From a virus: DNA of 63,745 nt. The stretch's first letter is position 1, and each line of letters opens with the position of its first letter. A program made the translations under genes and the position numbers. The notes beneath the pieces were generated by a model. It saw only the letters and a program-made list of their open reading frames with translations, was not told the origin of the DNA and made no database searches. This document shows positions 1 through 63,745 of this stretch, piece after piece. The stretch is taken from the IMG/VR virus record IMGVR_UViG_3300032164_000012, positions 1-63,745 of that record; one strand, 5' to 3'.

Positions 1-35
1 GTCCGGCCTGCGTTGCCGAGAGGATGGGCTACTGA
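1..35 (+). CDS. 3' end of an upstream gene (partial)
   Basis: An open frame enters from the left edge and ends at TGA 33-35, giving the tail ...CVAERMGY. The stop overlaps the next start as TGATG, the usual coupling in this window. Too short to assign a function. Confidence 0.35.
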   Translation, partial: PACVAERMGY

Positions 36-322
36 TGCCACGCAAGCCCCGCCATCTTCAACCGAACGTCCGTCGACGGCTGGTCGAGCTGTCTCCCCGG
101 GTGAAGCCTGGCTCCAGTGTGCGTCTATGGGCCTACGGATTCGCTGACCTCGCCTGCTTGACGGGGATGACGGAGGCCGCCGTCCGACAGGCAGTCTTGC
201 GTAGGCAGTTCGACCCCAGCAGCCTGGAGTCGGTGTGGCGCTACGTCTTCCATCGTCGTCTCCAGAGCCTTCCCTCAGCCATCCAGAACATAGCCCAACA
301 TATCCTGGCGATCCTCCCGTGA
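35..322 (+). CDS. Small basic protein, possible helix-turn-helix
   Basis: 95 aa, strongly basic N-terminus (MPRKPRHLQPNVRRR). The middle (LACLTGMTEAAVRQAVLRR, about residues 40-58) has the spacing of a helix-turn-helix, suggesting a DNA-binding early protein. The start overlaps the preceding stop (TGATG). No family recognised; the HTH call is an inference from sequence pattern only. Confidence 0.55.
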   Translation: MPRKPRHLQPNVRRRLVELSPRVKPGSSVRLWAYGFADLACLTGMTEAAVRQAVLRRQFDPSSLESVWRYVFHRRLQSLPSAIQNIAQHILAILP

Positions 323-330
323 AACTGATG

Positions 331-359
331 TTGACAATCCACCACCTACCTGCTAAGGA
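331..359 (+). promoter_or_regulatory. Promoter of the TTGACAATC family (leaderless type)
   Basis: -35 TTGACA at 331-336, 17-bp spacer, extended -10 TGC-TAAGGA at 354-359. The next ATG is at 366, only 7 nt beyond the -10, so the transcript should begin at or next to the start codon. Confidence 0.7.
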
Positions 360-365
360 TCACCT

Positions 366-671
366 ATGTCTTCGATCAAGACGACCTTCTCCTGCGGACA
401 CTGCGGCAAAGGGAGCTTCTGCCACCGCTGCAAGGACGCGGAGCGCTTCGAGGCCCTAGCGACCGTTCCAGGTCCGAAGAAGACCAAGCCCATGACCGAG
501 GAGGCCAGACAGGCTCTGGCCAAGCATGAAGCTGCGCAGAAGCACGCCGAGTTCGAGGCAGCGGCATTGCGGTCGGTCCTGCCCAGGGCGAAGTTCAAGG
601 CGGAGTGGGATCGCAAGAACCAGGTGACCGTGCCGGCGACTAGGAACCAGGATACCGGCATCGAGCCTTGA
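366..671 (+). CDS. Small zinc-ribbon-like protein
   Basis: 101 aa. The N-terminus has CGHCGKGSFCHRC (about residues 10-22), two CxxC-type pairs that could bind one zinc. The rest is charged and helical (TEEARQALAKHEAAQKHAEFEAAALRS). Likely leaderless, since the promoter -10 ends 7 nt upstream of the ATG. One of a large set of small Cys-pair proteins in this half of the window. Function unknown. Confidence 0.65.
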   Translation: MSSIKTTFSCGHCGKGSFCHRCKDAERFEALATVPGPKKTKPMTEEARQALAKHEAAQKHAEFEAAALRSVLPRAKFKAEWDRKNQVTVPATRNQDTGIEP

Positions 672-734
672 CCGCCACCGACGGATCGGCAGAGTGCTCC
701 GGGGACGGCTGGGACTTGATAACGGAGGTGCAAG

Positions 735-1127
735 GTGGCTGACAAGCTCGATGTCTACGAGGATCGTTACCAGTACCGGATCGCCTGGTTCTTCCAGGAC
801 GAGGACGACGACATGGGCGGCATCCTCGGGAAAGGCGGCGAGCACTTCACCGAGAAGGATCTGAAGAAGGCCGGGGCTGATTCTCGTCGTCCCGACAGTG
901 ACGGCGACGACGACTGGGAACACATCAAGGCCTCGATAGCTGTGATGAACTCGCCAGGCATCGAGCGGGACTCGAAGGGCTTTTTCTGGAAGTCGAAGAA
1001 GGATGCCCTCAACGCCCTCAAGATGGCCAAGGCAGCGATACGCGACAAGAGCGACAAGCCCTGGCCACTGTGGGCGATGCAGGCGCAAGCGGCCAGATGG
1101 AAGCCCCCGAAGGGGTGGACACCCTAG
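735..1127 (+). CDS. Hypothetical acidic protein
   Basis: 130 aa starting at GTG 735 behind a good SD (GGAGGTG). It is rich in Asp/Glu near the N-terminus (FFQDEDDD) and in Trp near the C-terminus (PWPLWAMQAQAARWKPPKGW). The stop TAG 1125-1127 overlaps the GTG of the macro-domain gene, so the two are translationally coupled. No family recognised. Confidence 0.65.
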   Translation: MADKLDVYEDRYQYRIAWFFQDEDDDMGGILGKGGEHFTEKDLKKAGADSRRPDSDGDDDWEHIKASIAVMNSPGIERDSKGFFWKSKKDALNALKMAKAAIRDKSDKPWPLWAMQAQAARWKPPKGWTP

Positions 1128-1633
1128 TGCGGCGCGCCGAGGGAGACCTCTGGGTCTGGCTGGGCAAGGCGTGGATCGTCGTGCCGACCAACATCGGCTG
1201 GGGGCGCGTGCCTCCGAAGGACGACGCCTACGCTCGCGTCGGTCCCAATCCCATGAAGGCGGGGGTGGCGCTAGGCGTCTCGGAGCGATTCCCAGTGCTA
1301 CCTCTGCTGTACGGGCACTTCTGCCAGCTCCAAGGAGCCAGTACGCCCGTAGTCTACACGGATGAGGGCCTGATCCTCTTCCCGACGAAATCGCTCAAGG
1401 TCGACGCGCCCTGGAAGTCCTGGGACCAGAAGGCGTCGCTGGAGTTGCTCCGCCGCAGCATCAACGAATTGACGCTGCTCCAGTTGCCGGATGACCGCGA
1501 GGTCGCGCTGCCCTTGGTCGGTTGCGGAGCCGGCAAGCTGGCCAAGAAAGCAGTGTTGGACGAGCTGAAAGTCCTGGGGGACCGCTTCGTCCTTGTCAGT
1601 CAGCCGGTCAAGACGGAGCCCCTCCCATTCTAG
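1127..1633 (+). CDS. Macro-domain protein, DarG/TARG1-like ADP-ribosyl hydrolase candidate
   Basis: 168 aa from GTG 1127, which overlaps the previous stop (TAGTG); the frame is open further upstream to 1070, but one-base coupling is the local habit. Seen: an early strand ending in Asn (IVVPTNIGW), a loop NPMKAGVALGVSERFP, the motif FPTK (Lys about 88) and PLVGCGAGKL (about 128-137). This order matches macro domains of the DarG/TARG1 branch, where the Lys of the TK motif attacks ADP-ribose on DNA thymidine or on glutamate. Inference: it removes ADP-ribose from phage DNA or proteins. The protein ends TEPLPF. It sits close to an ADP-ribosylglycohydrolase and a NADAR gene. A pure ADP-ribose binder is possible. 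Confidence 0.72.
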   Translation: MRRAEGDLWVWLGKAWIVVPTNIGWGRVPPKDDAYARVGPNPMKAGVALGVSERFPVLPLLYGHFCQLQGASTPVVYTDEGLILFPTKSLKVDAPWKSWDQKASLELLRRSINELTLLQLPDDREVALPLVGCGAGKLAKKAVLDELKVLGDRFVLVSQPVKTEPLPF

Positions 1634-1648
1634 CGACCATGTGGTCGC
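1633..1648. repeat. Dispersed palindrome GCGACC-ATGT-GGTCGC (copy 1)
   Basis: 16-bp element with 6-7 bp arms, beginning on the last base of the macro gene stop and lying 13 nt before the ATG of the next gene, whose SD (GAGG) directly follows. One of seven related copies. Confidence 0.85.
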
Positions 1649-1660
1649 AATCGAGGACCG

Positions 1661-1858
1661 ATGACCAAAGCCAAGCAGCATGAGTGGGACGTGAGATACT
1701 TCAACAGCAAGCTACTTGGGGGTATCAGCGCCATCGTGAAGGCAAGGCTGTCGAAGCTCGAGGGGGAGGGCTGGGAGGTATTCTCAATCTTCACTCCAGG
1801 AGAAGCCCTGATAGGGGTAGTGGTGCGAAGGACAAAAAAGCGGTGTGGCACGACCTGA
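1661..1858 (+). CDS. Small hypothetical protein
   Basis: 65 aa; C-terminal pattern GEGWEVFSIFTPGEALIGVVVRR resembles small beta-rich DUF4177-like proteins (strand, turn, strand around a WEV motif), but this is a weak likeness. It lies behind palindrome copy 1 and a GAGG SD. Its TGA overlaps the next ATG (TGATG). Confidence 0.6.
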   Translation: MTKAKQHEWDVRYFNSKLLGGISAIVKARLSKLEGEGWEVFSIFTPGEALIGVVVRRTKKRCGTT

Positions 1859-2187
1859 TGTGGAAGCAGGCCCCTTGGGCCGTTGGTGGCTTCGCAATCG
1901 CCCAGGCCGTCGCCTCCAGTCGAGAGCCTGCATGGGTAGCATTCTTGTGCCTCAGCACCTTCGCCCTCATCGTCCTGCGCATGGTCGGCCAGAATCACCG
2001 GACGCTGATCCGGATCACCTGCGCGTGCTGCGGACAGACTGCCCTGATTAGCTGTCGCCCCGAAGAGACAGCCGAGACCGTCCGGATCTTCGTACCAAGG
2101 ACGTGGATGTGGGCACAAGGACCGGCACAAACCGAGGTCCAAGTCTGTTGCTACGCCTGCAAAATTAGAGTCGAACAGAGGTCTTGA
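1858..2187 (+). CDS. Small membrane protein with Cys pairs
   Basis: 109 aa from ATG 1858, coupled by TGATG. Residues about 5-45 form two hydrophobic segments (WAVGGFAIAQAVA and WVAFLCLSTFALIVLRMV) that can span the membrane. The following domain has CACCGQ and CCYACK, a possible zinc site facing the cytoplasm. No family recognised. Confidence 0.65.
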   Translation: MWKQAPWAVGGFAIAQAVASSREPAWVAFLCLSTFALIVLRMVGQNHRTLIRITCACCGQTALISCRPEETAETVRIFVPRTWMWAQGPAQTEVQVCCYACKIRVEQRS

Positions 2188-2212
2188 CAATCACCTACCT
2201 GTTTGCTACATT
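2184..2212 (+). promoter_or_regulatory. Promoter of the TTGACAATC family
   Basis: TTGACA 2184-2189, 17-bp spacer, TTGC-TACATT with -10 at 2207-2212. It overlaps the end of the membrane protein gene and drives the ADP-ribosylglycohydrolase; a clear SD (ACAGGAGG) follows. Confidence 0.8.
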
Positions 2213-2229
2213 AGAGACAGGAGGATCGA

Positions 2230-3327
2230 GTGGGCAAAGATCGAGCACGAGGCACCCTGATGGGCCAGGCGGTAGGGGACGCCCTGGGAACGACCCTCGA
2301 GTTCCGCCATCTTCCCCACCAGCCCTGGGGAGCTTTCAAGGCTCCCTACCGCCCTCTCGAGGGCAAGGGACCGTTCGGGCTCGATCCTGGCCAAGTGACC
2401 GATGACACCCAGCTCGCGGTCGCTCTGGCCTGCAGCCTGATGGAGCGGAAGAGAATCGATCCGGTCGACCTCATGGACCGCTACGCGGCTTGGCGGCATG
2501 GGGCGTTCGATGTTGGCGGCCAGACATCGGGAGCGATCAGCTCCTACGAGGCTGCTCACAAGGGCAGGGGGATCTTGAAGGACCAGGCGGCCGTGACGGC
2601 TGGTCGCCAGTCCTGGGCCGGCGGAGGCCGTAGGAGCGCCGGCAACGGCAGCTTGATGCGTACCTCGCCTCTAGCGGTCTTCATGGCAGGGCAAGGCGCA
2701 CAGGCCCTCCGGTGGGCCGCCCGCGAGGAGTCGGCGACCACCCACGCCGACCCCAGGTGCATGATCGCCTGCGCGGCCTTCGACAGCGCCATCGCCTACG
2801 CGCTCACGCACCCGCACGCGACACGGGAATCGATGCTGATCGCCGCCAGTTTCGCGATAGCCGATTCCCGAGCTGACATGCTCGACCAGATCAAGGACGA
2901 CATCTTCACCAAGGAGGAGATTGAGACAGCAGCCGCCCAACTAGACCTCGATCTCTGCATGGCGCTCGAGCCAGACCCCCTCCTCTACGACGAGCAGTTA
3001 TGGGAGAAGGACGACATGCTGAAGCGGGTCACAACCTCTCTCGACATGCACGGGTCACAGGGCTTCGTCCGGGTGGCCTTCCGCCTAGCCTTCTGGGAGC
3101 TGATGCACGCCCCGACCTTCCAGGCCGGACTCATCGACTGCGTTGATCGTGGTGGAGATAGCGACACGAACGGAGCCATCGCCGGAGCGTTGCTGGGGAG
3201 TTGGTTCGGTGAGAAGGCGATCCCCGCCGAGTGGTGCAGCCAGGTCATGAGCGCCCTCAAGGACAAGCCGGATTCTCGCTGGTGGATGACCTACCACCCG
3301 AGGCTGATGATGGAGATGGTCTCGTGA
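2230..3327 (+). CDS. ADP-ribosylglycohydrolase (DraG/ARH family)
   Basis: 365 aa, GTG start with SD ACAGGAGG. Family hallmarks are all present: GQAVGDALG near residue 12, TDDTQ (about 57-61) and the C-terminal DRGGDSDTNGAIAGALLG (about 307-324), which supply the two-metal site in DraG/ARH enzymes. GNGSLMR (about 141-147) is also typical. Known role of the family: hydrolysis of ADP-ribose from Arg, Ser or other acceptors. It has its own promoter, and the next gene overlaps by GTGA. Inference: it reverses a host ADP-ribosylation or recycles ADP-ribose, with the macro and NADAR genes nearby. Confidence 0.92.
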   Translation: MGKDRARGTLMGQAVGDALGTTLEFRHLPHQPWGAFKAPYRPLEGKGPFGLDPGQVTDDTQLAVALACSLMERKRIDPVDLMDRYAAWRHGAFDVGGQTSGAISSYEAAHKGRGILKDQAAVTAGRQSWAGGGRRSAGNGSLMRTSPLAVFMAGQGAQALRWAAREESATTHADPRCMIACAAFDSAIAYALTHPHATRESMLIAASFAIADSRADMLDQIKDDIFTKEEIETAAAQLDLDLCMALEPDPLLYDEQLWEKDDMLKRVTTSLDMHGSQGFVRVAFRLAFWELMHAPTFQAGLIDCVDRGGDSDTNGAIAGALLGSWFGEKAIPAEWCSQVMSALKDKPDSRWWMTYHPRLMMEMVS

Positions 3328-3662
3328 CACTCACAGTAGACATCGTCAGTGCGCTAGCCGTCGGAATTCATCCGGCCTGGCTACTAGAGGTGAAGACACT
3401 TGAGGAGGCGGAGACACAAGCCGTGGCCGAGAACGCCCCGCACCGTGCCGACCGCCTCACCCGAGGAGGCCACCCTCCGGACGGGCCGTTCATGTTCGCG
3501 CAAGCGGAGTGGGAGCGCTTCAAGACCAAGCTTCAGCCCGGGGACGAGTTGTGGAGCTTCTGCTCTCCAGCCGCGACATGGCAGAGCCTGAGCGGGCGCG
3601 CGGGCTACTGCATCCTCCGAGGAGAAGTTCTGATCGCGGCTTTCGTCACCCGCCTCAACTAG
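3324..3662 (+). CDS. Hypothetical protein following the ADP-ribosylglycohydrolase
   Basis: 112 aa from GTG 3324 (GTGA overlap with the previous stop; the frame is open upstream but that part is a shadow). The sequence contains FMFAQAEWERFKTKLQPGDELWSFCSPAATWQ, suggesting a compact alpha/beta protein. Its coupling to the hydrolase suggests a shared role. No family recognised. Confidence 0.65.
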   Translation: MTLTVDIVSALAVGIHPAWLLEVKTLEEAETQAVAENAPHRADRLTRGGHPPDGPFMFAQAEWERFKTKLQPGDELWSFCSPAATWQSLSGRAGYCILRGEVLIAAFVTRLN

Positions 3663-3676
3663 GAGACCGGCACGCC

Positions 3677-3705
3677 TTGACAATCGGCCGGCAACCGGCT
3701 ACAGC
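3677..3705 (+). promoter_or_regulatory. Promoter of the TTGACAATC family (leaderless type)
   Basis: TTGACA 3677-3682, 17-bp spacer, -10 TACAGC 3700-3705. ATG follows at 3712, six bases beyond the -10, and no SD fits between. Confidence 0.7.
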
Positions 3706-3711
3706 AGACGC

Positions 3712-4116
3712 ATGGCGGACATCAACATTGCGGAGCTGGCGACTCTGGGGGCACAGATCGCCGAGCTGGGGATGAAGCTCGCGGAGATGCGGGCGCGACG
3801 GGAAGCGGTGAACGTGGAGATCTTGGCGGTGGAGAAGGACCTCCTACCCCTCATCACCAAGCACGCCCAGCTGATCGCGTCCATCACCGGCCAGGTAGCA
3901 CAGATCCCGCAGGTCTTCCCGACGGTGCAAGCCGTGCCGACCGCCCTCCCAGGTACCCCGTCGTCTGTCACCTCCAGCAATCCCTCGAAAGAACGCATCG
4001 TCCAGTACCTCAAGCGGTGCGAGCCGGGGTCTTCTGCGCTCGAAATCGCCGAGCAGATTCACGTCGATCCCACCCTGGTCCGCGAGGTAATGGCAGACTT
4101 GCGACGCGGCGGCTAA
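3712..4116 (+). CDS. Coiled-coil protein with C-terminal winged-helix-like domain
   Basis: 134 aa. Residues 5-65 are heptad-rich (AELATLGAQIAELGMKLAEMRARREAV) and should form a coiled coil. A Pro/Thr/Ser linker follows (about 70-92). The last 45 residues (SKERIVQYLKRCEPGSSALEIAEQIHVDPTLVREVMADLRRGG) have the layout of a winged helix, so it may be an oligomeric DNA-binding regulator. Probably leaderless. Function inferred from pattern only. Confidence 0.65.
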   Translation: MADINIAELATLGAQIAELGMKLAEMRARREAVNVEILAVEKDLLPLITKHAQLIASITGQVAQIPQVFPTVQAVPTALPGTPSSVTSSNPSKERIVQYLKRCEPGSSALEIAEQIHVDPTLVREVMADLRRGG

Positions 4117-4139
4117 TGTCCGTGCTAGGATCGACTACC

Positions 4140-4472
4140 ATGAGGATCTTGGTGGTCGACCTCAGCGAGGCTCGCCGCAAGAGCTTCGAGGAGAAGCTGA
4201 TCGACCACCGAGTCGTGATGGCCGACAACTATATCGATGCAGCCCTGATGCTCGAGCTAACCCCGCGCTTCGACCTGGTCTACCTGGACCACGATCTCAA
4301 ACCAAAAACCGGTCTGGACCTCATACGGTTCGTGACTTCCAACCTGATGATCGACCGATGGCCTCGTCGGGTCATCATCCATTCACAGGACAACCTGGAA
4401 TCCAGGCGCATCAAGTATGCTTGCGACCTGGCTGGAATCTGGTGCCTGATCCGCCCCTTTCCTCCCTCTTGA
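4140..4472 (+). CDS. cREC-type receiver-like protein
   Basis: 110 aa from ATG 4140. It has a receiver-like fold pattern: MRILVVDLSEARRKSF, then LVYLDHDLKPKTGLDLIRFV and RVIIHSQDN. The LDHDL motif is typical of the cREC (cyclic-phosphate-processing receiver) family rather than of phospho-accepting receivers. Immediately upstream lies an extended -10 (TGC-TAGGAT, 4123-4131) without a good -35, so it may be leaderless. It sits between ADP-ribose enzymes and may act on a nucleotide or RNA phosphate; that is inference. Confidence 0.65.
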   Translation: MRILVVDLSEARRKSFEEKLIDHRVVMADNYIDAALMLELTPRFDLVYLDHDLKPKTGLDLIRFVTSNLMIDRWPRRVIIHSQDNLESRRIKYACDLAGIWCLIRPFPPS

Positions 4473-4497
4473 CAATCCTCCATGAGATTGCTATAGT
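4469..4497 (+). promoter_or_regulatory. Promoter of the TTGACAATC family (leaderless type)
   Basis: TTGACA 4469-4474, 17-bp spacer, -10 TATAGT 4492-4497, the NADAR start codon at 4504. Only AGGGAC separates the -10 from ATG. Confidence 0.8.
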
Positions 4498-4503
4498 AGG
4501 GAC

Positions 4504-4944
4504 ATGACGAGCCCCCTCGTGATCAATAGCTTCTCCGGCAAGTACGGCTTCCTCAGTAACTTCTATCCCTGTGTAGTCACCTTTGAGGGCAAGAGCTACC
4601 CATCCACGGAGCACGCCTTCCAGGCCGCCAAGACCTACAACCCGATCGAGCGCAACCTGATCGCTCTAGCCAAAACACCGGCTGACGCTAAGAAGCTCGG
4701 ACGCAAAGCCCAACTCCGCCCCGATTGGGAACAGGTCAAGGACGACGTGATGCGAGAGCTGCTCTGGCAGAAGTTCCAGATCACTGAGATGCGCTATCGC
4801 CTTCTCGACACAGGCGACGCCGAGCTGATCGAGGGCAACCACTGGAACGACACCTACTGGGGGGTTTGTGATGGCAAGGGGGCTAACCGCCTCGGGCAGC
4901 TTCTGATGGAGGTTCGTGGCCTCCTCCCTCCCAGCCTGTTGTAA
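4504..4944 (+). CDS. NADAR (YbiA-like) ADP-ribose/riboflavin N-glycosidase
   Basis: 146 aa, the full length of the family. Hallmarks: FSGKYGFLSNFYP (about 6-18), YPSTEHAFQAAK (about 33-44) and GNHWNDTYWGVCDGKGANRLG (about 111-131). NADAR proteins include YbiA, acting on riboflavin intermediates, and the antitoxins of DarT1-type systems, which remove ADP-ribose from guanine in DNA. Expression should be strong and leaderless from the promoter at 4469. With a macro domain and an ARH enzyme nearby, a role in removing DNA ADP-ribosylation is more likely than riboflavin metabolism, for which there are no other genes here. Confidence 0.88.
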   Translation: MTSPLVINSFSGKYGFLSNFYPCVVTFEGKSYPSTEHAFQAAKTYNPIERNLIALAKTPADAKKLGRKAQLRPDWEQVKDDVMRELLWQKFQITEMRYRLLDTGDAELIEGNHWNDTYWGVCDGKGANRLGQLLMEVRGLLPPSLL

Positions 4945-4968
4945 TCTCGAACTTCTTAGTCCTATACT
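4939..4968 (+). promoter_or_regulatory. Weak promoter, leaderless type
   Basis: TTGTAA 4939-4944, 18-bp spacer, -10 TATACT 4963-4968; the next ATG is at 4975, six bases on. The -35 departs from TTGACA. Confidence 0.45.
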
Positions 4969-4974
4969 CGGTCC

Positions 4975-5205
4975 ATGCCTGCGGGTATCCGGACCTTGAT
5001 CGAACAGCTACGTACTCTCCTGGAGAATGACGCCGAGGCGGTGGCTAGGGAAGAGATGAACAGCCATCGAGAGAAGATGGCCAAAGCGCAGCAGCGGGGG
5101 GATACTCAGGCGGCGCAGTACTGGCAGAAGCTTGCCATGGACAAGCTGGGCGAAGTCCAAGCTCTGCGGGCCGCCAAGGCGAAGACGGTCAAGCCACAGA
5201 CATAG
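4975..5205 (+). CDS. Small helical protein
   Basis: 76 aa, almost entirely predicted helix (LIEQLRTLLENDAEAVAREEMNSHREKMAKAQQRG). Likely leaderless. Its stop overlaps palindrome copy 2, and the only minus-strand gene converges on it from the right. Function unknown. Confidence 0.6.
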   Translation: MPAGIRTLIEQLRTLLENDAEAVAREEMNSHREKMAKAQQRGDTQAAQYWQKLAMDKLGEVQALRAAKAKTVKPQT

Positions 5206-5220
5206 CGACCACATGGTCGC
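5205..5220. repeat. Dispersed palindrome GCGACC-ACAT-GGTCGC (copy 2)
   Basis: Begins at the last base of the preceding stop and lies between two convergent genes. No U-tract follows on either strand (AAAT follows on +), so it is not a standard terminator. Confidence 0.85.
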
Positions 5221-5229
5221 AAATCCGAG

Positions 5230-5481
5230 TTAGGTAGGCTCACTCTCATCATCATCTTCCGGAGGTAGCATTCGGGTGATACCGGCCAGGAAGTGCGCCA
5301 GCTCAACAGCATGTGCCCGCGAGATAGTGACGAGGGTTCGACGCTGGATGGGGCCGCGTTCGGCGATGGCGAAGATGAAACCCTCCTGGGTCCTGATCAC
5401 GTCAAGGCTCTCGATGGGTTTCCCATCAGGAACCTGTACAGCCACCACCGGAATCTGAAGCACGTCCTTCTTGTCGGCCAT
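5230..5481 (-). CDS. Only minus-strand gene: 83-aa hypothetical protein
   Basis: 83 aa, MADKKDVLQIPVVAVQVPDGKP... with regular alternation of beta-like and helical stretches (TRRTLVTISRAHAVELAHFLAGI-like) and an acidic tail (PPEDDDESEPT). No + strand gene covers 5230-5600, so this is not an antisense shadow. On the minus strand the upstream 120 bases hold an extended -10 TTGCTATCT about 25 nt before the ATG, but no good -35 or SD. Divergent from the gene at 5602. Function unknown. Confidence 0.6.
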   Translation of the reverse strand: MADKKDVLQIPVVAVQVPDGKPIESLDVIRTQEGFIFAIAERGPIQRRTLVTISRAHAVELAHFLAGITRMLPPEDDDESEPT

Positions 5482-5550
5482 GAAGAGATCGTGCCTGATC
5501 GACTTCCAGATAGCAACGTTCGCCGACGGGGGGAGGCTCCTTCAAGGGCT

Positions 5551-5578
5551 TAGACAAGTAGCACTCTTCCCCTAGGCA
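5551..5578 (+). promoter_or_regulatory. Degenerate promoter in the divergent intergenic region
   Basis: TAGACA 5551-5556, 16-bp spacer, TAGGCA 5573-5578, for the gene at 5602. The 120-bp region 5482-5601 separates divergent genes and carries signals for both directions. Confidence 0.35.
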
Positions 5579-5601
5579 TCGAGATCGGTTAGGCTCTCCA
5601 T

Positions 5602-5799
5602 GTGATCCGTCATCTCATCCAAGCTCTGCGCGAAGCCGCCGACGTCTGGAGTCCCGACCCTGAGAAGGACGCCGACATCGATCAAGATCCGGCGACCAAG
5701 GCGAAGGCCAAGAAGAAGTTCACAATGGCCGCGCTGCGCTGCCCCAGCGGTGAAGAGCCCAAGATGACCTTTGGCGTGCTACGCTGTCCGGGCAAGTAG
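5602..5799 (+). CDS. Small hypothetical protein
   Basis: 65 aa from GTG 5602. It contains two short similar stretches (MAALRCPSGEEPK and MTFGVLRCPGK), so the C-terminal part may be an internal duplication around LRCP. No SD is evident. Function unknown; moderate confidence that it is real, from codon use and lack of alternatives. Confidence 0.5.
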   Translation: MIRHLIQALREAADVWSPDPEKDADIDQDPATKAKAKKKFTMAALRCPSGEEPKMTFGVLRCPGK

Positions 5800-5809
5800 G
5801 GAGAACCAG

Positions 5810-6190
5810 ATGCCGTTCGATCCCAAGACCGACCACGAGATCCGCCGCCTGATAGGCCTGGAGAACAGCCGGCCTGGCTTCGACGAGGCGACCAAGTACA
5901 GCCCCGTCCTCAAGGAGGAGAAGGAGCGGCCGATCACCCAGCAGGAGTTGCGGGTGCTGTCTGGCACCGGGCATCAGTACGAGGGGTTCGAGGGGAAAAC
6001 CGACGCCGCTTACGAGAAGGAGAAGCGCGAAAAGACCGATGCGGCCATCCTCGCGGCGGCTCGCGCCATCTGGCAGGTGGTAGACCCGGGTGGAAGTGGC
6101 GGGTCTGCGTTCCAGGGACTCGTCCACACCATCGAGATAAAGCTGGAGAAACACATTCACGACGTCATCGATGGTCTGGCCTCAGAGTAG
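5810..6190 (+). CDS. Hypothetical charged protein
   Basis: 126 aa from ATG 5810 behind SD AGGGAGA; the frame extends 13 codons upstream but without an SD. Highly charged and helical (LKEEKERPITQQELRVL; AYEKEKREKTDAAILAAARAIW), with a Gly-rich turn (DPGGSGGSAF) before a last helix. It is followed three bases later by the spanin-like gene. Function unknown. Confidence 0.65.
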   Translation: MPFDPKTDHEIRRLIGLENSRPGFDEATKYSPVLKEEKERPITQQELRVLSGTGHQYEGFEGKTDAAYEKEKREKTDAAILAAARAIWQVVDPGGSGGSAFQGLVHTIEIKLEKHIHDVIDGLASE

Positions 6191-6193
6191 GCG

Positions 6194-6670
6194 ATGACAC
6201 GCCACCTCGTCTTCAGCGCCCTCCTGGTCCTGACCGCTTGCCGGCCTCTCCTGCCGACAGCGCCAACGGTGCCTCCAGGTGAGCGGCGCGTCGAGGACAC
6301 CCCGCTACCGCCGGACCCGAAGGACCTTCCGGTGGTCCTTCCCGAAGGTGGGGACTCGACCGAATGGACCGAATCGATCGAAGTAGGACAGCACGTCGAC
6401 CGAGCCGGCATCCTGATCAGCGAAGGCTATGCCGGACGTGTTGCCCTCTTCAAGATCGGCTACAAAGAGCTGCGGACCTACTACGAAGCCGACCGCTCCG
6501 TGTGGCGCGCTCACCGAGATCTCTACGAGACCAGGCTGCGCCTCGGTGACGTAGCCATCCAAGAGCTGCAACCGAGCTGGTGGGACAACAACAAGTTCTC
6601 CCTCGGCGTGATGGGCGGCTTCGTTGTCGGAACGGCCGTGGTGCTGGGCGTCCTCGCCCTCACGAACTAG
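6194..6670 (+). CDS. Lipoprotein with C-terminal membrane segment (u-spanin candidate)
   Basis: 158 aa. The N-terminus MTRHLVFSALLVLTAC is a lipoprotein signal peptide with lipobox LTAC and Cys 16 as lipidation site. A Pro-rich stretch (PPGERRVEDTPLPPDPKDLP) is followed by a helical middle (RTYYEADRSVWRAHRDLYETRLRLG), and the C-terminus (about 137-157, GVMGGFVVGTAVVLGVLALT) is a membrane helix. Outer-membrane lipidation plus inner-membrane anchor in one chain is the layout of unimolecular spanins, which fuse the two membranes at lysis of Gram-negative hosts. No holin or endolysin is adjacent, so the role is inferred. Confidence 0.6.
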   Translation: MTRHLVFSALLVLTACRPLLPTAPTVPPGERRVEDTPLPPDPKDLPVVLPEGGDSTEWTESIEVGQHVDRAGILISEGYAGRVALFKIGYKELRTYYEADRSVWRAHRDLYETRLRLGDVAIQELQPSWWDNNKFSLGVMGGFVVGTAVVLGVLALTN

Positions 6671-6680
6671 GAGCCAGATC

Positions 6681-6977
6681 ATGAACTCGATCCGTGACCT
6701 TCTCGAAGACCTCTGCTTCGCCCTCGACGAGGCCGTCACCCCCGAGCAGTTCAAGGCATACAAGTCGCATCGGGCGCAAGGCAAGTCCCCGGCGGCCTCC
6801 CGCGAAGCTGCCAAGGGAGGCGCGGCCCCGCGTGGCCCACAGGGGGCACATGCCTGGGTACAACAGGGGCAGCAGTTCGCCAAGCAGCACCAGCGCACCC
6901 AGCGCAAGCTCGCGAAGAGCAAGCCGGGCGAGAAGATGGTCTTCGGCAAGTGGGTGAAGACCGGCGGAAAGAAGTAG
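6681..6977 (+). CDS. Small basic hypothetical protein
   Basis: 98 aa from ATG 6681 with SD AGGAG. The N-terminal helix (SIRDLLEDLCFALDEAVTPEQFKAYKSH) is followed by a basic, Gly/Ala/Gln-rich tail ending KWVKTGGKK. The tail looks suited to nucleic-acid binding. No family recognised. Confidence 0.6.
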   Translation: MNSIRDLLEDLCFALDEAVTPEQFKAYKSHRAQGKSPAASREAAKGGAAPRGPQGAHAWVQQGQQFAKQHQRTQRKLAKSKPGEKMVFGKWVKTGGKK

Positions 6978-7001
6978 TCCTAACGTCGGTCCCTTCCGAG
7001 C

Positions 7002-7030
7002 TTGACAATCTCTAAAATGCTTGCTACAGT
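7002..7030 (+). promoter_or_regulatory. Promoter of the TTGACAATC family
   Basis: TTGACA 7002-7007, 17-bp spacer, TTGC-TACAGT with -10 at 7025-7030. A leader hairpin follows at 7044-7060. Confidence 0.85.
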
Positions 7031-7043
7031 GGAGGCAACCAAT

Positions 7044-7060
7044 CGAGGACGATGTCCTCG
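7044..7060 (+). promoter_or_regulatory. Leader hairpin CGAGGAC-GAT-GTCCTCG abutting SD
   Basis: Perfect 7-bp stem with a 3-nt loop, starting 13 nt after the -10 and followed directly by AAGGAG (7061-7066). The same hairpin-then-AAGGAG design recurs at 7723, 8426, 12575 and 19289. Confidence 0.75.
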
Positions 7061-7072
7061 AAGGAGCCTCTG

Positions 7073-7309
7073 TTGCGCCTGCTCGCCGCCGTAGCCCCCA
7101 AGCAGATCATCTTCCGCGACGTCACTTTCGCCCCGTTGCGCGAGCTACTGACGGAGGTGCTCGAGACGGTCGGTTACCGAATCGTCTCCAACGGCAGTCC
7201 GACTATCATCGCCCAGGGCAGCCGTCAGCAGACCCGAGAGGCACTGCGGGCGCTGCGGTCCGAGATGACGGCAGCGCAGATCTCAATCGAATTCGCGTGG
7301 GAGGGCTGA
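7073..7309 (+). CDS. Small hypothetical protein
   Basis: 78 aa if started at TTG 7073, six bases after the AAGGAG SD. An in-frame ATG at 7052 lies inside the leader hairpin, so I prefer 7073. The sequence LRLLAAVAPKQIIFRDVTFAPLRELLTEVLETVGYRIV... looks like a compact alpha/beta domain. Function unknown. The start is the main uncertainty. Confidence 0.6.
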   Translation: MRLLAAVAPKQIIFRDVTFAPLRELLTEVLETVGYRIVSNGSPTIIAQGSRQQTREALRALRSEMTAAQISIEFAWEG

Positions 7310-7310
7310 C

Positions 7311-7649
7311 ATGTCAACGTGCGGCTACTGCAATCAGGAGATGCTGGATCTGAACACGAAGGGATGCACGGCCAAGGTGCCTCATCCGAATAGGCGAGGG
7401 GAGATCCGACCGCCTATCCCCTACGGCTACGAGCTGCGGTACGCCCTGCTCACCACGAATCCGGTGGGCACCCCGGAGGATCGCGTCCTCCTGTACCGTG
7501 CCGAATGCCTGGAGAAGCCCTGTCACGACTGCGGCGTCGTCTATGGCGAATGCCACCATCCAGGTTGTGACGTGGAGGAGTGCCCCTGGTGCGGGAAGCA
7601 GTCCATCGGGTGCGACTGCCACCCGAACTCGAGAGAGGCGCTGGGGTAA
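7311..7649 (+). CDS. Cys/His-rich zinc-binding protein
   Basis: 112 aa. CGYCNQ (4-9) and then a dense C-terminal cluster CHDCGVVYGECHHPGCDVEECPWCGKQSIGCDCH carry enough Cys/His for two or three zinc sites. The layout resembles small nuclease-like or adaptor zinc proteins, but no catalytic motif is visible. It is immediately downstream of the preceding gene. Confidence 0.7.
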   Translation: MSTCGYCNQEMLDLNTKGCTAKVPHPNRRGEIRPPIPYGYELRYALLTTNPVGTPEDRVLLYRAECLEKPCHDCGVVYGECHHPGCDVEECPWCGKQSIGCDCHPNSREALG

Positions 7650-7686
7650 TGCTTCTGTCGTTGTACAGAAAAGATCGACAGGGGGC

Positions 7687-7714
7687 TTGACAATCTTCGG
7701 TTTATTGCTACAGT
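7687..7714 (+). promoter_or_regulatory. Promoter of the TTGACAATC family
   Basis: TTGACA 7687-7692, 16-bp spacer, TTGC-TACAGT with -10 at 7709-7714. Confidence 0.85.
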
Positions 7715-7722
7715 AACAGTGT

Positions 7723-7738
7723 CGGGCACGCCAGCCCG
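7723..7738 (+). promoter_or_regulatory. Leader hairpin CGGGC-ACGCCA-GCCCG abutting SD
   Basis: 5-bp stem, 6-nt loop, directly followed by AAGGAG. The loop ACGCCA matches ACACCA of the hairpin at 8426. Confidence 0.7.
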
Positions 7739-7752
7739 AAGGAGATAGGCCG

Positions 7753-7983
7753 ATGACGACCACCGCCGCAACCCTCGAAGCCCTCGCTCACACCCTCGTC
7801 ACCACCGATCGGGGTACCACCCACCTCGCCAACTCCTTCAAGGTCGTGGCGGTCACGGACGGAACCAGCTTCGTGACCTGGGTGGAGTTCCCCAGCGGCG
7901 ACGCTTGCCAGAGCCCGCCATTCCCCAACAAGAAGCTCGCCTGCGAATGGGCGACCGACCACCTCTACCTCTGCGGGGGATAA
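7753..7983 (+). CDS. Small hypothetical protein
   Basis: 76 aa with a Thr/Ala-rich N-terminus and a core of beta-like segments (FKVVAVTDGTSFVTWVEFPSGDAC), ending CEWATDHLYLCGG. Strong promoter, leader hairpin and SD suggest high expression. Function unknown. Confidence 0.65.
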   Translation: MTTTAATLEALAHTLVTTDRGTTHLANSFKVVAVTDGTSFVTWVEFPSGDACQSPPFPNKKLACEWATDHLYLCGG

Positions 7984-7985
7984 CG

Positions 7986-8354
7986 ATGACGCAACTTCTC
8001 CAGACCTCCACGCGTCTCAACGTGATCACCCGCGACCTCCTCATCGAGATCAGCACCCATACCGACGAGACCCCGGTGGTGTTCGAGATGATCGCCAGCA
8101 TGGCCCGCGCTGCCGGAATCGATCGTGTCGCCGTCAGTCCAGGCTACGTCTGCTGCCTTCCGCCAGAGGAGTACGACTGGCCCGAAATGATGGCTCCCTA
8201 CTACGGGATCTTCGAGGATCTCCAGGAGCGCGTCCACGCGACGCTGATCGCGAGCGGTATTCCCTTCGACTGGACTCGGCAGGCTTCGGACCTCTTGCGC
8301 TGGCTCCCCGAGGCCCCGGAGCCAGATCCGTTCGTCACCACACGCTCCTACTAG
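7986..8354 (+). CDS. Hypothetical protein
   Basis: 122 aa from ATG 7986, two bases after the previous stop. The N-terminal helix (LNVITRDLLIEISTHTDETPVVFEMIASMARAAG) is followed by an aromatic/acidic middle (PPEEYDWPEMMAPYYGIFEDLQERV). No motif recognised. In operon with the 76-aa gene. Confidence 0.65.
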   Translation: MTQLLQTSTRLNVITRDLLIEISTHTDETPVVFEMIASMARAAGIDRVAVSPGYVCCLPPEEYDWPEMMAPYYGIFEDLQERVHATLIASGIPFDWTRQASDLLRWLPEAPEPDPFVTTRSY

Positions 8355-8389
8355 CCCAAGGAAGCGGAACAAGGCCAGATCTTCGGGTC

Positions 8390-8417
8390 TTGACAATCCT
8401 TGGCTTGTTGCTAGACT
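8390..8417 (+). promoter_or_regulatory. Promoter of the TTGACAATC family
   Basis: TTGACA 8390-8395, 16-bp spacer, TTGC-TAGACT with -10 at 8412-8417. Confidence 0.8.
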
Positions 8418-8425
8418 GTTTGGTG

Positions 8426-8443
8426 TCGAGCACACCAGCTCGA
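8426..8443 (+). promoter_or_regulatory. Leader hairpin TCGAGC-ACACCA-GCTCGA
   Basis: 6-bp stem, 6-nt loop, followed directly by AGGAAAG. Same family as the hairpin at 7723. Confidence 0.7.
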
Positions 8444-8459
8444 AGGAAAGTGAGGCCCC

Positions 8460-8681
8460 ATGACGATCCTCGCCACCATCCCCAGCAAGAGCAACCCGAA
8501 CAAGAGCTACCAGGTCCGCAAGGGCGCGGACGGCGTAATCTACTGCACCTGCCCTGCCTGGATCTTCAGCGCCAAGAAGACCGGCGTCCACGACTGCAAG
8601 CATCTCCAGGCGCTCCGCGCCGAGATGGCCGCCAACCAAGCCCGCATCCTCAGCCGCCTCGCCGCCAGGGGAGGCAAGTAG
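8460..8681 (+). CDS. SWIM-type zinc-finger-like small protein
   Basis: 73 aa. VIYCTCPAWIFSAKKTGVHDCKHLQAL (about 24-50) matches the CxC...CxH pattern of SWIM zinc fingers. SWIM domains occur in recombination and transposase-associated proteins. Strong promoter and leader hairpin. The finger call rests on spacing of the Cys/His residues. Confidence 0.7.
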   Translation: MTILATIPSKSNPNKSYQVRKGADGVIYCTCPAWIFSAKKTGVHDCKHLQALRAEMAANQARILSRLAARGGK

Positions 8682-8683
8682 CC

Positions 8684-8899
8684 ATGGCCGATACCACCGA
8701 CATCAACAAGCTCCCACGCCCGAAGGTGAAGCTCACCGGCACCAACGGCAACGCCTACTCCGTGATCGGAACCACCGCACAAACACTTCGCAAGGCCGGC
8801 TGGACTCGAGAGCAACTCCACGCTTTCCAAGTCGAAGCCATGGGCGGCGACTATGACCACGTTCTTGCTACCTGCATGAAGTACGCGGACGTGAGATGA
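8684..8899 (+). CDS. Small hypothetical protein
   Basis: 71 aa from ATG 8684 with SD GGGGAGG nine bases upstream. The middle (TAQTLRKAGWTREQLHAFQVEAMGGDYDHVLATC) resembles the helical domain seen in many small phage proteins following an NAYSVIGTT strand. The stop overlaps the next ATG (ATGA). Confidence 0.65.
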   Translation: MADTTDINKLPRPKVKLTGTNGNAYSVIGTTAQTLRKAGWTREQLHAFQVEAMGGDYDHVLATCMKYADVR

Positions 8900-9069
8900 C
8901 ACTCCCCAAGACAAGCTCCCACATCAAGCGATGCTCGCGATGCAAGAAAGTAGCAATCGCGAGGTTGTGGCTTTGCCGATCCTGCGGCGCGCGGTGTTGC
9001 GAGCACTTCTGCTCCAAGAAAAGCGGAGTAGAGGCAACCTGCGGTTCTTGCCAGCTAGCTAATCGATAG
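8896..9069 (+). CDS. 57-aa Cys-rich zinc-ribbon protein
   Basis: Very small gene overlapping its upstream neighbour by ATGA. Translation starts MTLPKTSSHIKRCSRCKKV and includes CRSCGARCCEHFC and CGSCQ, ten Cys in 57 residues, consistent with two zinc ribbons. Coupling and Cys density support a real gene. Confidence 0.6.
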   Translation: MTLPKTSSHIKRCSRCKKVAIARLWLCRSCGARCCEHFCSKKSGVEATCGSCQLANR

Positions 9070-9071
9070 CC

Positions 9072-9371
9072 ATGAAACGCCCTAGCCCCGCCCAGTGCCC
9101 CTCCTGGCTTCCCGAGGCCCCCATGCCGGCCTCCATCGCTTCGGCCGCCCTGACGGGCAGCCAGGCGCTACCGGAAGGCTGGATAGGCATCGATGGGGAG
9201 ATCCGGATCAAAGACGGCAGGTGCCCTGAGCACGGATGTCCCCTGATTGACCTGGGGGTCGACCCCATGACCGGCCGGACCCTGGTAATCTGTCCGGAGT
9301 GCGACTTCGAACTAGATGTGAACGTGCAAGGGCGCGTCCACAGGGCGGTTCTTCGCTTCGCAGGAAAGTAG
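9072..9371 (+). CDS. Zinc-ribbon-like hypothetical protein
   Basis: 99 aa. CPEHGCPLIDLGVDPMTG...CPECDFELDV (about 51-81) is a treble-clef-like pair of CxxxxC/CxxC knuckles, following a Pro/Ala-rich N-terminus. Function unknown. Confidence 0.65.
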   Translation: MKRPSPAQCPSWLPEAPMPASIASAALTGSQALPEGWIGIDGEIRIKDGRCPEHGCPLIDLGVDPMTGRTLVICPECDFELDVNVQGRVHRAVLRFAGK

Positions 9372-9380
9372 CTAGGGGTC

Positions 9381-9408
9381 TTGACAATCACCAGCTTATT
9401 GCTATAAT
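9381..9408 (+). promoter_or_regulatory. Promoter of the TTGACAATC family with consensus -10
   Basis: TTGACA 9381-9386, 16-bp spacer, TTGC-TATAAT with -10 at 9403-9408. This is the best -10 in the set. ATG is at 9416; AGGAGAC between them could be a very short SD leader or part of a leaderless mRNA. Confidence 0.9.
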
Positions 9409-9415
9409 AGGAGAC

Positions 9416-9829
9416 ATGACGAACTGCCAACCCACGAGCCTCGCCGAGCGCATCATGGTCCTCGACCGCGAGCTGACCGACAAGGGGACGATGGCTGATG
9501 AGTTCCGGCCGCAGACCCTCGATCGCGCGCAGGTCGAGCGGGTCCTCACCATCCTCCTCTGCGGCGAGGTCGACTTCAAAGGACGCCGTGATCTCATAGA
9601 CGCCACTTTCTGTGACGAGTGCGGCTTTCAGCGCGACGACCTCGAGGATACCGACGACGGCTGGCTCTGCGTGAACTGCCGCCCCGCGCCGGCCGACGAG
9701 GACGGACAGTGCCCGACATGCCACGGCGAAGGCGTCCTCCCGACGGGTGGCGGCTACGAGGAGCGTTGCCCTGACTGCCTCGCGGACATCACCGCCGAAC
9801 GCGCCGACGCCGCCTACGACGATCGCTAG
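9416..9829 (+). CDS. Protein with DnaJ-type CxxCxGxG finger
   Basis: 137 aa. Helical N-terminus, then CDECGFQRDDLEDTDDGWLCVNC (a zinc knuckle pair) and CPTCHGEGVLPTGGGYEERCPDC, the CxxCxGxG signature of DnaJ-like zinc domains. Such domains bind unfolded or nucleic-acid partners; the role here is unknown. Strongest promoter of the early region. Confidence 0.7.
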   Translation: MTNCQPTSLAERIMVLDRELTDKGTMADEFRPQTLDRAQVERVLTILLCGEVDFKGRRDLIDATFCDECGFQRDDLEDTDDGWLCVNCRPAPADEDGQCPTCHGEGVLPTGGGYEERCPDCLADITAERADAAYDDR

Positions 9830-9838
9830 GAAGGGATC

Positions 9839-10000
9839 ATGAGCCGACGCAAGCCTACCCTCGACGAAAAGCTGCTGGCGCAGATCCGAGCCCTCCCAAC
9901 CGAGGCCGCTCCGCTGTACCAGCGCAAGACCTGGTTCCGAAACATCCGACGGGAGATTGCCCGAACAATCTGCCGCCGGCCTTACCGTGAGGACAGCTGA
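9839..10000 (+). CDS. 53-aa basic protein
   Basis: ATG 9839 behind AAGGGATC (SD AAGGGA); the stop overlaps the next start (TGATG 9998-10002). Basic and helical (KLLAQIRALP...RKTWFRNIRREIARTICRR). Function unknown. Confidence 0.55.
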   Translation: MSRRKPTLDEKLLAQIRALPTEAAPLYQRKTWFRNIRREIARTICRRPYREDS

Positions 10001-10320
10001 TGCCCCCGAGACCGATCGAGAACAAAGTTCCTCTACCAAAGCTCTATGCCTTCTGGAAGCTCGGCTGCTTCCCCTACGTGCTGGGCGGGGAAATCGTCCG
10101 CTGGCGTGACGACGGGTGCGTAGAGACGAAGGAATACGGGCCGGGCCTCTGGTGGAAGCCGATCAAGATCTTGCCGGTGGAGGCGGGGAAGAAGCTCCGC
10201 GCCGAGCTGGAGGCCCTCAAGGAGCGTGAGGACGAGGAGCTGAAGGCTATCTACAACCGGATGGACGCGGAGCTAGCCAAGCTGTTCCCCGAGGCCGTCT
10301 GCTGCAAGCCCGAGGGGTGA
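10000..10320 (+). CDS. Hypothetical protein
   Basis: 106 aa. The N-terminal half has aromatic beta-like segments (KLYAFWKLGCFPYVLGG, PGLWWKPIKIL), the C-terminal half a charged helix (LRAELEALKEREDEELKAIY). TGATG-coupled to the 53-aa gene. Function unknown. Confidence 0.65.
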   Translation: MPPRPIENKVPLPKLYAFWKLGCFPYVLGGEIVRWRDDGCVETKEYGPGLWWKPIKILPVEAGKKLRAELEALKEREDEELKAIYNRMDAELAKLFPEAVCCKPEG

Positions 10321-10323
10321 CAA

Positions 10324-10635
10324 GTGAGGCCATTGATGAGCCCCAGTCAGCGGCTACGCGAGCTGTGGCAATCGCGCGCTCGCATCGGCCGTTGCCAATA
10401 CTGCGGCGCGAAGGCGATCGTGGTCGAAGTCTGCTCGAGATGCTCCTGGATCGGGGCACTCTGCGCCTGGCACAACAACACCAACATCGACGGCGTGCCG
10501 TCCATTCGGCGAGTGATGAGCGCGCATCAGAACTTCCACAGCCCTAAGGTCAAGAAGCGCCGCATCCTGTCGGCAAAGCGGAAAGTCCAACAAGCGGCCG
10601 ACACCCTACAGGCAACCCTGCACGAAACACGATGA
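10324..10635 (+). CDS. Zinc-ribbon protein with basic tail
   Basis: 103 aa from GTG 10324. CQYCGAKAIVVEVCSRCSW (about 23-41) is a zinc ribbon; the tail (KVKKRRILSAKRKVQQAADTL) is basic. Probably a nucleic-acid-binding small protein. The stop overlaps the next ATG. Confidence 0.65.
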   Translation: MRPLMSPSQRLRELWQSRARIGRCQYCGAKAIVVEVCSRCSWIGALCAWHNNTNIDGVPSIRRVMSAHQNFHSPKVKKRRILSAKRKVQQAADTLQATLHETR

Positions 10636-11045
10636 ATCCCTACCGCGAACCTTGCCCGCCACCTCCCCCACCACCTCTCTTTCCCGAAGAAGTTGTCCAG
10701 CGCGCCCTCGAAGCTGTCCGGCACATGAATCGACCCTGTCCGGAGAACCTCACCATCGACGAGACTACCTGGGCAATCGGTCCCCTCTCCCCCGAGAGGA
10801 ACAGCTGGTGGTGCAAGGCAAACAAGTACCCAGGGAACTGCTCCCCACACGGAACCGTCGGCATCATGTCGCTCGAGTTCGCTGGTATCCGTCAATGCTG
10901 CCAAGAGCAGCGAGCAGCGATTCTGGCTCTCGCCCAGCTTCCTCGTCTCTGGCGCTGGCGCGCCTGGCTGCGGCTCAAGCTTGCCCGTCTGCAGCTCGAC
11001 CCCTCAAACGACGGTTTGCCTTTTCTCTTGCCGAAGCTCTGGTAG
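10632..11045 (+). CDS. Hypothetical protein with polyproline start
   Basis: 137 aa beginning MNPYREPCPPPPPPP. The centre has WWCKANKYPGNCSPHG and RQCCQEQ Cys residues, and the C-terminus a long basic/aromatic helix (LWRWRAWLRLKLARLQL). Function unknown. Confidence 0.6.
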   Translation: MNPYREPCPPPPPPPLFPEEVVQRALEAVRHMNRPCPENLTIDETTWAIGPLSPERNSWWCKANKYPGNCSPHGTVGIMSLEFAGIRQCCQEQRAAILALAQLPRLWRWRAWLRLKLARLQLDPSNDGLPFLLPKLW

Positions 11046-11081
11046 CGATCAGATTTTCGAGAGGACACGCGTCTACAGGAT

Positions 11082-11609
11082 ATGAAGCGCCACGGCGAGA
11101 GCCACCTAGACCACGGCATAGGCGAGCCGCAGATCGCTTTCCTCCTCACCAAGTACGCCGACCGGCACGAGTTCTTCATCGACACCTTTCAGCTCCCTGA
11201 GGAGCTGGGGACCGTGCCGTGTGGGCTCTACGGCCCCGTAATGGGCGACGAGCCGGTGCCCGAGGCCGAGGTCCACTACGGCCGGCGCGGCGCGCGCGAG
11301 TACGATTCACGCCTCGTCAACCGGCCGACGCGGCAGGTCCGTGATGTCACCATCATCGCCGGCCCGCACGACGAGGAGATCCCCTGCCCAATGTGTCAAG
11401 GCGGGGTGTCGCCGATGGGTGTAGGCACGCTGACCTGCCACTACTGCACCGGCACCGGCAAGCAACAGATCCACCACGACTGCATCATCTACACAGTGTT
11501 CGGCGGGGCGCTCTCCCCGCAGGAACCTGGCGACCCGGGTGTGGCCGGCAACCCCGAGAAGCTGGTGGCCAGCCAGAAGTTCTGGGCCGAGCACGCGCTC
11601 GCGAAGTGA
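11082..11609 (+). CDS. Hypothetical protein with CxxCxG finger
   Basis: 175 aa. The N-terminal region AFLLTKYADRHEFFIDTFQLPEELGTVPCGLYGP looks enzymatic but matches no motif I know. The middle CPMCQGGVSP...CHYCTGTG is a DnaJ-like zinc knuckle pair. A short weak -10 (CTACAGGAT, about 11072-11080) precedes the ATG. Function unknown. Confidence 0.65.
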   Translation: MKRHGESHLDHGIGEPQIAFLLTKYADRHEFFIDTFQLPEELGTVPCGLYGPVMGDEPVPEAEVHYGRRGAREYDSRLVNRPTRQVRDVTIIAGPHDEEIPCPMCQGGVSPMGVGTLTCHYCTGTGKQQIHHDCIIYTVFGGALSPQEPGDPGVAGNPEKLVASQKFWAEHALAK

Positions 11610-11654
11610 GGAGGGCGGGATGTATCCGCCCTGGCTCTGTGCTAGCATCGGCCC

Positions 11655-12152
11655 ATGACCGCCGAGTTCAAGACCCTGATCTCATGGGCGCGAGCCGCCC
11701 TGAATCTCCAAGAGGTGAGCGAAGTCCCTCCGCTGGAGGACGCCTTGACACGTATGAAACCGGTGATCAAGAGAATCCAGGCACTGGCCGACAAGCTCGA
11801 TGCCGAGGCAGCTCGCATCGAGAAACTGGACCCTCGCATCGATCCCAAGCTCGAGGCCGAGTTGAGCGCGGTCCGGCAAACGGTGATCGCTGCCAAGATT
11901 CCCGCGTTCAATATGCAGGGTCCTTGGGGCTTGCAGAACGAACCCGGTCCCGAAGCCGCCTACTACTCGGGCAAGAACAAGTCAGCGGTGAAGGAAGCCG
12001 AGACAGCCATCAAGGAGACGGCCGCCAGCCTCCACGGGCACGCGCGCGAGTTGCGCACGATGGCATCCTCAGCCGAGGATGCCGTGAAGAAGTACTACGC
12101 GCAGTACGGCCCAGGCACGCCGCACGCCGAGAAGAACAAGCCTCGCAAGTAG
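11655..12152 (+). CDS. Helical/coiled-coil hypothetical protein
   Basis: 165 aa, long helices (RIQALADKLDAEAARIEKLDPRIDPKLEAEL and a C-terminal SASLHGHARELR-like helix). An extended -10 (TGC-TAGCAT) ends a few bases before ATG 11655, so it is probably leaderless. Function unknown. Confidence 0.65.
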   Translation: MTAEFKTLISWARAALNLQEVSEVPPLEDALTRMKPVIKRIQALADKLDAEAARIEKLDPRIDPKLEAELSAVRQTVIAAKIPAFNMQGPWGLQNEPGPEAAYYSGKNKSAVKEAETAIKETAASLHGHARELRTMASSAEDAVKKYYAQYGPGTPHAEKNKPRK

Positions 12153-12162
12153 TTCCTTCCTG

Positions 12163-12191
12163 TTGACAATCCTTCGTCCGCTTGCTAAGGT
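12163..12191 (+). promoter_or_regulatory. Promoter of the TTGACAATC family (leaderless type)
   Basis: TTGACA 12163-12168, 17-bp spacer, TTGC-TAAGGT with -10 at 12186-12191; ATG at 12198 after GCCCGC. Confidence 0.75.
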
Positions 12192-12197
12192 GCCCGC

Positions 12198-12506
12198 ATG
12201 GGTCACCAGCAGCAGTACACCCAGTGCATTCTCCGCCGCCGTCTTGAGGATAGAAGTGAGCAGGTCGACACCGCCTGGATTCCGACGCAGTTCGCCAAGG
12301 TCGGCAAGGTGCTGAAGCTCCGCACCGTTCCCGAGCGTCCGGACTGCTTCGGCGGAGCCCTCGCGGGCATGCACCCAAACGAGAATGCGGCGACAGCCTG
12401 GGTCGACGGTTGGCGGGTAGCCGAGACCGGCAACACTCGCGACGCCGCCTGGCTCCTCGACCACGAGCGGGACTGGAAGACTCAACGGCAGGCATCGGAT
12501 ATCTAG
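12198..12506 (+). CDS. Small conserved-looking phage protein
   Basis: 102 aa. Pattern QVDTAWIPTQFAKVGKVLKLR followed by WVDGWRVAETG resembles small proteins common in phage early regions that carry an AWIP..A..G..L motif; function of that group is not known to me. Leaderless. Confidence 0.65.
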   Translation: MGHQQQYTQCILRRRLEDRSEQVDTAWIPTQFAKVGKVLKLRTVPERPDCFGGALAGMHPNENAATAWVDGWRVAETGNTRDAAWLLDHERDWKTQRQASDI

Positions 12507-12538
12507 GCTGTCGAACCATCTAGTGAGCAGAAAGGGGC

Positions 12539-12566
12539 TTGACAATCTCCTGCTTGTTGCTACAGT
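12539..12566 (+). promoter_or_regulatory. Promoter of the TTGACAATC family
   Basis: TTGACA 12539-12544, 16-bp spacer, TTGC-TACAGT with -10 at 12561-12566. Confidence 0.85.
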
Positions 12567-12574
12567 AGAGGTGT

Positions 12575-12591
12575 CGAGGACAGAGTCCTTG
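12575..12591 (+). promoter_or_regulatory. Leader hairpin CGAGGAC-AGA-GTCCTTG abutting SD
   Basis: 7-bp stem with one G-U pair and a 3-nt loop, directly followed by AAGGAGG. Nearly the same stem as the hairpin at 7044. Confidence 0.75.
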
Positions 12592-12605
12592 AAGGAGGCA
12601 CGGCG

Positions 12606-13577
12606 ATGATGAGCATGACCCCCGATTGCGCCGCTCGAAACTGCGCCCGTTGCGGTCATGAGCTGACCGATGCCGCTTCGATGGAGGTTGGGATCGGCCC
12701 CATCTGCCGCAAGCTAGACAGCGCCCTCCTCGCCACCCTGATCCCCGCCGACGTCCCCACCGCGCAGACTGTCTTCCACAACGGCCTCGAAACCGCGCAG
12801 GTGCCGGCGATCTGCTTCCACACCCTCGCCCTGGTCGAGACCGTGATGAAGGCAGGGGAAACCAACGACTGGCGGGAGACGGTGAAGCGCATCGAGTGGC
12901 TCCTCAGTTTCTCGATCGGCAACACCAACCGCGAAACGCTGATCAAGACAGTCGAATGCCTCGGCTACATCGGGCTAGCGAGCCTCTGGCGCGGTGAAGC
13001 GGCAACCGGCCCCAGCACGGTGGTCTTCGAGAACGGTCGCCTCTGGCTGGTTGGCCCCCGCAACAAGGCGGGCACGAAGGCCCTCCGCGCGATCCCCGGC
13101 CGAGCTTTCCATCCGGCGAGCAAGAGCGAGAAGGCGACCTGGTCAGTCCCCGCCTCCAGCGCTGCCGAGTTCCGGATGGCAATCTTGACCCACTGGCCCA
13201 ACAACCAGGGGCTCATCGAGGCGCTCATCGCTGCCAAGGAGTACGAGGTCAAGCTGGCGCAGGCCCAGAAGGAAACGATGCTCGCAGCAACGGTGGTGGA
13301 GAAGGTCGCATACCCCACCCAGAAGAAAAGCACGGTTGAAACCTGGTTCGCGCAATCGGACTGCTTGATCGAAATCACGCCGACGGGGATAGCGCGCGTC
13401 AAGACACCATACAGTGCGAGTTTCGTCGCGGAGATCAAGTCGTTGCCGTACAAGAACCGCAAGTGGGTGGCTGCCGAGAAAGTTTGGGAAGTCATCGACA
13501 CCCCCACCGAATGGCTGGTGGCTCTGCTCAAAAAGCACTACCCCGGCGAGGAGCCGGTCGTGAAGGAGATCGCATGA
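12606..13577 (+). CDS. DUF6011-like zinc motif plus two HARP-like repeats
   Basis: 323 aa. The N-terminus CARCGHELTDAASMEVGIGPICR (about 14-36) matches the short zinc motif of DUF6011 proteins. Two later segments, around 160-195 (ALRAIPGRAFHPASKSEKATWSVP) and 280-310 (IKSLPYKNRKWVAAEKVWEV), look like HARP-type modules (F..IP...W....K.W.VP), which in SMARCAL1-like enzymes bind DNA forks; no helicase domain is attached. Inference: a DNA-fork or single-strand-binding accessory. Strong promoter, leader hairpin and SD. Confidence 0.6.
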   Translation: MMSMTPDCAARNCARCGHELTDAASMEVGIGPICRKLDSALLATLIPADVPTAQTVFHNGLETAQVPAICFHTLALVETVMKAGETNDWRETVKRIEWLLSFSIGNTNRETLIKTVECLGYIGLASLWRGEAATGPSTVVFENGRLWLVGPRNKAGTKALRAIPGRAFHPASKSEKATWSVPASSAAEFRMAILTHWPNNQGLIEALIAAKEYEVKLAQAQKETMLAATVVEKVAYPTQKKSTVETWFAQSDCLIEITPTGIARVKTPYSASFVAEIKSLPYKNRKWVAAEKVWEVIDTPTEWLVALLKKHYPGEEPVVKEIA

Positions 13578-13906
13578 GCGAGAACGAGAAGCCCGAGGAG
13601 GGTAAGGTCGAAGCCCAGGAGTTCACCCGCACCGACATCCAGCAAGCCATCGAGCCGGCCGTCAAGAAAGCGCTGGCCGACATGGGACTGGTTTTCGAGA
13701 CGATGTCGGGGGATCACATGCGCCGCACGGTGCGGGCGATATTCCACATCGCTGCCCGCACTTGCATCGACCGAGGAATCCCGCCGCAGCCCTTCATCGG
13801 CCAGGCCATGGAAGCCTACGGCAAGGAGGCTGGAGCCAAGAACCCGGAGGAGTTGATCGCCATCCTCAAGGCGAATCAAGCGAAGAGCAAAGGCGACGTC
13901 AACTAG
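13574..13906 (+). CDS. Hypothetical protein, acidic N-terminus
   Basis: 110 aa from ATG 13574 (ATGA overlap). The core RTDIQQAIEPAVKKALADMGLVFETMSGDHMRRTVRAIF is helical. The downstream 180-aa protein has a related stretch (ERAEIQKMIAEAIEATYKEKG...RRTIRALLRLAVARI), so the two may be diverged paralogues acting together. Confidence 0.65.
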   Translation: MSENEKPEEGKVEAQEFTRTDIQQAIEPAVKKALADMGLVFETMSGDHMRRTVRAIFHIAARTCIDRGIPPQPFIGQAMEAYGKEAGAKNPEELIAILKANQAKSKGDVN

Positions 13907-13943
13907 CAAACCAACGCCACACAACGGACGAACGAGGAGACCC

Positions 13944-14486
13944 ATGGACGACAAGACCGACAACCCCAGCACCCCCATACCCGAAGGGACCGCAGCGCCC
14001 GACAGCGCGGCTCAGCCCGAGGCCCCGGCCGAGGCCCCGGCCGCCAAGGCAGCGCCTACCTGCGGCAAGGTGTGCCCCCACTGCGGCGAGGTTCACAGCC
14101 ATCCCGAGCAGGCGGGACCGAGCTTCGAGCGCGCCGAGATCCAGAAGATGATCGCCGAGGCCATCGAAGCGACCTACAAGGAGAAGGGCGTTCCCCCGAC
14201 GATCTCCCACAAGCGCCGCACGATCCGCGCCCTGCTTCGCCTCGCGGTCGCGCGTATCCTGGCCGAGGAAGGCCAGGTCTTCGGGATGTTGGACCTGCTC
14301 TCCGAGGCCGTCTCCAAGGAGAGCGAGACGGCCGGCAAGAAGCAGCGGATCTCGGTCATCGACACCTCTGCTGTAGTACCAGGGATGGTCCTCGTGACCC
14401 TCAAGCTGGTCGACCTCGACAAGCTGGGCAAGCCCGAGACGACGGCGGAAGAGGAGGAGGAAGAGGACGAGGGCGACGGCGGCTAG
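13944..14486 (+). CDS. Hypothetical protein, paralogue-like to the preceding gene
   Basis: 180 aa. Ala/Pro-rich N-terminus (APAEAPAAKAAP), a zinc-knuckle-like CGKVCPHCGEVHSH (about 41-54), a helical core resembling the previous gene, and a very acidic tail (EEEEEEDEGDGG). SD GAGGAG-like before ATG. Function unknown. Confidence 0.65.
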   Translation: MDDKTDNPSTPIPEGTAAPDSAAQPEAPAEAPAAKAAPTCGKVCPHCGEVHSHPEQAGPSFERAEIQKMIAEAIEATYKEKGVPPTISHKRRTIRALLRLAVARILAEEGQVFGMLDLLSEAVSKESETAGKKQRISVIDTSAVVPGMVLVTLKLVDLDKLGKPETTAEEEEEEDEGDGG

Positions 14487-14681
14487 ATGCCGGCGGCCTT
14501 CAAAAAGACTTGCCGCACTTGCGGCGGAGAGGCGGTAGTCCCTCCAGCCCTTCCCGAAGTCGAGAAGGAGCTGGAGGGGCTCCGTCTGGAACAGCGCGAG
14601 CTGGAGGGGAAGCTCGGGCGGGTCTTACAGCGTATCGAGCGCCTGGAGGATCTCCAGCGCCGTGCTACTCTCGGCGTCTGA
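14487..14681 (+). CDS. Small coiled-coil protein with Cys pair
   Basis: 64 aa, starts immediately after the previous stop. CRTCGG near residue 9, then a long heptad region (LPEVEKELEGLRLEQRELEGKLGRVLQRI). The stop overlaps the next ATG (TGATG). Confidence 0.65.
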   Translation: MPAAFKKTCRTCGGEAVVPPALPEVEKELEGLRLEQRELEGKLGRVLQRIERLEDLQRRATLGV

Positions 14682-15049
14682 TGGACATACCCCGTGACCC
14701 TGTCCTGGAAGGCCTCTCTATCACCGACCGAGCCTACGCAGCTCTTTCCGGAATCGCGATGGGGTGGCTCGAGAACTATCGAGGTTTCCGCTGCGCCTGC
14801 CTGTTGTGCGGCATCCGTATCGACCGACCACGCGAAGACTGTCCTCGAAATCTTGTGGTCTACGAAACGATACTGGCCTTCCTAGTCGAGATCGGCAGGC
14901 TCAAATGCGAGCACTGGGGAAAGTACCAGGACATGCGCAACGATCCTGAATACAGCTCGAGTGAAGACATGATCAACGTCCTTGCTTTACTGAAGCGTGG
15001 ACGCGTATCACATGGTCGCCCAAGGAAAGTCCCATGCCAGGAAAGCTGA
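14681..15049 (+). CDS. Hypothetical protein with Cys cluster
   Basis: 122 aa from ATG 14681. FRCACLLCGIRIDRPREDC (about 38-56) may bind zinc. The C-terminus overlaps the thymidylate kinase start by 16 bases. A degenerate copy of the dispersed palindrome lies in its last codons. Function unknown. Confidence 0.65.
   Translation: MDIPRDPVLEGLSITDRAYAALSGIAMGWLENYRGFRCACLLCGIRIDRPREDCPRNLVVYETILAFLVEIGRLKCEHWGKYQDMRNDPEYSSSEDMINVLALLKRGRVSHGRPRKVPCQES
15003..15019. repeat. Degenerate dispersed palindrome (ACAT-GGTCGC right half)
   Basis: The right half ACATGGTCGC is identical to the intact copies; the left arm has decayed (GCGTATC). It sits 15 bases before the thymidylate kinase ATG and just ahead of its SD (AAGGAAAG), the same placement as other copies. 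Confidence 0.5.
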
Positions 15050-15621
15050 TCTTCGTTGAAGGGATCGATGGTAGCGGAAAGTCGACACTGGCCAAAGCAC
15101 TACACACGCACTTCCAACCGGATTCGGTACTGCTGCGCTTCCCGTCAGACTGGCCAATCGGCAAGCTCATCCGACAATCGTTCGTCGACGCTTCGCTCGA
15201 CCGCTCCACCTACCTCTACCTGATGGTCGCCGACGCCATCGACGCCGAGCGACACATCAAGAAGTTCCTCGCGGATGGAGCTACGATCATCGCCGATCGG
15301 CACACGCTGCTCTCGGGCTACGTCTATCAGCAGGAAGACCACCACCTCGATGCAATCTACGATGTGCAGCAGACGCACGAGTGGCTGAAGCCGGACTCCA
15401 TTCTCATTGTCGACGTGCCGGCGGACGTGGCGCTGGATCGGCTACGCGGGCGCGAGAAATACGTTGACCGCGTGTTCGAGCACAATGACCACGACTACTA
15501 CGAGCGTCTCCGGCAACGGTACCTCCAGTTCGCCAGGGATTCGACATGGCCTGTCCACATCATCGACGGGACTGGCACGCCTATCGACGTCTTGAACACC
15601 GCCTTGCAGGCTCTCGACTAG
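15034..15621 (+). CDS. tmk: Thymidylate (dTMP) kinase
   Basis: 195 aa, close to the usual family length. P-loop FVEGIDGSGKST (7-18), a DR motif with lid-like region in ADRHTLLSGYVYQ (about 88-100), and LRGREKYVDRVFE (about 137-149). The enzyme phosphorylates dTMP to dTDP, feeding DNA synthesis. SD AAGGAAAG. It overlaps the preceding gene. Confidence 0.9.
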   Translation: MPGKLIFVEGIDGSGKSTLAKALHTHFQPDSVLLRFPSDWPIGKLIRQSFVDASLDRSTYLYLMVADAIDAERHIKKFLADGATIIADRHTLLSGYVYQQEDHHLDAIYDVQQTHEWLKPDSILIVDVPADVALDRLRGREKYVDRVFEHNDHDYYERLRQRYLQFARDSTWPVHIIDGTGTPIDVLNTALQALD

Positions 15622-15634
15622 CTGGTAAGTCGTC

Positions 15635-15796
15635 ATGGACTCACACCTACCTCGGACGTCACTGGGAGAATTGCTGGTGGCGCAGCACTCCATCGTCCCC
15701 CTTCGTACCATACGAAAACGTCACGTTCTTCGAGCCTTACTGACGATCCTGCTAGCCCTTTGCGTCGTCGGGCTAATCACGTCTCTGCGCTATTGA
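15635..15796 (+). CDS. 53-aa single-pass membrane protein
   Basis: Starts at ATG 15635, ends at TGA 15794-15796. N-terminal half is soluble (MDSHLPRTSLGELLV), then a basic stretch (RTIRKRHVLR) and one membrane helix (ALLTILLALCVVGLITSL). Its stop lies inside the next promoter (TTGACA at 15793). Fills a region otherwise empty. Could be a small superinfection or lysis-related membrane protein; no evidence which. Confidence 0.5.
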   Translation: MDSHLPRTSLGELLVAQHSIVPLRTIRKRHVLRALLTILLALCVVGLITSLRY

Positions 15797-15821
15797 CAAT
15801 CCCCCTGATGTTTGCTACATT
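15793..15821 (+). promoter_or_regulatory. Promoter of the TTGACAATC family
   Basis: TTGACA 15793-15798, 17-bp spacer, TTGC-TACATT with -10 at 15816-15821. A short leader hairpin (GCCCC...GGGGC, about 15829-15847) follows before SD AAGGAG. Confidence 0.8.
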
Positions 15822-15864
15822 GAGAGATGCCCCAACACGAGAGGGGCGGACAAGGAGACGAGCA

Positions 15865-16659
15865 ATGTGGGTGTTCATAGGAGTGGGTTTCTTCTCGGTG
15901 GTACAGGATAAGAGCGACGCAAAGCGTCTGATGGTCCGAACGAGGATCGACGGCGACCTGGAGGCGCTGCGGACCAGGTATCTGCCGGAGCTGACCGCAA
16001 CACTGAAGCTAGCCGGCTCCGACTACCCGTACCGCGCCTTCTGCCTCCGCCCTGAGTTGGCGGCGGCGATGGTCAACGTGATCTTCGACATCGACTACAC
16101 GAACTTCAAGAACATGGTGATGGACCGGCAAAGCCTAGCGCGAGAAAAGCTCTACGCCCAGGTGTGGAGCGTGATGAGCCACGCCGAGGAGAAAATCAAG
16201 CAGCTCGAGAACGACGACAAGCGATGGAAGGAGAGCTGGAAGGACAAGCAGGGCGCGGGGTGGTACGACTCAGGCTACGGAGGAACCTCCGGCTACGGTG
16301 GGCAGCTCGCCCTCCCTATCAAGTCCGACTCTAGCCTCGATACGCCGCCAGCTCGAGCCAACCGGAGATGCCGTCAAGGGCATCACCTCTGGATCGAGGA
16401 CCAGTACGGGGTCTATTGCCGGCGATGCCAGAAGAATGGCACCTGGGATGATCTGTACGGGCAGAAAGGGTTGCCCAGCACGAACGATCCGACTCGCAAC
16501 GAGCTACCTCTCGGAGCGAACAATAACAAGACAGTCGAACTAGCTGATGACATGGTGCTGTCGAACGGGCGAGACACGCGGCCCCTCTCGCTCCTCGGGG
16601 ACGCGGCCCTCGAGAAAGCTATCTTCGGCAACGGTAACGGCAAGAACGGGAAGCACTAG
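15865..16659 (+). CDS. Conserved hypothetical protein with central Cys motif
   Basis: 264 aa from ATG 15865 (SD AAGGAG). N-terminus MWVFIGVGFFSVVQDK...LMVRTRIDGDLEALRTRYLPEL resembles a bacterial and phage protein of unknown function that starts MW(V/I)F...FFS. A Gly/Tyr-rich linker (about 135-150) precedes CRQGHHLWIEDQYGVYCRRC, a zinc ribbon. C-terminus ends in Asn/Gly/Lys. Function unknown. Confidence 0.65.
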   Translation: MWVFIGVGFFSVVQDKSDAKRLMVRTRIDGDLEALRTRYLPELTATLKLAGSDYPYRAFCLRPELAAAMVNVIFDIDYTNFKNMVMDRQSLAREKLYAQVWSVMSHAEEKIKQLENDDKRWKESWKDKQGAGWYDSGYGGTSGYGGQLALPIKSDSSLDTPPARANRRCRQGHHLWIEDQYGVYCRRCQKNGTWDDLYGQKGLPSTNDPTRNELPLGANNNKTVELADDMVLSNGRDTRPLSLLGDAALEKAIFGNGNGKNGKH

Positions 16660-16668
16660 AGGGCTCCG

Positions 16669-17406
16669 ATGTCCATGGCCCACCATGCTCCGTTCAACAC
16701 GTACCGTCGCAAGAACTTCGTTCACCCGCACGCCATCCTACGTCTGCGCGAACGCATGAAAGCACTCGGTCGGATCGATCATCGTCCGGACCAGGATCTC
16801 GGCAATCTGATCGACGAAATCGTGGCTGGGGCGTTCGCGACGGGGCAGGTAACTCGAATCGAGGACCGTCGCGGTATCGGCTGGCTGGTCGACCTCGACC
16901 TTCTCGCGCAGTTCGACTTCCAGATGCTTGCCATCGTCCGACAGGCACACAGCGAAGTCAGCAAGAAGGTCGTGGTAACGGTCGTTGACACAACGATCTC
17001 CGCTTTCCTGACCAGGCTTCAGCAGAACCGAGATCCGGAAAGAGACGAGCCGGACTCGATCGGTGCTGAGGCAGAGGAGGAATCCAACGATGGAAATCTT
17101 CCGATGGCCAAACTAGCTGATACCCCTGCTGGGGCAAAGCTAGCCCTGTTCAAAGTCGAACCCCCGAAGGAGATCAAGATGGAGACCCCCGCAGCGTTGT
17201 CGCCGAAGACCGGCGGCCCCGTCATCACCGAGCGCGTCCTCTACTGGCGTACCCTAGACGGCGCAGGGCACTACGCCCGCTACCAAGCCGACGATCTCGG
17301 GAAAGCGGTGCTGGACCTGCTGCAGGCCGGCATTCCCTTCAACTCCATCGAGGTATGGGCTCCCAAGAAGTTCAGCTTCAACTGTGTGCTCCAGGAAAAC
17401 CTGTGA
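16669..17406 (+). CDS. Hypothetical protein
   Basis: 245 aa (a second ATG at 16675 is equally possible). First 130 residues alpha/beta (LRLRERMKALGRIDHRPDQDLGNLIDEIV), then an acidic linker and a C-terminal domain with VLYWRTLDGAGHYARYQADDLGKAVLDLLQAGI. The stop overlaps the UDG start (GTGA). Function unknown. Confidence 0.65.
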   Translation: MSMAHHAPFNTYRRKNFVHPHAILRLRERMKALGRIDHRPDQDLGNLIDEIVAGAFATGQVTRIEDRRGIGWLVDLDLLAQFDFQMLAIVRQAHSEVSKKVVVTVVDTTISAFLTRLQQNRDPERDEPDSIGAEAEEESNDGNLPMAKLADTPAGAKLALFKVEPPKEIKMETPAALSPKTGGPVITERVLYWRTLDGAGHYARYQADDLGKAVLDLLQAGIPFNSIEVWAPKKFSFNCVLQENL

Positions 17407-18029
17407 ACTCGACGCTATTTCCTTCCGAGGTACTCGATAGCGGAGGAGGACGAGCAGGCCTTGCCCCCCTGCGGGCGCGGGCGATGATCTGCTGCAGGTG
17501 TGGTCTGGCCTCCACCCGCACCACGGTCGTCTTCGGAGTTGGCAACCCGGAACGGCCTCTCCTGGCTTTGGTCGGAGAGGGACCGGGAGCAAACGAGGAC
17601 AAGCAAGGTGTCCCCTTCATCGGCAAGGCAGGCGGGCTGCTCGACAAGATGCTGGCGGCGATGCTCCTCAAGCGAGAGAACCTCTACATCTGCAACGCAG
17701 TCCAGTGTCGACCTCCAGAGAATCGAAAACCAGAGAGCGACGAGATCAAGGCATGCAGCGAGTTCCTCATCGGGCAGTTGCGCGTCGTGCGTCCGCACGT
17801 CGTCCTCGCTCTCGGCGGTACCGCCATCGCCGCCCTGTGCAAGCAGACCCGTCCGATGAAGGAGCTGAGGGGTCGGTGGTTCGAATGGGAGGGTATCCCT
17901 GTACGCGCTACCTACCATCCTGCCTATCTGCTTCGGGAGCCATCAATGAAGAAGGCTGCGTGGGAAGATCTGCAGGCCGTCATAGCTCGGCTGCAACGCG
18001 ACCACATGGTCGCAGTTTCTAATCCCTAG
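17403..18029 (+). CDS. Family-4-like uracil-DNA glycosylase
   Basis: 208 aa from GTG 17403. Seen: an N-terminal CxxC (CCRCG, about 28-32), GEGPGANEDKQGVPFIGKAG (about 57-76, containing the GE.PG..E...G.PF.G motif), CNAVQCRPPENRKP (about 97-110) and HPAYLLR (about 171-177). Four Cys placed as in 4Fe-4S family 4 UDGs. It removes uracil from DNA, starting base-excision repair. Palindrome copy 4 is embedded in its last codons. Confidence 0.88.
   Translation: MNSTLFPSEVLDSGGGRAGLAPLRARAMICCRCGLASTRTTVVFGVGNPERPLLALVGEGPGANEDKQGVPFIGKAGGLLDKMLAAMLLKRENLYICNAVQCRPPENRKPESDEIKACSEFLIGQLRVVRPHVVLALGGTAIAALCKQTRPMKELRGRWFEWEGIPVRATYHPAYLLREPSMKKAAWEDLQAVIARLQRDHMVAVSNP
17998..18013. repeat. Dispersed palindrome GCGACC-ACAT-GGTCGC (copy 4)
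   Basis: Intact copy lying inside the end of the UDG gene, about 27 bp before the next promoter. Followed by AGTTTCT, a poor U-tract. Confidence 0.85.
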
Positions 18030-18039
18030 CAGATCCCCG

Positions 18040-18068
18040 TTGACAATCCGGTCGCTACTTGCTTATCT
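18040..18068 (+). promoter_or_regulatory. Promoter of the TTGACAATC family
   Basis: TTGACA 18040-18045, 17-bp spacer, TTGC-TTATCT with -10 at 18063-18068. A 45-nt leader ending in SD CAGGAGGG precedes ATG 18114. Confidence 0.65.
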
Positions 18069-18113
18069 CAAAGATAAGACTATGTTCTCTAGTAGGTAGC
18101 AGGAGGGATCTCG

Positions 18114-18341
18114 ATGTCGAAACCCGAAAAGACTCAGCGCTGCGGAGGATGTGGCAAGCCGATCTTGGAAGGCGATGCCGTTGCCCGCATCGCTCTAGGG
18201 AAGATGGTGGACGGCGAGTTCACCGAGAAAAAGGAGTACGTGCTTCTGCACCAGAGCCCGTGCTTCAACCGCGCCGTTGACTCACCCATGGCTGTCCTGG
18301 ACGAGGTGAAACGACAGTCCGTACTCAAGAAGGCAGGATGA
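18114..18341 (+). CDS. Small zinc-knuckle protein
   Basis: 75 aa. CGGCGKPI near residue 10 and HQSPCF near 46 can form one zinc site. Excellent SD (CAGGAGGG). The stop overlaps the next ATG (ATGA). Function unknown. Confidence 0.7.
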   Translation: MSKPEKTQRCGGCGKPILEGDAVARIALGKMVDGEFTEKKEYVLLHQSPCFNRAVDSPMAVLDEVKRQSVLKKAG

Positions 18342-18556
18342 GCCGGCCCTCTACCATCGAAGCCCTCCGCATCCAAGTGGAGATGGAGGGGCTCGTTCCG
18401 GGGACACCCCCGTTCGACCGTACTCTGCGACAACGCCAGATCGCACGCTGTCAAGAGATACGGCAAACGATCTGTCCGGACTGTCCGCACAACGACGAAT
18501 GCCGAGTACTACAGGAGTGGCTCCAGGATCAACGCGACGCGGAGGCAAGGCGATGA
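18338..18556 (+). CDS. Small Cys-cluster protein
   Basis: 72 aa. CPDCPHNDEC (about 47-56) preceded by another Cys (RCQEI) gives four Cys that could bind zinc or an iron-sulfur cluster. Overlaps both neighbours by ATGA-type junctions, so part of one operon with the KH protein. Confidence 0.65.
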   Translation: MSRPSTIEALRIQVEMEGLVPGTPPFDRTLRQRQIARCQEIRQTICPDCPHNDECRVLQEWLQDQRDAEARR

Positions 18557-18846
18557 AGGAGCTGGCCGATTCGGAACCGCTGCAACCGCACGAGCTGCTC
18601 GTCGAGAACGTCCTCGTCCTCGTCGATCATCCCGAGCAGGTACGAGTGGAGGAGCAGGACGGCGGCGGCAACATGTCTGTGTTCCTGATTCATGTCCATC
18701 CAAACGACCGAGGGAAGGTCATCGGGAAACAGGGATCGACCATCACAGCTTTGCGCCACATTCTCTCTTGCGCCCTGGCACCTAGGGGTCGGCGAGCGCA
18801 GATCGAAGTCGCCAATTCGAAGCTCGCCAAGACACGAGCAGCCTGA
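18553..18846 (+). CDS. KH-domain (KhpA-like) RNA-binding protein
   Basis: 97 aa from ATG 18553. The motif DRGKVIGKQGSTITALRHIL (about 53-72) is the GxxG loop and helices of a type II KH domain, followed by a last strand RRAQIEVAN. KhpA-type proteins bind RNA, often with a partner. Inference: it could regulate phage mRNA leaders, many of which carry hairpins here. Confidence 0.82.
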   Translation: MKELADSEPLQPHELLVENVLVLVDHPEQVRVEEQDGGGNMSVFLIHVHPNDRGKVIGKQGSTITALRHILSCALAPRGRRAQIEVANSKLAKTRAA

Positions 18847-19253
18847 TGGCTTGGTGGCGTAGTCTCTGGCCTTGGAAACGTCGGATGAAGAAGATCAGCG
18901 TCGCTGTTCCGCCCGAAGACTACGCAGCTTTCCAGGCGCTCTGCGCAGCGCGCGGGACGACCATCTCGGACTGGGTCCGTGAGACCCTGAAGGAAGCCGC
19001 CGGCATGACTGACAAGCTCGCCAAGTCTCCTCCTGACCTGAAGGTTCTCAAGGGTGGCTCTCCCCCACCTCCGGTCGTCTACGCTCCCCATTCCTGCTAC
19101 TACTTGCGCGGGGTACTGCCGCCGAACATGACTGCTCGCGAATGCCAGGGGACCTGTGGCCATCCGACGCACGTCAACATGTTGAAGCCCTGCTACTGGC
19201 CCACCAGCGCCGCCCAGTCCTGCCCGATGTTCGTTGGCCGACGCGCCTCTTGA
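18846..19253 (+). CDS. Ribbon-helix-helix-like protein with Cys tail
   Basis: 135 aa, TGATG-coupled to the KH gene. MKKISVAVPPEDYAAFQALCAARGTTISDWVRETLKEAA (about 14-52) has the strand-helix-helix pattern of CopG/Arc proteins. The tail carries five Cys (CYYLRG, ECQGTCGHPTH, CYW, SCPMF). Possible transcription regulator. The promoter for the next operon starts inside its stop. Confidence 0.65.
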   Translation: MAWWRSLWPWKRRMKKISVAVPPEDYAAFQALCAARGTTISDWVRETLKEAAGMTDKLAKSPPDLKVLKGGSPPPPVVYAPHSCYYLRGVLPPNMTARECQGTCGHPTHVNMLKPCYWPTSAAQSCPMFVGRRAS

Positions 19254-19278
19254 CAATCATATAACTGCTTGCTACAGT
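19250..19278 (+). promoter_or_regulatory. Promoter of the TTGACAATC family
   Basis: TTGACA 19250-19255, 17-bp spacer, TTGC-TACAGT with -10 at 19273-19278. Drives the MoxR/VWA operon. Confidence 0.85.
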
Positions 19279-19288
19279 AGGAACAGAT

Positions 19289-19305
19289 CGAGCACACCGT
19301 GCCCG
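19289..19305 (+). promoter_or_regulatory. Leader hairpin CGAGCAC-ACC-GTGCCCG abutting SD
   Basis: 7-position stem with one A-C mismatch and 3-nt loop, directly followed by AAGGAGG. Same family as 7044 and 12575. Confidence 0.7.
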
Positions 19306-19317
19306 AAGGAGGTTCTG

Positions 19318-19911
19318 ATGAGCAAGAATGACGTGATCGTCCTCAGCAGCGCAGTTCCTACCTCTGTCCTGCCCCTCACAGGGTCAGACATCATGCTGAA
19401 GCCGGTCGACCAGATGACTCCCATCGAGGCCGCTCAGGCACATCTGGCGCTGAAGCTCGTCGACGAAATGCTGGAAGAGCGCCTCGGAGCACTCCGTGAG
19501 AAGCTGCTCGACGTGGCACTCAAGGAGGGCAAGCTCACTGACAAGGGTGGGCACCGCTACGACTTCGAAGGCATCCGCGTGCTGCGCGAACGCCGAGAAG
19601 AGAAGAACCTCAAGGTCGAGAAAGTGGTCGACTTGCTCAAGGAGAAAGGAATCGATATCGGCGAAGGCTGTGATGAGATCAAGAAGCTTGTGGTCAACAT
19701 GAGCAAGATTCAGAGTCTCGTCGAGATCGGCAAGTTGGCCAAGACAGACATCGACAGCATCACCGGCATCACCATCGCTCTCAAGATCTTCCCTTCCGAC
19801 GAGATAAAAGCGATCCTCGAGGCAGCGCGCGAAGCACACGCGATATCGTCGTCAGATGTCGCCCAGCCGCTCATCGAGGGGGATAAGGTCAAGATGGCCA
19901 GGAAGAAGTAA
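19318..19911 (+). CDS. Helical protein opening the MoxR/VWA operon
   Basis: 197 aa from ATG 19318 (AAGGAGG SD); the frame extends upstream but through the promoter. Mostly helical and charged (EAAQAHLALKLVDEMLEERLGALREKLLDVALKEG; YDFEGIRVLRERREEKNLKVEKVVDLL). The pattern resembles phage proteins with a GGHRYDFEG turn, but no function is known to me. Probably a partner or substrate of the ATPase encoded next. Confidence 0.65.
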   Translation: MSKNDVIVLSSAVPTSVLPLTGSDIMLKPVDQMTPIEAAQAHLALKLVDEMLEERLGALREKLLDVALKEGKLTDKGGHRYDFEGIRVLRERREEKNLKVEKVVDLLKEKGIDIGEGCDEIKKLVVNMSKIQSLVEIGKLAKTDIDSITGITIALKIFPSDEIKAILEAAREAHAISSSDVAQPLIEGDKVKMARKK

Positions 19912-19921
19912 CGAGACGCTG

Positions 19922-20764
19922 ATGCCGATGTCTAAGCGATACATCAAAGCCGAGAAGTGGAATGTACCAGAGCCCCTGCAGTACCTGGACGTGTTCGGTC
20001 TGCACAAGCTCTATGACGCCATCGCCTTCAAGGCGAACCTCATTCTGGCGGGACCGCCAGGCATAGGCAAGACGTTGTCCGTTGCGTCGTGGTGCCAGAA
20101 GCACGCGGTCCCCCTCATTCCGTTCGACTGCTCCGAGGACGTGCGCCGAGCGCAACTCTACGGAGCACGGACGATCGAGGATGGGTCCTCGCCGTTCCTG
20201 CTGGGCGCGATCCCTACGGCCATCGAGGTCGCCAATGACGTCGGGATGGCGGTCTTGAATCTGGAAGAGATCAACGCTCTCAAGCCGGCCAACCAGAAGG
20301 GCTTGAACTCGATCACGGACTTCCGACGGGCGCTGGCCTTGCAAGAGGCAGAGGAGGTGTACCGTCTCAAGAAGAATTCCAAGCTCTGGATCGTCGGCAC
20401 GATGAACTTCGCCGTCTACGGGGGCGTCTACGCGCTCAACAACGATCTGCGTAGCCGTTTCCGCATCTACCCACTGCGCTACCCGACTGCCGAGAACGAA
20501 AAGAAAATCGTCGTCGAAGTGTTGGGAACTGACGGTGCCGGAGCACCCTACATCGACAAGGTGATCCTGCTGGCACACCAAACTCGACAAGAAGCGCTGG
20601 AGTACCAACTGGCCACCCGCGATGTAGTCCAGATCATCCAGGACATCGGGAACGCCGGCCTCGAGACGGCGATGCGCCTCGCCCTCGGGAAGTTCGACGG
20701 CAGTGACCAGCAAACCTTCGCCAGCTGGGTGACCAGCATCTTCAACATCGATCTCTCGTTGTGA
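19922..20764 (+). CDS. MoxR/CobS-type AAA+ ATPase
   Basis: 280 aa from ATG 19922 (another ATG at 19928). Walker A AGPPGIGKT (about 42-50), a Walker-B-like NLEEIN, sensor 1 IVGTMN (about 158-163) and an Arg finger in LRSRFRIYPLRYP. Related to MoxR/CobS/GvpN ATPases, which remodel partners together with VWA proteins. The next gene, coupled by TGATG, encodes the VWA partner. In phages such CobS-like ATPases are known but their targets are not. The Walker B has Asn-Leu-Glu-Glu rather than Asp-Glu. Confidence 0.82.
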   Translation: MPMSKRYIKAEKWNVPEPLQYLDVFGLHKLYDAIAFKANLILAGPPGIGKTLSVASWCQKHAVPLIPFDCSEDVRRAQLYGARTIEDGSSPFLLGAIPTAIEVANDVGMAVLNLEEINALKPANQKGLNSITDFRRALALQEAEEVYRLKKNSKLWIVGTMNFAVYGGVYALNNDLRSRFRIYPLRYPTAENEKKIVVEVLGTDGAGAPYIDKVILLAHQTRQEALEYQLATRDVVQIIQDIGNAGLETAMRLALGKFDGSDQQTFASWVTSIFNIDLSL

Positions 20765-22701
20765 TGCGCGACTTTCTCCCCACACCAGCTCGCCTCCCCG
20801 TCGATCCGAGCCACTTCGAACTGTCCTCCCTGCGGCTTGACGCTGCCGGTCACCAGCAGGCTATCCTCCACAAGACCGTCGACACCTTCGCCGCGATCAT
20901 GCAGCGAAGACTGTGGCTCAAGAACAGCAATCGTGTCACGACCGACGGGACTGTGCTGTGCTTGCCGATCCACTCCGTCGACGCCTACTTGCGCCTGGAG
21001 GAGCTGCTGGCGCACTTGCTGTTCAGAACCGACGTGGTGGCCAAGCGGCTATTCGTCACGGAGTACGTTAAGCAGGTGGAAGCCGCGACGACCTCCGCCG
21101 GTCAGCCAGTCGACGCTGCCCGCCTGGCCTCCGGCCTGGACTGCTTGATCGACACCCTCGAGCACCACCGAGTCGTCTCCCTCTGGCGACGGCTCTACGA
21201 GGGGTCCTACGAGCGCATGCGGGCGCGCGAGCGCGCTGACGCGCAGGCGTTCGTGACGCGCGCACACACGAACATCCTGACCTACGCCTGCCTGCTCGGG
21301 ACCGCCATCGACATCCCAGCCGGTCCCTTGGACCGCTACCGGAACGTCATCGAGGATGCCTACCGCAAGGTAGAGGGGACCGACTTCGCCGCCACCCTGC
21401 TGGTAGCAAAGTGGCTGGTCGTCTCCCTGGTTTCAGAGGTTGTTCGGGGTGCTGGGAACCCGCTAGAGCAGGCCAAGGTCGTCCACGCCCCTAGCACCGC
21501 GCCAGAAGGCCCCAACGACCCCCAGGACGGCCCGAAAGAGCCTGACCAGGGGCAAGGTAGGGGGGAGGCACAGCGGCCTCCTGGGAGCCTACAGGAGCGC
21601 GCTGGAGCCCTCCAAGAGCTGCTGGAGACACTCGGGGACAAGGCAACCACGCGTAATCAAACACAAGTTCGGGTGGAAGAGTCCAAGTTCTCAGGGAATC
21701 CGTCGGACAGGTCCAAGAAGCCGTGCCGGAGCGCACTGGGGCTGGACGTGGGGGATCGTGAGGCGATGCAGACCGCCCTGCAGCGGGCGCGGGAACAGGC
21801 CGCTCAGCAGACCGATCGGGTCAAGGAATCGCTCCTCCATCCGAGCGCCCCTGACAATCGGCTGCGTCGAGACGCACCGGCAAAGGTGGTGTTCCGTGAC
21901 GTTGTCTCCACCGAGAAGCCGACACCACTCATGCCAGAAGACCAGGCGACGGTTGATCGGCTGCGCTCTCTGTTCGCGCTGGTGATGGGACAGCGCTCCT
22001 CAGACCTCGACGAGATCGGCAGCCGCATCGACATCGGAGCCTACATCGAACAGGCAACTTCCCGTCGACCAGGACCGTGCTTCGAGATCGACACCTCGGG
22101 AAGAGGTTTCAAAGTCCTGTTGCTACTCGATCGATCCGATTCGATGCAGGACGAAAAGAAAGCACAGGCCGAGCGAGCCTGTCGTGTCCTCGGACGAGCA
22201 CTCGACTACCCGTTCGTCAACCTCCACGTCTGGGGTTTCCAGTCTGTCGAACAAGGGCAAGTCGACATCACACGCTTCGACCGTCGACTAGAGGTGTTTG
22301 ACACTGAACACGTTCACGTCGGTGGCATGACGCCGCTCCACATTGCACTTCAGATTGCCGGCCGCTTCCTCGAGCTGGGTGACGAGACCAGGCACATCAT
22401 CGCTATCACCGACGGCTATCCGACGCACCGTCGGCGTAACGGCCAAGTGATCGGCACCGGACAGCTTATGCTGTTCGTGCGTGATGCGGTCCGGCACAAC
22501 CGCCAGATCGGCGTCAACACCTGTGGTGTGATGATCGGTTACGAGCGCCAAGCGCGCCTCTACTACGACACAAACGAGAAGCAGCTGCAGTTCATGTTCG
22601 GCAACCCGAAGTTCTGGCGGCAGGTCACTCCGGCGAAGCTAGGCCGCGATCTAGTCCGCCTCGTCGCCAACCTGTTCCTCTCGTACTTGGCGGGGGCATG
22701 A
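20764..22701 (+). CDS. VWA-domain (CobT/CoxE-like) partner of the AAA+ ATPase
   Basis: 645 aa from ATG 20764 (GTG 20761 also possible). The N-terminal 220 residues are helical. Residues about 230-300 form a Pro/Gln/Glu linker (GPNDPQDGPKEPDQGQGRG). The C-terminal third is a VWA domain with the full MIDAS: DRSDS (about 456-460), the Thr in GGMTPLH (about 519-525) and ITDGYP (about 548-553). MoxR-VWA pairs act as metal-chelatase or chaperone-like machines. Inference: it handles a host or virion target with bound metal. Confidence 0.82.
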   Translation: MRDFLPTPARLPVDPSHFELSSLRLDAAGHQQAILHKTVDTFAAIMQRRLWLKNSNRVTTDGTVLCLPIHSVDAYLRLEELLAHLLFRTDVVAKRLFVTEYVKQVEAATTSAGQPVDAARLASGLDCLIDTLEHHRVVSLWRRLYEGSYERMRARERADAQAFVTRAHTNILTYACLLGTAIDIPAGPLDRYRNVIEDAYRKVEGTDFAATLLVAKWLVVSLVSEVVRGAGNPLEQAKVVHAPSTAPEGPNDPQDGPKEPDQGQGRGEAQRPPGSLQERAGALQELLETLGDKATTRNQTQVRVEESKFSGNPSDRSKKPCRSALGLDVGDREAMQTALQRAREQAAQQTDRVKESLLHPSAPDNRLRRDAPAKVVFRDVVSTEKPTPLMPEDQATVDRLRSLFALVMGQRSSDLDEIGSRIDIGAYIEQATSRRPGPCFEIDTSGRGFKVLLLLDRSDSMQDEKKAQAERACRVLGRALDYPFVNLHVWGFQSVEQGQVDITRFDRRLEVFDTEHVHVGGMTPLHIALQIAGRFLELGDETRHIIAITDGYPTHRRRNGQVIGTGQLMLFVRDAVRHNRQIGVNTCGVMIGYERQARLYYDTNEKQLQFMFGNPKFWRQVTPAKLGRDLVRLVANLFLSYLAGA

Positions 22702-23207
22702 GCGTTTCCGGTCCACACCCTCGCGCCTTCGTCCGCAACCCCATTCCCGTGCCGTGCCCCGACTGCGGCCTGCCCACGCCGATCGTGGTCGGATCTCTCC
22801 TCGGGACCATTCACGTCTTGCCCGTCGACGCGGATCGGGTGCGCGAGGTGCTGCTGTCATACCGGAACCAGTGGAAACAGCAGCTCGAGATGCACCAGCA
22901 CCGTCGGCGTGTGGGTCAGCGTACCACCACGATGACGGTGAACCGTACAGGCCTGGTGTGCTCCCGTTGCGCCTACGTGCGTCCGACGCTGTTCTGGCTC
23001 GACATCGGGAGTCGCCTTCCCGATCCTCTCTGCCTGGGATGCGCGCGGCATCACGTCTGGAAAGATCTTGAAGGTGATGACGGACTGCGAATAGACCTGC
23101 GGGTGTTCCTGATGCACGGGTCGAAGGTGACATTGCTACGCACGACGAAGGTACTGATCGAGATCGACGACGAAGGGCCGACGCGCTCGGCCGGAACCCT
23201 GTTCTAG
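22698..23207 (+). CDS. Protein with three Cys pairs
   Basis: 169 aa, ATGA overlap with the VWA gene, so part of the same operon. CPDCGLPTPI (about 20-29), CSRCAYVRP (about 91-99) and CLGCARHH (about 113-120) give two zinc sites. The rest is mixed alpha/beta. It may be a substrate or adaptor for the MoxR/VWA pair; no family recognised. Confidence 0.65.
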   Translation: MSVSGPHPRAFVRNPIPVPCPDCGLPTPIVVGSLLGTIHVLPVDADRVREVLLSYRNQWKQQLEMHQHRRRVGQRTTTMTVNRTGLVCSRCAYVRPTLFWLDIGSRLPDPLCLGCARHHVWKDLEGDDGLRIDLRVFLMHGSKVTLLRTTKVLIEIDDEGPTRSAGTLF

Positions 23208-23215
23208 GAGAAGCC

Positions 23216-23431
23216 ATGGAAGACCAGATCAAGAAGATGCTCAAGAGCGGTCCGAAGTCCAACAAGGAGCTGCGCACCAGCCTCGGACTCGACGAGAAAA
23301 ACTATGATCAAAACCTCGACCGCACGTTGCAGAAGCTCCGCAAGGCAGGGCTCATCAAGCCGGTCAAGGGGCGTTGGGTGATGGCGTCCGTGAAGATCTG
23401 CCCGAAGTGCGGCGGGAAGGGGTGGATATGA
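23216..23431 (+). CDS. Small winged-helix protein with Cys knuckle
   Basis: 71 aa, SD AGGAGAAG. IKKMLKSGPKSNKELRTSLGLDEKNYDQNLDRTLQKLRKAGLIKPVKGRW (about 5-54) is a typical winged helix; the tail ICPKCGGKGWI is a half zinc ribbon. Probably a DNA-binding regulator before the replication operon. Confidence 0.7.
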   Translation: MEDQIKKMLKSGPKSNKELRTSLGLDEKNYDQNLDRTLQKLRKAGLIKPVKGRWVMASVKICPKCGGKGWI

Positions 23432-23518
23432 AAGGCACTGCAGCCTCGGAGAAGCCACGGACTGCTTGACTCCCGAGAGTGATCCGAGGTAACAGGTTCT
23501 CCACTGGGAGGTCGACGC

Positions 23519-23569
23519 ATGCTGGATCGTCGCTGGAAACGCGTCGGAGTAGCTTTCCCGGAAAGGTGA
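23519..23569 (+). CDS. 16-codon ORF with strong SD (possible leader peptide)
   Basis: MLDRRWKRVGVAFPER behind GGGAGG, ending four bases before the next gene's ATG. A weak promoter-like TTGACT (23466-23471) and TAACAG (23490-23495) lies upstream. It may be a leader peptide coupling translation to the wHTH gene, or chance. Confidence 0.25.
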   Translation: MLDRRWKRVGVAFPER

Positions 23570-23572
23570 GCC

Positions 23573-23908
23573 ATGCCCGCGACCAGCACTCTCACTCTGC
23601 AGCGTATAGGCGGCCACGTCCCCGACGGTCTTGCCCGGCGCAAGGAGATCTCTCAAGGAGCGAAGCTCCTCTACGCGCGCCTGCTGTACTTGGCCAAGCA
23701 CCGACGCTCCGACACCTGTACGCCGACCATGGAAGAGTTGGGAGATTCAATTGGCGTCACCGTCAGGATGGCGCACTTCTACCTCGACGAACTTCGCCAC
23801 TACCAGCTGATCACCAGCCGGCGAGGAGCGGCGGCGAGCGTCTACTCGTTCCCCGAACACCCCTGGACTTGGACGACTCCGGCTACACAGCTGGAGTGTT
23901 CTTCGTGA
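23573..23908 (+). CDS. Winged-helix replication-type regulator
   Basis: 111 aa. RRKEISQGAKLLYARLLYLAKHRRSDTCTPTMEELGDSIGVTVRMAHFYLDELRHYQLITSRR is a winged helix of the kind in plasmid and phage initiators. It is a shorter relative of the N-terminal domain of the next protein (AKLLYARL.../LYARLIQHAG), with which it overlaps by GTGA. Could be a regulator of initiation or a paralogous initiator subunit. Confidence 0.7.
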   Translation: MPATSTLTLQRIGGHVPDGLARRKEISQGAKLLYARLLYLAKHRRSDTCTPTMEELGDSIGVTVRMAHFYLDELRHYQLITSRRGAAASVYSFPEHPWTWTTPATQLECSS

Positions 23909-25179
23909 AGCCCCAGGTTGTCTACGACGTGGAGAAAGTTCGTATTCGGCCAGACAGGTCGTGGACGTTCGCTCCGGTTCCCAACTGGCTGGGAGTTCGT
24001 CCTGAAGTCCTGCCAGCCGCTAAGCTACTCTATGCTCGTCTCATACAGCATGCTGGAGCTAAGGGGGAGGCATACCCCAGGATTAACACCTTGGCTAAAG
24101 AGTTGGGGATGTGTCGCAATAACGTGAAGAAGCTGTTGGACCACCTGGTTACCCTAGAACTCATCACTATCGAGTCTGGTAAGGATTCGGGGGAGTCCAA
24201 CCGCTATATCTTCTTGAATAATGCTTGGATAGAGGATTTTAGGGCTCTTCAGCGCTCGAGCAAGACTTCGAGAGCCAAGGGCGCTAAAAACGCAAGAGGG
24301 TGGCCACTCCAGTGTCTACCGGTGGCCACTCTAGTACCTACCGGTGGCCACTCTAGTACCCACCCATCTGAAGATATCCAGGAAGAGATCCATGAAAACA
24401 TCATGTGTGGCGGAGCCGCTACGCTAGCTCCGCACTTTCCGCCGGCCCAAGAAGAGCTTCCGGCGAAAAGAGAAGAGCTAGATAGAGAACAGCAAGATCT
24501 AGCTATCACCGATGAACAGGAAAGCCCTGCCATCGCCGATGACCAGGATAACGCCGATGACCAGGACATAGGCGTAGTCCAAGGCATAGACCAGGACATA
24601 GGTGAAGCCATGGACCAAGAACAGCTAAAGGCTAAGCTGGAAGCCATGAAAGCACAGATGGCTAAGACAGGGGAGCACACCGCCCAGGTGCTGATGGATC
24701 AGGCCACGAAGAAGCAGGCGAGCGAGGTAACAGCGACGAAGTCAAAGCGGAAGCCGCGCTGGTCTCGTGACGAGGTCGAGGGCATCGAGGACGTCTGGCG
24801 CGAGGAGATGCACGTTCGGCATCCCGATCTGCAGATCCCTCGGTGGACCGAGAAGGAGTACGGTCAGGCTGGACTACTTCTGGTCCGAGCTAACAAGGTT
24901 CTCGTCGCTGATAGCGTGCGCTTCGTGCTGCGCTACTGGTCCCGTCTCGTCAGCCGGTACTTCAAGAAGTCCACGCCTCGTCCGAACATCGGTATCCTCC
25001 TCAAGTACTCCGACGAGCTGCTCATCGACGCGCAGGAGTGGGCGAAGCACCGTCGGACTCTCGAGGAGTATGCGATCTGGGAGAAGGACCATCCCGGGTA
25101 CTGCGACGAGCCGGATAAGGATCTGTCCGACCGCTACCAGCTTGCCCTCGACACCTTGAACCAGATGGGAATCCGGTAG
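23905..25179 (+). CDS. Replication initiator, lambda O-like organisation
   Basis: 424 aa from GTG 23905. The N-terminal 110 residues contain a winged helix (RPEVLPAAKLLYARLIQHAGAKGEAYPRINTLAKELGMCRNNVKKLLDHL). The middle (about 130-270) is low-complexity and acidic with DDQD repeats, and the C-terminal about 150 residues are helical (VEGIEDVWREEMHVRHPDLQIPRW...). Three 22-bp iterons lie in the coding sequence at the start of the middle region. The next gene is a helicase loader. Order initiator, loader, helicase is that of lambda O-P-type modules. Codon use between about 24000 and 24650 is noticeably A/T-richer than its neighbours. Confidence 0.78.
   Translation: MKPQVVYDVEKVRIRPDRSWTFAPVPNWLGVRPEVLPAAKLLYARLIQHAGAKGEAYPRINTLAKELGMCRNNVKKLLDHLVTLELITIESGKDSGESNRYIFLNNAWIEDFRALQRSSKTSRAKGAKNARGWPLQCLPVATLVPTGGHSSTHPSEDIQEEIHENIMCGGAATLAPHFPPAQEELPAKREELDREQQDLAITDEQESPAIADDQDNADDQDIGVVQGIDQDIGEAMDQEQLKAKLEAMKAQMAKTGEHTAQVLMDQATKKQASEVTATKSKRKPRWSRDEVEGIEDVWREEMHVRHPDLQIPRWTEKEYGQAGLLLVRANKVLVADSVRFVLRYWSRLVSRYFKKSTPRPNIGILLKYSDELLIDAQEWAKHRRTLEEYAIWEKDHPGYCDEPDKDLSDRYQLALDTLNQMGIR
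24299..24364. repeat. Three tandem 22-bp iterons: candidate replication origin
   Basis: Units at 24299-24320, 24321-24342 and 24343-24364, of the form GGTGGCCACTCTAGTACC plus four bases. Copies 2 and 3 differ at one position (T/C), copy 1 at several more. Each holds the perfect palindrome GTGGCCAC. Twenty-two base pairs is two helical turns, so the sites face the same side. They lie inside the initiator gene, as lambda ori lies in O, with an A/T-richer stretch just downstream. Seen directly; origin function is inferred. Confidence 0.75.
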
Positions 25180-25796
25180 TGGACCCGACGCTTTATCGGA
25201 AGCTGGTCCCCGAGGATTTCCTGCGCATGAACCTTCCTGAGAAGTTCTGGTACGCCCGTCTGAACCAGATCCACGCGTCGGTGCTGGAGGAGGTCACGCG
25301 CTACGTCGAGCAGGTCGACCGGATGATCGTTCGAGGGATCGGCTTGCTGATCTGCGGCAACGTCGGCGTGGGCAAGACCGGCGCAGCGGCGGTGGTGGCG
25401 AAGGCGGCCAGGAGCCGAGGGCATCCGACCTATTTCACGCGCATCCTGGATCTGCGGGACTCCATGCGTGCTCGTGAGACCTTCGATGACAACCCGATCT
25501 TTGAGCGGTGTCGGGAGGTCGACTTCTTGGTACTGGATCACCTGGAGCTGGAAGATGCCACCGCCCCCTACATCGACAACCGCGTCCTCACCGAACTCAT
25601 CTCACAGCGAGGCGAGCGCCATCGGTCGACTGTGTTGACGACGCGCGCGAAGGTTCCGCAGATGAAGAACACCTTCAAGGGCATGCTCGAGACGACGGGA
25701 CCGTACCTGGTTCCGATCTCGATGATAGGGGAGGACCGACGAGTGCAGCAGGCGGAGGACGCTAAGCAACAGGTCCTTGGAGGTCCTCGTGGATGA
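25179..25796 (+). CDS. Helicase loader (DnaC/IstB-type AAA+ ATPase)
   Basis: 205 aa, GTG 25179 sharing its first base with the previous stop. Walker A ICGNVGVGKT (about 58-67), Walker B DFLVLDHLE (about 115-123), sensor VLTTRAK. Length and motifs fit DnaC-like loaders that place the replicative helicase at the origin. It lies between initiator and helicase. The last codons overlap the helicase start. Confidence 0.85.
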   Translation: MDPTLYRKLVPEDFLRMNLPEKFWYARLNQIHASVLEEVTRYVEQVDRMIVRGIGLLICGNVGVGKTGAAAVVAKAARSRGHPTYFTRILDLRDSMRARETFDDNPIFERCREVDFLVLDHLELEDATAPYIDNRVLTELISQRGERHRSTVLTTRAKVPQMKNTFKGMLETTGPYLVPISMIGEDRRVQQAEDAKQQVLGGPRG

Positions 25797-28335
25797 CCGT
25801 GAGCTAGTAGCAGCGCTGATTGCCGAAGGCAAGCCGGCAATGCGCTTGGCGATGGAGCGCCTGCCACCGGAGTATCTGGAGGGTGACGGGCGGATCGCCT
25901 ACGAATTCCTGGTCCTCCACGTCAAGAAGTACAACGTTCTCCCGACGACCGACACCATCCTGACCGAGACCGGTGTGATGCTGCTCGATGCGAAGGAGCC
26001 GGCGGCCTTCTACATTGATGCTGTTCACCGTCGGAAACTAGTGGTGCTGCTGCGCGAGAAGCTCGATCCAGCCATCGACTTCCTCTCGGGTCACGATCCC
26101 GTCAAGGCGCTGGAGACGATCGAGACGGCTGTGCGCGAGATCCGGCTGCAGCAGATCACCGGCTCGAAAGTGGTGACGCTCGGATCGCTCAAGCAGGAGG
26201 TCATCGACTACTACGATCGGATCGCGGCTGGGGAGCGTGGTGTCTTGACGCCCTGGTTCTCTGTCAACGAGGCGACCTACGGATTCTGGGAGCAGGACCT
26301 CGGGCTGTTCGTCGCCCGCATGGGTATTGGGAAGTGTCTCGACGAGGACTCGGAACTTGTCGATCCGATCTCCGGCGTCCCGCACACGCTGCGCGAGGTC
26401 GTTGCCGATCCCGCTCTCCAGCAGGCCTTCACATGGAGTCGGCAGCAGGACATCCACGCTGCGCCCATCACCGCCAAGGTTGACACGGGGCGGAAGGGTT
26501 GTCTGAAGGTCACCTTCGCCAGTGGCCGGTCGATCATCACCACCCCGGAGCACCCCTTCCTCACTCCCGAAGGATGGCGTCCGGCGTCGGAGTTGCGTCT
26601 CGGGGCTACCGCCGCACTACCGGCGACGATACCCTTCCCGCAGGAACCTGTCTCTTTGCCGGTCGAGGAGGTCGACCTGATGGCGGTCTTGCTGGCCGAG
26701 GGCAGCTACTCGGGCCACCACACGGGTTTCACGACGACGGACGAGCGGGTGCTGTCGCTCATGCAGGACGCGGCGGATGCCGCCGAGACGGACATCCAGC
26801 CGAGGTCGGAGATCGACTTCGATTTTGTTCGGCGGCTTGGTTCTTCCCGGGAGAACGCGATCCATGCTCTGCTGCGCAAGCACGGCATGGAGGGCAAGAA
26901 AGCCGTCGTCAAGGTTATTCCGGATGCGATCTACCGCCTCCCTCCAGTGCTCCTCGGGCGCTTCCTCGGGTTGTTCTGGATGTGCGATGGATACGTTGAC
27001 GGTTCTGGGCCGGCGATCTGCCTTGCTTCAGAGAGGATGATTCGGCAGATCCAGCACTTGCTTCTGCGCTTTGGCGTCCAGAGCAGCGTGGACTACAAGC
27101 AGGCCACCTGTGATGGCAAGAAGTTCGATGCTTGGAGGCTGCGGGTCTACGCCAGTTCCTACGAGCGCTTCGCGGGGGCCGTTCCGCTGTGGGGGGACAA
27201 GCAGGAGCGCCTGCGTGTCTTCCTGGAGAAGGATCGCAACTCCAACGTAGGTTTCCCGAGGGTGTCGGCTGCCTTCGTGGGCCGGGTGAAGGAGATCGTC
27301 GCCGGTAGTGCCGGGCGCAGGAACGGGAACCTCCTCTCGCAGGTGCGGGACCGCCTGGGGTGGTCTTCGTGCTTTTCACCGAAGTGCTTGTTCACTCCGC
27401 ACGGGGACCTCCACTCCTTGTCCCTCCGCAGCTTTGAGGCCTTCTGTGACGTGTACGGGTGCTCCGAGGAGTTCTCGTGGCTCTGGAATCGGGGCATTTT
27501 CTGGGACGTGGTAGAGCGCATCGCCGACGCAGGAGAGCGGAAGATCTACGATCTCACGATGGAGCCGACGAGCTGCTTCGTGGCGAACGACATCCTGGTC
27601 CACAACACCTGGGCGTCTGCGCTCATCGCACACCATGCGTGGGACGTGCAGAAGAAGAAGGTCCTTTACGCGACGACGGAAATGAAGCCTCGGCGGATCG
27701 CTGGTCGCATCATCTGTGCCCGACTCAAGATCCCTTATACGGAGTACACCCACGGGAAGATGTCACCGTTCCAGCGTCAGCACCTCATCGCTGGTTACGA
27801 GGAGATCGAGCACGATGGGCGCTTCCACATCGTCGGTGGAGATTTCGACTTCCACATCAATGCTTTCGAGGCCGCCATCGACACGGTGCAGCCGGATGTT
27901 GTGTTGCTCGACGGAGCTTACCTGCTTCGCGTCGAAGGCAAGACCAGGACGGAGAAGGCCGCCAACGCCTTCGACGAGCTGAAGCGTCTGACGAGCCGGC
28001 TCAATATCCCCGTCATCGTGACCATGCAGTTCAACCGCGAGGTGAAGGCGAACGAGGCCAAGTCGGTCAAGGCGGAAGCTATCGCGCTCACCGACGTAGC
28101 GGGCTGGAACGCCGATCTGATTTTCGCGCTCATCCAGACCGAGGAGATGAAGACCAACAAGGAGATGATCGTCAAGCCGCTGAAGGTGCGCGAGGGTGAG
28201 GGAATAGAGGTCCGGCTGCACTGGGACATTGGCACGATGAACTTTGATGAGATCGGTCCCGTCGGGAAGGGCGGGGGCGGGGATGCCGACGAGAGTGGCG
28301 CGGTACCTGACGCTAACGTCGACGCCCCCTTCTAG
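25789..28335 (+). CDS. Replicative DnaB-type helicase, interrupted by an intein
   Basis: 848-aa precursor; the mature helicase would be about 424 aa (182 N-extein plus 242 C-extein). I choose GTG 25789 because GGAGG lies exactly five bases upstream; a TTG at 25777 is the only earlier start. The N-extein ends ARMGIGK, the C-extein begins TWASALIAHH, so splicing restores the P-loop GIGKT. Walker B is in PDVVLLDGAYLL, and a RecA-like core follows (VIVTMQFNREVK). It unwinds DNA at phage forks, loaded by the preceding gene. The C-terminus is NVDAPF, an SSB-tail-like ending also seen in neighbours. Confidence 0.88.
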   Translation: MDDRELVAALIAEGKPAMRLAMERLPPEYLEGDGRIAYEFLVLHVKKYNVLPTTDTILTETGVMLLDAKEPAAFYIDAVHRRKLVVLLREKLDPAIDFLSGHDPVKALETIETAVREIRLQQITGSKVVTLGSLKQEVIDYYDRIAAGERGVLTPWFSVNEATYGFWEQDLGLFVARMGIGKCLDEDSELVDPISGVPHTLREVVADPALQQAFTWSRQQDIHAAPITAKVDTGRKGCLKVTFASGRSIITTPEHPFLTPEGWRPASELRLGATAALPATIPFPQEPVSLPVEEVDLMAVLLAEGSYSGHHTGFTTTDERVLSLMQDAADAAETDIQPRSEIDFDFVRRLGSSRENAIHALLRKHGMEGKKAVVKVIPDAIYRLPPVLLGRFLGLFWMCDGYVDGSGPAICLASERMIRQIQHLLLRFGVQSSVDYKQATCDGKKFDAWRLRVYASSYERFAGAVPLWGDKQERLRVFLEKDRNSNVGFPRVSAAFVGRVKEIVAGSAGRRNGNLLSQVRDRLGWSSCFSPKCLFTPHGDLHSLSLRSFEAFCDVYGCSEEFSWLWNRGIFWDVVERIADAGERKIYDLTMEPTSCFVANDILVHNTWASALIAHHAWDVQKKKVLYATTEMKPRRIAGRIICARLKIPYTEYTHGKMSPFQRQHLIAGYEEIEHDGRFHIVGGDFDFHINAFEAAIDTVQPDVVLLDGAYLLRVEGKTRTEKAANAFDELKRLTSRLNIPVIVTMQFNREVKANEAKSVKAEAIALTDVAGWNADLIFALIQTEEMKTNKEMIVKPLKVREGEGIEVRLHWDIGTMNFDEIGPVGKGGGGDADESGAVPDANVDAPF
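26335..27606 (+). mobile_element. LAGLIDADG intein in the replicative helicase
   Basis: 424 aa. First residue Cys (CLDEDSELVD), end VHN, next extein residue Thr. The N-terminal splicing block continues with LREVV...TGRKGCLKVTFASGR and TPEHPFLT. Two dodecapeptides of a LAGLIDADG homing endonuclease are visible: MAVLLAEGSYSG and LGLFWMCDGYVDG. Inserted between Lys and Thr of the P-loop. The second dodecapeptide keeps its Asp, so the nuclease may be active. Confidence 0.9.
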
Positions 28336-28344
28336 GAGCACAAC

Positions 28345-28830
28345 ATGTCTTGGGCAAACGTTCCCTCGATCCTCAAGCACTGCGCTCTTGCCATCTGGAC
28401 TGATGGTAGTCTCGGGCGTGGTGTGGCTGGGCTCCGCGCTGCTTGGATGGTGGCGCGTTCGAGACTAGTCGAGTACGGCTATCTGGCGAGAGGCTCCGAG
28501 GAAGGTCCGATTGACAACATCCGGCTGACTTCGAAGGGGGTGCTGCAGAATCGGAAGCACCTGCGCGAAAGTCGGGGCAAGGATCGTCGCTTCGACTCCG
28601 TGTTCGAGGTCATTCTTCGCGACCTCGCCGGTCCCGCCCCTGGCGGGTCAGACGCTGCGAAAGAGACCAAGGCTCCTCCTCCTGGTGTGGGCAAGGAGCC
28701 TATCGCTACCCCGCCAGCTCCGATGGGGGCGACGCCGACTGCCCCGTCTCCGCGTAGCGATCTTCCCACGGCACACCAGACCAAGCATCCGGCGATCGGT
28801 AAGATTCCTTCACGAGGCAAGGAGGGCTGA
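28345..28830 (+). CDS. Hypothetical protein with Pro-rich tail
   Basis: 161 aa (SD AGGAG). The N-terminal 95 residues look folded and wHTH-like (VPSILKHCALAIWTDGSLGRG...RLTSKGVLQNRKHLRE); the remainder is Pro/Ala/Thr-rich and disordered (APPPGVGKEPIATPPAPMG). It sits between helicase and primase, so may tether replication proteins. Confidence 0.6.
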   Translation: MSWANVPSILKHCALAIWTDGSLGRGVAGLRAAWMVARSRLVEYGYLARGSEEGPIDNIRLTSKGVLQNRKHLRESRGKDRRFDSVFEVILRDLAGPAPGGSDAAKETKAPPPGVGKEPIATPPAPMGATPTAPSPRSDLPTAHQTKHPAIGKIPSRGKEG

Positions 28831-29873
28831 TGGACTCGAGGGGCATCCAGAACTTGTTGCGCCGTCTCGGGTGTGAACGTGTTCACGTCGGAGCGAAGTG
28901 GATCAAAGCGACCTGTCCGTTAGCACGCTGGCGACACACGAAGGGCACCGACACGAATCCGTCCTTCGAGATTGCTATCGACGACAAAGGGAGAAGCGGT
29001 TGGAAGTGTCACTCCTGTACTCCAGAAGGGCGGCGACCAGGTGAACCGAGTCTCAACCTGATCAATCTCATCAACCGGCTGATCGTTTATAACCCGTCGC
29101 AGGTTCACAAGTACCGCGCCCTCGCTGAAGTGATCCAGCGGACCGATCTGCCCTCGATCGAGCAGATGAAGGCGAGGCTTGCCGGTGTCAGTAGCGTGCC
29201 AGGACCTCCGCGTGAGGTGGCCGGTGTTGTGGTATCGGAGGGCTTCGCCAAACGCGGCGACGGAGATTTCATCGAGCTGCCGGCGCTTCCCGAAGACTTG
29301 CTGGAGAAGTTTCAACCCTTGTCCGAGGAGGCGCGCGAGTACTTGGAGGAACGCGGGTTGTCCAAGGCGACTATCCAGAGCTGGGAGCTGGGGTGGCACG
29401 CCGGAGCCCGCAGGGTCTCCATCCCCGTCCGTGACATCAAGGGGCGGCTCGTCGGCATCTCGGGTCGGGCGCTCGACTCCGATCAGTACCCGAAGTTCCT
29501 CCATAGCAACGCCTTCCACCGAGACTTCTACCTGTTCGGGGAGCACCGCTGTCAGACCCCCGAGGTAGCCTATTTGGTGGAGGGCTTCTTTGATGCGATT
29601 TCCCTTTGGCAACGCGGCTACCGCTTTCCCCTATGCTTTATGGGCAGCGGCATCAGCCGGTTCCAGGTCGAGAAGCTCGTGCAGTTGGGATTCAAGGAGG
29701 CCGTCATCGTTCCAGACGGAGACCCGCCTGGGGTCAAGATCGCCGATGGAGTGCTGCGTTCGGTGTCCGCTCGGATGCCCACGCGTGTCATTCCCATGCC
29801 GGATGGAGCGGACCCGGACGACCTCACACGCGACGAGCTTCTCGAATTGCTAGGACCGCCACAGGAGGCTTGA
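28830..29873 (+). CDS. DnaG-type primase
   Basis: 347 aa, start sharing a base with the previous stop. The N-terminal zinc-binding region has CPLARWRHTKGTDTNPSF and CHSC (about 30-60), followed by the linker and a TOPRIM core: YLVEGFFDAISLWQRG (about 249-264) and VIVPDGDPPGVKIADG. It makes RNA primers for lagging strands. The next promoter overlaps its stop. Confidence 0.88.
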   Translation: MDSRGIQNLLRRLGCERVHVGAKWIKATCPLARWRHTKGTDTNPSFEIAIDDKGRSGWKCHSCTPEGRRPGEPSLNLINLINRLIVYNPSQVHKYRALAEVIQRTDLPSIEQMKARLAGVSSVPGPPREVAGVVVSEGFAKRGDGDFIELPALPEDLLEKFQPLSEEAREYLEERGLSKATIQSWELGWHAGARRVSIPVRDIKGRLVGISGRALDSDQYPKFLHSNAFHRDFYLFGEHRCQTPEVAYLVEGFFDAISLWQRGYRFPLCFMGSGISRFQVEKLVQLGFKEAVIVPDGDPPGVKIADGVLRSVSARMPTRVIPMPDGADPDDLTRDELLELLGPPQEA

Positions 29874-29898
29874 CAACCGGTAGGGCTTATGGTACGAC
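29870..29898 (+). promoter_or_regulatory. Promoter of the TTGACA family, divergent -10
   Basis: TTGACA 29870-29875, 17-bp spacer, TACGAC 29893-29898. Here AACC replaces AATC after the -35. A hairpin follows in the leader. Confidence 0.6.
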
Positions 29899-29907
29899 CA
29901 CCATGTC

Positions 29908-29925
29908 GTCGAGGGAGTCCTCGAC
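29908..29925 (+). promoter_or_regulatory. Leader hairpin GTCGAGG-GAGT-CCTCGAC
   Basis: Perfect 7-bp stem with a 4-nt loop, about 10 nt after the -10. Unlike the others it is 36 nt away from the start codon and does not abut the SD. Confidence 0.65.
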
Positions 29926-29961
29926 AACGACAGCAACGACAGCAACCAGAGGAGACTAGTC

Positions 29962-30291
29962 ATGAGCATCACTGTTCACTACGTTCGAGCTTGTGATCGT
30001 TGCAGCACTTCCCTCGACACCTCGACGACCTCCGATGTGAAGCAGCTTCCGGTGCTGCCGGAACGAAAGACGTTCAAGCTGACCCTTGGCGACAGCGTCC
30101 TCATCGAGTGGCAGGACATCTGCCCCAAGTGCCAGAAGGTCGTCGATGGGTTGATCGACCGCATTCGGCTGGTCAGCAAGAAGGACGACCAGGTGGCGCA
30201 GCCCGCGACGTCGGCCACGCCCGCCTCCAGCACCACGACCCCGATTCCCGTCAAGGCGGACAAGCCGCCTGAGGCGAACAACCCGTTCTAG
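29962..30291 (+). CDS. Small zinc-ribbon protein with SSB-like -PF tail
   Basis: 109 aa. CDRCSTSL (about 11-18) and CPKCQK (about 53-58) form a zinc ribbon around a beta-rich core (FKLTLGDSVLIEWQDICP). A Thr/Ala/Pro linker ends EANNPF. SD AGGAG. Placed right before the SSB gene, so likely a replication accessory. Confidence 0.65.
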   Translation: MSITVHYVRACDRCSTSLDTSTTSDVKQLPVLPERKTFKLTLGDSVLIEWQDICPKCQKVVDGLIDRIRLVSKKDDQVAQPATSATPASSTTTPIPVKADKPPEANNPF

Positions 30292-30305
30292 CCCGCGAGT
30301 GCGGG
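30292..30305 (+). promoter_or_regulatory. Intercistronic hairpin CCCGC-GAGT-GCGGG
   Basis: 5-bp GC stem right after the previous stop, with no U-tract. Probably mRNA processing or stability rather than termination. Confidence 0.4.
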
Positions 30306-30342
30306 ACAGAAACAGCAACCAGCTAGTCCAGGAGGAACGAGA

Positions 30343-31137
30343 ATGAGCAACGGTAGTGGCAAGAGTTGGTTTGACACCGGTTTCGAGGGGATGAAGCGTG
30401 AGGAGGATCGCCTTCAGTCCCGGCAGGGGCCTGGGCGCTACTATGTCCCCGAGGGTGAGACGAAGGAGATGGTCCTGATCGACGACGTGCCGTTCTGCGT
30501 CTACGAGCACCACTTCAAGATGAACGGCAGCTGGCGCAATTGGCTGACCTGTCTGCGGGGTATCCACGAGGACATCCCGTGCTGCACCACCCTCGGAGAC
30601 AAGACCCGGGCCTATCTCGGGTTTCTGACCTGCATCGACGCCTCGAAGTGGAAGGACAAGAAGGGCAACGTCCATCAGTACGAGGTGCAGCTGTTCCCGG
30701 CCAAGCTCAAGACGCTGAAGAAGTTCAAGCGCAAGAAGGAGGACCGGGGCAGCCTTGTGGCGTGTCTGTTCAAGGTCACCCGCGAGGACGAGAAGAGCCC
30801 GAGTTGTGGCGACGAGTTCGAGATCCAGAAGGAGGTCGAGCTGGCCAAGGTTCTCGACGTGGCGATGTTCCGTGGGCGCAAGCTTCTCGAGTTGTTCGCC
30901 AAGGCGAACGAGGACCCGAAGATGATGGAGTATACGCAGCGCATCTTCCAGGTCGTGCTCGATGACAAGGGCAAGATCCTTCCGAAGCTCTACCCCTTCA
31001 ACTACATCGAGCTGCTGAAGCCGAAGTCGCCGGAGGAGATCCGTGCCATCATCGGTGGCCAGAAGGTCGGCAGCGATGAGGACGGTCCGGTCTCCGAAAA
31101 CACGGCTGACGTGCAGACCGACGACGTGCCCTTTTAG
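30343..31137 (+). CDS. Phage single-stranded-DNA-binding protein
   Basis: 264 aa, SD AGGAGGA. No signal for an enzyme; layout fits phage ssDNA-binding proteins: basic/aromatic OB-like centre (CVYEHHFKMNGSWRNWLTCLRGIHEDIPCC with Cys that may hold zinc, LFPAKLKTLKKFKRKK) and an acidic C-terminus ending TDDVPF, which matches the SSB interaction tail (DDxPF). Position between primase and helicase supports this. A second, bacterial-type SSB is at 38103. Confidence 0.72.
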   Translation: MSNGSGKSWFDTGFEGMKREEDRLQSRQGPGRYYVPEGETKEMVLIDDVPFCVYEHHFKMNGSWRNWLTCLRGIHEDIPCCTTLGDKTRAYLGFLTCIDASKWKDKKGNVHQYEVQLFPAKLKTLKKFKRKKEDRGSLVACLFKVTREDEKSPSCGDEFEIQKEVELAKVLDVAMFRGRKLLELFAKANEDPKMMEYTQRIFQVVLDDKGKILPKLYPFNYIELLKPKSPEEIRAIIGGQKVGSDEDGPVSENTADVQTDDVPF

Positions 31138-31203
31138 AATAACCCTCTTGACTCGCGTTTGCCGTTTTCGGGAGGCTGTGGACATGCTGACGGCCCTCAC
31201 GTT

Positions 31204-31219
31204 GCGACCACGTGGTCGC
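31204..31219. repeat. Dispersed palindrome GCGACCACGTGGTCGC (copy 5)
   Basis: The only perfectly symmetric 16-bp copy. It lies in the leader of the SF2 helicase gene and is directly followed by the SD AAGGAG. Confidence 0.9.
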
Positions 31220-31233
31220 AAGGAGAACAGCGC

Positions 31234-33555
31234 GTGCGAGTGACGGTGGACGCCTGGGCCTGGTTGCCGAAGGCCGATCTGACTCCCCTACAGGTACAGG
31301 CGACGCGTGCCGCCCTGACCATCCAACCTTCCAAGGTTGGAAATCATCCCGGTGAAGCCCCCGGTCCGATCAAGCTATATACGGAGACCGAGGATCGCAT
31401 CGGCATCCCCAGGGAGTACTTCCTAGCCCGACGCAAGAACCACGAAGTAGAGTTCCACGTCACGGACGGCAACTTCGACTTGTGGGCCGGCCCTCTGCAG
31501 TTCTCCGGTAGCCTCCGTCCCGAGCAGCAGAAGGCGGTCGGGTACGTTACCCAGGTACTGCAGGCTGGGCAGCTGGGCATGATCGTCCGGGCCGCCCCTG
31601 GGTGGGGTAAGAGTCCGGCCTTGGCGACGCCCGTGCTGCGCTACGATGGCAAGGTGGTTAGGGCAGAGGAGGTGCAGGCTGGGGACCTGCTGATGGGTCC
31701 CGACAGTACGGCCCGACGTGTGCTCGATGCCAACACGGGATTCGGCCCTATGTACCGCATTATCCCGACGGTGGGAGAGGTGTGGGAGTGTAACGAATCC
31801 CACATCCTAACCCTCGTCCACTCCGTAACTGACGAGGTGATCGACATCGCGCTGACCGACTACCTCCGGCTCTCGGCGGCGCAGAAACATCACCTCAAGC
31901 AGTTCTCGCCGGAAGGCGGGGTGGACTTCCCCTCGGGAAATCCTTTGCCTCTCGATCCCTACTTCCTCGGGGTGTGGTATGGGGATGGGACGAAGGCCTT
32001 AAACGGGGTGGCAATTTCCAAGCCCGACGCAGAGATCGAGGCGTTGTGCCGGGATACGGCGGCGGCGTTCGGGCTCCGCCTCCGCGTAGAGGCGGCACGG
32101 TGTCCGGTGTACCACATCGTTGTTACCGAGCGTGGTCAGCCTAATCCATTGTTGGACCTGATGCGTTCGGTGTTTGGGGACGGACGTGAGCTGCCGTCGG
32201 CGTACCTCATCGCCTCAAGGGCCGACCGGATGGCCTTTCTGGCGGGTTGGTTGGACTCCGACGGATACCACAACAACGGGTGCTACGAGATCGTCCAGAA
32301 GCGGAAGGAGTGGGCTGACGGTATCGCGTTCGTGGCCCGCTCCCTCGGCATCCGCGCCACCGTGCGCGAGAAGCTCGTGAACGGGTGCATTTACTGGCGG
32401 GTGAAGCTGGCCGGGGACTTCTCGACCCTTCCATTGCGTATCGCTCGCAAACTCCCGCGTGAGCGCAAGCAGCGGAAGATTGCGACGCGCACCGGCTTTA
32501 TGGTTGAGCGCGTCGCAGATGGAGGCTACCGGGGCATCTTGCTCGACGGCGATCACCGCTACCTCCTGGGCGATTTCACCGTGACTCACAACACGGTGGT
32601 TGCCTGCGCCCTCATCGCGCAGCTTCAAGTTCCGACGCTGGTGGTCGTCCACAAGGAGTTCCTGGTCAACCAGTGGAAGGAGCGCATCGAGCAGTTCCTC
32701 CCCGGGTCCAAGGTGGGCATCATCCAGCAGGACACCTGCGACTTCGCCGGCAAGCACATCGCCATCGCCATGGTTCATTCGCTCGTCTCCCGCGAGTACC
32801 CGTTGCTCCTGTACCGGTGGCCAGGGCTCGTCATTACTGACGAAGTCCACCGAATTGCCGCCGAGACGTGGTCGCATGTCCCGCCTAAGTTCCCCGCCCG
32901 CTGGCGGGTGGGCATCTCCGCAACACCACGGCGCAAGGACGGGGCGGACAACGTCTTCCTCTGGCACATAGGCCCAGTCGGGTTCAAGGCCCACGAACAG
33001 CGGTTGAAGCCCAAGGTCCGCCGTGTCTGGACCAAGTTCAGGATGGTCGAAACGGCGCGCTTCAATCCCAACCTGGCCTCGAAGCCGGTGCAGCTGCAAT
33101 TTCTCTGCGCGAACGACGTGCGCAACCATCTCGTCGTGGATCAGCTCATCCAGGCAGCACAGGCGGGGCGCAAGATCATCGTCCTGTCGGAGCGGCTCAA
33201 GCACCTCAGTTTGCTCGAGGGGTTGTATCGCCGGAAGTGGCCGGACAACGCCGGTCCTTGTCCCTCGACTGGTTTCTATATAGGCGGCTTGAGCCAGGAT
33301 GCGCTGGACGAGGCGGCCAAGGCGTCGGTCATCTTCGCGACTAGCCAGCTGGTCAGTGAGGGGCTCGACATTCCTGCTCTCGACACGATCGCTCTCACTA
33401 CTCCCCTATCCGATGTGGAACAGGCGGTCGGGCGCATCTTGCGCCCGTGCGAAGGAAAGAAAGATCCGGTCGTCGTTGACTTTCGAGATGATGACGTAGG
33501 AATCTTCGCCAAGTACGGTCGGATGCGCGACAAGCTCTATGCACGCATCACTTGA
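31234..33555 (+). CDS. Superfamily 2 helicase (UvsW-like), interrupted by an intein
   Basis: 773-aa precursor from GTG 31234, chosen because AAGGAG lies eight bases upstream; the frame is open to 31159 through the palindrome. N-extein 126 aa ends AAPGWGK, C-extein (320 aa) begins TVVACALIAQ, restoring GWGKT. Motif II ITDEVHRI, motif III SATPRR, motif VI QAVGRILRP are clear. SF2 helicases of the UvsW kind remodel branched DNA and link replication to recombination. A weak TTGACT at 31148 may be its promoter. Confidence 0.87.
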   Translation: MRVTVDAWAWLPKADLTPLQVQATRAALTIQPSKVGNHPGEAPGPIKLYTETEDRIGIPREYFLARRKNHEVEFHVTDGNFDLWAGPLQFSGSLRPEQQKAVGYVTQVLQAGQLGMIVRAAPGWGKSPALATPVLRYDGKVVRAEEVQAGDLLMGPDSTARRVLDANTGFGPMYRIIPTVGEVWECNESHILTLVHSVTDEVIDIALTDYLRLSAAQKHHLKQFSPEGGVDFPSGNPLPLDPYFLGVWYGDGTKALNGVAISKPDAEIEALCRDTAAAFGLRLRVEAARCPVYHIVVTERGQPNPLLDLMRSVFGDGRELPSAYLIASRADRMAFLAGWLDSDGYHNNGCYEIVQKRKEWADGIAFVARSLGIRATVREKLVNGCIYWRVKLAGDFSTLPLRIARKLPRERKQRKIATRTGFMVERVADGGYRGILLDGDHRYLLGDFTVTHNTVVACALIAQLQVPTLVVVHKEFLVNQWKERIEQFLPGSKVGIIQQDTCDFAGKHIAIAMVHSLVSREYPLLLYRWPGLVITDEVHRIAAETWSHVPPKFPARWRVGISATPRRKDGADNVFLWHIGPVGFKAHEQRLKPKVRRVWTKFRMVETARFNPNLASKPVQLQFLCANDVRNHLVVDQLIQAAQAGRKIIVLSERLKHLSLLEGLYRRKWPDNAGPCPSTGFYIGGLSQDALDEAAKASVIFATSQLVSEGLDIPALDTIALTTPLSDVEQAVGRILRPCEGKKDPVVVDFRDDDVGIFAKYGRMRDKLYARIT
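31612..32592 (+). mobile_element. LAGLIDADG intein in the SF2 helicase
   Basis: 327 aa. First residue Ser (SPALATPVLRYDGK), then VQAGDLLMGPDSTARRV, ending VTHN with Thr as +1. Dodecapeptides YFLGVWYGDGTK and MAFLAGWLDSDGYHN indicate a LAGLIDADG endonuclease with both Asp present. Same P-loop insertion point as the DnaB intein but a different first residue, and about 100 aa shorter. Confidence 0.88.
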
Positions 33556-33564
33556 CAAACTGCT

Positions 33565-33592
33565 TTGACAATCCCTCTCTTTATGATAATGT
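33565..33592 (+). promoter_or_regulatory. Promoter with duplicated -35
   Basis: TTGACA 33565-33570 with -10 TAATGT at 33587-33592 (16-bp spacer); another TTGACA lies 13 bp upstream at 33552-33557. A/T-rich -10 region TATGATAATG. Confidence 0.65.
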
Positions 33593-33613
33593 CCGTAGAA
33601 GAGGGTTTCTTCT

Positions 33614-34429
33614 ATGCAGGCTACTATGACGAAGCGCGACGACTACTTCCATGACTGGTACGAGAAGAACGGTCAGGTGCTCAACGATCTTCGACGGGAA
33701 CGTTACCACAACGACCCCGAGTACCGTGAGGCGGTTACGAAGCGCAATCAGGAGGCCCGCAAGAAGCGTCGGAGCGCGGAGACGTCGGAGCGCGAGGCGG
33801 AGCGGGAAGCTGGTGGTGTAGTACGGGTGGCTGGACGACTCTGGAAGGCTGTCGATGTCGAGATCGAAATCGACGGCAAGAAGGTCGTGACGCGCCTGTT
33901 CACCATCGGGGCACTGGCGCGGGTGCTGGGGCGTTCGGTCCAAGCCATCCGGCTGTGGGAACGTCAGGGGGTCCTTCCCGAGACTCCTCTGCGCAACGAG
34001 AAAGGGGATCGACTCTACACGGCGGAGCAGGTTGGGGTTTTCCGCCAGCTCATGGAGTGCAAGAACCGCCTATCTCTGTCCCTCCTACGGTCTCGCCCCT
34101 CTCCGCAGCCGGTACGTCGGGTGGTGCGCTTCAAGGACGGCCATGAGGAGGAGCTGGTGTTGTTCCGTATCGGGGCGCTGGCTGAGATCGTCGGTAGGAC
34201 GGTCGTGACGCTCGAGCAGCTGGAGAAGCATGGTATCCTTCCCGCTACGCCTTTTCGTGCTGCCAGTACTCGCTACCGCCTCTACTCGCTGCCGATGATT
34301 CAGACCGTCAAGGCGGCTTTCGACGCCCGCAACGGAGAGATCCGGGGCAAGATCGGGTGGGTTTCTTTCTGCAACGACGTCAGAGTGGCATGGTACGTTA
34401 TGGGCATGATGGACGCGACGCTGGTGTAG
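33614..34429 (+). CDS. Protein with two tandem MerR-type HTH domains
   Basis: 271 aa (start 33614 or 33626). N-terminal basic helical region (YHNDPEYREAVTKRNQEARKKRRSAETSEREAERE). Then two MerR-like units: TIGALARVLGRSVQAIRLWERQGVLPETP (about 96-124) and RIGALAEIVGRTVVTLEQLEKHGILPATP (about 189-217), each followed by a wing with R...Y. MerR proteins normally dimerise; here two units sit on one chain. Likely a transcription or origin-region regulator. Confidence 0.72.
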   Translation: MQATMTKRDDYFHDWYEKNGQVLNDLRRERYHNDPEYREAVTKRNQEARKKRRSAETSEREAEREAGGVVRVAGRLWKAVDVEIEIDGKKVVTRLFTIGALARVLGRSVQAIRLWERQGVLPETPLRNEKGDRLYTAEQVGVFRQLMECKNRLSLSLLRSRPSPQPVRRVVRFKDGHEEELVLFRIGALAEIVGRTVVTLEQLEKHGILPATPFRAASTRYRLYSLPMIQTVKAAFDARNGEIRGKIGWVSFCNDVRVAWYVMGMMDATLV

Positions 34430-34468
34430 TAGACGTTCTCTAACGGACGAAGGACAAGGAGAGGGACG

Positions 34469-34840
34469 ATGGCCGAGTCGACTGCTACCCCTGCAACATC
34501 AACTTCCGAGAAGGTGACGAAGGAGCTGCCCTCGCAGATCTTTGTCACGCGGACTTTCAAGGCTGGCGACGCCAAGGAGAACACTGTTTCTTCGGAGCCG
34601 CAGGTCATCCAGGTCCACCGGTTCCAGACCGAGCCGGCTCGCGCTGAGATCCACCTTGGCCTCACGCTCAACCTCGGCAACTTCGAGAGCGCCCGTGTCG
34701 ATGTGGGCGTGGTCATCCCCTGCTACCGCGAGGAGCTGGAGGACGCTTTCGCTTTTGGCAAGGCGTGGGCGGAGAAGAAGCTGCTGGCCGAGGTCGATGA
34801 CGTTCGCAAGAACGCCTCGTCGAACAAGAGCCCGTTCTAG
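34469..34840 (+). CDS. Hypothetical protein with SSB-like -PF tail
   Basis: 123 aa, SD AAGGAGAGG. Beta-rich core (IFVTRTFKAGDAKENTVSSEPQVIQVHRFQTEPARAEIHLGLTLNLGNFESARVDVGVVIPC), then helix FAFGKAWAEKKLLAEVDDV, ending SSNKSPF. Directly precedes the recombinase. May be a mediator or DNA-binding partner; not recognised. Confidence 0.6.
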   Translation: MAESTATPATSTSEKVTKELPSQIFVTRTFKAGDAKENTVSSEPQVIQVHRFQTEPARAEIHLGLTLNLGNFESARVDVGVVIPCYREELEDAFAFGKAWAEKKLLAEVDDVRKNASSNKSPF

Positions 34841-34849
34841 GAGGCCATC

Positions 34850-36010
34850 ATGACCAAAGAGAAGGCTCCCGCAAAGGAGCCTACGTCGCGTATGGCCAAG
34901 ATGCTGGGCAGCAAGGACATCGCGGCGCTGGAGAAGAGCTACGGGTCTGGTCTATTGCAGATTGCTTCGGACCGTGAGGCACAGCAGACCCTTCGCATTC
35001 CTACGGCTGTCTTCCCCCTCGACTTCGCTCTCGGCGGCGGCGTCGCGGTCGGGAGACCGGTGACGTTCTACGGGCCGAAGTCCGGGGGGAAGACGACGAC
35101 GGTGCTGCGCCTGGTTGCCCAGCTGCAGCGCATGTGCTCGTTCTGCTACCGCTACCTTCCCGAGTTCATGCCCTTTGAGGAGCTGGCCTGCCAGTGCAAG
35201 AAGCCCCGGGAATCCGTCATCGCGGTTATGGACTGCGAGGGTGTGCTCGACCTCAAGTGGGCCAAGACTCTCGGTGTCAATACCGATGCTATGATCCTCT
35301 CCACGCCAGAGTACGCGGAGCAGACTACCGACGCCATCGAGACTCTCATCCGGACCGGCGAGCTGGATCTGCTTGCTTTTGACTCGATCGCCTTCGCCAC
35401 GCCGGCCAAGGAAGTCGAGGAGTCAGCGGCCAAGAACATGGTCGGCGAGCACGCGCGCGCGATGGGCCGCTACGTGCGCAAGACGGTCTCGGCGATGAAC
35501 GCCTGCGGGAACAAGTACGACCGCCGCCCGACGATCCTGATGACCAACCAGATCCGCATGAAGGTCGGCGTGGTCTTCGGAAGCCCGGAGACGGTGAGCG
35601 GCGGGCATGCCCCGCAGTACATGGCGGCGACCGAGGTGAGGATGTCCGCCGGCACCTACACGATGCAGAAGGAGGAGGGGGGCAAGTCGGTCGTCGAGTT
35701 CACCAAGCCCCTCTTTGCCGACATGCACTTCAAGATCGAGAAGAACAAGGCGGCCGACACGATCAAGATGGAGGGCTCGTACCGGGTCGTCCTGACCGAC
35801 ACCGAGACGAAGAAGCTCGGCCAGATTGCCGACGAGGAGTTCATCGTCGAGCACGGTGAGGCGGCTGGCGTCGTTCAGAAGGTGAAGGGGGGCTGGATGG
35901 TGCTCGACGAGGCGTTTGATCAAAAGTCGCTCATCGAGCGGAAGATGATGATCGACCCCGGTTTCAAGGCGCGCGTCTGCAACCTGATCATGCAGGTGCT
36001 GGTGGGCTGA
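34850..36010 (+). CDS. RecA/UvsX-like recombinase
   Basis: 386 aa, SD AGGAGG. Walker A YGPKSGGKTTT (about 74-84), Walker B DLLAFDSIAF, and the L2-type segment with a TNQIRMKVG motif. A Cys-rich insertion CSFCYRYLPEFMPFEELACQC (about 97-118) lies between Walker A and the next strand, a likely zinc knuckle that standard RecA lacks. It promotes strand exchange in phage recombination-dependent replication. Confidence 0.88.
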   Translation: MTKEKAPAKEPTSRMAKMLGSKDIAALEKSYGSGLLQIASDREAQQTLRIPTAVFPLDFALGGGVAVGRPVTFYGPKSGGKTTTVLRLVAQLQRMCSFCYRYLPEFMPFEELACQCKKPRESVIAVMDCEGVLDLKWAKTLGVNTDAMILSTPEYAEQTTDAIETLIRTGELDLLAFDSIAFATPAKEVEESAAKNMVGEHARAMGRYVRKTVSAMNACGNKYDRRPTILMTNQIRMKVGVVFGSPETVSGGHAPQYMAATEVRMSAGTYTMQKEEGGKSVVEFTKPLFADMHFKIEKNKAADTIKMEGSYRVVLTDTETKKLGQIADEEFIVEHGEAAGVVQKVKGGWMVLDEAFDQKSLIERKMMIDPGFKARVCNLIMQVLVG

Positions 36011-36420
36011 TGGCCGACGAGCCCAAGCGGGGAGAGCCTCAGTGGTTGAACGACCCGCACGGCAACCGTGATCGTGCGCGCCGCTCGATGAAGCATGAGG
36101 ACCGCATTGCCGGAAAGTTCCCGGGAGGTCGCCGCTACCCGCGCTCGGGTGGGCAGTCCTGGTCGAAGCGTGACCACAAGACGACCACGGGCGGCGACGT
36201 CGGGACGCCCAACCTCCACATTGAGCACAAGCGCACCGACAAGGCGTCGATGAGCCTCAAGCTCGAGTGGCTCGAGAAGGTTGTGGAGGGGGCCAAGCGG
36301 CAGATGAAGGACCCGGCGCTGGTGATCACGTTCGAGCAGCCTGGTCGTCCTCCCGAGGACTGGATCATGGTCCCACTAGCGGTCGCGCTGCGCCGGCTGG
36401 GCTACCCGGGGGAGCTATAG
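36010..36420 (+). CDS. PD-(D/E)xK resolvase-like protein
   Basis: 136 aa, ATG sharing a base with the previous stop. A basic N-terminus leads to GGDVGTPNLHIEHKRTDKASMSLKLEWLEKVVEGAKRQMKDPALVITFE, with Asp...Glu-x-Lys and a following helix and strand, the core of Hjc-like or VRR-type nucleases. Inference: Holliday-junction resolvase or other branch nuclease, next to RecA and RuvC. Confidence 0.55.
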   Translation: MADEPKRGEPQWLNDPHGNRDRARRSMKHEDRIAGKFPGGRRYPRSGGQSWSKRDHKTTTGGDVGTPNLHIEHKRTDKASMSLKLEWLEKVVEGAKRQMKDPALVITFEQPGRPPEDWIMVPLAVALRRLGYPGEL

Positions 36421-36740
36421 TGGGCCGGCTTGAGACCCACCTCGCTTTGCGTGGGCAGTTCACGCTCGGCCAGCAGTTCAGACTGGTCCTCGAGCAGTCG
36501 ACGAGCGATGCTCCTGTCCAGGTGACTCTGGAGTGTCGGACGTGCGACGTGACGATCGAACGGGACGGCAAGGTGTGGAAGTGCGCCGAGTGTTTGTACG
36601 AGGCGCTGGACCTCGAGGTGGAGCTATTCGTGAAGGCGGCCCTGAAGGGGGCGAAGCCATTCTGTCGGCAGTTCAGGAAGCGAGGTAGTCGATGGGCTTG
36701 GGTTCCGTGGTTCGGCACGTCCAGTCCGACGGGACGCTGA
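36420..36740 (+). CDS. Small zinc-knuckle protein
   Basis: 106 aa from GTG 36420, sharing a base with the previous stop. CRTCDVTIERDGKVWKCAEC (about 40-59) is a zinc ribbon. The last 49 nucleotides overlap the following nuclease. Function unknown. Confidence 0.6.
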   Translation: MGRLETHLALRGQFTLGQQFRLVLEQSTSDAPVQVTLECRTCDVTIERDGKVWKCAECLYEALDLEVELFVKAALKGAKPFCRQFRKRGSRWAWVPWFGTSSPTGR

Positions 36741-37534
36741 AGCGTATCATCGAGGCGTCCTACAAGGAGGTTCGGGTTGTCCCGCCTCCGACGAGTACCT
36801 CGTACATGCGCGCGTCGCGCCTGGGCGAGATGTGCCCGCGTGAAGAAGTGTTGTGCAGCAAGCTCCAAGTCACTCGGGAGGACAAGTACAGCGCGACCAG
36901 CATGCTGACCTTTGCTCATGGCAAAGGGCTGCACCATATCCTCCAGAACGATGTGTTGCCGGCGGCCGGGGTGCTGCTCGGCCAGTGGTCCTGTCTGGAT
37001 TGCGGCAGGAAGTTCGGTACGAAGGAGGGTTTCCCTGACGGGATCGTGCCGAGGCCGAAGGCATGTGATGGCACAGCCGGTTGCGGTGGCCGAGAATTCC
37101 AGTACCGCGAGCTGCGCTTCGTCGACGAGCAGCTGCGCATCGGTGGCCACCCCGACGGCTTCCTCTGCTTGCCTGGAATGCCTGGGATCGGGCTCCTCGA
37201 GGCCAAGAGTATCGGGAAGGGCTGGGAGGTCCGGCAAGCTCCTAACATGAGCCATGTCATCCAGGTTCATGTCTACCTGATGTTCACTGGCCTCCAGTGG
37301 GCGCGCATCCTCTATTGGGAGAAGGGAGCCTCGGGCGTCGACGCTCTTATCGAGCACCACATCGACCGAGACAACGAGACCATCAGCCGCATCCGCGAAG
37401 TGATCCGTTCGGTGTGGGAGGGCATCGCCGGCACGTCGCTACCAGATCGTATCTGCACCAAGGATGCATGCCCCCGGGCGATGAAGTGCGTGGTGTCTAA
37501 GCCGTGCTTCGAGACGGCAGGGCCGATGGCGTAG
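36692..37534 (+). CDS. Cas4-like PD-(D/E)xK exonuclease
   Basis: 280 aa. Motifs: CPREEVLC near residue 48, GHPDGF (about 151-156) for the catalytic Asp, LLEAKS (about 168-173) with Glu-x-Lys, and IQVHVYLMF (QxxxY-like). C-terminal Cys (CTKDACPRAMKC...CF) with the first Cys can ligate a 4Fe-4S cluster as in Cas4/AddB. An inserted zinc finger CLDCGRKF...CDGTAGC lies between. Likely a DNA-end-processing nuclease for recombination. Confidence 0.75.
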   Translation: MGLGSVVRHVQSDGTLKRIIEASYKEVRVVPPPTSTSYMRASRLGEMCPREEVLCSKLQVTREDKYSATSMLTFAHGKGLHHILQNDVLPAAGVLLGQWSCLDCGRKFGTKEGFPDGIVPRPKACDGTAGCGGREFQYRELRFVDEQLRIGGHPDGFLCLPGMPGIGLLEAKSIGKGWEVRQAPNMSHVIQVHVYLMFTGLQWARILYWEKGASGVDALIEHHIDRDNETISRIREVIRSVWEGIAGTSLPDRICTKDACPRAMKCVVSKPCFETAGPMA

Positions 37535-37542
37535 GAGATCCT

Positions 37543-38088
37543 ATGTACCTCCTTGGAATCGATCCGGGGTTTGCTGCTGTCGGCTATGCACTTGTCGAGC
37601 TGCTGCCGGTGGGCGAGCGTGTGGAGGAGCTAGGAGTCCTCCTGACGGAGAAGTCCGGCAAGGTGCGGGCGGTGCGGGCTTCCGACGACAATGTGCGCCG
37701 GGGAAGAGAGATCGATTTCGGCTTGTGGAGCGTGGCGTCGTCTTCGATGCGGTCGGTCGTGGCGATCTGCGCGGAGTCGATGAGCTTTCCCAGGCACGCC
37801 GGCAACGCCGCCAAGATGGCGATGTGCTGGGGCGTGATCGTCGGCATTTCGGCTCGGCTCGGTATCCCCATCGTTCAGGCCAGTCCCCAGGAGGTGAAGA
37901 AGGCGGTTGTGGGCAAGAAGGACGCCTCTAAGGAGGAGGTGCAAGCTGCGCTCAAGGCGCGCTATCCATGTCCCGCTACGAGCGTCCCGTTCACCAAGAC
38001 GCGCATCGAGCACCCGTTCGACGCTCTCGGAGCCGTGGTGGCTTGTCTTGACTCGGAAGTGGTTCGTCTGGCACGTAAGATGTGCTAG
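37543..38088 (+). CDS. RuvC-like Holliday-junction resolvase
   Basis: 181 aa from ATG 37543 (SD AGGAGAT). GIDPGFAAVGYAL at the start, an acidic strand AICAESMSFP in the middle, and HPFDALGAVVAC near the end supply the RNase H-fold acidic residues. It cuts four-way junctions before packaging. A second resolvase candidate is at 36010. Confidence 0.85.
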   Translation: MYLLGIDPGFAAVGYALVELLPVGERVEELGVLLTEKSGKVRAVRASDDNVRRGREIDFGLWSVASSSMRSVVAICAESMSFPRHAGNAAKMAMCWGVIVGISARLGIPIVQASPQEVKKAVVGKKDASKEEVQAALKARYPCPATSVPFTKTRIEHPFDALGAVVACLDSEVVRLARKMC

Positions 38089-38102
38089 CCCAGGAGGGCG
38101 AC

Positions 38103-38432
38103 GTGCGCGGGATCAACCGAGTCACCATTTCCGGCAACGTGAAGGAGAAGATGTCGTTCTCCTCCACCGCCAACAATACTCCTGCCTGCACGTTCACGTT
38201 GGCGAGCGATCGTCACTCGTCGAGCGGGATCGTCACGGCGTTCATCAAGGTCAACGCCTACGGTGATGGGCTGGTCAGTGCTTGTCGTGCGAAGCTGGCG
38301 AAGGGCGTCTATGTCATCGTCGATGGAGAGCTGATGTGCCGCGATGGTCAACTCGGCGACCTTGTCGAGGTACGGGCTCGAGAAGTCATCTTCCTGCCGG
38401 GTACTGCTGAGGGTAGTCATGGGCAAAGCTGA
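38103..38432 (+). CDS. ssb: Bacterial-type SSB (OB-fold)
   Basis: 109 aa from GTG 38103 (SD CAGGAGGG). INRVTISGNVKEK, CTFTLASDR, AFIKVNAYGDGLVSACRAKLAKGVYVIVDGEL and VEVRAREVIFLP match SSB strands in order. It is truncated compared with bacterial SSB: the acidic tail is absent (ends EGSHGQS), whereas the 264-aa ssDNA-binding protein carries DDVPF. Confidence 0.8.
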   Translation: MRGINRVTISGNVKEKMSFSSTANNTPACTFTLASDRHSSSGIVTAFIKVNAYGDGLVSACRAKLAKGVYVIVDGELMCRDGQLGDLVEVRAREVIFLPGTAEGSHGQS

Positions 38433-39537
38433 AGCTGGGATGTTCTCGGTGCTCCCTGGAGGCAAGGAGATCGGACAAGGGGGCGTCAACGATGTCGGCT
38501 CGAAGGCGTGGGCCAAGAAGATTCGGGATCGCGCCAAGGAGCTATCTAGTCAGCTCGACACCGGCTACATGGAGATGGCGCAGATCCTCTGGACCGTCTA
38601 TGACATGACCCTCAAGGGGGACATCACGCAGCGGGCGCTCTTCAAGTCGTGGGGCTACGAGACCTTCGCCGATTACACGGAGAAGGAACTCAACTTGCAC
38701 CGTCGGAAGGCAGAACGGCTGCGGGCGATATGGTTCATCCTCAAGGTTCAGCTGGCGGCGATGCCGGAGCCGGACCGCAAGCGCATCATCGCTCTCGGCT
38801 GGTCGAAGGTTCGGGAGATGATCCGCGTCCTCACTCTAGGCAACGCGAAGAAGTGGATCAAGCTCGCCGAGCAGGCGTCCTACCCCGAGCTGTACGAGGC
38901 GATTCAGGACTTCCTCAAGAAGAAGGAAGCCGGAAAGGTTCAGCACGCGCTCGAAGGCGGCAAGGCTCCCAAGGAGCCCGAGCCCAACTTCGACAAGTTG
39001 CCGGTCTCTTCTTTCGACCCTGCTGACTACCAGACCGGCCCGAAGGCCGTCACCGAGCCTTTGCCGCCTACGTTCCCTGAAGACAACGGAGACGATGTGC
39101 CTCCGCAACCCGACAAGCTCTTCTGGAAGCACTTCTACCTCTACCCCGACCAGATGGACATCGTGAACCAGGCGCTCGAGCGGTCGGCTGAGTTGTCCGA
39201 GTCGAACAAGCCGGGTCACAACCTCTCCCTCATCTGCACCGAGTTCCTCGCCACGAACGACTTCACGACGGCCAGTCGCAAGCAGCAGCTCAAGTTCCTC
39301 GCCAACCTGGAGAAGTCGATGGGCGTGAAGCTCATCGTCGCGGACCAGGAGGATGATCTCATCTACGGTATCGAGAACTTGCAGGGGCTCGTCGCCCGAG
39401 CCAAGAAGGAGATGGCTGTAGATCCACTCGACAACGCCGAGCCGCTTCCGGTTGAGGATGAAGACGACGCGAACAAGACAGCGGACTGGGACCCAGAGCC
39501 GCTCGCCAACCAGGATTCTGAAGAGGAAGATGCTTGA
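38419..39537 (+). CDS. Hypothetical protein with ParB/HTH-like middle
   Basis: 372 aa from ATG 38419. N-terminal half helical and reminiscent of phage DUF3102-like proteins (LSSQLDTGYMEMAQILWTVYDMTLKGDITQRALFKSWGYETFADYTEKEL...HRRKAERLRAIW). A Pro linker (about 200-230) leads to a C-terminal helical domain ending in an acidic tail (EDEDDANKTADWDPEPLANQDSEEEDA). Possibly a DNA-binding protein of replication. Not recognised. Confidence 0.6.
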   Translation: MGKAEAGMFSVLPGGKEIGQGGVNDVGSKAWAKKIRDRAKELSSQLDTGYMEMAQILWTVYDMTLKGDITQRALFKSWGYETFADYTEKELNLHRRKAERLRAIWFILKVQLAAMPEPDRKRIIALGWSKVREMIRVLTLGNAKKWIKLAEQASYPELYEAIQDFLKKKEAGKVQHALEGGKAPKEPEPNFDKLPVSSFDPADYQTGPKAVTEPLPPTFPEDNGDDVPPQPDKLFWKHFYLYPDQMDIVNQALERSAELSESNKPGHNLSLICTEFLATNDFTTASRKQQLKFLANLEKSMGVKLIVADQEDDLIYGIENLQGLVARAKKEMAVDPLDNAEPLPVEDEDDANKTADWDPEPLANQDSEEEDA

Positions 39538-39758
39538 TGCTGATTCCTGTTTCCAAGGACGTGATCTTGAGCGAGCTGTGTGGTGCGCGATCGATTCTCG
39601 ACAAGTGGATCAAGCAGATCAACGGAGGACTTCCGGTGATCGATGTGACCGGGACACCCGAAGACCTGCGTGACCTTCTCGCTGAGCTATGCGGAGAATT
39701 GGTCTTGGTCGGCAACAAGTGTCACAGCCTCTCCGACGTGTTGTCTCACACCGAGTAG
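39537..39758 (+). CDS. Small hypothetical protein
   Basis: 73 aa from ATG 39537 (TGATG overlap; TTG 39534 also possible). Mostly helical (VILSELCGARSILDKWIKQI...LRDLLAELCGELVLVGNKC). Function unknown. Confidence 0.6.
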   Translation: MLIPVSKDVILSELCGARSILDKWIKQINGGLPVIDVTGTPEDLRDLLAELCGELVLVGNKCHSLSDVLSHTE

Positions 39759-39762
39759 CTCG

Positions 39763-40434
39763 ATGTCCCGCCAATCCCCATCCGGCAAGCCGGCCAGTGA
39801 TCTGATCTTGTCGGCCTACGTGGGGACGAACGATGAGCTGTTCCCTCGCATCCTCAAGCTCTATGTTGCTCTCGGCAGCAAGGTGGCTGATGTGACGTTC
39901 GGGAACGGCACCTTCTGGAAGCAGATCCCGTCCGGAAGCTACGAAGTTCACGGCACCGACCTCCTCAAGGGTGTTGATGCTCGTCACCTGCCCTATGGCG
40001 ACGGCACGATGGATTGCGTGGTGCTGGACCCGCCCTACATGCACTCGTCGGGAGGGACCGCATACAAGGATGACCAGCACGCCGCCTTCGGGCGCTACCG
40101 GAACAACGAGGAGGTTCGCTCGTCGGACGGTCACCGCGATGTCCTGCAGCTTTACCAGGACTGCGCCGACGAAGCTCTGCGGGTCCTCCGTCGGGGAGGC
40201 GTACTCCTTCTCAAGTGCCAGGATGAGGTCGCGGTCAACCGGCAGCGTCTCACGCATGTCGAGATCCTCTTGGGTCTCACGAAAGACTGGATCTGTGAGG
40301 ACCTATTCGTGCTGGTTCGCCGGGGTCGCCCGAGCGTGAGCCGGCAACTCAAGCAGCTTCACGCGCGCAAGGCCCACAGCTACTTCCTGGTTTTGCGCAA
40401 GATTGACGGTCCGAAGGTCTGGACTGGACCGTAG
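39763..40434 (+). CDS. Solitary DNA methyltransferase
   Basis: 223 aa from ATG 39763. The catalytic motif is DPPYMH in CVVLDPPYMHSSGG (about 85-98), typical of N6-adenine or N4-cytosine enzymes, with a preceding SAM-site-like DVTFGNGTFW and later LRRGGVLLLKCQDEV. No restriction enzyme is nearby, so it likely protects phage DNA or marks it. Confidence 0.82.
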   Translation: MSRQSPSGKPASDLILSAYVGTNDELFPRILKLYVALGSKVADVTFGNGTFWKQIPSGSYEVHGTDLLKGVDARHLPYGDGTMDCVVLDPPYMHSSGGTAYKDDQHAAFGRYRNNEEVRSSDGHRDVLQLYQDCADEALRVLRRGGVLLLKCQDEVAVNRQRLTHVEILLGLTKDWICEDLFVLVRRGRPSVSRQLKQLHARKAHSYFLVLRKIDGPKVWTGP

Positions 40435-40441
40435 GAGACCC

Positions 40442-41272
40442 ATGACGCTTCCCCGTTACGAGATGAAGGCGCTCCCCATCGACTTGCTGGTTCCCAACGA
40501 TTGGAATCCTCAAGATCAGGACGAGGTGGTCTTCCAGCGTCTCGTCGACGAGATCGCCGAGAACGGTTTCATCGATCCGTGCGAGGTGATCCCCCTGGAG
40601 GATGGGCGCTACCGGATCATTGGCGGGGAGCACCGCTGGATGGCGGCCAAGGCAGCCCAGAAGCTTCTCGAGGAGGCGGGCAAGCCTGAAGATGCCAAGA
40701 CGCTAGACGACATTCCCTGCATGATCCTGACAGCCGACCGGTGGAAGGACGAGGATCTCCAGAAGTTCGTTACCATCCGCCTCAATGTCATTCGGGGCAA
40801 GCTCGACCCAGAGAAGTTCCTCAAGCTGTACGAGGAGCTGGCTGACAAGTACGGGGCCGAGTCGTTGCAGACCCTTATGGGCTATACCGACGCCAAGGGC
40901 TTCCAGAAGCTAGTCGACGGCGTTCGCAAGGGGATGCAGAAGGCGCTGCCGAAGGACCTGCAGGATGAGTTCGAGGATCGGGCCAAGGACGCCAAGACCG
41001 CCGAGGATCTGCAGCGGATCATCCAGATGCTGTTCGCCAAGTACGGCGACACCGTCGACCTCTCCTACATGATCTTCACCTACGGCAAACAGGAGCACAT
41101 CTACGTCCAGATGAATCCGGCGATGCGGAAGGCGATGGACAAGGTCGTCGCCTACTGCAAGATGACCTGCCAGGACATCAACGATTTCATGGTGCCGATC
41201 ACCCAAGCATTCATGAAGGAGGCCTTGGCGGCGCTGGAGAAGGGTGAGAAGTTTCCTGCTCCGTCCTCCTGA
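40442..41272 (+). CDS. ParB/Srx-fold protein
   Basis: 276 aa from ATG 40442 (SD AGGAGACC). IDLLVPNDWNPQDQDEVVFQRLVDEIAENGFIDPCEVIPLEDGRYRIIGGEHRWMAAK is a ParB N-terminal domain with the GEHR (GERR-like) box; a helical region follows (about 105-170). ParB-type domains bind CTP or DNA, and some phage versions are nucleases. No ParA is present. It could be the protein that recognises the dispersed 16-bp palindromes; that is a hypothesis. Confidence 0.78.
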   Translation: MTLPRYEMKALPIDLLVPNDWNPQDQDEVVFQRLVDEIAENGFIDPCEVIPLEDGRYRIIGGEHRWMAAKAAQKLLEEAGKPEDAKTLDDIPCMILTADRWKDEDLQKFVTIRLNVIRGKLDPEKFLKLYEELADKYGAESLQTLMGYTDAKGFQKLVDGVRKGMQKALPKDLQDEFEDRAKDAKTAEDLQRIIQMLFAKYGDTVDLSYMIFTYGKQEHIYVQMNPAMRKAMDKVVAYCKMTCQDINDFMVPITQAFMKEALAALEKGEKFPAPSS

Positions 41273-41324
41273 TCTGTACCTCCGTCCCGAGTAGTGCTAG
41301 CGTGAGGTTCGGAGGCTTCCCGAA

Positions 41325-42119
41325 ATGGCGCATACCCTCAACGAGATCAACTTTCGACTGCGGACCCTGCTCGGCGAAGCCGACTTCACCGGGCTTGGCA
41401 TTCCCATGGCCGGTGACGAGAACAAGCCGGATGACAGCCCCATCGCAGGCGATGTCCTGTTGACCGCCGCCAACGCTTGGCGCAAGTACATCCGTCGTGG
41501 TGATGACTTCCTGGAGCAGATCCAGAAGGTGGTCGACGCTGCGAGCACGGCCAACAAGTCCAAGGAGGAGATCGAGAAGCGGCGGGCTATTTCCGACGTG
41601 CGCTCCACCGTGGTGAAGGCGCAGGGATTGTTGGCGTCCGCCTATGGCGACTTCAAGGAGGGGCGCGAGCAGATGTACCAGGTCGCCAAGATCTGGAAGA
41701 TCGGCACCAAGCGTTCCAATCCTGGCTACCCCTCGAAGCAGTTGGGGCTTCTCAAGGAAGGCGTCCTCACCAGCGAGATGGAGAAGGGTTCGGCTGGCAT
41801 CATGTCGGCCTCGGGCAAGATGCTTGACCTGGGGGCGAAGTCTTCCGGCATGCTGCGCGCGGCTGCCCGCGTCGCGTCACCCATGGGGGGAGCCCCCGCC
41901 GGGGCAGAGGGTATCATCGGCACCTGTCTCGATTTTCGCGACAAGGTCAGCGAGGCGTGCTTCGCCCGCGTGAACGGCGTCATGCGCCGAGCTGTCGAGT
42001 TGTCCAATCGGGCATGGGAGGCCATGAAGTACGAGGCCACCATTGGTCCGGCGGACAAGACCGAGTGGAACTGCCCGTGGGAGGACGATCCCGAGTTCGG
42101 AGGACGTGAAGTCGTCTAG
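41325..42119 (+). CDS. Hypothetical helical protein
   Basis: 264 aa, SD CGGAGG. Helical and charged N-terminal half (LTAANAWRKYIRRGDDFLEQIQKVVDAAST), a Gly/Ala/Met-rich middle (ASGKMLDLGAKSSGMLRAAARVASPMGGAPAGA) and a C-terminus with two Trp in WNCPWEDD. Possibly virion-associated or a partner of the giant protein encoded next. Confidence 0.6.
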   Translation: MAHTLNEINFRLRTLLGEADFTGLGIPMAGDENKPDDSPIAGDVLLTAANAWRKYIRRGDDFLEQIQKVVDAASTANKSKEEIEKRRAISDVRSTVVKAQGLLASAYGDFKEGREQMYQVAKIWKIGTKRSNPGYPSKQLGLLKEGVLTSEMEKGSAGIMSASGKMLDLGAKSSGMLRAAARVASPMGGAPAGAEGIIGTCLDFRDKVSEACFARVNGVMRRAVELSNRAWEAMKYEATIGPADKTEWNCPWEDDPEFGGREVV

Positions 42120-42132
42120 CTTTTCGGGAGTC

Positions 42133-42161
42133 TTGACAATCTCTCTGCTGCTTGCTACATT
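42133..42161 (+). promoter_or_regulatory. Promoter of the TTGACAATC family for the giant gene
   Basis: TTGACA 42133-42138, 17-bp spacer, TTGC-TACATT with -10 at 42156-42161. ATG 42171 follows after a short leader (GAGGTCGAG). Confidence 0.85.
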
Positions 42162-42170
42162 GAGGTCGAG

Positions 42171-45100
42171 ATGGCCACTCTGCTGCACCCTGTGTCATCG
42201 GCGTTGATCTCGACCGACCAGCTGGTCGAAGCGTCGTCGAAGGATCTCTACCCTATCGGGACCATCAAGCAGTACGGGGCCAAGCACCTCTATGTCAAGA
42301 TTTCGATGGGCGGCAAGAAGCCCTGGGTCTACTACGCTACCCTCGGGTCAGCGAAGTCCAACGTAGCGATCACGGCGGGTGGTTGCATCGTTGTTGACGG
42401 CAAGGCCAAAGCGGCAGCGACTGCCGAAGAGGCGCAGAAGCTTGGTGTCCCTTACGCGCACCCGCACGCGGGAGGAGAAGTTCCGCCTCTGCTCCCTGGT
42501 GGTAAGACCTTGGGCAAGGTTGGTGCGGATGGGCAGTTTGCTGTTGATGCAGAGGGCCTAGCCGCCGCGCTGGTGGCCGGAACCGAGCCGCCGGCGGCCG
42601 TCCCCCCAGCCCCGCCTCCTCTGCCTACTGAGGGGCCACCACAGCCCGAGAGCCCGAAGGAGGAACCTCCACCTCCCATCACGTCCCTCAAGCCCTACGA
42701 GCAGCTACAGGCCGTGGTCGTCACTCCGACTCCGAAGATCAGCAAGATTCTCCAGAGATCGATGATCGCCAGTGACAGTGCCTATGGCAAGTTGCTCGCC
42801 AATATCGAGATGCAGGGGTGGAACGCCTCTGAAGCGTCGAGCTGGTTTCAGAAGTTCGGATACGACTCGGCGCAAGCCGATGAAATGGTGAGTGGGGCAC
42901 TGGCACAGGTCGCTAGTTACCTCACAGTCTCAGTCGACGATGGGGCGATCTACTTCCGTAATCCGGACTACGTTGATTGGGACAAGAAGCTCAAGGCAGT
43001 CGGAGCAAGCGGCTTCTTTGGCCCGAACGGTGTCCTCACTCATCTTCTCTCTATCGAGGGCATTCCGGAGATCTCGCTGGCGAACCCCCTCGACTCCCTC
43101 GTCGCCAATCCGAAGGTCGTTCCCTACCTCGGAGGCAAGTACGGTCCGGACTGGCGAAAGAAGGTGGATGCGGCTTGGGTTGATCATGCTCTTGAGCACG
43201 AACTGGCTCCTCCGTCGGACCCCGAGGTGCTGAAGCATCTGCACAAGGCCGGGTTCGATCCCACTACTCCACTCGGGAAGGTGGCCGGACTGGTCGTCAA
43301 GAACGATGGTGCGACGATCGCTACCATCAAGGACTTGCGGGCCTCCGGTGGCTACACGATGGCTCTCGGCCTCGCCAAGAGCCAGGTCGACGCGGTGCTC
43401 CCGATCTTGAAGAATGCTGGGGTCCTCGTCGATGGCAAGGTGGTCAAGGAAGCGCCGCCTGTTACCCCACCAGCACCTTCGGTCCAGGCAACTCCATCGA
43501 CCGCGCCGACAGCAGAGAAGAGCGAGCTTCAGACGCTCGTTGGGTTCCTCAAGGGGGTCGGCTTCGACAAGCCGGACGTCGCCCAGTCGTTGTCGGCGAG
43601 CAAGATCTTCTTTGACCACATGGTCAAGACGTTCGGTCCGGACTGGCTCCAGAAGTACCAGACGCAGATCACCCCGTCACTGGCCGGTACGAAGCCTCCC
43701 CCGCCCCTTCCTGCTGGTGCTGACCCTAACGACTACACCCTCAAGGTCAGCAAGACCGGAGCGCAGTTCTGGTCGGCGAAGCCAGGAAAGAACATCGCCA
43801 AAGCCATCGCTGCAGCGAACAAGGGCAAGAAGCCTGGAGCGCAGTTCGGTGGTGTCGACTACAGCGACGTCAAGTCCCACTTCGGAGCGATGTCGGCTGC
43901 TGGAGGATTGCCCGACACTCTCCCCGCCCCCTTCAAGAAGGAGATGAAGGACAAGTACGGAGAGAACTGGGCGGGCGTATTGACCGTGGCTGCTTCTGTG
44001 CATCTCGAGTTCGAAGGCGATGCGCTCAAGTACATCGCGCATATCGAGGATGACGCAGGCGCGGCTGAGCAGGTACTCGTCAAGTCGGCTCTCGGGCTTG
44101 CATGGAAAGCGCACGTCGAGGCGATCGGTGCGGCGCTGTCTGCGACCAAGAAGCCCAAGAAGAAAGTCGCGACGGGTGTGGCTCCAGTAGTTGCGGCAGG
44201 AGCTTCTCCTGCGACGATGGGCAAGCCCTCGCTGCAAGCAGTTTCGGACTACGCTGACTTGCACAATATCTCGACGCCTCAAGCGAAGATTCTCGAACTC
44301 CTGTACTCGCACGGAGTGGCACACACCCCAGCGTTCTTGAACGATGTGAAGGCGGTGTTTGCCCTTGGTGTTGGTGACGCCAGCCTCAAGAACCTGCTCA
44401 AGGCACATCTCAATGTCCTGGTGGACAAGGGTGTGATCTCCATCGATGACTACGGGAACGTTAGTTTTCCGTTGTCTGACCCGCTAGGGGGTTCGGTAGC
44501 AGCAGCCCTACCTAAGCTGAATCCAGCCGTTGATTTTGCTCTTGCTCCGTTGAGTCCGACCGTGAGTTCGTGGTCCGCTGCGACGGCAGGCCATCTTGGA
44601 TGGCCTCCGGATTCCGATGGGGCGAAGACGTTGGCGGTGATGTACAACGCGTTCCAGAAGGACAGCACCGTCGATCCGTCGGTGGCCGTCAAGGCGCTGG
44701 TCAAGCTGGGTATCCCGTTGGCCCTAGCCACCCCACTTGTCAACGTCGCCTACAACGCGGCAAAGGAACCGATCGCCGCTCTGGCACACCAGTTCGAGAC
44801 GCCTGGAGAGAAGTCTCCGATCCCAACCACCCCTCCCGAGACTCCAGCCCCTCCGGTCAACACGCCACTTCCGATCGAGAAGCCCGCTCCGGCAGTTGCT
44901 CCGACATCGCCGGCTCACGGTACTACGCCGCTCGTGGCTGGCGGAGGGCTCCCTCCGATGTCGCAGCTCAAGCACAAGCGCAGCGCCGCTGGGCTAGGTG
45001 GAGCCGGTAAGAAGGACATCTATGTCGACAGTCAGGGACAGGAGTATCTGGTCAAGGTTGCGGTTGAGAAAGACGACCCGACCAAGGCTAAGCCTTATGC

Positions 45101-47474
45101 GGCTGCGATCCAGGAGGCTTTTGCCACGGTGGCTTTGGCGGTTCGGCCAGATCACATCCCTATCGCCGTTGGTGCTGTAGGCGGTAAGCCGGCCACGGTT
45201 CAACCTCTCATCGCTCGATCTGAGACGCCCACGCTGGAGGGGGTCAAGGTCACCAAGCTGTCAGATCAGGACAAGGCGGATGTGGCGACCGAGCATGTCC
45301 TCGACTGGCTGATGAGTCAGCACGACTCCTACTCGGGGAACTTCATTCGGCGCAAAGACGACGGGCGCATCGTCGGGGTCGACAAGGAACAGGCGTTTCG
45401 CTTCTTCCCGAATGACAAGCTCGATGTCGACTACAACCCCAACCCTATCGCCCCCTATTACAACGAGTTCTGGGGTGCGTTCCGCGACAAGAAGCTGAAC
45501 ATCCCCGATGCGGCTTGGGCGTCGATGGGAGAAGCCATCGGCAAGGTGGAGGGCATTTCCGACTCTGACTATGTCGACACGCTCGACAAGTATGCCAAGG
45601 CTCTCTACCCGAAGGAGCCGGCGAAGCGGTACAAGTTCCTTCAAGCGGCCGTCGAGCGCAAGCACGCGCTTCGCTCTGACTTCGAGGGATTCTTGACGGG
45701 GCTGCACCGCAAGCGTGAGGACAATGCCGTCGGTACTTTCACTTTCGCGCACGGCTGGGACGCGACCGGCAAGAAGGTTGCGGTCAACGTCAAGAAGAAG
45801 AACATCCAGAAGCTCTCGGCGGAGGAGTGGGCTATCCACGAGGGGATCAAGCCTTACGACTTCAAGCCAACAGACGGTCCCAATGCTGGGAAGACCGATC
45901 CTTCGAAGAAGACCCTCAAAGTCGCCAAGTCGGACCTCGCTGCCCAGGAGAAGCTCGAGAAGTTCATGAAGGACCTGGGGCTGAAGCCGATCGCTCCTCT
46001 CGTCGTTGGTGGCCAGTACCTCATGGCCTTCGTCAACACGGCTGACTACAAGGCGGTTTCGATCGAGAAGGAAATCGACCAGCCCATAGCGATCGACGCT
46101 GAAGACTACTCGATCGACATCGAGCTGAGTCCCCATGCGGTCGCGGACCTCAACAGCAAGGACTTGCACGAGCTGGATCACACCACACCGCTCGGGCCGG
46201 TTGGCAAGCGATACTCGGCTGGTGGGTTGGGTATTGAGGGGCAGACGATGAAGGCGAAGCGTATCGTCGACCCTGACGGCTCGCTCTCCTACCTCTTCTG
46301 CTTCAAGCTGCGTGGGCACCGCACAGCCAAGGGGAACTACTTCTCGACCACCGATGTCCCGAAGGGACAGCCGGTCGAGTATCACTTCCCTGGGCTGTCG
46401 TATCAGCCTGGAAAGGACGCTGTCGCCGACAAGGGCAACACAGTCTACAAGATCGACGACACCGAGAAGTGGGTCAATGGCGAGTCGACCGTCCACTTCG
46501 TTCGTTCGTCTGTTCAATTCGCCTTCATGGGATCGGTCTATGCGCGTGTGCGCCCGAAGGCAGGTCAGGCGGTCAGGGAGGCTCTGGCCGAGACCTTGGA
46601 CACGATGAAGCCCGGGCTCTCGAAGGAAGTGCTGCGCGATCCGACGCCTGAGGAGCAGGAAGTCGCCAAGCTCGCTCGTCTGCTGTGGGCGGTCGCGCCG
46701 CAGGAGTCCGACGGCCTGTCGAAAGAGGACTTCACGGTGGCCGGGCTGCAGGCGCGGCTGGCCAAACACAACTACGGGCCGGAGCACATTGCCAAGATCG
46801 AGGAGCACGAGACGTTCCCTGGCTTGCATTCACATGTCCTCCCAGGGCGTCACAAGAAGATGCCGCACAAGTTTCTCTTCCAGGGGCTTGGTGACACCGG
46901 CGTCGATGTAGCTGTTTCGGTGATGAAGGTTGGTCTCCTCGGTATCAATGAGCGAGCTACTTTCGGTATCAATCCTTCAGGGTCCTCGGTGGCTGCGGAC
47001 GTCCATTCGGGAGGAGGAGATCAGGCTCTCTTCAGGGCTGTGACTGAGAGTGGCTTCGGCGAATCTTTCCATGGTCACTTGGCCGCTGGGACGTACCAGG
47101 CGATTGTGCGGCCTGACGAGGTTGATCGCCTCGACAGCTACATGTTCCATGGGGATACCTACGGTTGTTGCAATCCTGACAATTCGAATGGGAGTTCGTG
47201 GAAGGCGCGCAAGACGGTCGAGGTGCAGATGAAGGCGCAGGCTTCGCACTACAGTACTGGTGCGGAGATCATGTTCCGCAAGGGTGTGACCAAGAGTCAG
47301 TTGGTGGCCATCACGGCATCGAGCGCGGCGGCTCGGACGAAGCTAATTAAGGCGGCCAAGGATGCAGGTGTGCTTGAGGTAAATGGGATTAGCATCGAGA
47401 GCTTTGTCGTAGTTGCGACGCAGCTCGGCGATGCTTATGCGAAGCTCAAGACGAGGTTGGAGAAGATCAAGTGA
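42171..47474 (+). CDS. Giant 1767-aa protein: kinase-like region and ART-like C-terminus
   Basis: Longest gene of the window, with its own promoter. Residues 1-925 consist of small helical modules separated by Pro-rich linkers (PPAAVPPAPPPLPTEGPP; PPEEPPPP-like). Residues about 930-1190 resemble the PI3K/HipA-like phosphotransferase fold: Lys in EYLVKV (about 958), a catalytic-loop-like QHDSYSGNF (about 1049-1057) and metal-loop-like VGVDKEQAF (about 1068). Residues about 1560-1710 resemble an ADP-ribosyltransferase: FLFQGLGDTGVDVAVSVMKVGLLG, a Gly/Ser-rich loop, then STGAEIMFRKGV with Glu about 1699. Both calls are by eye. Probably a multidomain effector, perhaps packaged like T4 Alt. Confidence 0.7.
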   Translation: MATLLHPVSSALISTDQLVEASSKDLYPIGTIKQYGAKHLYVKISMGGKKPWVYYATLGSAKSNVAITAGGCIVVDGKAKAAATAEEAQKLGVPYAHPHAGGEVPPLLPGGKTLGKVGADGQFAVDAEGLAAALVAGTEPPAAVPPAPPPLPTEGPPQPESPKEEPPPPITSLKPYEQLQAVVVTPTPKISKILQRSMIASDSAYGKLLANIEMQGWNASEASSWFQKFGYDSAQADEMVSGALAQVASYLTVSVDDGAIYFRNPDYVDWDKKLKAVGASGFFGPNGVLTHLLSIEGIPEISLANPLDSLVANPKVVPYLGGKYGPDWRKKVDAAWVDHALEHELAPPSDPEVLKHLHKAGFDPTTPLGKVAGLVVKNDGATIATIKDLRASGGYTMALGLAKSQVDAVLPILKNAGVLVDGKVVKEAPPVTPPAPSVQATPSTAPTAEKSELQTLVGFLKGVGFDKPDVAQSLSASKIFFDHMVKTFGPDWLQKYQTQITPSLAGTKPPPPLPAGADPNDYTLKVSKTGAQFWSAKPGKNIAKAIAAANKGKKPGAQFGGVDYSDVKSHFGAMSAAGGLPDTLPAPFKKEMKDKYGENWAGVLTVAASVHLEFEGDALKYIAHIEDDAGAAEQVLVKSALGLAWKAHVEAIGAALSATKKPKKKVATGVAPVVAAGASPATMGKPSLQAVSDYADLHNISTPQAKILELLYSHGVAHTPAFLNDVKAVFALGVGDASLKNLLKAHLNVLVDKGVISIDDYGNVSFPLSDPLGGSVAAALPKLNPAVDFALAPLSPTVSSWSAATAGHLGWPPDSDGAKTLAVMYNAFQKDSTVDPSVAVKALVKLGIPLALATPLVNVAYNAAKEPIAALAHQFETPGEKSPIPTTPPETPAPPVNTPLPIEKPAPAVAPTSPAHGTTPLVAGGGLPPMSQLKHKRSAAGLGGAGKKDIYVDSQGQEYLVKVAVEKDDPTKAKPYAAAIQEAFATVALAVRPDHIPIAVGAVGGKPATVQPLIARSETPTLEGVKVTKLSDQDKADVATEHVLDWLMSQHDSYSGNFIRRKDDGRIVGVDKEQAFRFFPNDKLDVDYNPNPIAPYYNEFWGAFRDKKLNIPDAAWASMGEAIGKVEGISDSDYVDTLDKYAKALYPKEPAKRYKFLQAAVERKHALRSDFEGFLTGLHRKREDNAVGTFTFAHGWDATGKKVAVNVKKKNIQKLSAEEWAIHEGIKPYDFKPTDGPNAGKTDPSKKTLKVAKSDLAAQEKLEKFMKDLGLKPIAPLVVGGQYLMAFVNTADYKAVSIEKEIDQPIAIDAEDYSIDIELSPHAVADLNSKDLHELDHTTPLGPVGKRYSAGGLGIEGQTMKAKRIVDPDGSLSYLFCFKLRGHRTAKGNYFSTTDVPKGQPVEYHFPGLSYQPGKDAVADKGNTVYKIDDTEKWVNGESTVHFVRSSVQFAFMGSVYARVRPKAGQAVREALAETLDTMKPGLSKEVLRDPTPEEQEVAKLARLLWAVAPQESDGLSKEDFTVAGLQARLAKHNYGPEHIAKIEEHETFPGLHSHVLPGRHKKMPHKFLFQGLGDTGVDVAVSVMKVGLLGINERATFGINPSGSSVAADVHSGGGDQALFRAVTESGFGESFHGHLAAGTYQAIVRPDEVDRLDSYMFHGDTYGCCNPDNSNGSSWKARKTVEVQMKAQASHYSTGAEIMFRKGVTKSQLVAITASSAAARTKLIKAAKDAGVLEVNGISIESFVVVATQLGDAYAKLKTRLEKIK

Positions 47475-47896
47475 ACCTGACATCGTTGAACTTCTGGAAG
47501 GTTTACCGAGTCACCTACGTGCGCAACGGCACGGACGTGGAGGCCCTGGTAGGCATGGGAGTCAAACAGCAGGCCACCCCTTTGAATGATGGAAGGATGG
47601 GAGTCTCACTCCTCTGGCGCACGAATGGTCCCTATGAACACTGTGACCGTCGCGTTGTCGGCGAAGTCATGCGGGACGAGGACGGGGTCGTCGAGATTCG
47701 TAGCGAAGAAGACGAGAACTTCGCAGTCACGATCTTCGAGATGCTGACGCTCGAGACCTGGAAAGCGATGCGAAAGGTGATCAGCGACTACGATAGCCTT
47801 GCCCCCCAGTTCCAGACCGACGAAGATCTCCGTCAGTGGTACTGGCACCAGTTCGTCGGTGACAGCTGGACCGAAGACCAACCGATCCAGACTTGA
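47471..47896 (+). CDS. Hypothetical protein coupled to the giant gene
   Basis: 141 aa, GTGA overlap with the giant gene. Beta-rich first part (KVYRVTYVRNGTDVEALVGMG...GVSLLWRTNGPYEHCDRRVVGEV), helical end. Could be an inhibitor or chaperone for the giant effector; that is suggested only by coupling. Confidence 0.6.
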   Translation: MNLTSLNFWKVYRVTYVRNGTDVEALVGMGVKQQATPLNDGRMGVSLLWRTNGPYEHCDRRVVGEVMRDEDGVVEIRSEEDENFAVTIFEMLTLETWKAMRKVISDYDSLAPQFQTDEDLRQWYWHQFVGDSWTEDQPIQT

Positions 47897-47922
47897 CAAT
47901 CCCCCTCTGTACCTGCTAAGTT
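47893..47922 (+). promoter_or_regulatory. Promoter of the TTGACAATC family
   Basis: TTGACA 47893-47898, 18-bp spacer, extended -10 TGC-TAAGTT at 47917-47922. It overlaps the previous stop and is followed at +23 by palindrome copy 6. Confidence 0.75.
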
Positions 47923-47944
47923 AGACCCGCAGTCTGATGGATGT

Positions 47945-47960
47945 GCGACCACATGGTCGC
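47945..47960. repeat. Dispersed palindrome GCGACC-ACAT-GGTCGC (copy 6)
   Basis: Lies in the leader of the wHTH gene and is directly followed by the SD AAGGAG, exactly as copy 5. Confidence 0.9.
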
Positions 47961-47973
47961 AAGGAGAAAGTCG

Positions 47974-48489
47974 ATGGACGCAACGATGCCGGAAACCCCC
48001 GAACCGGTGATGATGCCGCAGAAGGTGGTCGAGGTTTCCTCGGCTCCAGATACGGCGGACAAGGACGCTCCCGTGGCCCCCATTCCTGTTCCTACCATCC
48101 CCAAGAACGGCAAGAAGTCCAAGGTTCCCAAGCAGGCCAAGGCCGCCTCGCAACCGGCCCCGAAGGCGAAGGTCGCCCCCAAGCCCGCCAAGGCCTCGAA
48201 GAAGGCCCCGTCGTCCGGACAGAGCGGTCCTGCGTTGAAGCTGCAACCTGACGCCCTCAACACGAAGGAGCGGAAGGTTCTCGCCGCCTTCATGGCAAAG
48301 AAGGGACGGCCGACGCCGTTGACGATCGCTGAGATGGCCAAGGGAGCGTTCACGACTCTCAAGGCGTCCATGGCGAACAGCTGGACGCGCAATAGCCTGC
48401 GGCGGTTGGTTCGGGGCGGGATGCTCTCCAAGGAAGAGCGCGGAAAGTACCTGATCACGCCTACCGGCCGTCAGGCGATGAAGGGGTGA
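47974..48489 (+). CDS. Winged-helix protein with long basic Pro/Ala/Lys arm
   Basis: 171 aa from ATG 47974, behind palindrome and AAGGAG. Residues about 40-85 are Lys/Pro/Ala repeats (KAKVAPKPAKASKKAP). The C-terminal 80 residues (NTKERKVLAAFMAKKGRPTPLTIAEMAKG...NSLRRLVRGGMLSKEERGKYLITPTG) form a winged helix. Histone-like arm plus wHTH suggests a DNA-organising or regulatory protein. Overlaps the polymerase start. Confidence 0.7.
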   Translation: MDATMPETPEPVMMPQKVVEVSSAPDTADKDAPVAPIPVPTIPKNGKKSKVPKQAKAASQPAPKAKVAPKPAKASKKAPSSGQSGPALKLQPDALNTKERKVLAAFMAKKGRPTPLTIAEMAKGAFTTLKASMANSWTRNSLRRLVRGGMLSKEERGKYLITPTGRQAMKG

Positions 48490-51400
48490 TCTCCTATCGC
48501 CTGGCGACCCCCGACGACCTAGGGACGATTGCCAACGAGATAGATGCCTCACCTGTAGTCGGTCTAGACATCGAGACATCCGGATCGGTCCTCGATCCGA
48601 AAGGCCACATCCGGCTAGTACAGCTGAGGACGGCTCCTGACAGCACTCCTTGGATCATCGACCTCTACCAAGTCGCCGGCCTCGGCCCTGTAGCTGACGC
48701 CTTACGCGATAGTCCAGGCGTCAAGATTGTCCAGAATGCCCGCTTCGAGCAGAAGTGGTTTCTCCACCGCTACGATGTCGAGCTGTGGCCGGTCTTCGAC
48801 ACCTGGCGCGCGGCCGTGCTAGTCAACAACGGGCACGATCTAGGGCACAATCTCTACGACCTCTATCGACGCGAGCTGAAGACGGAGCCCGAGGCAGAGG
48901 ACCTTGGTGGAACAGACTGGAGTGCCCATCTCTCGCCGGCTCATTACGACTACGCCGCCGAGGACGTGTTGCACCTGCACCAGCTCCGCGACACTCTCAA
49001 GGCACAGCTATCCAAGAACGGCCTCAACCGAGTGGCCTTGATCGAGTTCGGGGCAGTGCTTCCCGAAGCCGCAGTCGAGCTAGCAGGCATGCCCCTCGAC
49101 GCCGAGATGTGGAACGCATTGGCCGTCGAGAACGCAACCCGAGCCGACAAGTTTCGCAAGGAGCTACTGTGGGAATTGCCTAGTCCTGGCCATCAGATCG
49201 CCCTGCCAGGCTTCATGCCGGACTTCAACCTCAACAGCCCGATGCAGCTTCTCGAGAGCCTACACCGTGTCGGACTGAAGGACCTAGAGGACACGAAGGA
49301 GATTTCGCTGGCGATGTTCGCTGGTGAGTACCCGATCATCAAGAAGATCCTCAGCTACCGCGAAGCCGACAAGCAGGTCTCTACCTACGGTCCCGAGTAC
49401 CCAGGCAAGAACATCAACCTTTTCACCGGACGTGTTCATCCCGATTACTTCCCTTTCACCGGAGCAGGGCGCTACGCTTGTTCGAAGCCGAATATCCAAC
49501 AAATTCCACGAGATACACGTTTCCGCAAGTGCTTCCGAACTCCGGCCGGCCGCCGATTTGTGCTCTGCGTGGCAGAGGGGACGCGGGTTGCTACGACCCA
49601 CGGTCTTGTGTCTGTCGAGAACGTGTTGCCTGGCAGCAAGGTGGTGCTGGAGGATGGGTCCTGTGCTGTTGTCAAGGCGACGTTGGACCGAGGGGTGGCT
49701 GAGACGGTTCGGGTGCGGACCAGGCTGGGCTATGAACTGACCTGTACTTCGGAGCATCGGGTTCGAGTGCGCGAGGCGTCAGGAGCGTATGTTTGGCGTG
49801 AGGTGGAAGCGCTTCGAGTGACCGACGCTGTCGCGCTTCAATCTGGTCGAGGGTTGTCTTCGTTGTCATCTCCTTCTCTTCCGGTTCCTCAGGTTGTCCA
49901 CTTCAACGACAAACCTGTACAGACGCCGGAGAGGATGACGCCAGCGCTCGCGGAGCTTCTGGGTTACTTGACTGGCGACGGGACGTTCCAGCCTTACTAC
50001 TTTGGCTTTGTCGTGAATGATCAGGATGAGGACGTGTTGGGTCGCCTGTGTGCCTCGGTTAAGTTGGAGCTTGGTCGAGAGCCTCCATCCGTGTTGCACT
50101 ACCGTGGAGTGTTTGATGTGCGAGTGGGTAGTCGTCCACTTTTGCGTTGGTTTGAGCAGTTGGGAGCGGCGAAGGATCGAGTACCGGATTTCCTGTGGAT
50201 CTCCCCACCGGAAATAGTTGGGGCGTGGCTGCGCGGTTTGTTTGAAGCAGACGGTTGTGTATCTGGACCGAGCTTGACCTTTTCGACAGTCAGTCCCCGT
50301 CTCGCTCAAGAAGTGCAGGAACTTTTGCTCGCGTTGGGTATCGTCAGCAGACGGTGGTTGTACCGGCACGGTAAACCCGGAGTTGGTTATATCTGGAACA
50401 TCCGCGTCGTCAGCGAGTACGAGTTCCTAGAGAAGTTCCGCGTGGTGGTGGGTTTGTTGTCCAGTCGGAAGCAGGCTGCGCTTGATGCACTAGTGGCACG
50501 ACTCGAGGACTCCCCGAAATCAGCTCCATCTGTCTCGATTCCTAACGTGCGTGCGGGGCTGATACGGCGTTTGTTTGAGGGGGAGGCATCAGCGTTGATG
50601 CTCAACTGCCGGTTCCGTGATCGTCTAGGTCTGAAGACTGCACGACGACTTGTCCAGCTCGATTCCAATGCCGCCGAGGATCTGGGACTCTTGCGGACCT
50701 TGCACGATGGTACTTTCTTCGACTTCGTGGCCTCTGTGGAGCCTGCTGGTGTCATGCGTGTCTATGATCTGAGTGTCCCAGGTCCTACTGCCTATATCAG
50801 CGCAGGGTTTGTCAGTCACAACTGCGACTACTCGAACATCGAGATGCGGATTGTTGCCGAGATCTCAGGTGACCTGGTACTCATCGAGATCTTCGTCCGG
50901 GACGAGGACGCTCACTACGCTACGGCGGCCCTCATGCTGGGCAAGGACAGATCTCAGGTTACCAAAGCTGAACGTCAGCAGGCCAAGCCGGTGAACTTCG
51001 GTCTCATCTACGGCATGTTCCCCAAGAAGCTCGTCCTCTACGCCCAGGCCAACTACGGCGTCAGCCTGACGCTCAAGGAAGCTACCAACTACCGGACCAA
51101 GTTCTTCGAGGCGTACAGGGGTATAGCCAGGTGGCACGAGCGGGTGCTCGAGCGAGCACAGGTCGAGAAGATGGCTCGGACCCTTGGTGGCCGCTTGCGC
51201 TATCTGGACCCAGAGACTGCCCGCAACGAGTTCTACAACACGCCGGTGCAGGGTACTGGAGCGGATGGGCTCAAGGCGGCCCTACGTGCAGTCTACATGC
51301 GGCTGAAGAAGACCTTCGGCTCGGTCCATAAGGGGCCGGTTCAGATGTGCCATCACGTCCACGACGAGATCATCTTGGAAACCTCGGACGACAAAGATGT

Positions 51401-51518
51401 GATCGAGGCGTCCAAGATCGAGCTTGAAGCCGGAATGCTCGAGGGGATGACTCCGTTTCTGAAGCGTGTTCCGGTCAAGGCGGAGTGTAGTGTAGGCGAA
51501 TCCTGGGCCGCTAAGTAG
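48486..51518 (+). CDS. polA: Family A DNA polymerase, interrupted by an intein
   Basis: 1010-aa precursor from GTG 48486 (GTGA overlap). N-extein (360 aa) carries a 3'-5' exonuclease domain: VGLDIETSGS (about 25-34), NARFEQKWF and the YAAEDVLHLHQL Exo III region. The polymerase motifs are motif A FVL-CDYSNIEMR after splicing, motif B KPVNFGLIYGM and motif C HHVHDEI. No 5' nuclease domain. It should be the replicative polymerase of the phage. Mature length about 591 aa. Confidence 0.92.
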   Translation: MISYRLATPDDLGTIANEIDASPVVGLDIETSGSVLDPKGHIRLVQLRTAPDSTPWIIDLYQVAGLGPVADALRDSPGVKIVQNARFEQKWFLHRYDVELWPVFDTWRAAVLVNNGHDLGHNLYDLYRRELKTEPEAEDLGGTDWSAHLSPAHYDYAAEDVLHLHQLRDTLKAQLSKNGLNRVALIEFGAVLPEAAVELAGMPLDAEMWNALAVENATRADKFRKELLWELPSPGHQIALPGFMPDFNLNSPMQLLESLHRVGLKDLEDTKEISLAMFAGEYPIIKKILSYREADKQVSTYGPEYPGKNINLFTGRVHPDYFPFTGAGRYACSKPNIQQIPRDTRFRKCFRTPAGRRFVLCVAEGTRVATTHGLVSVENVLPGSKVVLEDGSCAVVKATLDRGVAETVRVRTRLGYELTCTSEHRVRVREASGAYVWREVEALRVTDAVALQSGRGLSSLSSPSLPVPQVVHFNDKPVQTPERMTPALAELLGYLTGDGTFQPYYFGFVVNDQDEDVLGRLCASVKLELGREPPSVLHYRGVFDVRVGSRPLLRWFEQLGAAKDRVPDFLWISPPEIVGAWLRGLFEADGCVSGPSLTFSTVSPRLAQEVQELLLALGIVSRRWLYRHGKPGVGYIWNIRVVSEYEFLEKFRVVVGLLSSRKQAALDALVARLEDSPKSAPSVSIPNVRAGLIRRLFEGEASALMLNCRFRDRLGLKTARRLVQLDSNAAEDLGLLRTLHDGTFFDFVASVEPAGVMRVYDLSVPGPTAYISAGFVSHNCDYSNIEMRIVAEISGDLVLIEIFVRDEDAHYATAALMLGKDRSQVTKAERQQAKPVNFGLIYGMFPKKLVLYAQANYGVSLTLKEATNYRTKFFEAYRGIARWHERVLERAQVEKMARTLGGRLRYLDPETARNEFYNTPVQGTGADGLKAALRAVYMRLKKTFGSVHKGPVQMCHHVHDEIILETSDDKDVIEASKIELEAGMLEGMTPFLKRVPVKAECSVGESWAAK
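49566..50822 (+). mobile_element. LAGLIDADG intein in DNA polymerase A
   Basis: 419 aa. First residue Cys (CVAEGTRVATTHGLVSVENV), a TSEHRVRVRE block B, ends FVSHN with Cys as +1. Dodecapeptides LAELLGYLTGDGTFQ and GAWLRGLFEADGCVSG. Inserted one residue before the catalytic Asp of motif A. Its third codon positions are visibly richer in T (GTT, GGT, TCT, TTG) than the exteins, which suggests recent arrival. Confidence 0.9.
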
Positions 51519-51527
51519 GCCCGTCCG

Positions 51528-51556
51528 TTGGCAATCCCTTCGGTGTCTGGTATGTT
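51528..51556 (+). promoter_or_regulatory. Degenerate promoter before the terminase genes
   Basis: TTGGCAATC 51528-51536 (one change from TTGACAATC), 17-bp spacer, TATGTT 51551-51556. Fourteen bases later comes ATG 51571. Confidence 0.55.
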
Positions 51557-51570
51557 TGATCTGAGCACCG

Positions 51571-52374
51571 ATGCCGAAAGTCCTCCCACATGCTTTCCAG
51601 ACTGCTCCGCGTAGTCGGGAGCCGCGTTTCTCGAAGCTCCGGCAGATGCAGTGCTTTCCCGAGGTCCACAAGCGCATCTGCGACGGTTGGTCGCTGTCAC
51701 AGCTAGCCAAGTGGATTCAGAACGAGCGGAACGAGTACAAGGACATTGGTCCGGATAGTCTGACGGCCACTTTGCACGAATATCGGGCTTCGTTGCCGTC
51801 GTCGATCCGCGCTGGAAAGACATTGCCTGTGGCACAAGCTAAGGCCGCGATGGAGATCGCTGAGGGGCTGGACGAGCTGGTTGAGTTGGAGCGTCTCGTT
51901 CACCTTCAGATGGAGCGCATTGAGATCGACTTCTCCAAGGAGAAGCAGATCAAGAAGCTACTGACGACCATGACGCCAGAGATCAAGGAAGCTCGGCAGC
52001 TGCTCATGGCACACGCTCAACTCAAGATGGACCTCGGTCTCACCCAGCGGCATCTCGGAACGGCTGAAGTGGAAGTGAGCGTTCCGAGCGAGCTGGCTGC
52101 CAAGTACGGGTCCGAAGCTGTCCAGAAGGTACTCGAGAACGACGGTTCTCGCCGCCGGCTCCTGGGTATTGCCGAGCGCCTGCTCAAGGCGTCTGCGACA
52201 GGTTCGCTAACCGATGACGATGACGTTGCCAGTCCGGAGCTTCCTCCACTTTCACCCCCGCTCGAGCCTGAACCTGAGCCTGTCATCGAGGAGGACCCAG
52301 AGGACCCTATCGACTTCCCCGATGGGGACGGTCTTCCGTTTGAGGGTGCTGAGGAGCCTAAGGGGGTAGCATGA
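51571..52374 (+). CDS. Candidate terminase small subunit
   Basis: 267 aa, ATGA overlap with the large terminase. N-terminal HTH-like region (FPEVHKRICDGWSLSQLAKWIQNE), a long helical middle (LDELVELERLVHLQMERIEIDFSKEKQIKKLLTTMTPEIKEARQLLM), and a Pro/Glu-rich acidic tail. Order and DNA-binding plus oligomerising layout suit a small terminase, but no sequence match is claimed. Confidence 0.55.
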   Translation: MPKVLPHAFQTAPRSREPRFSKLRQMQCFPEVHKRICDGWSLSQLAKWIQNERNEYKDIGPDSLTATLHEYRASLPSSIRAGKTLPVAQAKAAMEIAEGLDELVELERLVHLQMERIEIDFSKEKQIKKLLTTMTPEIKEARQLLMAHAQLKMDLGLTQRHLGTAEVEVSVPSELAAKYGSEAVQKVLENDGSRRRLLGIAERLLKASATGSLTDDDDVASPELPPLSPPLEPEPEPVIEEDPEDPIDFPDGDGLPFEGAEEPKGVA

Positions 52375-54416
52375 TCAAGGAGAAGGGAGGACGGGCACGG
52401 AGCATCCGGACGCCAGAGGAGACTAGTGACTCTCTCCGCGAGGAGATCGAGCGCCTATCTCCGGACGAGCGAAAGACTCTACGAGCCCTGCTGGTCGACA
52501 TGCAGACTGACCAGCGACGCATGCTCAAGTTCCTGGCAGAGCAGGAGTACAAGACGCCGCCGGTGGACATGAGGACGTTCATCAAGGACGACCGCTACCT
52601 CGGCCGTACCTGCGACAACCTCTATCCTCGACTCCTAGATGACCTCGTCGAGCTGTTCGAGGGCGGCTATCACGAGTGCATCTTCACTGGAGCGATCGGG
52701 TACGGAAAGACCTTCGCAGCCGCCATCGGAGTCTGTCGGGTGCTCTACGAGATCAGCTGTCTCAAGGACCCGCACAAGACTTTCGGCTTGGCCAAGGACA
52801 CGAACATTTCCGTTGTCTGTCTGTCGGTCAACGAGACCTTGGCCACGAAGGTCGTGTTCGAGAACATTTCTATCAAGGTCAAGGCTAGCCCCTATTTCCA
52901 GGACGAGTTTCGGTTCGAGGCTACGAAGAAGGAACTGCGGTTCCCCCATAACGTCTGGGTCGCAGCTCGAGCCACGACCGATACCAGCGCCCTCGGCCTC
53001 AACTGCATCTCGGCCTTCATCGATGAGTCGAACTTCATGCCTACTTCGCGCGGGCGCGCGGACGAGAGGTTCGGCTACGTAGACCATGCCGAGACCATCT
53101 ACAATGCAGTGAATCGCCGGATGAAAAGCCGTTTCAGTCAGCGAGGCAAGCTGCCTGGCATGATCTTCATCGTATCTTCCAAGAAGACAGCGGACGATTT
53201 CACGGCCCGACGTGTGCGCGAGTCGATGAACGACTCGTCGGTATTCGTTCGTGACTACGCTCTTTGGGAGATCAAGCCCGAGGACTACTACTCGGCTAAG
53301 AAGTTCTGGGTGCTGGTTGGCAACGAGCAAGTTCCCTCGCGTATCCTCGATGCTGAAGAGGCCGAGAGGGTCCGCCCACTTCTTCCCGAAAGCGTGGTGC
53401 TCTTGGACGTACCGGAGGACTTCCGGCCGGACTTCGAGCGCGACCTGGAAGGCTCCATCCGAGATCTAGGGGGGTGCGCAACGGTTGCCATCAGCCCCTT
53501 CATCCAGCGTCGCGAGAAGATCGTAGAGGCAGTCGACCCGAAGCGGTCGCATCCCTTCACCTCGCTCATCTACGATCCCTCGAAGGGGGGTGCTTTCGAC
53601 TGGGAACAGATGGTTCGGATGGTCAAAGAGAAGGACTTTGACGGCGGCGGCCAGCGGCTTCGGCCGCTCATCAACCCCAACGCTCCTCGGCACGTCCACA
53701 TCGATCCGTCGTTGCGCGGGGACTCCACAGGCCTGGTGATGGCGCACGTTTCCGGCTTCGTCGACGTGCGGCGGCGGAAGGCCGACGGTCAGGAGTATTT
53801 GGAGCGCGCCCCGACCTACGTTGTCGACCTACTGCTGAAAGTGGTGCCACCTGTTGGGGACGAGATCGTGCTCGGCGACGTCCGCCGGATCGTCTATGAC
53901 CTATCGGCGCATGGCTATCTTGTCACCTGTATCAGCATGGACAGCTGGCAATCCGCTGACGCCATCCAACAGCTTCAGCAGCGCGGATTCAACGCGAAGC
54001 TGTTGTCCGTCGATACCTCGATGGACCCCTACGACAACCTCAAGACGGCGCTCTACGAAGGACGCGTTTCCTACTACCGCTACGAGCCCCTCATCAAGGA
54101 GCTGCAGCAGCTGGAGAAGGACCTCAAGCGCAAGAAAGTCGATCACCCACCGAAGGGCAGCAAGGATCTGGCAGATGCCTTAGCCGGCTGTTTGTTCACT
54201 CTCTCCCAGCAGCAGACCATCCAGCCCGTTCCGATTCTGCGAGGTTCGTCGTACTATGGCGACGCATGGATGGTAGAACAGCAAGAAGCCTTCATGGCCG
54301 GTCAGCCTCTCGCCTCTGGGAACCAGCCTCTTTGCGACGTCCCTCAGATTCTTGTCGGGAGGGGCGGCAGTGGTGGCAGTGGCGGTTGGGGCGACGATGG
54401 GGGCGGCTGGCTGTAG
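52371..54416 (+). CDS. Terminase large subunit
   Basis: 681 aa. ATPase: Walker A TGAIGYGKTFAAA (about 106-118), a Walker-B-like ISAFIDESNF (about 216-225) and coupling region IVSSKKT. Nuclease: HVHIDPSLRGDSTGLVM (about 443-459), SMDSWQSADAIQQL and KDLADALAG with the expected Asp residues. It cuts and pumps DNA into proheads. The C-terminus is a Gly/Ser-rich tail (GRGGSGGSGGWGDDGGG). First of the packaging and head cluster. Confidence 0.92.
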   Translation: MIKEKGGRARSIRTPEETSDSLREEIERLSPDERKTLRALLVDMQTDQRRMLKFLAEQEYKTPPVDMRTFIKDDRYLGRTCDNLYPRLLDDLVELFEGGYHECIFTGAIGYGKTFAAAIGVCRVLYEISCLKDPHKTFGLAKDTNISVVCLSVNETLATKVVFENISIKVKASPYFQDEFRFEATKKELRFPHNVWVAARATTDTSALGLNCISAFIDESNFMPTSRGRADERFGYVDHAETIYNAVNRRMKSRFSQRGKLPGMIFIVSSKKTADDFTARRVRESMNDSSVFVRDYALWEIKPEDYYSAKKFWVLVGNEQVPSRILDAEEAERVRPLLPESVVLLDVPEDFRPDFERDLEGSIRDLGGCATVAISPFIQRREKIVEAVDPKRSHPFTSLIYDPSKGGAFDWEQMVRMVKEKDFDGGGQRLRPLINPNAPRHVHIDPSLRGDSTGLVMAHVSGFVDVRRRKADGQEYLERAPTYVVDLLLKVVPPVGDEIVLGDVRRIVYDLSAHGYLVTCISMDSWQSADAIQQLQQRGFNAKLLSVDTSMDPYDNLKTALYEGRVSYYRYEPLIKELQQLEKDLKRKKVDHPPKGSKDLADALAGCLFTLSQQQTIQPVPILRGSSYYGDAWMVEQQEAFMAGQPLASGNQPLCDVPQILVGRGGSGGSGGWGDDGGGWL

Positions 54417-54429
54417 GCGGGAGAACCTG

Positions 54430-54756
54430 ATGTCCTTCGATAAGCTCCACGAAGTGTTCGGTCCTCCTCGGCCTGTGGGTACGGCACGAGTGCTGACGTC
54501 CCCCTCTCGGCTCTCCAAGGAGACTGCCGAGAAGCTCTGCCAGGAGCTTTCTCTGGACGTGGTGATGCGCGATCTGGGGGCGGTCGCCGCTCGGGTGATA
54601 GCAGACTCGCTGGAGGAGCTAGGACTGCGCGCTGCCGACTATGCCGACTTGGAATCAATCCCCAAGACCCTTGCCAAGCGCATCGCCGACGAGGTGCAGA
54701 AGAACCCCGAGAGCTTCAACAAGGCGCTGGTCGACCAACTGGCGCTGAGAGGCTGA
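54430..54756 (+). CDS. Small protein between terminase and portal
   Basis: 108 aa from ATG 54430; the frame extends upstream inside the terminase gene but lacks an SD there. All helical (SKETAEKLCQELSLDVVMRDLGAVAARVIADSLEELGL). Likely a head assembly factor by position; no family recognised. Confidence 0.55.
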   Translation: MSFDKLHEVFGPPRPVGTARVLTSPSRLSKETAEKLCQELSLDVVMRDLGAVAARVIADSLEELGLRAADYADLESIPKTLAKRIADEVQKNPESFNKALVDQLALRG

Positions 54757-54759
54757 TCG

Positions 54760-56616
54760 ATGGGGTTCATCAACGACATCTCCCGCAAGGTCAAGGGCTA
54801 CTTCGCCAAGGACAAAGAACACGCGGTCCAGCAGCTTGCCAAGGGAGCCACGTCCGCTGTCGCCCCGATGGGGACGGGTGACATGCTCACGGTGTTCGGC
54901 TACGACGCTGTGGCGGAATACCTGCGGATCGAGCACGACCTCCTGGCGCGCTATGTCGACTACGAGGAGATGGACGACTACCCCGAGATATCGACAGCCA
55001 TCGACATCTTTGCGGACGACGCTACGCAACCGGACACGCAGATCAACCGCTCGCTCTGGGTCACGGCGAAGGACCGCAAGATCCAGAACATCCTCGATGA
55101 CCTGCTGCGCAAGCAGCTCCGTTCCGACGAGGAGGCGCAGGAAATCGCTCGCACCACCGTCAAGTATGGGAACGACTTCGAGGAGATGGTGGTCACGCGG
55201 GATGGTGTGATCGGTCTGACACACCTGCCTCCCTGCACCATCCGACGGATGGAGGGTCGCCGAGGAGAGCTGTACGGCTTCATCCAGGACTTCAAGATGA
55301 AGTTCAACACCTCCACGGACGACTTCCGCCAGCTGCTCGCGACGCGCATCTCGGGAAACCTGCGGGACTCGTCTGACGCCGACCAGGTGACGGTACTGGA
55401 GGATTGGGAGGTCGTCCACTTCCGGCTGCGCGGCAAGCAGCGCCGCTCCATCTACGGGCATTCGGTCCTTGAGCCTGCCAGGTGGATCTGGAAGCGGCTC
55501 AACATCCTGGAGGACTCGGCCATCTACTACCGGCTCGTCCGGTCGCCCGAACGCTACGTCTACTACGTCAACACCGGCAACCTGCCGCCGGCCGAAGCGT
55601 TCGCCTATACCAACAAGCTGCGGCAGCAGATCCGCAAGAAGAAGTTCATCAACCCGTCCACGGGCAAGCTCGACCTCAAGTTCGAGACGCTCGCCATCGA
55701 CGACGACCTGTTCATTCCGTCCCCGCAGGGTCAGGACAGCACGCGTGTCGAGGTGCTGGGGTCGCCGACCTGGCAGCACATGGACGACATCGAGTACTTC
55801 CGCGACAAGCTGTTCGCCGCCATCAAGATCCCGAAGGCGTATCTGGCGCAGGATCAGAACACGGCGCGCGCGGTGCTGTCGTCGGAGGACGTCCGGTTCG
55901 CGCGGTCGGTGCTGCGCATCCAGCGTGAGCTGCGTAGCGGCTACTCCAAGATCGCCCGCGTTCACCTGGCGGCGCTCGGCATCGATCCCTACGCGGTCGA
56001 TTACGACATCAACATGACCGTGCCCTCGTCCGTGTTCGAGCTGGCGCAGCTCGAGGTACGCAACGCGCGCGCCGATCTCGCTGGCCGGATGCGTGACTTC
56101 GTCTCGCTTCACTGGATTCTCTCCAAGATCTTCGGGCTTGCCGACAAGGAGATCGAGGAAGTCGTCAAGGAGCGTGGCGACGACATGAAGCGCGACACGA
56201 TGGCTCAGGCGGAAGCAGAGACGACGGCACAGGACGAGTACGGCTTCAGTCCGCAGATGGGTCCGGCACTACCTCCACCGGAACTACCGCCTGCCGAAAT
56301 GGGACCAGAGCAGCCAACTCAGGCCGCACGAGCTATGCAGCCGGCTGAATCTCGGAGGAATCAGTGGCGGGCTGAGTTGGCAGAACGTCAGAGAGAGAAC
56401 GCGCGGACCAACTCGCGTAATCGCCGAGTACGCGGTATTCAGGAACAGGAACTATTTCGGGGGAGCCGCGAAGCCGAGAAGCGAGCCGAAGGCAAACTCG
56501 ACCAGTTGCTGGTCAACGACACACGTTTTGCTCGTCGAGTGGACGAGCTACAGACCCTTCTCACCGAGATGCGCCAGGCCGGTGCGCTCGGGCATCCCCG
56601 CAAGAAGGCGGGATGA
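54760..56616 (+). CDS. Portal protein, T4 gp20-like
   Basis: 618 aa. Typical gp20 features: EYLRIEHDLLARYVDYEEMDDYPEISTAIDIFADDATQ near residue 50, FEEMVV...LPPCTIRRME, YGHSVLEPARWIWKRLNILEDSAIYYRLVRSPERYVYYV (about 231-270) and KAYLAQDQNTARAVLSSEDVRFARSVLRIQ (about 362-391). The C-terminal 100 residues are Pro/Gln/Arg-rich. It forms the dodecameric DNA channel. Confidence 0.93.
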   Translation: MGFINDISRKVKGYFAKDKEHAVQQLAKGATSAVAPMGTGDMLTVFGYDAVAEYLRIEHDLLARYVDYEEMDDYPEISTAIDIFADDATQPDTQINRSLWVTAKDRKIQNILDDLLRKQLRSDEEAQEIARTTVKYGNDFEEMVVTRDGVIGLTHLPPCTIRRMEGRRGELYGFIQDFKMKFNTSTDDFRQLLATRISGNLRDSSDADQVTVLEDWEVVHFRLRGKQRRSIYGHSVLEPARWIWKRLNILEDSAIYYRLVRSPERYVYYVNTGNLPPAEAFAYTNKLRQQIRKKKFINPSTGKLDLKFETLAIDDDLFIPSPQGQDSTRVEVLGSPTWQHMDDIEYFRDKLFAAIKIPKAYLAQDQNTARAVLSSEDVRFARSVLRIQRELRSGYSKIARVHLAALGIDPYAVDYDINMTVPSSVFELAQLEVRNARADLAGRMRDFVSLHWILSKIFGLADKEIEEVVKERGDDMKRDTMAQAEAETTAQDEYGFSPQMGPALPPPELPPAEMGPEQPTQAARAMQPAESRRNQWRAELAERQRENARTNSRNRRVRGIQEQELFRGSREAEKRAEGKLDQLLVNDTRFARRVDELQTLLTEMRQAGALGHPRKKAG

Positions 56617-56655
56617 TTCTATCGAGTACCCTCTTGACAACCCAACCATGTCGGC

Positions 56656-56684
56656 TTGACAGTGATGTAGGTAGAAGGTAGCCT
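56656..56684 (+). promoter_or_regulatory. Promoter, leaderless type, in the head cluster
   Basis: TTGACA 56656-56661, 17-bp spacer, TAGCCT 56679-56684; ATG at 56693. A second TTGACA lies 22 bp upstream (56634-56639), without a good -10. Confidence 0.6.
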
Positions 56685-56692
56685 GCTTGCAC

Positions 56693-57628
56693 ATGTCGAT
56701 CAGCATGCAGCGGTTCGTTCCAGCGGAAGAGATCGCCAAGATCGCTGCTGGGAGCTATGAGTCCTTGATCGCTCACCTCGATGAAGCGCTGCAACAGGAG
56801 CGCGTCAAGATTTTCGGGGAGGACGTTCCTGCGCGTGTAGTCGGAACGTTCGACAAGCACTTCGTCGCGGCTAACCAGAGTGGCCAGTTTCGCAAGATCC
56901 GCTTCGAGCGGTCCGCAGCTGGGACACTCAAGCTGGTTGGGCACGAAGTCGTCGAGGTCAAGAGCTACGCTCCTGAGAGTATCGGCGACTGGGTGAAGGT
57001 TGAGGCGCTTCGAGTTGTGGACGCCTTCATCGTCGGCGGTTTGTCGGAAGGGACGGAAAGGCTACGCACGCTTGTTCCGTTCGTTCTCAAGGCCTCGCCG
57101 GTCGAGCCGCGTCTGATCGAAGGTGTCGTTCTCACGATCAAGGGTGACCGTACCTGGAAGACGCTCTATCGGGAGCGGGCTGCGCACTTCAAGTCCTTCC
57201 TCGGTGAAGCGGTTGCAGCTTCACCGGAGTCGCCCAAGTACGCCAAGCTCTACGACGGTTCCATCAAGGTCGGAGAGCTGGACAACTTCCGCGATCTGGT
57301 CAACGAAGACCTGACGACTCTCGGGACGCATCTCGGGAACATCGCAGAGGACGTAGAAGGGGCCATCACAGCCCTCACGCTTCTCGCGAGTAGCGTTGGC
57401 AAGGAGGAGACCGACGCGTTGACCGCGCTGGGCAGCTTTGCCCAAGATCTCCTCTCCGATCTCCGTGGCATCCAGAAGGTGACCATGGAAAGCTCCTCCA
57501 AGATCAGCAGCGTGTCCGGCTTGGCCGAGATCCACGACGCTCTGGTGGGAGAGCTGCACCTGTTCGAGACCGCCAGCCGCTTCATCATCGCCATGACCAA
57601 GAACCTCGTGGATGCAGGCCAGAAGTAG
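56693..57628 (+). CDS. Head-region structural protein candidate
   Basis: 311 aa from ATG 56693 (or 56705). N-terminal alpha/beta half (PAEEIAKIAAGSYESLIAHLDEALQQERVKIFGEDVPARVVGTF...), then long helices (ITALTLLASSVGKEETDALTALGSFAQDLLSDLRGIQKVTMESSSKI). Lies between portal and protease, where T4-like phages keep core proteins such as gp67/68. No recognisable family. Confidence 0.55.
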   Translation: MSISMQRFVPAEEIAKIAAGSYESLIAHLDEALQQERVKIFGEDVPARVVGTFDKHFVAANQSGQFRKIRFERSAAGTLKLVGHEVVEVKSYAPESIGDWVKVEALRVVDAFIVGGLSEGTERLRTLVPFVLKASPVEPRLIEGVVLTIKGDRTWKTLYRERAAHFKSFLGEAVAASPESPKYAKLYDGSIKVGELDNFRDLVNEDLTTLGTHLGNIAEDVEGAITALTLLASSVGKEETDALTALGSFAQDLLSDLRGIQKVTMESSSKISSVSGLAEIHDALVGELHLFETASRFIIAMTKNLVDAGQK

Positions 57629-57643
57629 TAGGAGGAACCCGCG

Positions 57644-58642
57644 ATGTCCAGGAACCCCGTTCTCATCACGACCCTCGACGAGGACATGAAGGCCATCGGC
57701 CTCGACATCCGCGAGGCGGACGAAGGCGAGAAGAAGGACGACGAGCTTTCACCCGAACAGAAGAAGAAGGCGGCTGAGAAGCCAGGCAAGGAGCGCGAGG
57801 CCATTCCCGAGACGAAGAAGGAGGGAGCCGAGAACCCTCCAGCCGAGGCTCCGCTAGACGAGAAGGTTCGTCACGCGGTGGTCGGTTCTCGTGCGATCCG
57901 GAAGACCCTTCACAGGATGCACGGTGCGGAGAAGGCGAAGGCGAAGGCGTTTGAGCGCTCCGCTGGTGGCAAGAAGCTCCGTCGCAAGGAGAAGAAGTTC
58001 CGGAAGACCTCCAGGGGGCAGCGGAGGGCGGCGAAGCACAAGCGCGTCCTCAGCCGGTTCGAGAGCACCGACGTGCAGAATCTTCGCACGGCTGTCGAGT
58101 GCTTCCGTCGCGTCGCCGGTCCGAACGAGGTGACCGAGGCCAAGAAGGTCGAGCGGACTTCCGATCGCGTCACCACTCTGCTTGAGGAGGTCCGGACTAT
58201 CCTCGAAGCCGCTCGCACCCCGAAGGTGTCGATGGACGAGGCGATCAAGACTTTCGCCAACGTCGCCATCATCAGCGAGACGCTGTCCAACATCTTCCGC
58301 TCCGTCAGCGACTACGACGGTCACGAGGATCAGCTGACCGAGGAGGAGTTGGCGGACATCAAGCGGCTGTCCGAGACGGCTGAGAACTTCTCCGAGATGG
58401 CGGAAGCAGCGGCCGACTATGCCACTCGCATGAAGGCCAATTCCCTGTCCGAGGAGGAGCAGCAGAACCTCGGCGAGGACTTCAACAACATGATGACCGC
58501 CCTCCTCCAGGGTCTCGAGGTCTATGCCGAGATCGAGGAAGCCTGCGACGAGGACGATGACGACGATGACGACGACGAGAAGGGCAAGGACAAGAAGGGC
58601 GAGGGTGGCGAGGGGGAAGCCGAGAAGGGGGGCAAGAAGTAG
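57644..58642 (+). CDS. Acidic/basic head-core candidate protein
   Basis: 332 aa, SD GGAGGA. Charge-segregated: acidic and Lys-rich N-terminus (EADEGEKKDDELSPEQKKKAAEKPGKE), a strongly basic patch (GGKKLRRKEKKFRKTSRGQRRAAKHKRV, about 107-134), a helical body, and a poly-Asp tail (DEDDDDDDDDEKGK). Suits a scaffold-core protein removed by the protease. Its end carries a slippery G-run (G GGG GGC) just before the stop. Confidence 0.65.
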   Translation: MSRNPVLITTLDEDMKAIGLDIREADEGEKKDDELSPEQKKKAAEKPGKEREAIPETKKEGAENPPAEAPLDEKVRHAVVGSRAIRKTLHRMHGAEKAKAKAFERSAGGKKLRRKEKKFRKTSRGQRRAAKHKRVLSRFESTDVQNLRTAVECFRRVAGPNEVTEAKKVERTSDRVTTLLEEVRTILEAARTPKVSMDEAIKTFANVAIISETLSNIFRSVSDYDGHEDQLTEEELADIKRLSETAENFSEMAEAAADYATRMKANSLSEEEQQNLGEDFNNMMTALLQGLEVYAEIEEACDEDDDDDDDDEKGKDKKGEGGEGEAEKGGKK

Positions 58643-58824
58643 CCCCCCAGGTCGAAGCCCAGACGCAACGGGTTCGGAGGACGGCATACAGTAGTGGCAG
58701 GAGTGAAGTTATCGGGTTCGAGAAGACACACTTCGGAAGCCCGACCAGGAAGACCCGGAAGAAGACCGGGGTGAACCTGGGAGCCGCGTCGCCTTTCAAG
58801 TACAAGAAGTGGCGGCGCTACTAG
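58633..58824 (+). CDS. Orphan frame: -1 frameshift extension or small basic protein
   Basis: In the -1 frame relative to the preceding gene a stop-free run extends from the slippery G-run (58627-58633) to TAG 58822-58824. The last 40 codons read VIGFEKTHFGSPTRKTRKK and then TGVNLGAASPFKYKKWRRY, with G/C at nearly all third positions, so they look coding. There is no ATG, GTG or TTG upstream in that frame that would keep this part. Either ribosomes shift -1 at G-GGG-GGC, or an unusual start is used (AUC 58709, seven bases after a GGAG). Confidence 0.5.
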   Translation, partial: QEVAPQVEAQTQRVRRTAYSSGRSEVIGFEKTHFGSPTRKTRKKTGVNLGAASPFKYKKWRRY

Positions 58825-58836
58825 AAGAGGAAGAGG

Positions 58837-60390
58837 ATGCTCACGGAGACGAACAGCGCGTCAGTCAAACAGCCCAAGAGGCTGCTCACCGACATGCGCT
58901 ACGTTCAGCTTCAGCTAGCTGAGGCCTCCGAGCCAGGCAAGGTAGTAGTGCGCGGCGAGTTCGCTCGTTGTGGTCTCGCCACTGAGAACAAGCGCGTCTA
59001 CAACCAGAAGATCTGGGAGCAGCAGTTCCAGCGCCTCTCCCCTGCCCTCCAGGATCGTCGTGTTCTCGGCGAGCTTGACCACCCGACCGATGGCCGGACC
59101 CAGCTCGCGCGTGTCAGTCACATCATCACCCAACTCAACATCTCCGGCGACAAGGTGATCGGCGAAGCCGAGATCCTCGACACCGAACGGGGCAAGAACC
59201 TCAAGGCTCTGCTCCAGGCCGGGTGCAAGATCGGGGTTAGCTCGCGCGGGTACGGTTCGACGGTGGAGAACGACAAGGGCGAGTCAGTGGTCCAAGAGGA
59301 CTACAAGCTCGTCTCTTTCGACTTCGTTGCCGAGCCGGCCGACGCCAGCGCCTATCCCGAAGTCTTCTTCGAGGGAGTGGAGATCGACATGGACGCCGAT
59401 CAGGATATGGCCAAGAAGTTCGCCGACAGGGTCGAGGCTGAGGCCAAGGGCATCGCTGCCAAGAACACCGCCTCGCTTCGCGAGGAAATGGCCAACACGC
59501 TGATCGCTGAGATCGCCAAGGTCAAGGACGCGCTGCGCGAGCAAGTGCGGACCGAATTGCTGGCGGACCCGGCTGTTGCGGCGGCCAAGACGGCGCTCGA
59601 CGCCATCAAGGAACACGTTCGCCCGTTCATTCTCCCGGCCGACGCCGAAGGCGTGGTCAAGGTGAAGGATGCCGAGATCAAGCGCCTGAAGAACGAGATG
59701 GCAGAGCGGGACCTCAAGATCAAGGGGCTGGAGGAGGAGAACGACAAGCTTGCCTCTGCCGCCCGCGAGATCGGCTACAAGTTCTTCCTCGAGCGCGTGC
59801 TCCAGGACGATCCCGATGCCGAGACCGTGCGCAAGCTGATCGGTGACGTCAAGGTCTACGAGAGTGCTGAGGCGCTCAAGCTCAAGGTCGCTTCGGTGCG
59901 TGAGGAGCTGTCCAAGCGTCGCGAGGAAGAGACCAAGCGCGCGCAGGATCAGCGGCACCTCATCGACGAGGCGAAGGCCGAGGAGCACGCCAAGATGACG
60001 GCGGTCATCGGTGAGCGCGCGAAGCTGATGGAGGCGCTCGAGAAGAGCGTCGTCGTCAACAAGCAGCTTGCTCTCCAGGTCTACGTGGAGCGGCAGTTGA
60101 CGAACCATCCGAAAGCTGACAAGATCCGATCCATCATCGAGTCGTCGAAGGCTTCGACGAAGGAAGAGGTCGACACCCTGATCGAGCAGGTCGGCATCGC
60201 TGCCGCTCCAGCTCACCAGGACCCCGACGACCTCGACAAGGTCCGTGCTCAAGTTCGGCAGAAGGTCGGCGGCGGTCGTGAGACCGACCAACTGATCGAA
60301 GAGAAGGGCACGGGTCGCGCCAAGGACAACTACAACGGACTGGGCATCAATCTTGATGAGTTGAAGTCTCTGTCCGGGATGACCAGGTAG
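58837..60390 (+). CDS. Prohead protease fused to scaffold (T4 gp21/gp22-like)
   Basis: 517 aa, SD AGAGG. Residues about 25-185 are a gp21-type serine protease: GEFARCGLATENKRVYNQKIWE, GELDHPTDGR with the catalytic His (about 82) and VSSRGYGS with Ser (about 133). From 190 on is a long coiled coil with alternating Lys/Glu (LREEMANTLIAEIAKVKDALREQVRT; EIKRLKNEMAERDLKIKGLEEEN), as in the gp22 scaffold. In T4 these are separate genes. The end (QLIEEKGTGRAKDNYNGLGINL) resembles capsid-side tails. Confidence 0.85.
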   Translation: MLTETNSASVKQPKRLLTDMRYVQLQLAEASEPGKVVVRGEFARCGLATENKRVYNQKIWEQQFQRLSPALQDRRVLGELDHPTDGRTQLARVSHIITQLNISGDKVIGEAEILDTERGKNLKALLQAGCKIGVSSRGYGSTVENDKGESVVQEDYKLVSFDFVAEPADASAYPEVFFEGVEIDMDADQDMAKKFADRVEAEAKGIAAKNTASLREEMANTLIAEIAKVKDALREQVRTELLADPAVAAAKTALDAIKEHVRPFILPADAEGVVKVKDAEIKRLKNEMAERDLKIKGLEEENDKLASAAREIGYKFFLERVLQDDPDAETVRKLIGDVKVYESAEALKLKVASVREELSKRREEETKRAQDQRHLIDEAKAEEHAKMTAVIGERAKLMEALEKSVVVNKQLALQVYVERQLTNHPKADKIRSIIESSKASTKEEVDTLIEQVGIAAAPAHQDPDDLDKVRAQVRQKVGGGRETDQLIEEKGTGRAKDNYNGLGINLDELKSLSGMTR

Positions 60391-60408
60391 CAGTTCGTTC
60401 ACAACAAC

Positions 60409-60422
60409 CCGCCTTCGGGCGG
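60409..60422 (+). promoter_or_regulatory. UUCG tetraloop hairpin before the capsid gene
   Basis: CCGCC-TTCG-GGCGG, 30 bases before the capsid ATG. An extra-stable hairpin, not followed by a clean U-run (GCCGAAAAGG). More likely an mRNA-stabilising or processing element than a terminator. Confidence 0.5.
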
Positions 60423-60451
60423 CCGAAAAGGAACGTAGAGGAGGAAGTACG

Positions 60452-61954
60452 ATGAGCGAGGCGCGCCATATCCTGCTTGAGGACGCCAAGAGGACCATTG
60501 CCGACAAGTCCTACGTCGGCGCTCTCATCAGGAAGTGGCGGGACTTCCTGGAGGGGCTCCCGGATCGCTCCGACAAGGAGCGATACAGCCTCGGCGTGAC
60601 CGCGATCTTGATGGAGAACGAGTCGCAGCATCTCCAGGCCATGTCGGAGGAGACGCGGACGCTGAACGTCGGCTCGTTCACGAAGTTCATCTTCCCCATC
60701 CTTCGTCGTGTGTTCCCCAACCTGATCGCCAACGAGATCGTCTCGGTTCAGCCGATGACGGCCCCGGTCGGAGCGGTCTTCTACCTCGACTACGTCTACG
60801 GCACCAACAAGGGCCAGACGCAGCAGGGCTACATCTTCCCGCGTGACTTCGACCGTGACTACTCCTCGGAGTACGTGAACGGCGAGGCGCTCGCGACCGG
60901 CAACGCGGTGGACTACGGCGGAGCCGGCCCCGTCCTTGCGCTGGCTGCGACGCTCGTGTACGTTCCGGTCCGTCCGCTCGACACCGTGCGCGGCTTCTCG
61001 GTCAAGATCGTCGACATCGACCCGGTGACCGGCGCGATCGTGCAGCAGGCGACCGACAACGGTTCCACCGGCTTCACGGGCAATGTGCTGGCGGGCAACA
61101 TCGCCTACACCAACGGCTCGCTGACGGCCTTCCTCTTCACCAACCCGCCGGGCATGAACCACCCGATCCGGGCGCTCTACTACTACGACGCCGAGATGAA
61201 CTCGCGCGTCCCGCAGATCAACCTGGACGTCAAGCAGCAGCCCGTCCAGGCGGTCAGCCGCAAGATCAAGGCGCTGTGGAGCGCTGAGGCGGCTGAGGAT
61301 CTGAAGGCGTTCCACGGGGTCGACGCCGAGACCGAGATGGTCGCGGCTGTTGCCCAGGAGATCGCCCTCGAGATCGATCGCGAGATCATCAACTCGCTCT
61401 ACCTCAGCTCGGGCGGTACGACCGGCACTTTCGACCGCGTCCCTCCGGCGGGCATCAACGAGCTGGATCACCTCCGTGGTCTGATCACTCAGATCGCCAC
61501 GGTTTCCAACCTGATCCACAAGAAGACCCTGCGCGCTCCGGCCAACTGGATCGTCACCAGCCCCGAGGTATCGGCGCTGATCACGCAGCTCCAGACTCAC
61601 GGCGACTTCCGCGCCCTGTGGACCTCGGGCGGCGAGTCCCCCTACGGGCCGGCGGATATGCCCCGCCCGCTCGTCCAGCACGGTCAGTTCGGCATCTACA
61701 AGACCGGCATGCTCAGCAACAAGTGGCTGGTCTACGAAGATCCCTTCTTCCCGCGCGACAAGATGCTGATCGGCCTCAAGGGCTCCAGCTTCCTCGACGC
61801 TGGCTATGCCTGGGCTCCGTACATCCCGCTCCAGGTCACCCCGACCTTCCTCGATCCGGCGGACTTCAGCTTCCGCAAGGGTCTCCGCACCCGCTACGCG
61901 ACCAAGCTCCTGCGCAGCGAGTTCTACGGCCAGGTCGGCATCCAGAACCTCTAG
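60452..61954 (+). CDS. Major capsid protein, T4 gp23-like
   Basis: 500 aa, strong SD (GAGGAGG). NVGSFTKFIFPILRRVFPNLIANEIVSVQPMTAPVGAVFYLDYVYGTNKG (about 73-122) is the gp23 signature; other parts are EDLKAFHGVDAETEMVAAVAQEIALEIDREIINSLY and GFLDAGYAWAPYIPLQ-like C-terminal strands. Forms the prolate or icosahedral head after protease cleavage. The hairpin upstream and the strong SD fit very high expression. Confidence 0.94.
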   Translation: MSEARHILLEDAKRTIADKSYVGALIRKWRDFLEGLPDRSDKERYSLGVTAILMENESQHLQAMSEETRTLNVGSFTKFIFPILRRVFPNLIANEIVSVQPMTAPVGAVFYLDYVYGTNKGQTQQGYIFPRDFDRDYSSEYVNGEALATGNAVDYGGAGPVLALAATLVYVPVRPLDTVRGFSVKIVDIDPVTGAIVQQATDNGSTGFTGNVLAGNIAYTNGSLTAFLFTNPPGMNHPIRALYYYDAEMNSRVPQINLDVKQQPVQAVSRKIKALWSAEAAEDLKAFHGVDAETEMVAAVAQEIALEIDREIINSLYLSSGGTTGTFDRVPPAGINELDHLRGLITQIATVSNLIHKKTLRAPANWIVTSPEVSALITQLQTHGDFRALWTSGGESPYGPADMPRPLVQHGQFGIYKTGMLSNKWLVYEDPFFPRDKMLIGLKGSSFLDAGYAWAPYIPLQVTPTFLDPADFSFRKGLRTRYATKLLRSEFYGQVGIQNL

Positions 61955-61986
61955 ACCTCCAACTCCACCGCCACTTCCGGCAGATA

Positions 61987-62025
61987 ACACGCCGCCTTCG
62001 TCCTTCTGGATGCAGGCGGGCGTGT
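61987..62025 (+). terminator. Possible terminator after the capsid gene
   Basis: Arms ACACGC-C-GCC and GGCGGGCGTGT pair with one bulge, closing a loop of about 18 bases, followed by ACCTTCTT. The U-tract is weak, so efficiency would be partial. The 131-bp gap to the next gene is the longest in the head cluster and also holds a TATAAC box (62046-62051) and palindrome copy 7. Confidence 0.4.
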
Positions 62026-62057
62026 ACCTTCTTGCAGGCTTGAGGTATAACGATCTT

Positions 62058-62073
62058 GCGACCATGTGGTCGC
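62058..62073. repeat. Dispersed palindrome GCGACC-ATGT-GGTCGC (copy 7)
   Basis: Lies six bases after a TATAAC box, close to the expected transcription start, and 13 bases before ATG 62086. Followed by AGGATTCG. Confidence 0.85.
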
Positions 62074-62085
62074 AGGATTCGGACG

Positions 62086-62472
62086 ATGGGCAAGTATCAG
62101 TCGGTCATGGACGAGTTGGAGGATGTTGGGGCGGTCGGGGCGAACATGCTGTTGGGGACGATCTCCACACCAGAGCCTGTTTCGACTCCCCCGACCCGTG
62201 AGGTTCCGTCTCCTGTCGCGAAGCCGGCTCCTGTGAACGATATTGCGGAAGCCGAGGCTTTGCTGAAGAATGCTCGCAGGAACTCCATCGCGCTCGCGCC
62301 TACGCCCGTGCCCTCGCGCGCGGGTGTAGCTGGTGAGGCTCAGCTCTATGGGCAGATCGCATCAGTGCTCGACGTGATGCTCAAGAGCATGGAGACTCTG
62401 CGGGACATCTTCATCCAGCTCCAGGAGATGCACAGTGGAGGACGGAATGCGGATATTCGTGCTGAGAAGTGA
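62086..62472 (+). CDS. Hypothetical head/neck-region protein
   Basis: 128 aa from ATG 62086, preferred over 62056 because the latter lies in the palindrome leader. Pro-rich middle (TISTPEPVSTPPTREVPSPVAKPAPV), helical C-terminus (QLYGQIASVLDVMLKSMETLRDIFIQL). Overlaps the next gene by 26 bases. Function unknown. Confidence 0.6.
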   Translation: MGKYQSVMDELEDVGAVGANMLLGTISTPEPVSTPPTREVPSPVAKPAPVNDIAEAEALLKNARRNSIALAPTPVPSRAGVAGEAQLYGQIASVLDVMLKSMETLRDIFIQLQEMHSGGRNADIRAEK

Positions 62473-62845
62473 ACTGAATCTGGCCTACTTGCCTGGAGTG
62501 GGGCTCATCTATCCGGGGAAGAAGCTCGTCGGAGACGCCTACGCGCGGTTCTCGCCTAACCTGCTGACAGAGGTGCCAGTGGACTATCAGGATCCTGTCG
62601 AGGCTCCGAGCCCTTTGCCGGCTCCGGTCATCACCGAGATCCTGCCAGTCCCTGAAGTGGAGGAGATCGAGATTGTCACCGACCCCTCCCAGATTCGTCC
62701 GCCGCCCCTCGACGAGGAACCCCCTCTTTCGGAGAAAGCTGCCGCCGATTTGCATGCAGCGGTGGACCCGAAGCCTGAACAGCCCGCCAAGCAGGGGTTC
62801 CCTAGCAAGACGCACCAGTTCAAGAAGAAGAGCCTGTACACGTAG
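62447..62845 (+). CDS. Hypothetical protein with Pro/Glu-rich middle
   Basis: 132 aa from ATG 62447 with GGAGG five bases upstream (GTG 62435 is in frame but inside that SD). The N-terminus RIFVLRSELNLAYLPGVGLIYPGKKLV may fold; the rest is Pro/Glu-rich, ending in basic KTHQFKKKSLYT. Function unknown; virion region. Confidence 0.6.
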   Translation: MRIFVLRSELNLAYLPGVGLIYPGKKLVGDAYARFSPNLLTEVPVDYQDPVEAPSPLPAPVITEILPVPEVEEIEIVTDPSQIRPPPLDEEPPLSEKAAADLHAAVDPKPEQPAKQGFPSKTHQFKKKSLYT

Positions 62846-62855
62846 GAGGTAGCCC

Positions 62856-63584
62856 GTGGCCGCTCCACCCCTGATGAACGCCGACCAACTCAAGCTGTGG
62901 ATCTTGCGCACGCTCGGAGCGCCGGTTATCAAGGTTGAGCTGACCGATGATCACCTCATAGATTCCATCGAGGATGCTCGTCGGTGGTTCACCTCCAAGA
63001 AAGGGGTCAAGAGATCGGCAGTGCTGCCCCCTTCGCAGGACGGCTCCTACGATCTTCCGCCAGAGGTCGAGGTGGTGCTGGACGTAGCTTTCACGTCGAC
63101 GCCCTTCGACTTCTCGACGATCTTTGCGCCTTTCATCCTTCCCGAACAGCAGATCCCCTACTCGGTCTTCGCTGCCCAGGCGACCGGCGGCCTGTACTCG
63201 AACTTTGCCCAGCTGCTCCAGTACATCGATACGGCCAAGAAGATCATCAGCGCCGATCAGGACTGGCGGCAGGAGGGCCGACGGCTTTACACGTTCCCGT
63301 CGAGGAGTCCGACCACCGCGTCGTTGATCATCGACTACAAGACCAACCAGGTCACGATCGAGCAGCTTGAGGAGAAGGACCACGACATGGTCAAGCAGTA
63401 CTCGCTGGCCCTAGCTAAGATGCGCCTTGGCCGCATCCGGTCCAAGTACGACGCCTATCCGACGGCACAGGGCTCGGTGACGATGGATGGAGCGACGTTG
63501 CTTGATGAGGCGCGCACGGAGCTAGAGTATCTCAACGAGGCCATTATGCTCTCCTCCTACCCGATGCCGATTCTGATAGGCTAG
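62856..63584 (+). CDS. Neck protein, T4 gp13-like
   Basis: 242 aa from GTG 62856 (SD AGGAGG). NADQLKLWILRTLGAPVIKVELTDDHLIDSIEDARRWFTSK (about 7-48) is the N-terminal pattern of gp13-type neck proteins in T4-like phages, and position after portal and capsid agrees. The rest is mixed alpha/beta. It seals the portal and connects head to tail. The family call rests on the N-terminal pattern and gene order. Confidence 0.68.
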   Translation: MAAPPLMNADQLKLWILRTLGAPVIKVELTDDHLIDSIEDARRWFTSKKGVKRSAVLPPSQDGSYDLPPEVEVVLDVAFTSTPFDFSTIFAPFILPEQQIPYSVFAAQATGGLYSNFAQLLQYIDTAKKIISADQDWRQEGRRLYTFPSRSPTTASLIIDYKTNQVTIEQLEEKDHDMVKQYSLALAKMRLGRIRSKYDAYPTAQGSVTMDGATLLDEARTELEYLNEAIMLSSYPMPILIG

Positions 63585-63590
63585 AAGTTG

Positions 63591-63745
63591 ATGGTCCGCA
63601 AGGTCGAACCCTACGTTGTTCCTGGAGGTCGTGTCGAACCATACAAGACCGAGCTGACTCTGGACGATGTAGAGCGTCCCTTCTTCGACAGCGTTTCGCA
63701 GGAACACGTTCGCATCTTGGGATCGACTCTTGATCTCTACTATCG
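63591..63745 (+). CDS. 5' part of the next gene, possible neck protein
   Basis: ATG 63591, 51 codons to the window edge: MVRKVEPYVVPGGRVEPYK, then TELTLDDVERPFFDSVSQEH and VRILGSTLDLYY. In the slot where T4-like phages keep gp14; only that position suggests a role. Confidence 0.55.
   Translation, partial: MVRKVEPYVVPGGRVEPYKTELTLDDVERPFFDSVSQEHVRILGSTLDLYY

Follow-up and report, generated by a model that had tools for sequence, protein, structure and literature searches.

Four ADP-ribose-linked gene families packed into 3.8 kb of a tailed-phage genome fragment

Gene content and setting of the cluster

We find four ADP-ribose-linked families, i.e. a macrodomain, an ADP-ribosylglycohydrolase (ARH), a cREC domain, and a NADAR protein, packed into 3.8 kb (positions 1127-4944) of a virus record of 63,745 bases, the whole of which was analysed and is called the window here; no further genes of the ADP-ribose network were found elsewhere in the contig. 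Three of these (macrodomain, ARH, and NADAR) are structurally unrelated families that remove ADP-ribose. Each is already known from phages, and it is the tight, ARH-containing arrangement that is new: a compact cluster of this kind was not seen elsewhere. A sequence-only reading of the window had located these three within 4 kb, and the genes are indeed present there, with a coding composition (GC1/GC2/GC3 of 0.67/0.43/0.85 for the macrodomain, 0.64/0.50/0.80 for ARH, and 0.59/0.39/0.78 for NADAR) that resembles that of UvsX and the capsid gene; the cREC gene, which sits between ARH and NADAR, was missed by that reading. On balance, the block is probably a variable early-region cassette whose enzymes would act in parallel to reverse host NAD+/ADP-ribose-based antiviral chemistry.

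The source is an uncultured tailed phage whose capsid protein is of T4 type, and the window seems to cover only part of its genome, judging by its length, by the lack of any tail genes seen in it, and by sister contigs that reach 126 and 168 kb. No tRNA genes are present in the window and an Rfam search of it returned no match. Among the window proteins searched with Pfam there was no match to ART, KptA, sirtuin, TIR, Nudix, or RNA ligase, so an ADP-ribosylating enzyme of the phage's own is not seen in the available sequence; nor was a 2H protein found in the window. Because the genome is incomplete, a partner enzyme (an ART or one for RNA repair) may sit beyond the sequenced part. Scans of viral contigs with one protein at a time (macrodomain, ARH, and UvsX) gave no match, and no relatives of the capsid and macrodomain were found in the bacterial genomes scanned.

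The window has 16 sigma70-like sites carrying TTGACAATC where 0.57 would be expected; sister phages share the motif, which is lineage-wide. By motif match, such promoter-like sites lie on the plus strand upstream of ARH (TTGACAATC...TGCTACATT, 2184-2212), upstream of the gene starting at 3712 (TTGACAATC, 3677-3705), and upstream of NADAR (TTGACAATC...TGCTATAGT, 4469-4497), with ARH and NADAR each 35-46 bp downstream of their site. A sequence search also identified the palindrome GCGACCATGTGGTCGC, present in 6 copies in the window (0.15 expected), two of which (1633-1648 and 5205-5220) flank the ARH-cREC-NADAR stretch.

The eraser block is not part of the conserved replication/head core but belongs to the variable early region, and this position fits accessory conflict genes. 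Among 36 capsid-related contigs, mostly short and with two long ones (126 and 168 kb) carrying most of the weight, the block is absent: none matches a NADAR or a macrodomain, and ARHs are found in the two longest only, where they lack the Asp94 motif and are too divergent from the window ARH for tblastn. These contigs rule out the window macrodomain, NADAR, or ARH as core genes of the lineage. The four genes need not act together, since each has its nearest relatives in a different phage and ARH is the only one of them retained by the sisters.

The four families

ARH and NADAR are assigned to their families by sequence, in agreement with the earlier reading, and all the catalytic residues inspected are present in both. 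The ARH (2230-3327, plus strand; 365 aa) is of DraG type: PF03747 matches at E=1.9e-58 (198.9 bits, cut-off 26.2) with the profile covered from 1 to 287 of 287, and the top PDB match is DraG 2woc (8.6e-25). The protein keeps E24, T57-D58-D59, D94, T171-H172, D310, D312, and T313; of these, we take E24, T57-D59, and D310/D312/T313 to be the binuclear metal site (E, TDD, DxDT), beside the TH motif at T171-H172. D94 aligns with the DVG motif of DraG, which is suggestive of a predicted arginine-ADPr hydrolase. The metal site and TH motif are given as ARH family features in PMC9503650.

The NADAR (4504-4944, plus strand; 146 aa) is of YbiA type, with matches to PF08719 at 2e-27 (96.9 bits, cut-off 35.1) and to YbiA 2b3w at 1.6e-24. 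It keeps E36, K43, K63, E110, D116, and W119, where E36, K43, and E110 are equivalent to E43, K50, and E125, whose roles have been described (PMC11543638). K63 corresponds to K115, a residue that almost every aligned viral NADAR shares. The sequence-only reading had likened this protein to NADAR antitoxins, and here the DarT1 type does not hold although the family does: the catalytic residue is the YbiA-type Glu rather than the Asp of DarT1-associated NADARs (C7 D171), there is no N-terminal extension, and no DarT match adjoins the gene. NADARs, one from a phage among them, release ADPr from guanine; YbiA-type members cleave guanine-ADPr in vitro, and K-12 YbiA gave cells no rescue from DarT1 (PMC11125620).

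Three genes lie between ARH and NADAR, all on the plus strand. The first (3324-3662; 112 aa) has a start that overlaps the ARH stop, and the second (3712-4116; 134 aa) has a C-terminus with weak winged-helix similarity (HTH_24, E=0.0025, below cut-off). The third (4140-4472) carries the cREC domain (PF20274, E=2.1e-8; 35.2 bits, cut-off 27), a predicted cyclic-phosphate-processing receiver according to PMC7824862 and PMC9503650, the latter connecting cREC with cyclic ADPr phosphates and with the repair of RNA. This gene is the fourth ADP-ribose-linked member of the cluster, a predicted processor of ADP-ribose derivatives.

The macrodomain (1127-1633, plus strand; 168 aa) is divergent. Its match to Pfam Macro is under the cut-off (E=0.081), while other profiles match better (phrog_335, labelled phosphatase, 2.3e-8; NCBIfam DarG, 4.5e-4; PADLOC DarG, 3.8e-4). 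A 46%-identical relative matches T. aquaticus DarG 5m31 at 9.7e-5, a profile built from the window protein and its nearest relative has the two DarG macrodomains as its only PDB matches (8.6e-5), and a broader profile reaches DarG at 4.6e-31 and TARG1 at about 1e-11. AlphaFold2 gave a pLDDT of 38.6 from 3 sequences and a mean of 62.4 from 9. A fold comparison had been proposed together with the claim of DarG/TARG1 likeness, and that likeness is borne out: for the model with mean pLDDT 62 the top Foldseek match is DarG 5m3e (7.3e-7), with Poa1p tying by Z (13.1 vs 11.7-12.0 for DarG/TARG1). Relatives, this modest model, and Foldseek together place the protein, with some reserve, in the DarG/TARG1/Poa1p group.

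DarG releases ADPr from thymidine, with described roles for K80 and Asn22 (PMC5179494). In the window macrodomain, the FPTK and GCGAG motifs reported earlier are found at residues 85-88 and 132-136, and alignments show N22, T87, K88 (the DarG K80 equivalent), and the GCGAG loop to be kept. The GxG pocket loop (MGxGxA) instead reads MKAGVA: K44 stands where DarG has Gly28, i.e. at the first Gly of GxG, with Lys in no aligned relative and MGxG kept in the nearest ones, and about 16 extra residues are inserted directly upstream. This replacement of a conserved pocket Gly makes activity uncertain, and it is possible, if somewhat doubtful, that the protein is a non-catalytic ADP-ribose binder or a decayed enzyme, as the altered loop and the insertion would suggest; the intact catalytic Lys, Asn22, Thr87, and GCGAG loop and a normal coding composition speak for an enzyme. 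The single-domain protein also lacks the C-terminal DarT-binding domain of DarG, and no neighbouring ORF matches the DarT family, so it is DarG-like rather than a DarG antitoxin; with the Lys at the first GxG Gly and no DarT-binding domain, thymidine-ADPr cleavage cannot be assumed.

The GTG start codon of the macrodomain is overlapped by the stop codon of a plus-strand gene at 735-1127 (130 aa), an arrangement of translational coupling. This gene has no match in Pfam or among phage records, and its one relative (L078, E=5e-12) is on a different viral contig that likewise carries a NADAR. A toxin-antitoxin pair formed with the macrodomain was considered and dropped, as 735-1127 matches no toxin family in Pfam.

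Possible roles of the cluster

Macrodomain, ARH, cREC, and NADAR would most likely be expressed early from host-type sigma70 promoters, a timing suggested by promoters and position. ARH could strip proteins of ADP-ribose at arginine or at other sites, and may also release it from nucleic-acid phosphate ends, where TARG1 and an ARH-like enzyme cleave it (PMC11833690). NADAR may take it off guanine of DNA or RNA, the macrodomain may act on thymidine-, carboxylate-, or phosphate-linked ADP-ribose, and cREC would open cyclic phosphates of ADP-ribose derivatives. DarTG is an antiphage system that phages counter (PMC11481870), and the earlier proposal that the set would cancel defences based on DarT or ARTs is, in amended form, a plausible prediction. 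Should the enzymes work side by side, a single phage might escape defences that ADP-ribosylate thymidine, guanine, and proteins all at once, and the cluster would then lend itself to testing which linkages matter for phage defence.

Alternatively, the main substrates of the macrodomain, NADAR, and cREC could be small derivatives of ADP-ribose (cyclic ADPR variants, ADPr-1''-phosphate, and 1''-2'' cyclic phosphate) arising from host TIR, RES, or KptA-type enzymes or from RNA repair, with ARH alone acting on macromolecules; we give this a real but lesser chance. Iyer et al. (2022; PMC9503650) propose such a role for phage Macro, NADAR, and Nudix from genome context, favouring soluble ADPr derivatives as what the Macro and NADAR proteins of phages act on, and argue for a preference of ARG for macromolecules. 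The location of cREC, with its ties to RNA repair, between ARH and NADAR is consistent with this, as are the equally good fit of the macrodomain model to Poa1p and the phosphatase label of phrog_335. However, KptA, sirtuin, RNA ligase, 2H, and Nudix were not found in the window, the K88 and sequence-level matches of the macrodomain are DarG-like, and RNA phosphate ends are not processed by NADARs (PMC11833690). The cluster also offers a direct case for asking which targets the Macro and NADAR proteins of phages have, macromolecules or ADP-ribose signals in solution.

It is rather unlikely that the genes form no functional set, i.e. that unrelated accessory genes landed by chance in the same variable early region. 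The packing of four such families into 3.8 kb, with no other network gene in the contig, argues against this, as does the co-occurrence of Macro and NADAR above chance in DNA viruses (Iyer et al. 2022, PMC9503650) and the presence of a macrodomain within 10 kb at 6 of 80 viral NADAR loci. Yet an ARH within 10 kb is found at none of the same 80 loci, promoter-like sites precede ARH and NADAR separately, and the sisters lack the eraser region and have divergent ARHs only. A dedicated cassette, with macrodomain, ARH, cREC, and NADAR assembled as complementary erasers that protect against DarT2-like, DarT1-like, and protein-ART defences at once, appears unlikely. We consider it very improbable that the enzymes balance a T4 Alt/Mod-like ADP-ribosyltransferase of the phage's own encoded beyond the fragment: the window is a fragment and NADARs are expressed early alongside ARTs by several T4-like phages (PMC9503650), but no ART was found in the window.

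Comparison with known systems

The window ARH shares full-length PF03747 and the metal and catalytic motifs with DraG 2woc, Tri1-type 6dre, and phage ARHs such as Streptomyces phage JackieB gp76, with 25-33% identity to full-length phage ARHs; unlike DraG, it has no adjacent DraT or other ART. The macrodomain has its best sequence-profile and Foldseek match in DarG (T. aquaticus 5m3e and M. tuberculosis 5m3i; the DarTG2 antitoxin) and human TARG1, with which it shares the macro fold, FPTK lysine, N22, and glycine loop, but it differs from them by identity (about 22-24%), Lys44 for Gly28, the extra loop, and no adjoining DarT. Its likeness to yeast Poa1p, an ADP-ribose-1''-phosphate phosphatase, is one of predicted fold, at 12% identity. 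The NADAR has E36, K43, E110, D116, W119, and the YbiA-type Glu in common with E. coli YbiA and phage NADARs, reaching 57% identity to those of Xanthomonas phage AhaSv and others, and is of neither the Asp type (DarT1-associated) nor the His type (T4 gp30.3).

As a whole, the block recalls the Macro/NADAR/SLOG/cREC neighbourhoods of Iyer et al. (PMC7824862, PMC9503650) in its enzyme network and early-region setting; the portions of these accounts drawn on here describe no ARH in such clusters, in contrast to the window. The sequence-only reading knew of single erasers in phages, yet Serratia phage BF and jumbo phage LR745208 each hold Macro, ARH, and NADAR in one genome. There the eraser genes are dispersed, 13-160 kb apart in genomes of 357-485 kb, whereas in the window all lie in 3.8 kb.

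Predicted ADP-ribose-processing genes of the early cluster

The sequence-only reading proposed a DarG/TARG1-like macro domain (1127-1633), an ADP-ribosylglycohydrolase (ARH; 2230-3327) and a NADAR protein (4504-4944), and database searches support all three family assignments. The ARH matches PF03747 over its full length (Pfam, E = 1.9e-58), has DraG (2woc, 8.6e-25) as its closest solved relative, and carries E24, T57-D58-D59, D94, T171-H172, D310, D312, and T313. The NADAR matches PF08719 (Pfam, 2e-27) and is nearest to E. coli YbiA; its E36, K43, and E110, each kept by all or all but one of 88 aligned NADARs, are equivalents of E43, K50, and E125, which bind or cleave (Schuller et al., PMC11543638).

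The macrodomain alone falls under the Pfam cut-off. Its nearest relative (46% identical, in a 137-kb viral contig) matches T. aquaticus DarG at 9.7e-5, and a profile of these two proteins matches only DarG macrodomains. A six-sequence profile, which contains one clear DarG-like phage protein, finds DarG (4.6e-31) and TARG1 (about 1e-11). Features important in DarG for ADP-ribose (ADPr) binding or thymidine-ADPr cleavage (PMC5179494), namely N22, T79, K80, and the glycine loop, have equivalents in the macrodomain. Compared with its nearest relatives, the macrodomain has Lys44 in place of the leading Gly of the MGxG loop, directly after an insertion of ~16 residues. With an AlphaFold model built from nine sequences (pLDDT 62), Foldseek places DarG (5m3e) first at 7.3e-7 and Poa1p second; VIA-align Z scores of the same model are 13.1 with Poa1p, 12.0 with TARG1, 11.7 with ALC1, and 11.7 with DarG.

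Two genes of no known family overlap their neighbors: one of 130 aa at its stop with the macrodomain start, the other, of 112 aa, at its start with the ARH stop. The ARH-NADAR interval includes a cREC gene (PF20274; 4140-4472). When the likely genes of the window were scanned with Pfam, no ADP-ribosyltransferase, KptA, sirtuin, TIR, Nudix, or RNA ligase appeared.

Promoter-like sites and phage context

The motif TTGACAAT occurs 16 times in the window, always on the + strand (0.57 expected) and just upstream of a gene. C follows in 16/16, giving TTGACAATC (331, 2184, 3677, 4469, 7002, 7687, 8390, 9381, 12163, 12539, 15793, 18040, 19250, 33565, 42133, and 47893), and a -10 element preceded by TGC is usual, mostly TGCTAnAnT. 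ARH, the gene at 3712, and NADAR have one site apiece; the macrodomain would be transcribed from further upstream. Two sister contigs, G001 and G007, share the motif (8 and 16 copies), which we consider a putative lineage-wide sigma70-like promoter set. A near-perfect palindrome, GCGACCAYRTGGTCGC, is present in six copies (1633, 5205, 17998, 31204, 47945, and 62058; 0.15 expected), mostly at gene boundaries, and is absent from the sister stretches examined; it is possibly an operator or partition site. The same phage encodes a ParB-like protein (40403-41272).

The 63,745-bp window, an entire IMG/VR record, encodes replication-type proteins (DnaB-like helicase, DNA primase, UvsX-like recombinase, DNA polymerase, and the ParB-like protein) and head/packaging proteins (large terminase, portal, prohead protease, and T4-type major capsid protein), with no tail genes seen. 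Relatives of the capsid protein (51-89% identity) occur in 36 viral contigs. The longest two, the sisters (126 and 168 kb), have counterparts for most genes at 17-63 kb, in largely the same order, and none for 1-15 kb. As such, the window is a fragment, and the putative eraser genes belong to a variable early region. Both sisters keep a MoxR/VWA-like pair, i.e. an AAA_5 ATPase (20761-22701) beside a protein that weakly matches VWA (19856-20764). A 1767-aa protein without known family (42171-47474), upstream of the DNA polymerase gene, is partially conserved in them (~38%).

Each sister has its own ARH (G001:40443-41330 and G007:57823-58680). Neither is detected by tblastn with the window ARH, and both lack its Asp94 motif, suggesting that ARHs were gained repeatedly within the lineage.

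Possible targets and comparison with other phages

On the preferred reading, these genes form an accessory early block that would undo host NAD+/ADPr-based antiviral chemistry, with substrates inferred. A role in counter-defence that involves macromolecules at least in part is, in our view, slightly favoured. NADARs, one from a phage included, cleave guanine-ADPr, but among four E. coli/phage types tested only DarT1-linked and EPEC NADARs rescued cells from DarT1 (PMC11125620). Phosphate-end ADPr on RNA is also cleaved by macrodomain and ARH-like enzymes, and is not cleaved by NADARs (PMC11833690). That the targets are mainly small ADPr derivatives, the main alternative (PMC9503650), seems less likely; the two readings overlap, so their probabilities do not sum to one. 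The predicted Poa1p-like fold fits such targets, as does the cREC neighbor, whose family is predicted to act on the cyclic phosphates carried by RNA ends and by ADPr derivatives (PMC7824862, PMC9503650).

No ARH lies within 10 kb in any of 80 viral NADAR loci, 6 of which have a macrodomain detected with our A4 alignment profile. One viral contig (L020, 10001-11745) encodes a TARG1-like macrodomain (GCGLDRL motif) closely adjoining a NADAR gene. Iyer et al. 2022 (PMC9503650) report that Macro and NADAR co-occur above chance in DNA viruses, and place ARG in ~5% of jumbo phages and, sporadically, in actinophages. We examined 14 phage records that contain an ARH; a NADAR is also present in four, namely LR745208, Serratia phage BF, and two Erwinia phages grouped with BF. 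The eraser families and their co-occurrence are therefore already known, and the earlier impression that only single erasers are known from phages does not hold. A compact ARH-containing cluster was not found elsewhere in these 80 loci and 14 records: Serratia phage BF and LR745208, which additionally carry a Pfam macrodomain and thus hold all three families, differ in that their macrodomain, ARH, and NADAR genes lie 13 to 160 kb apart.
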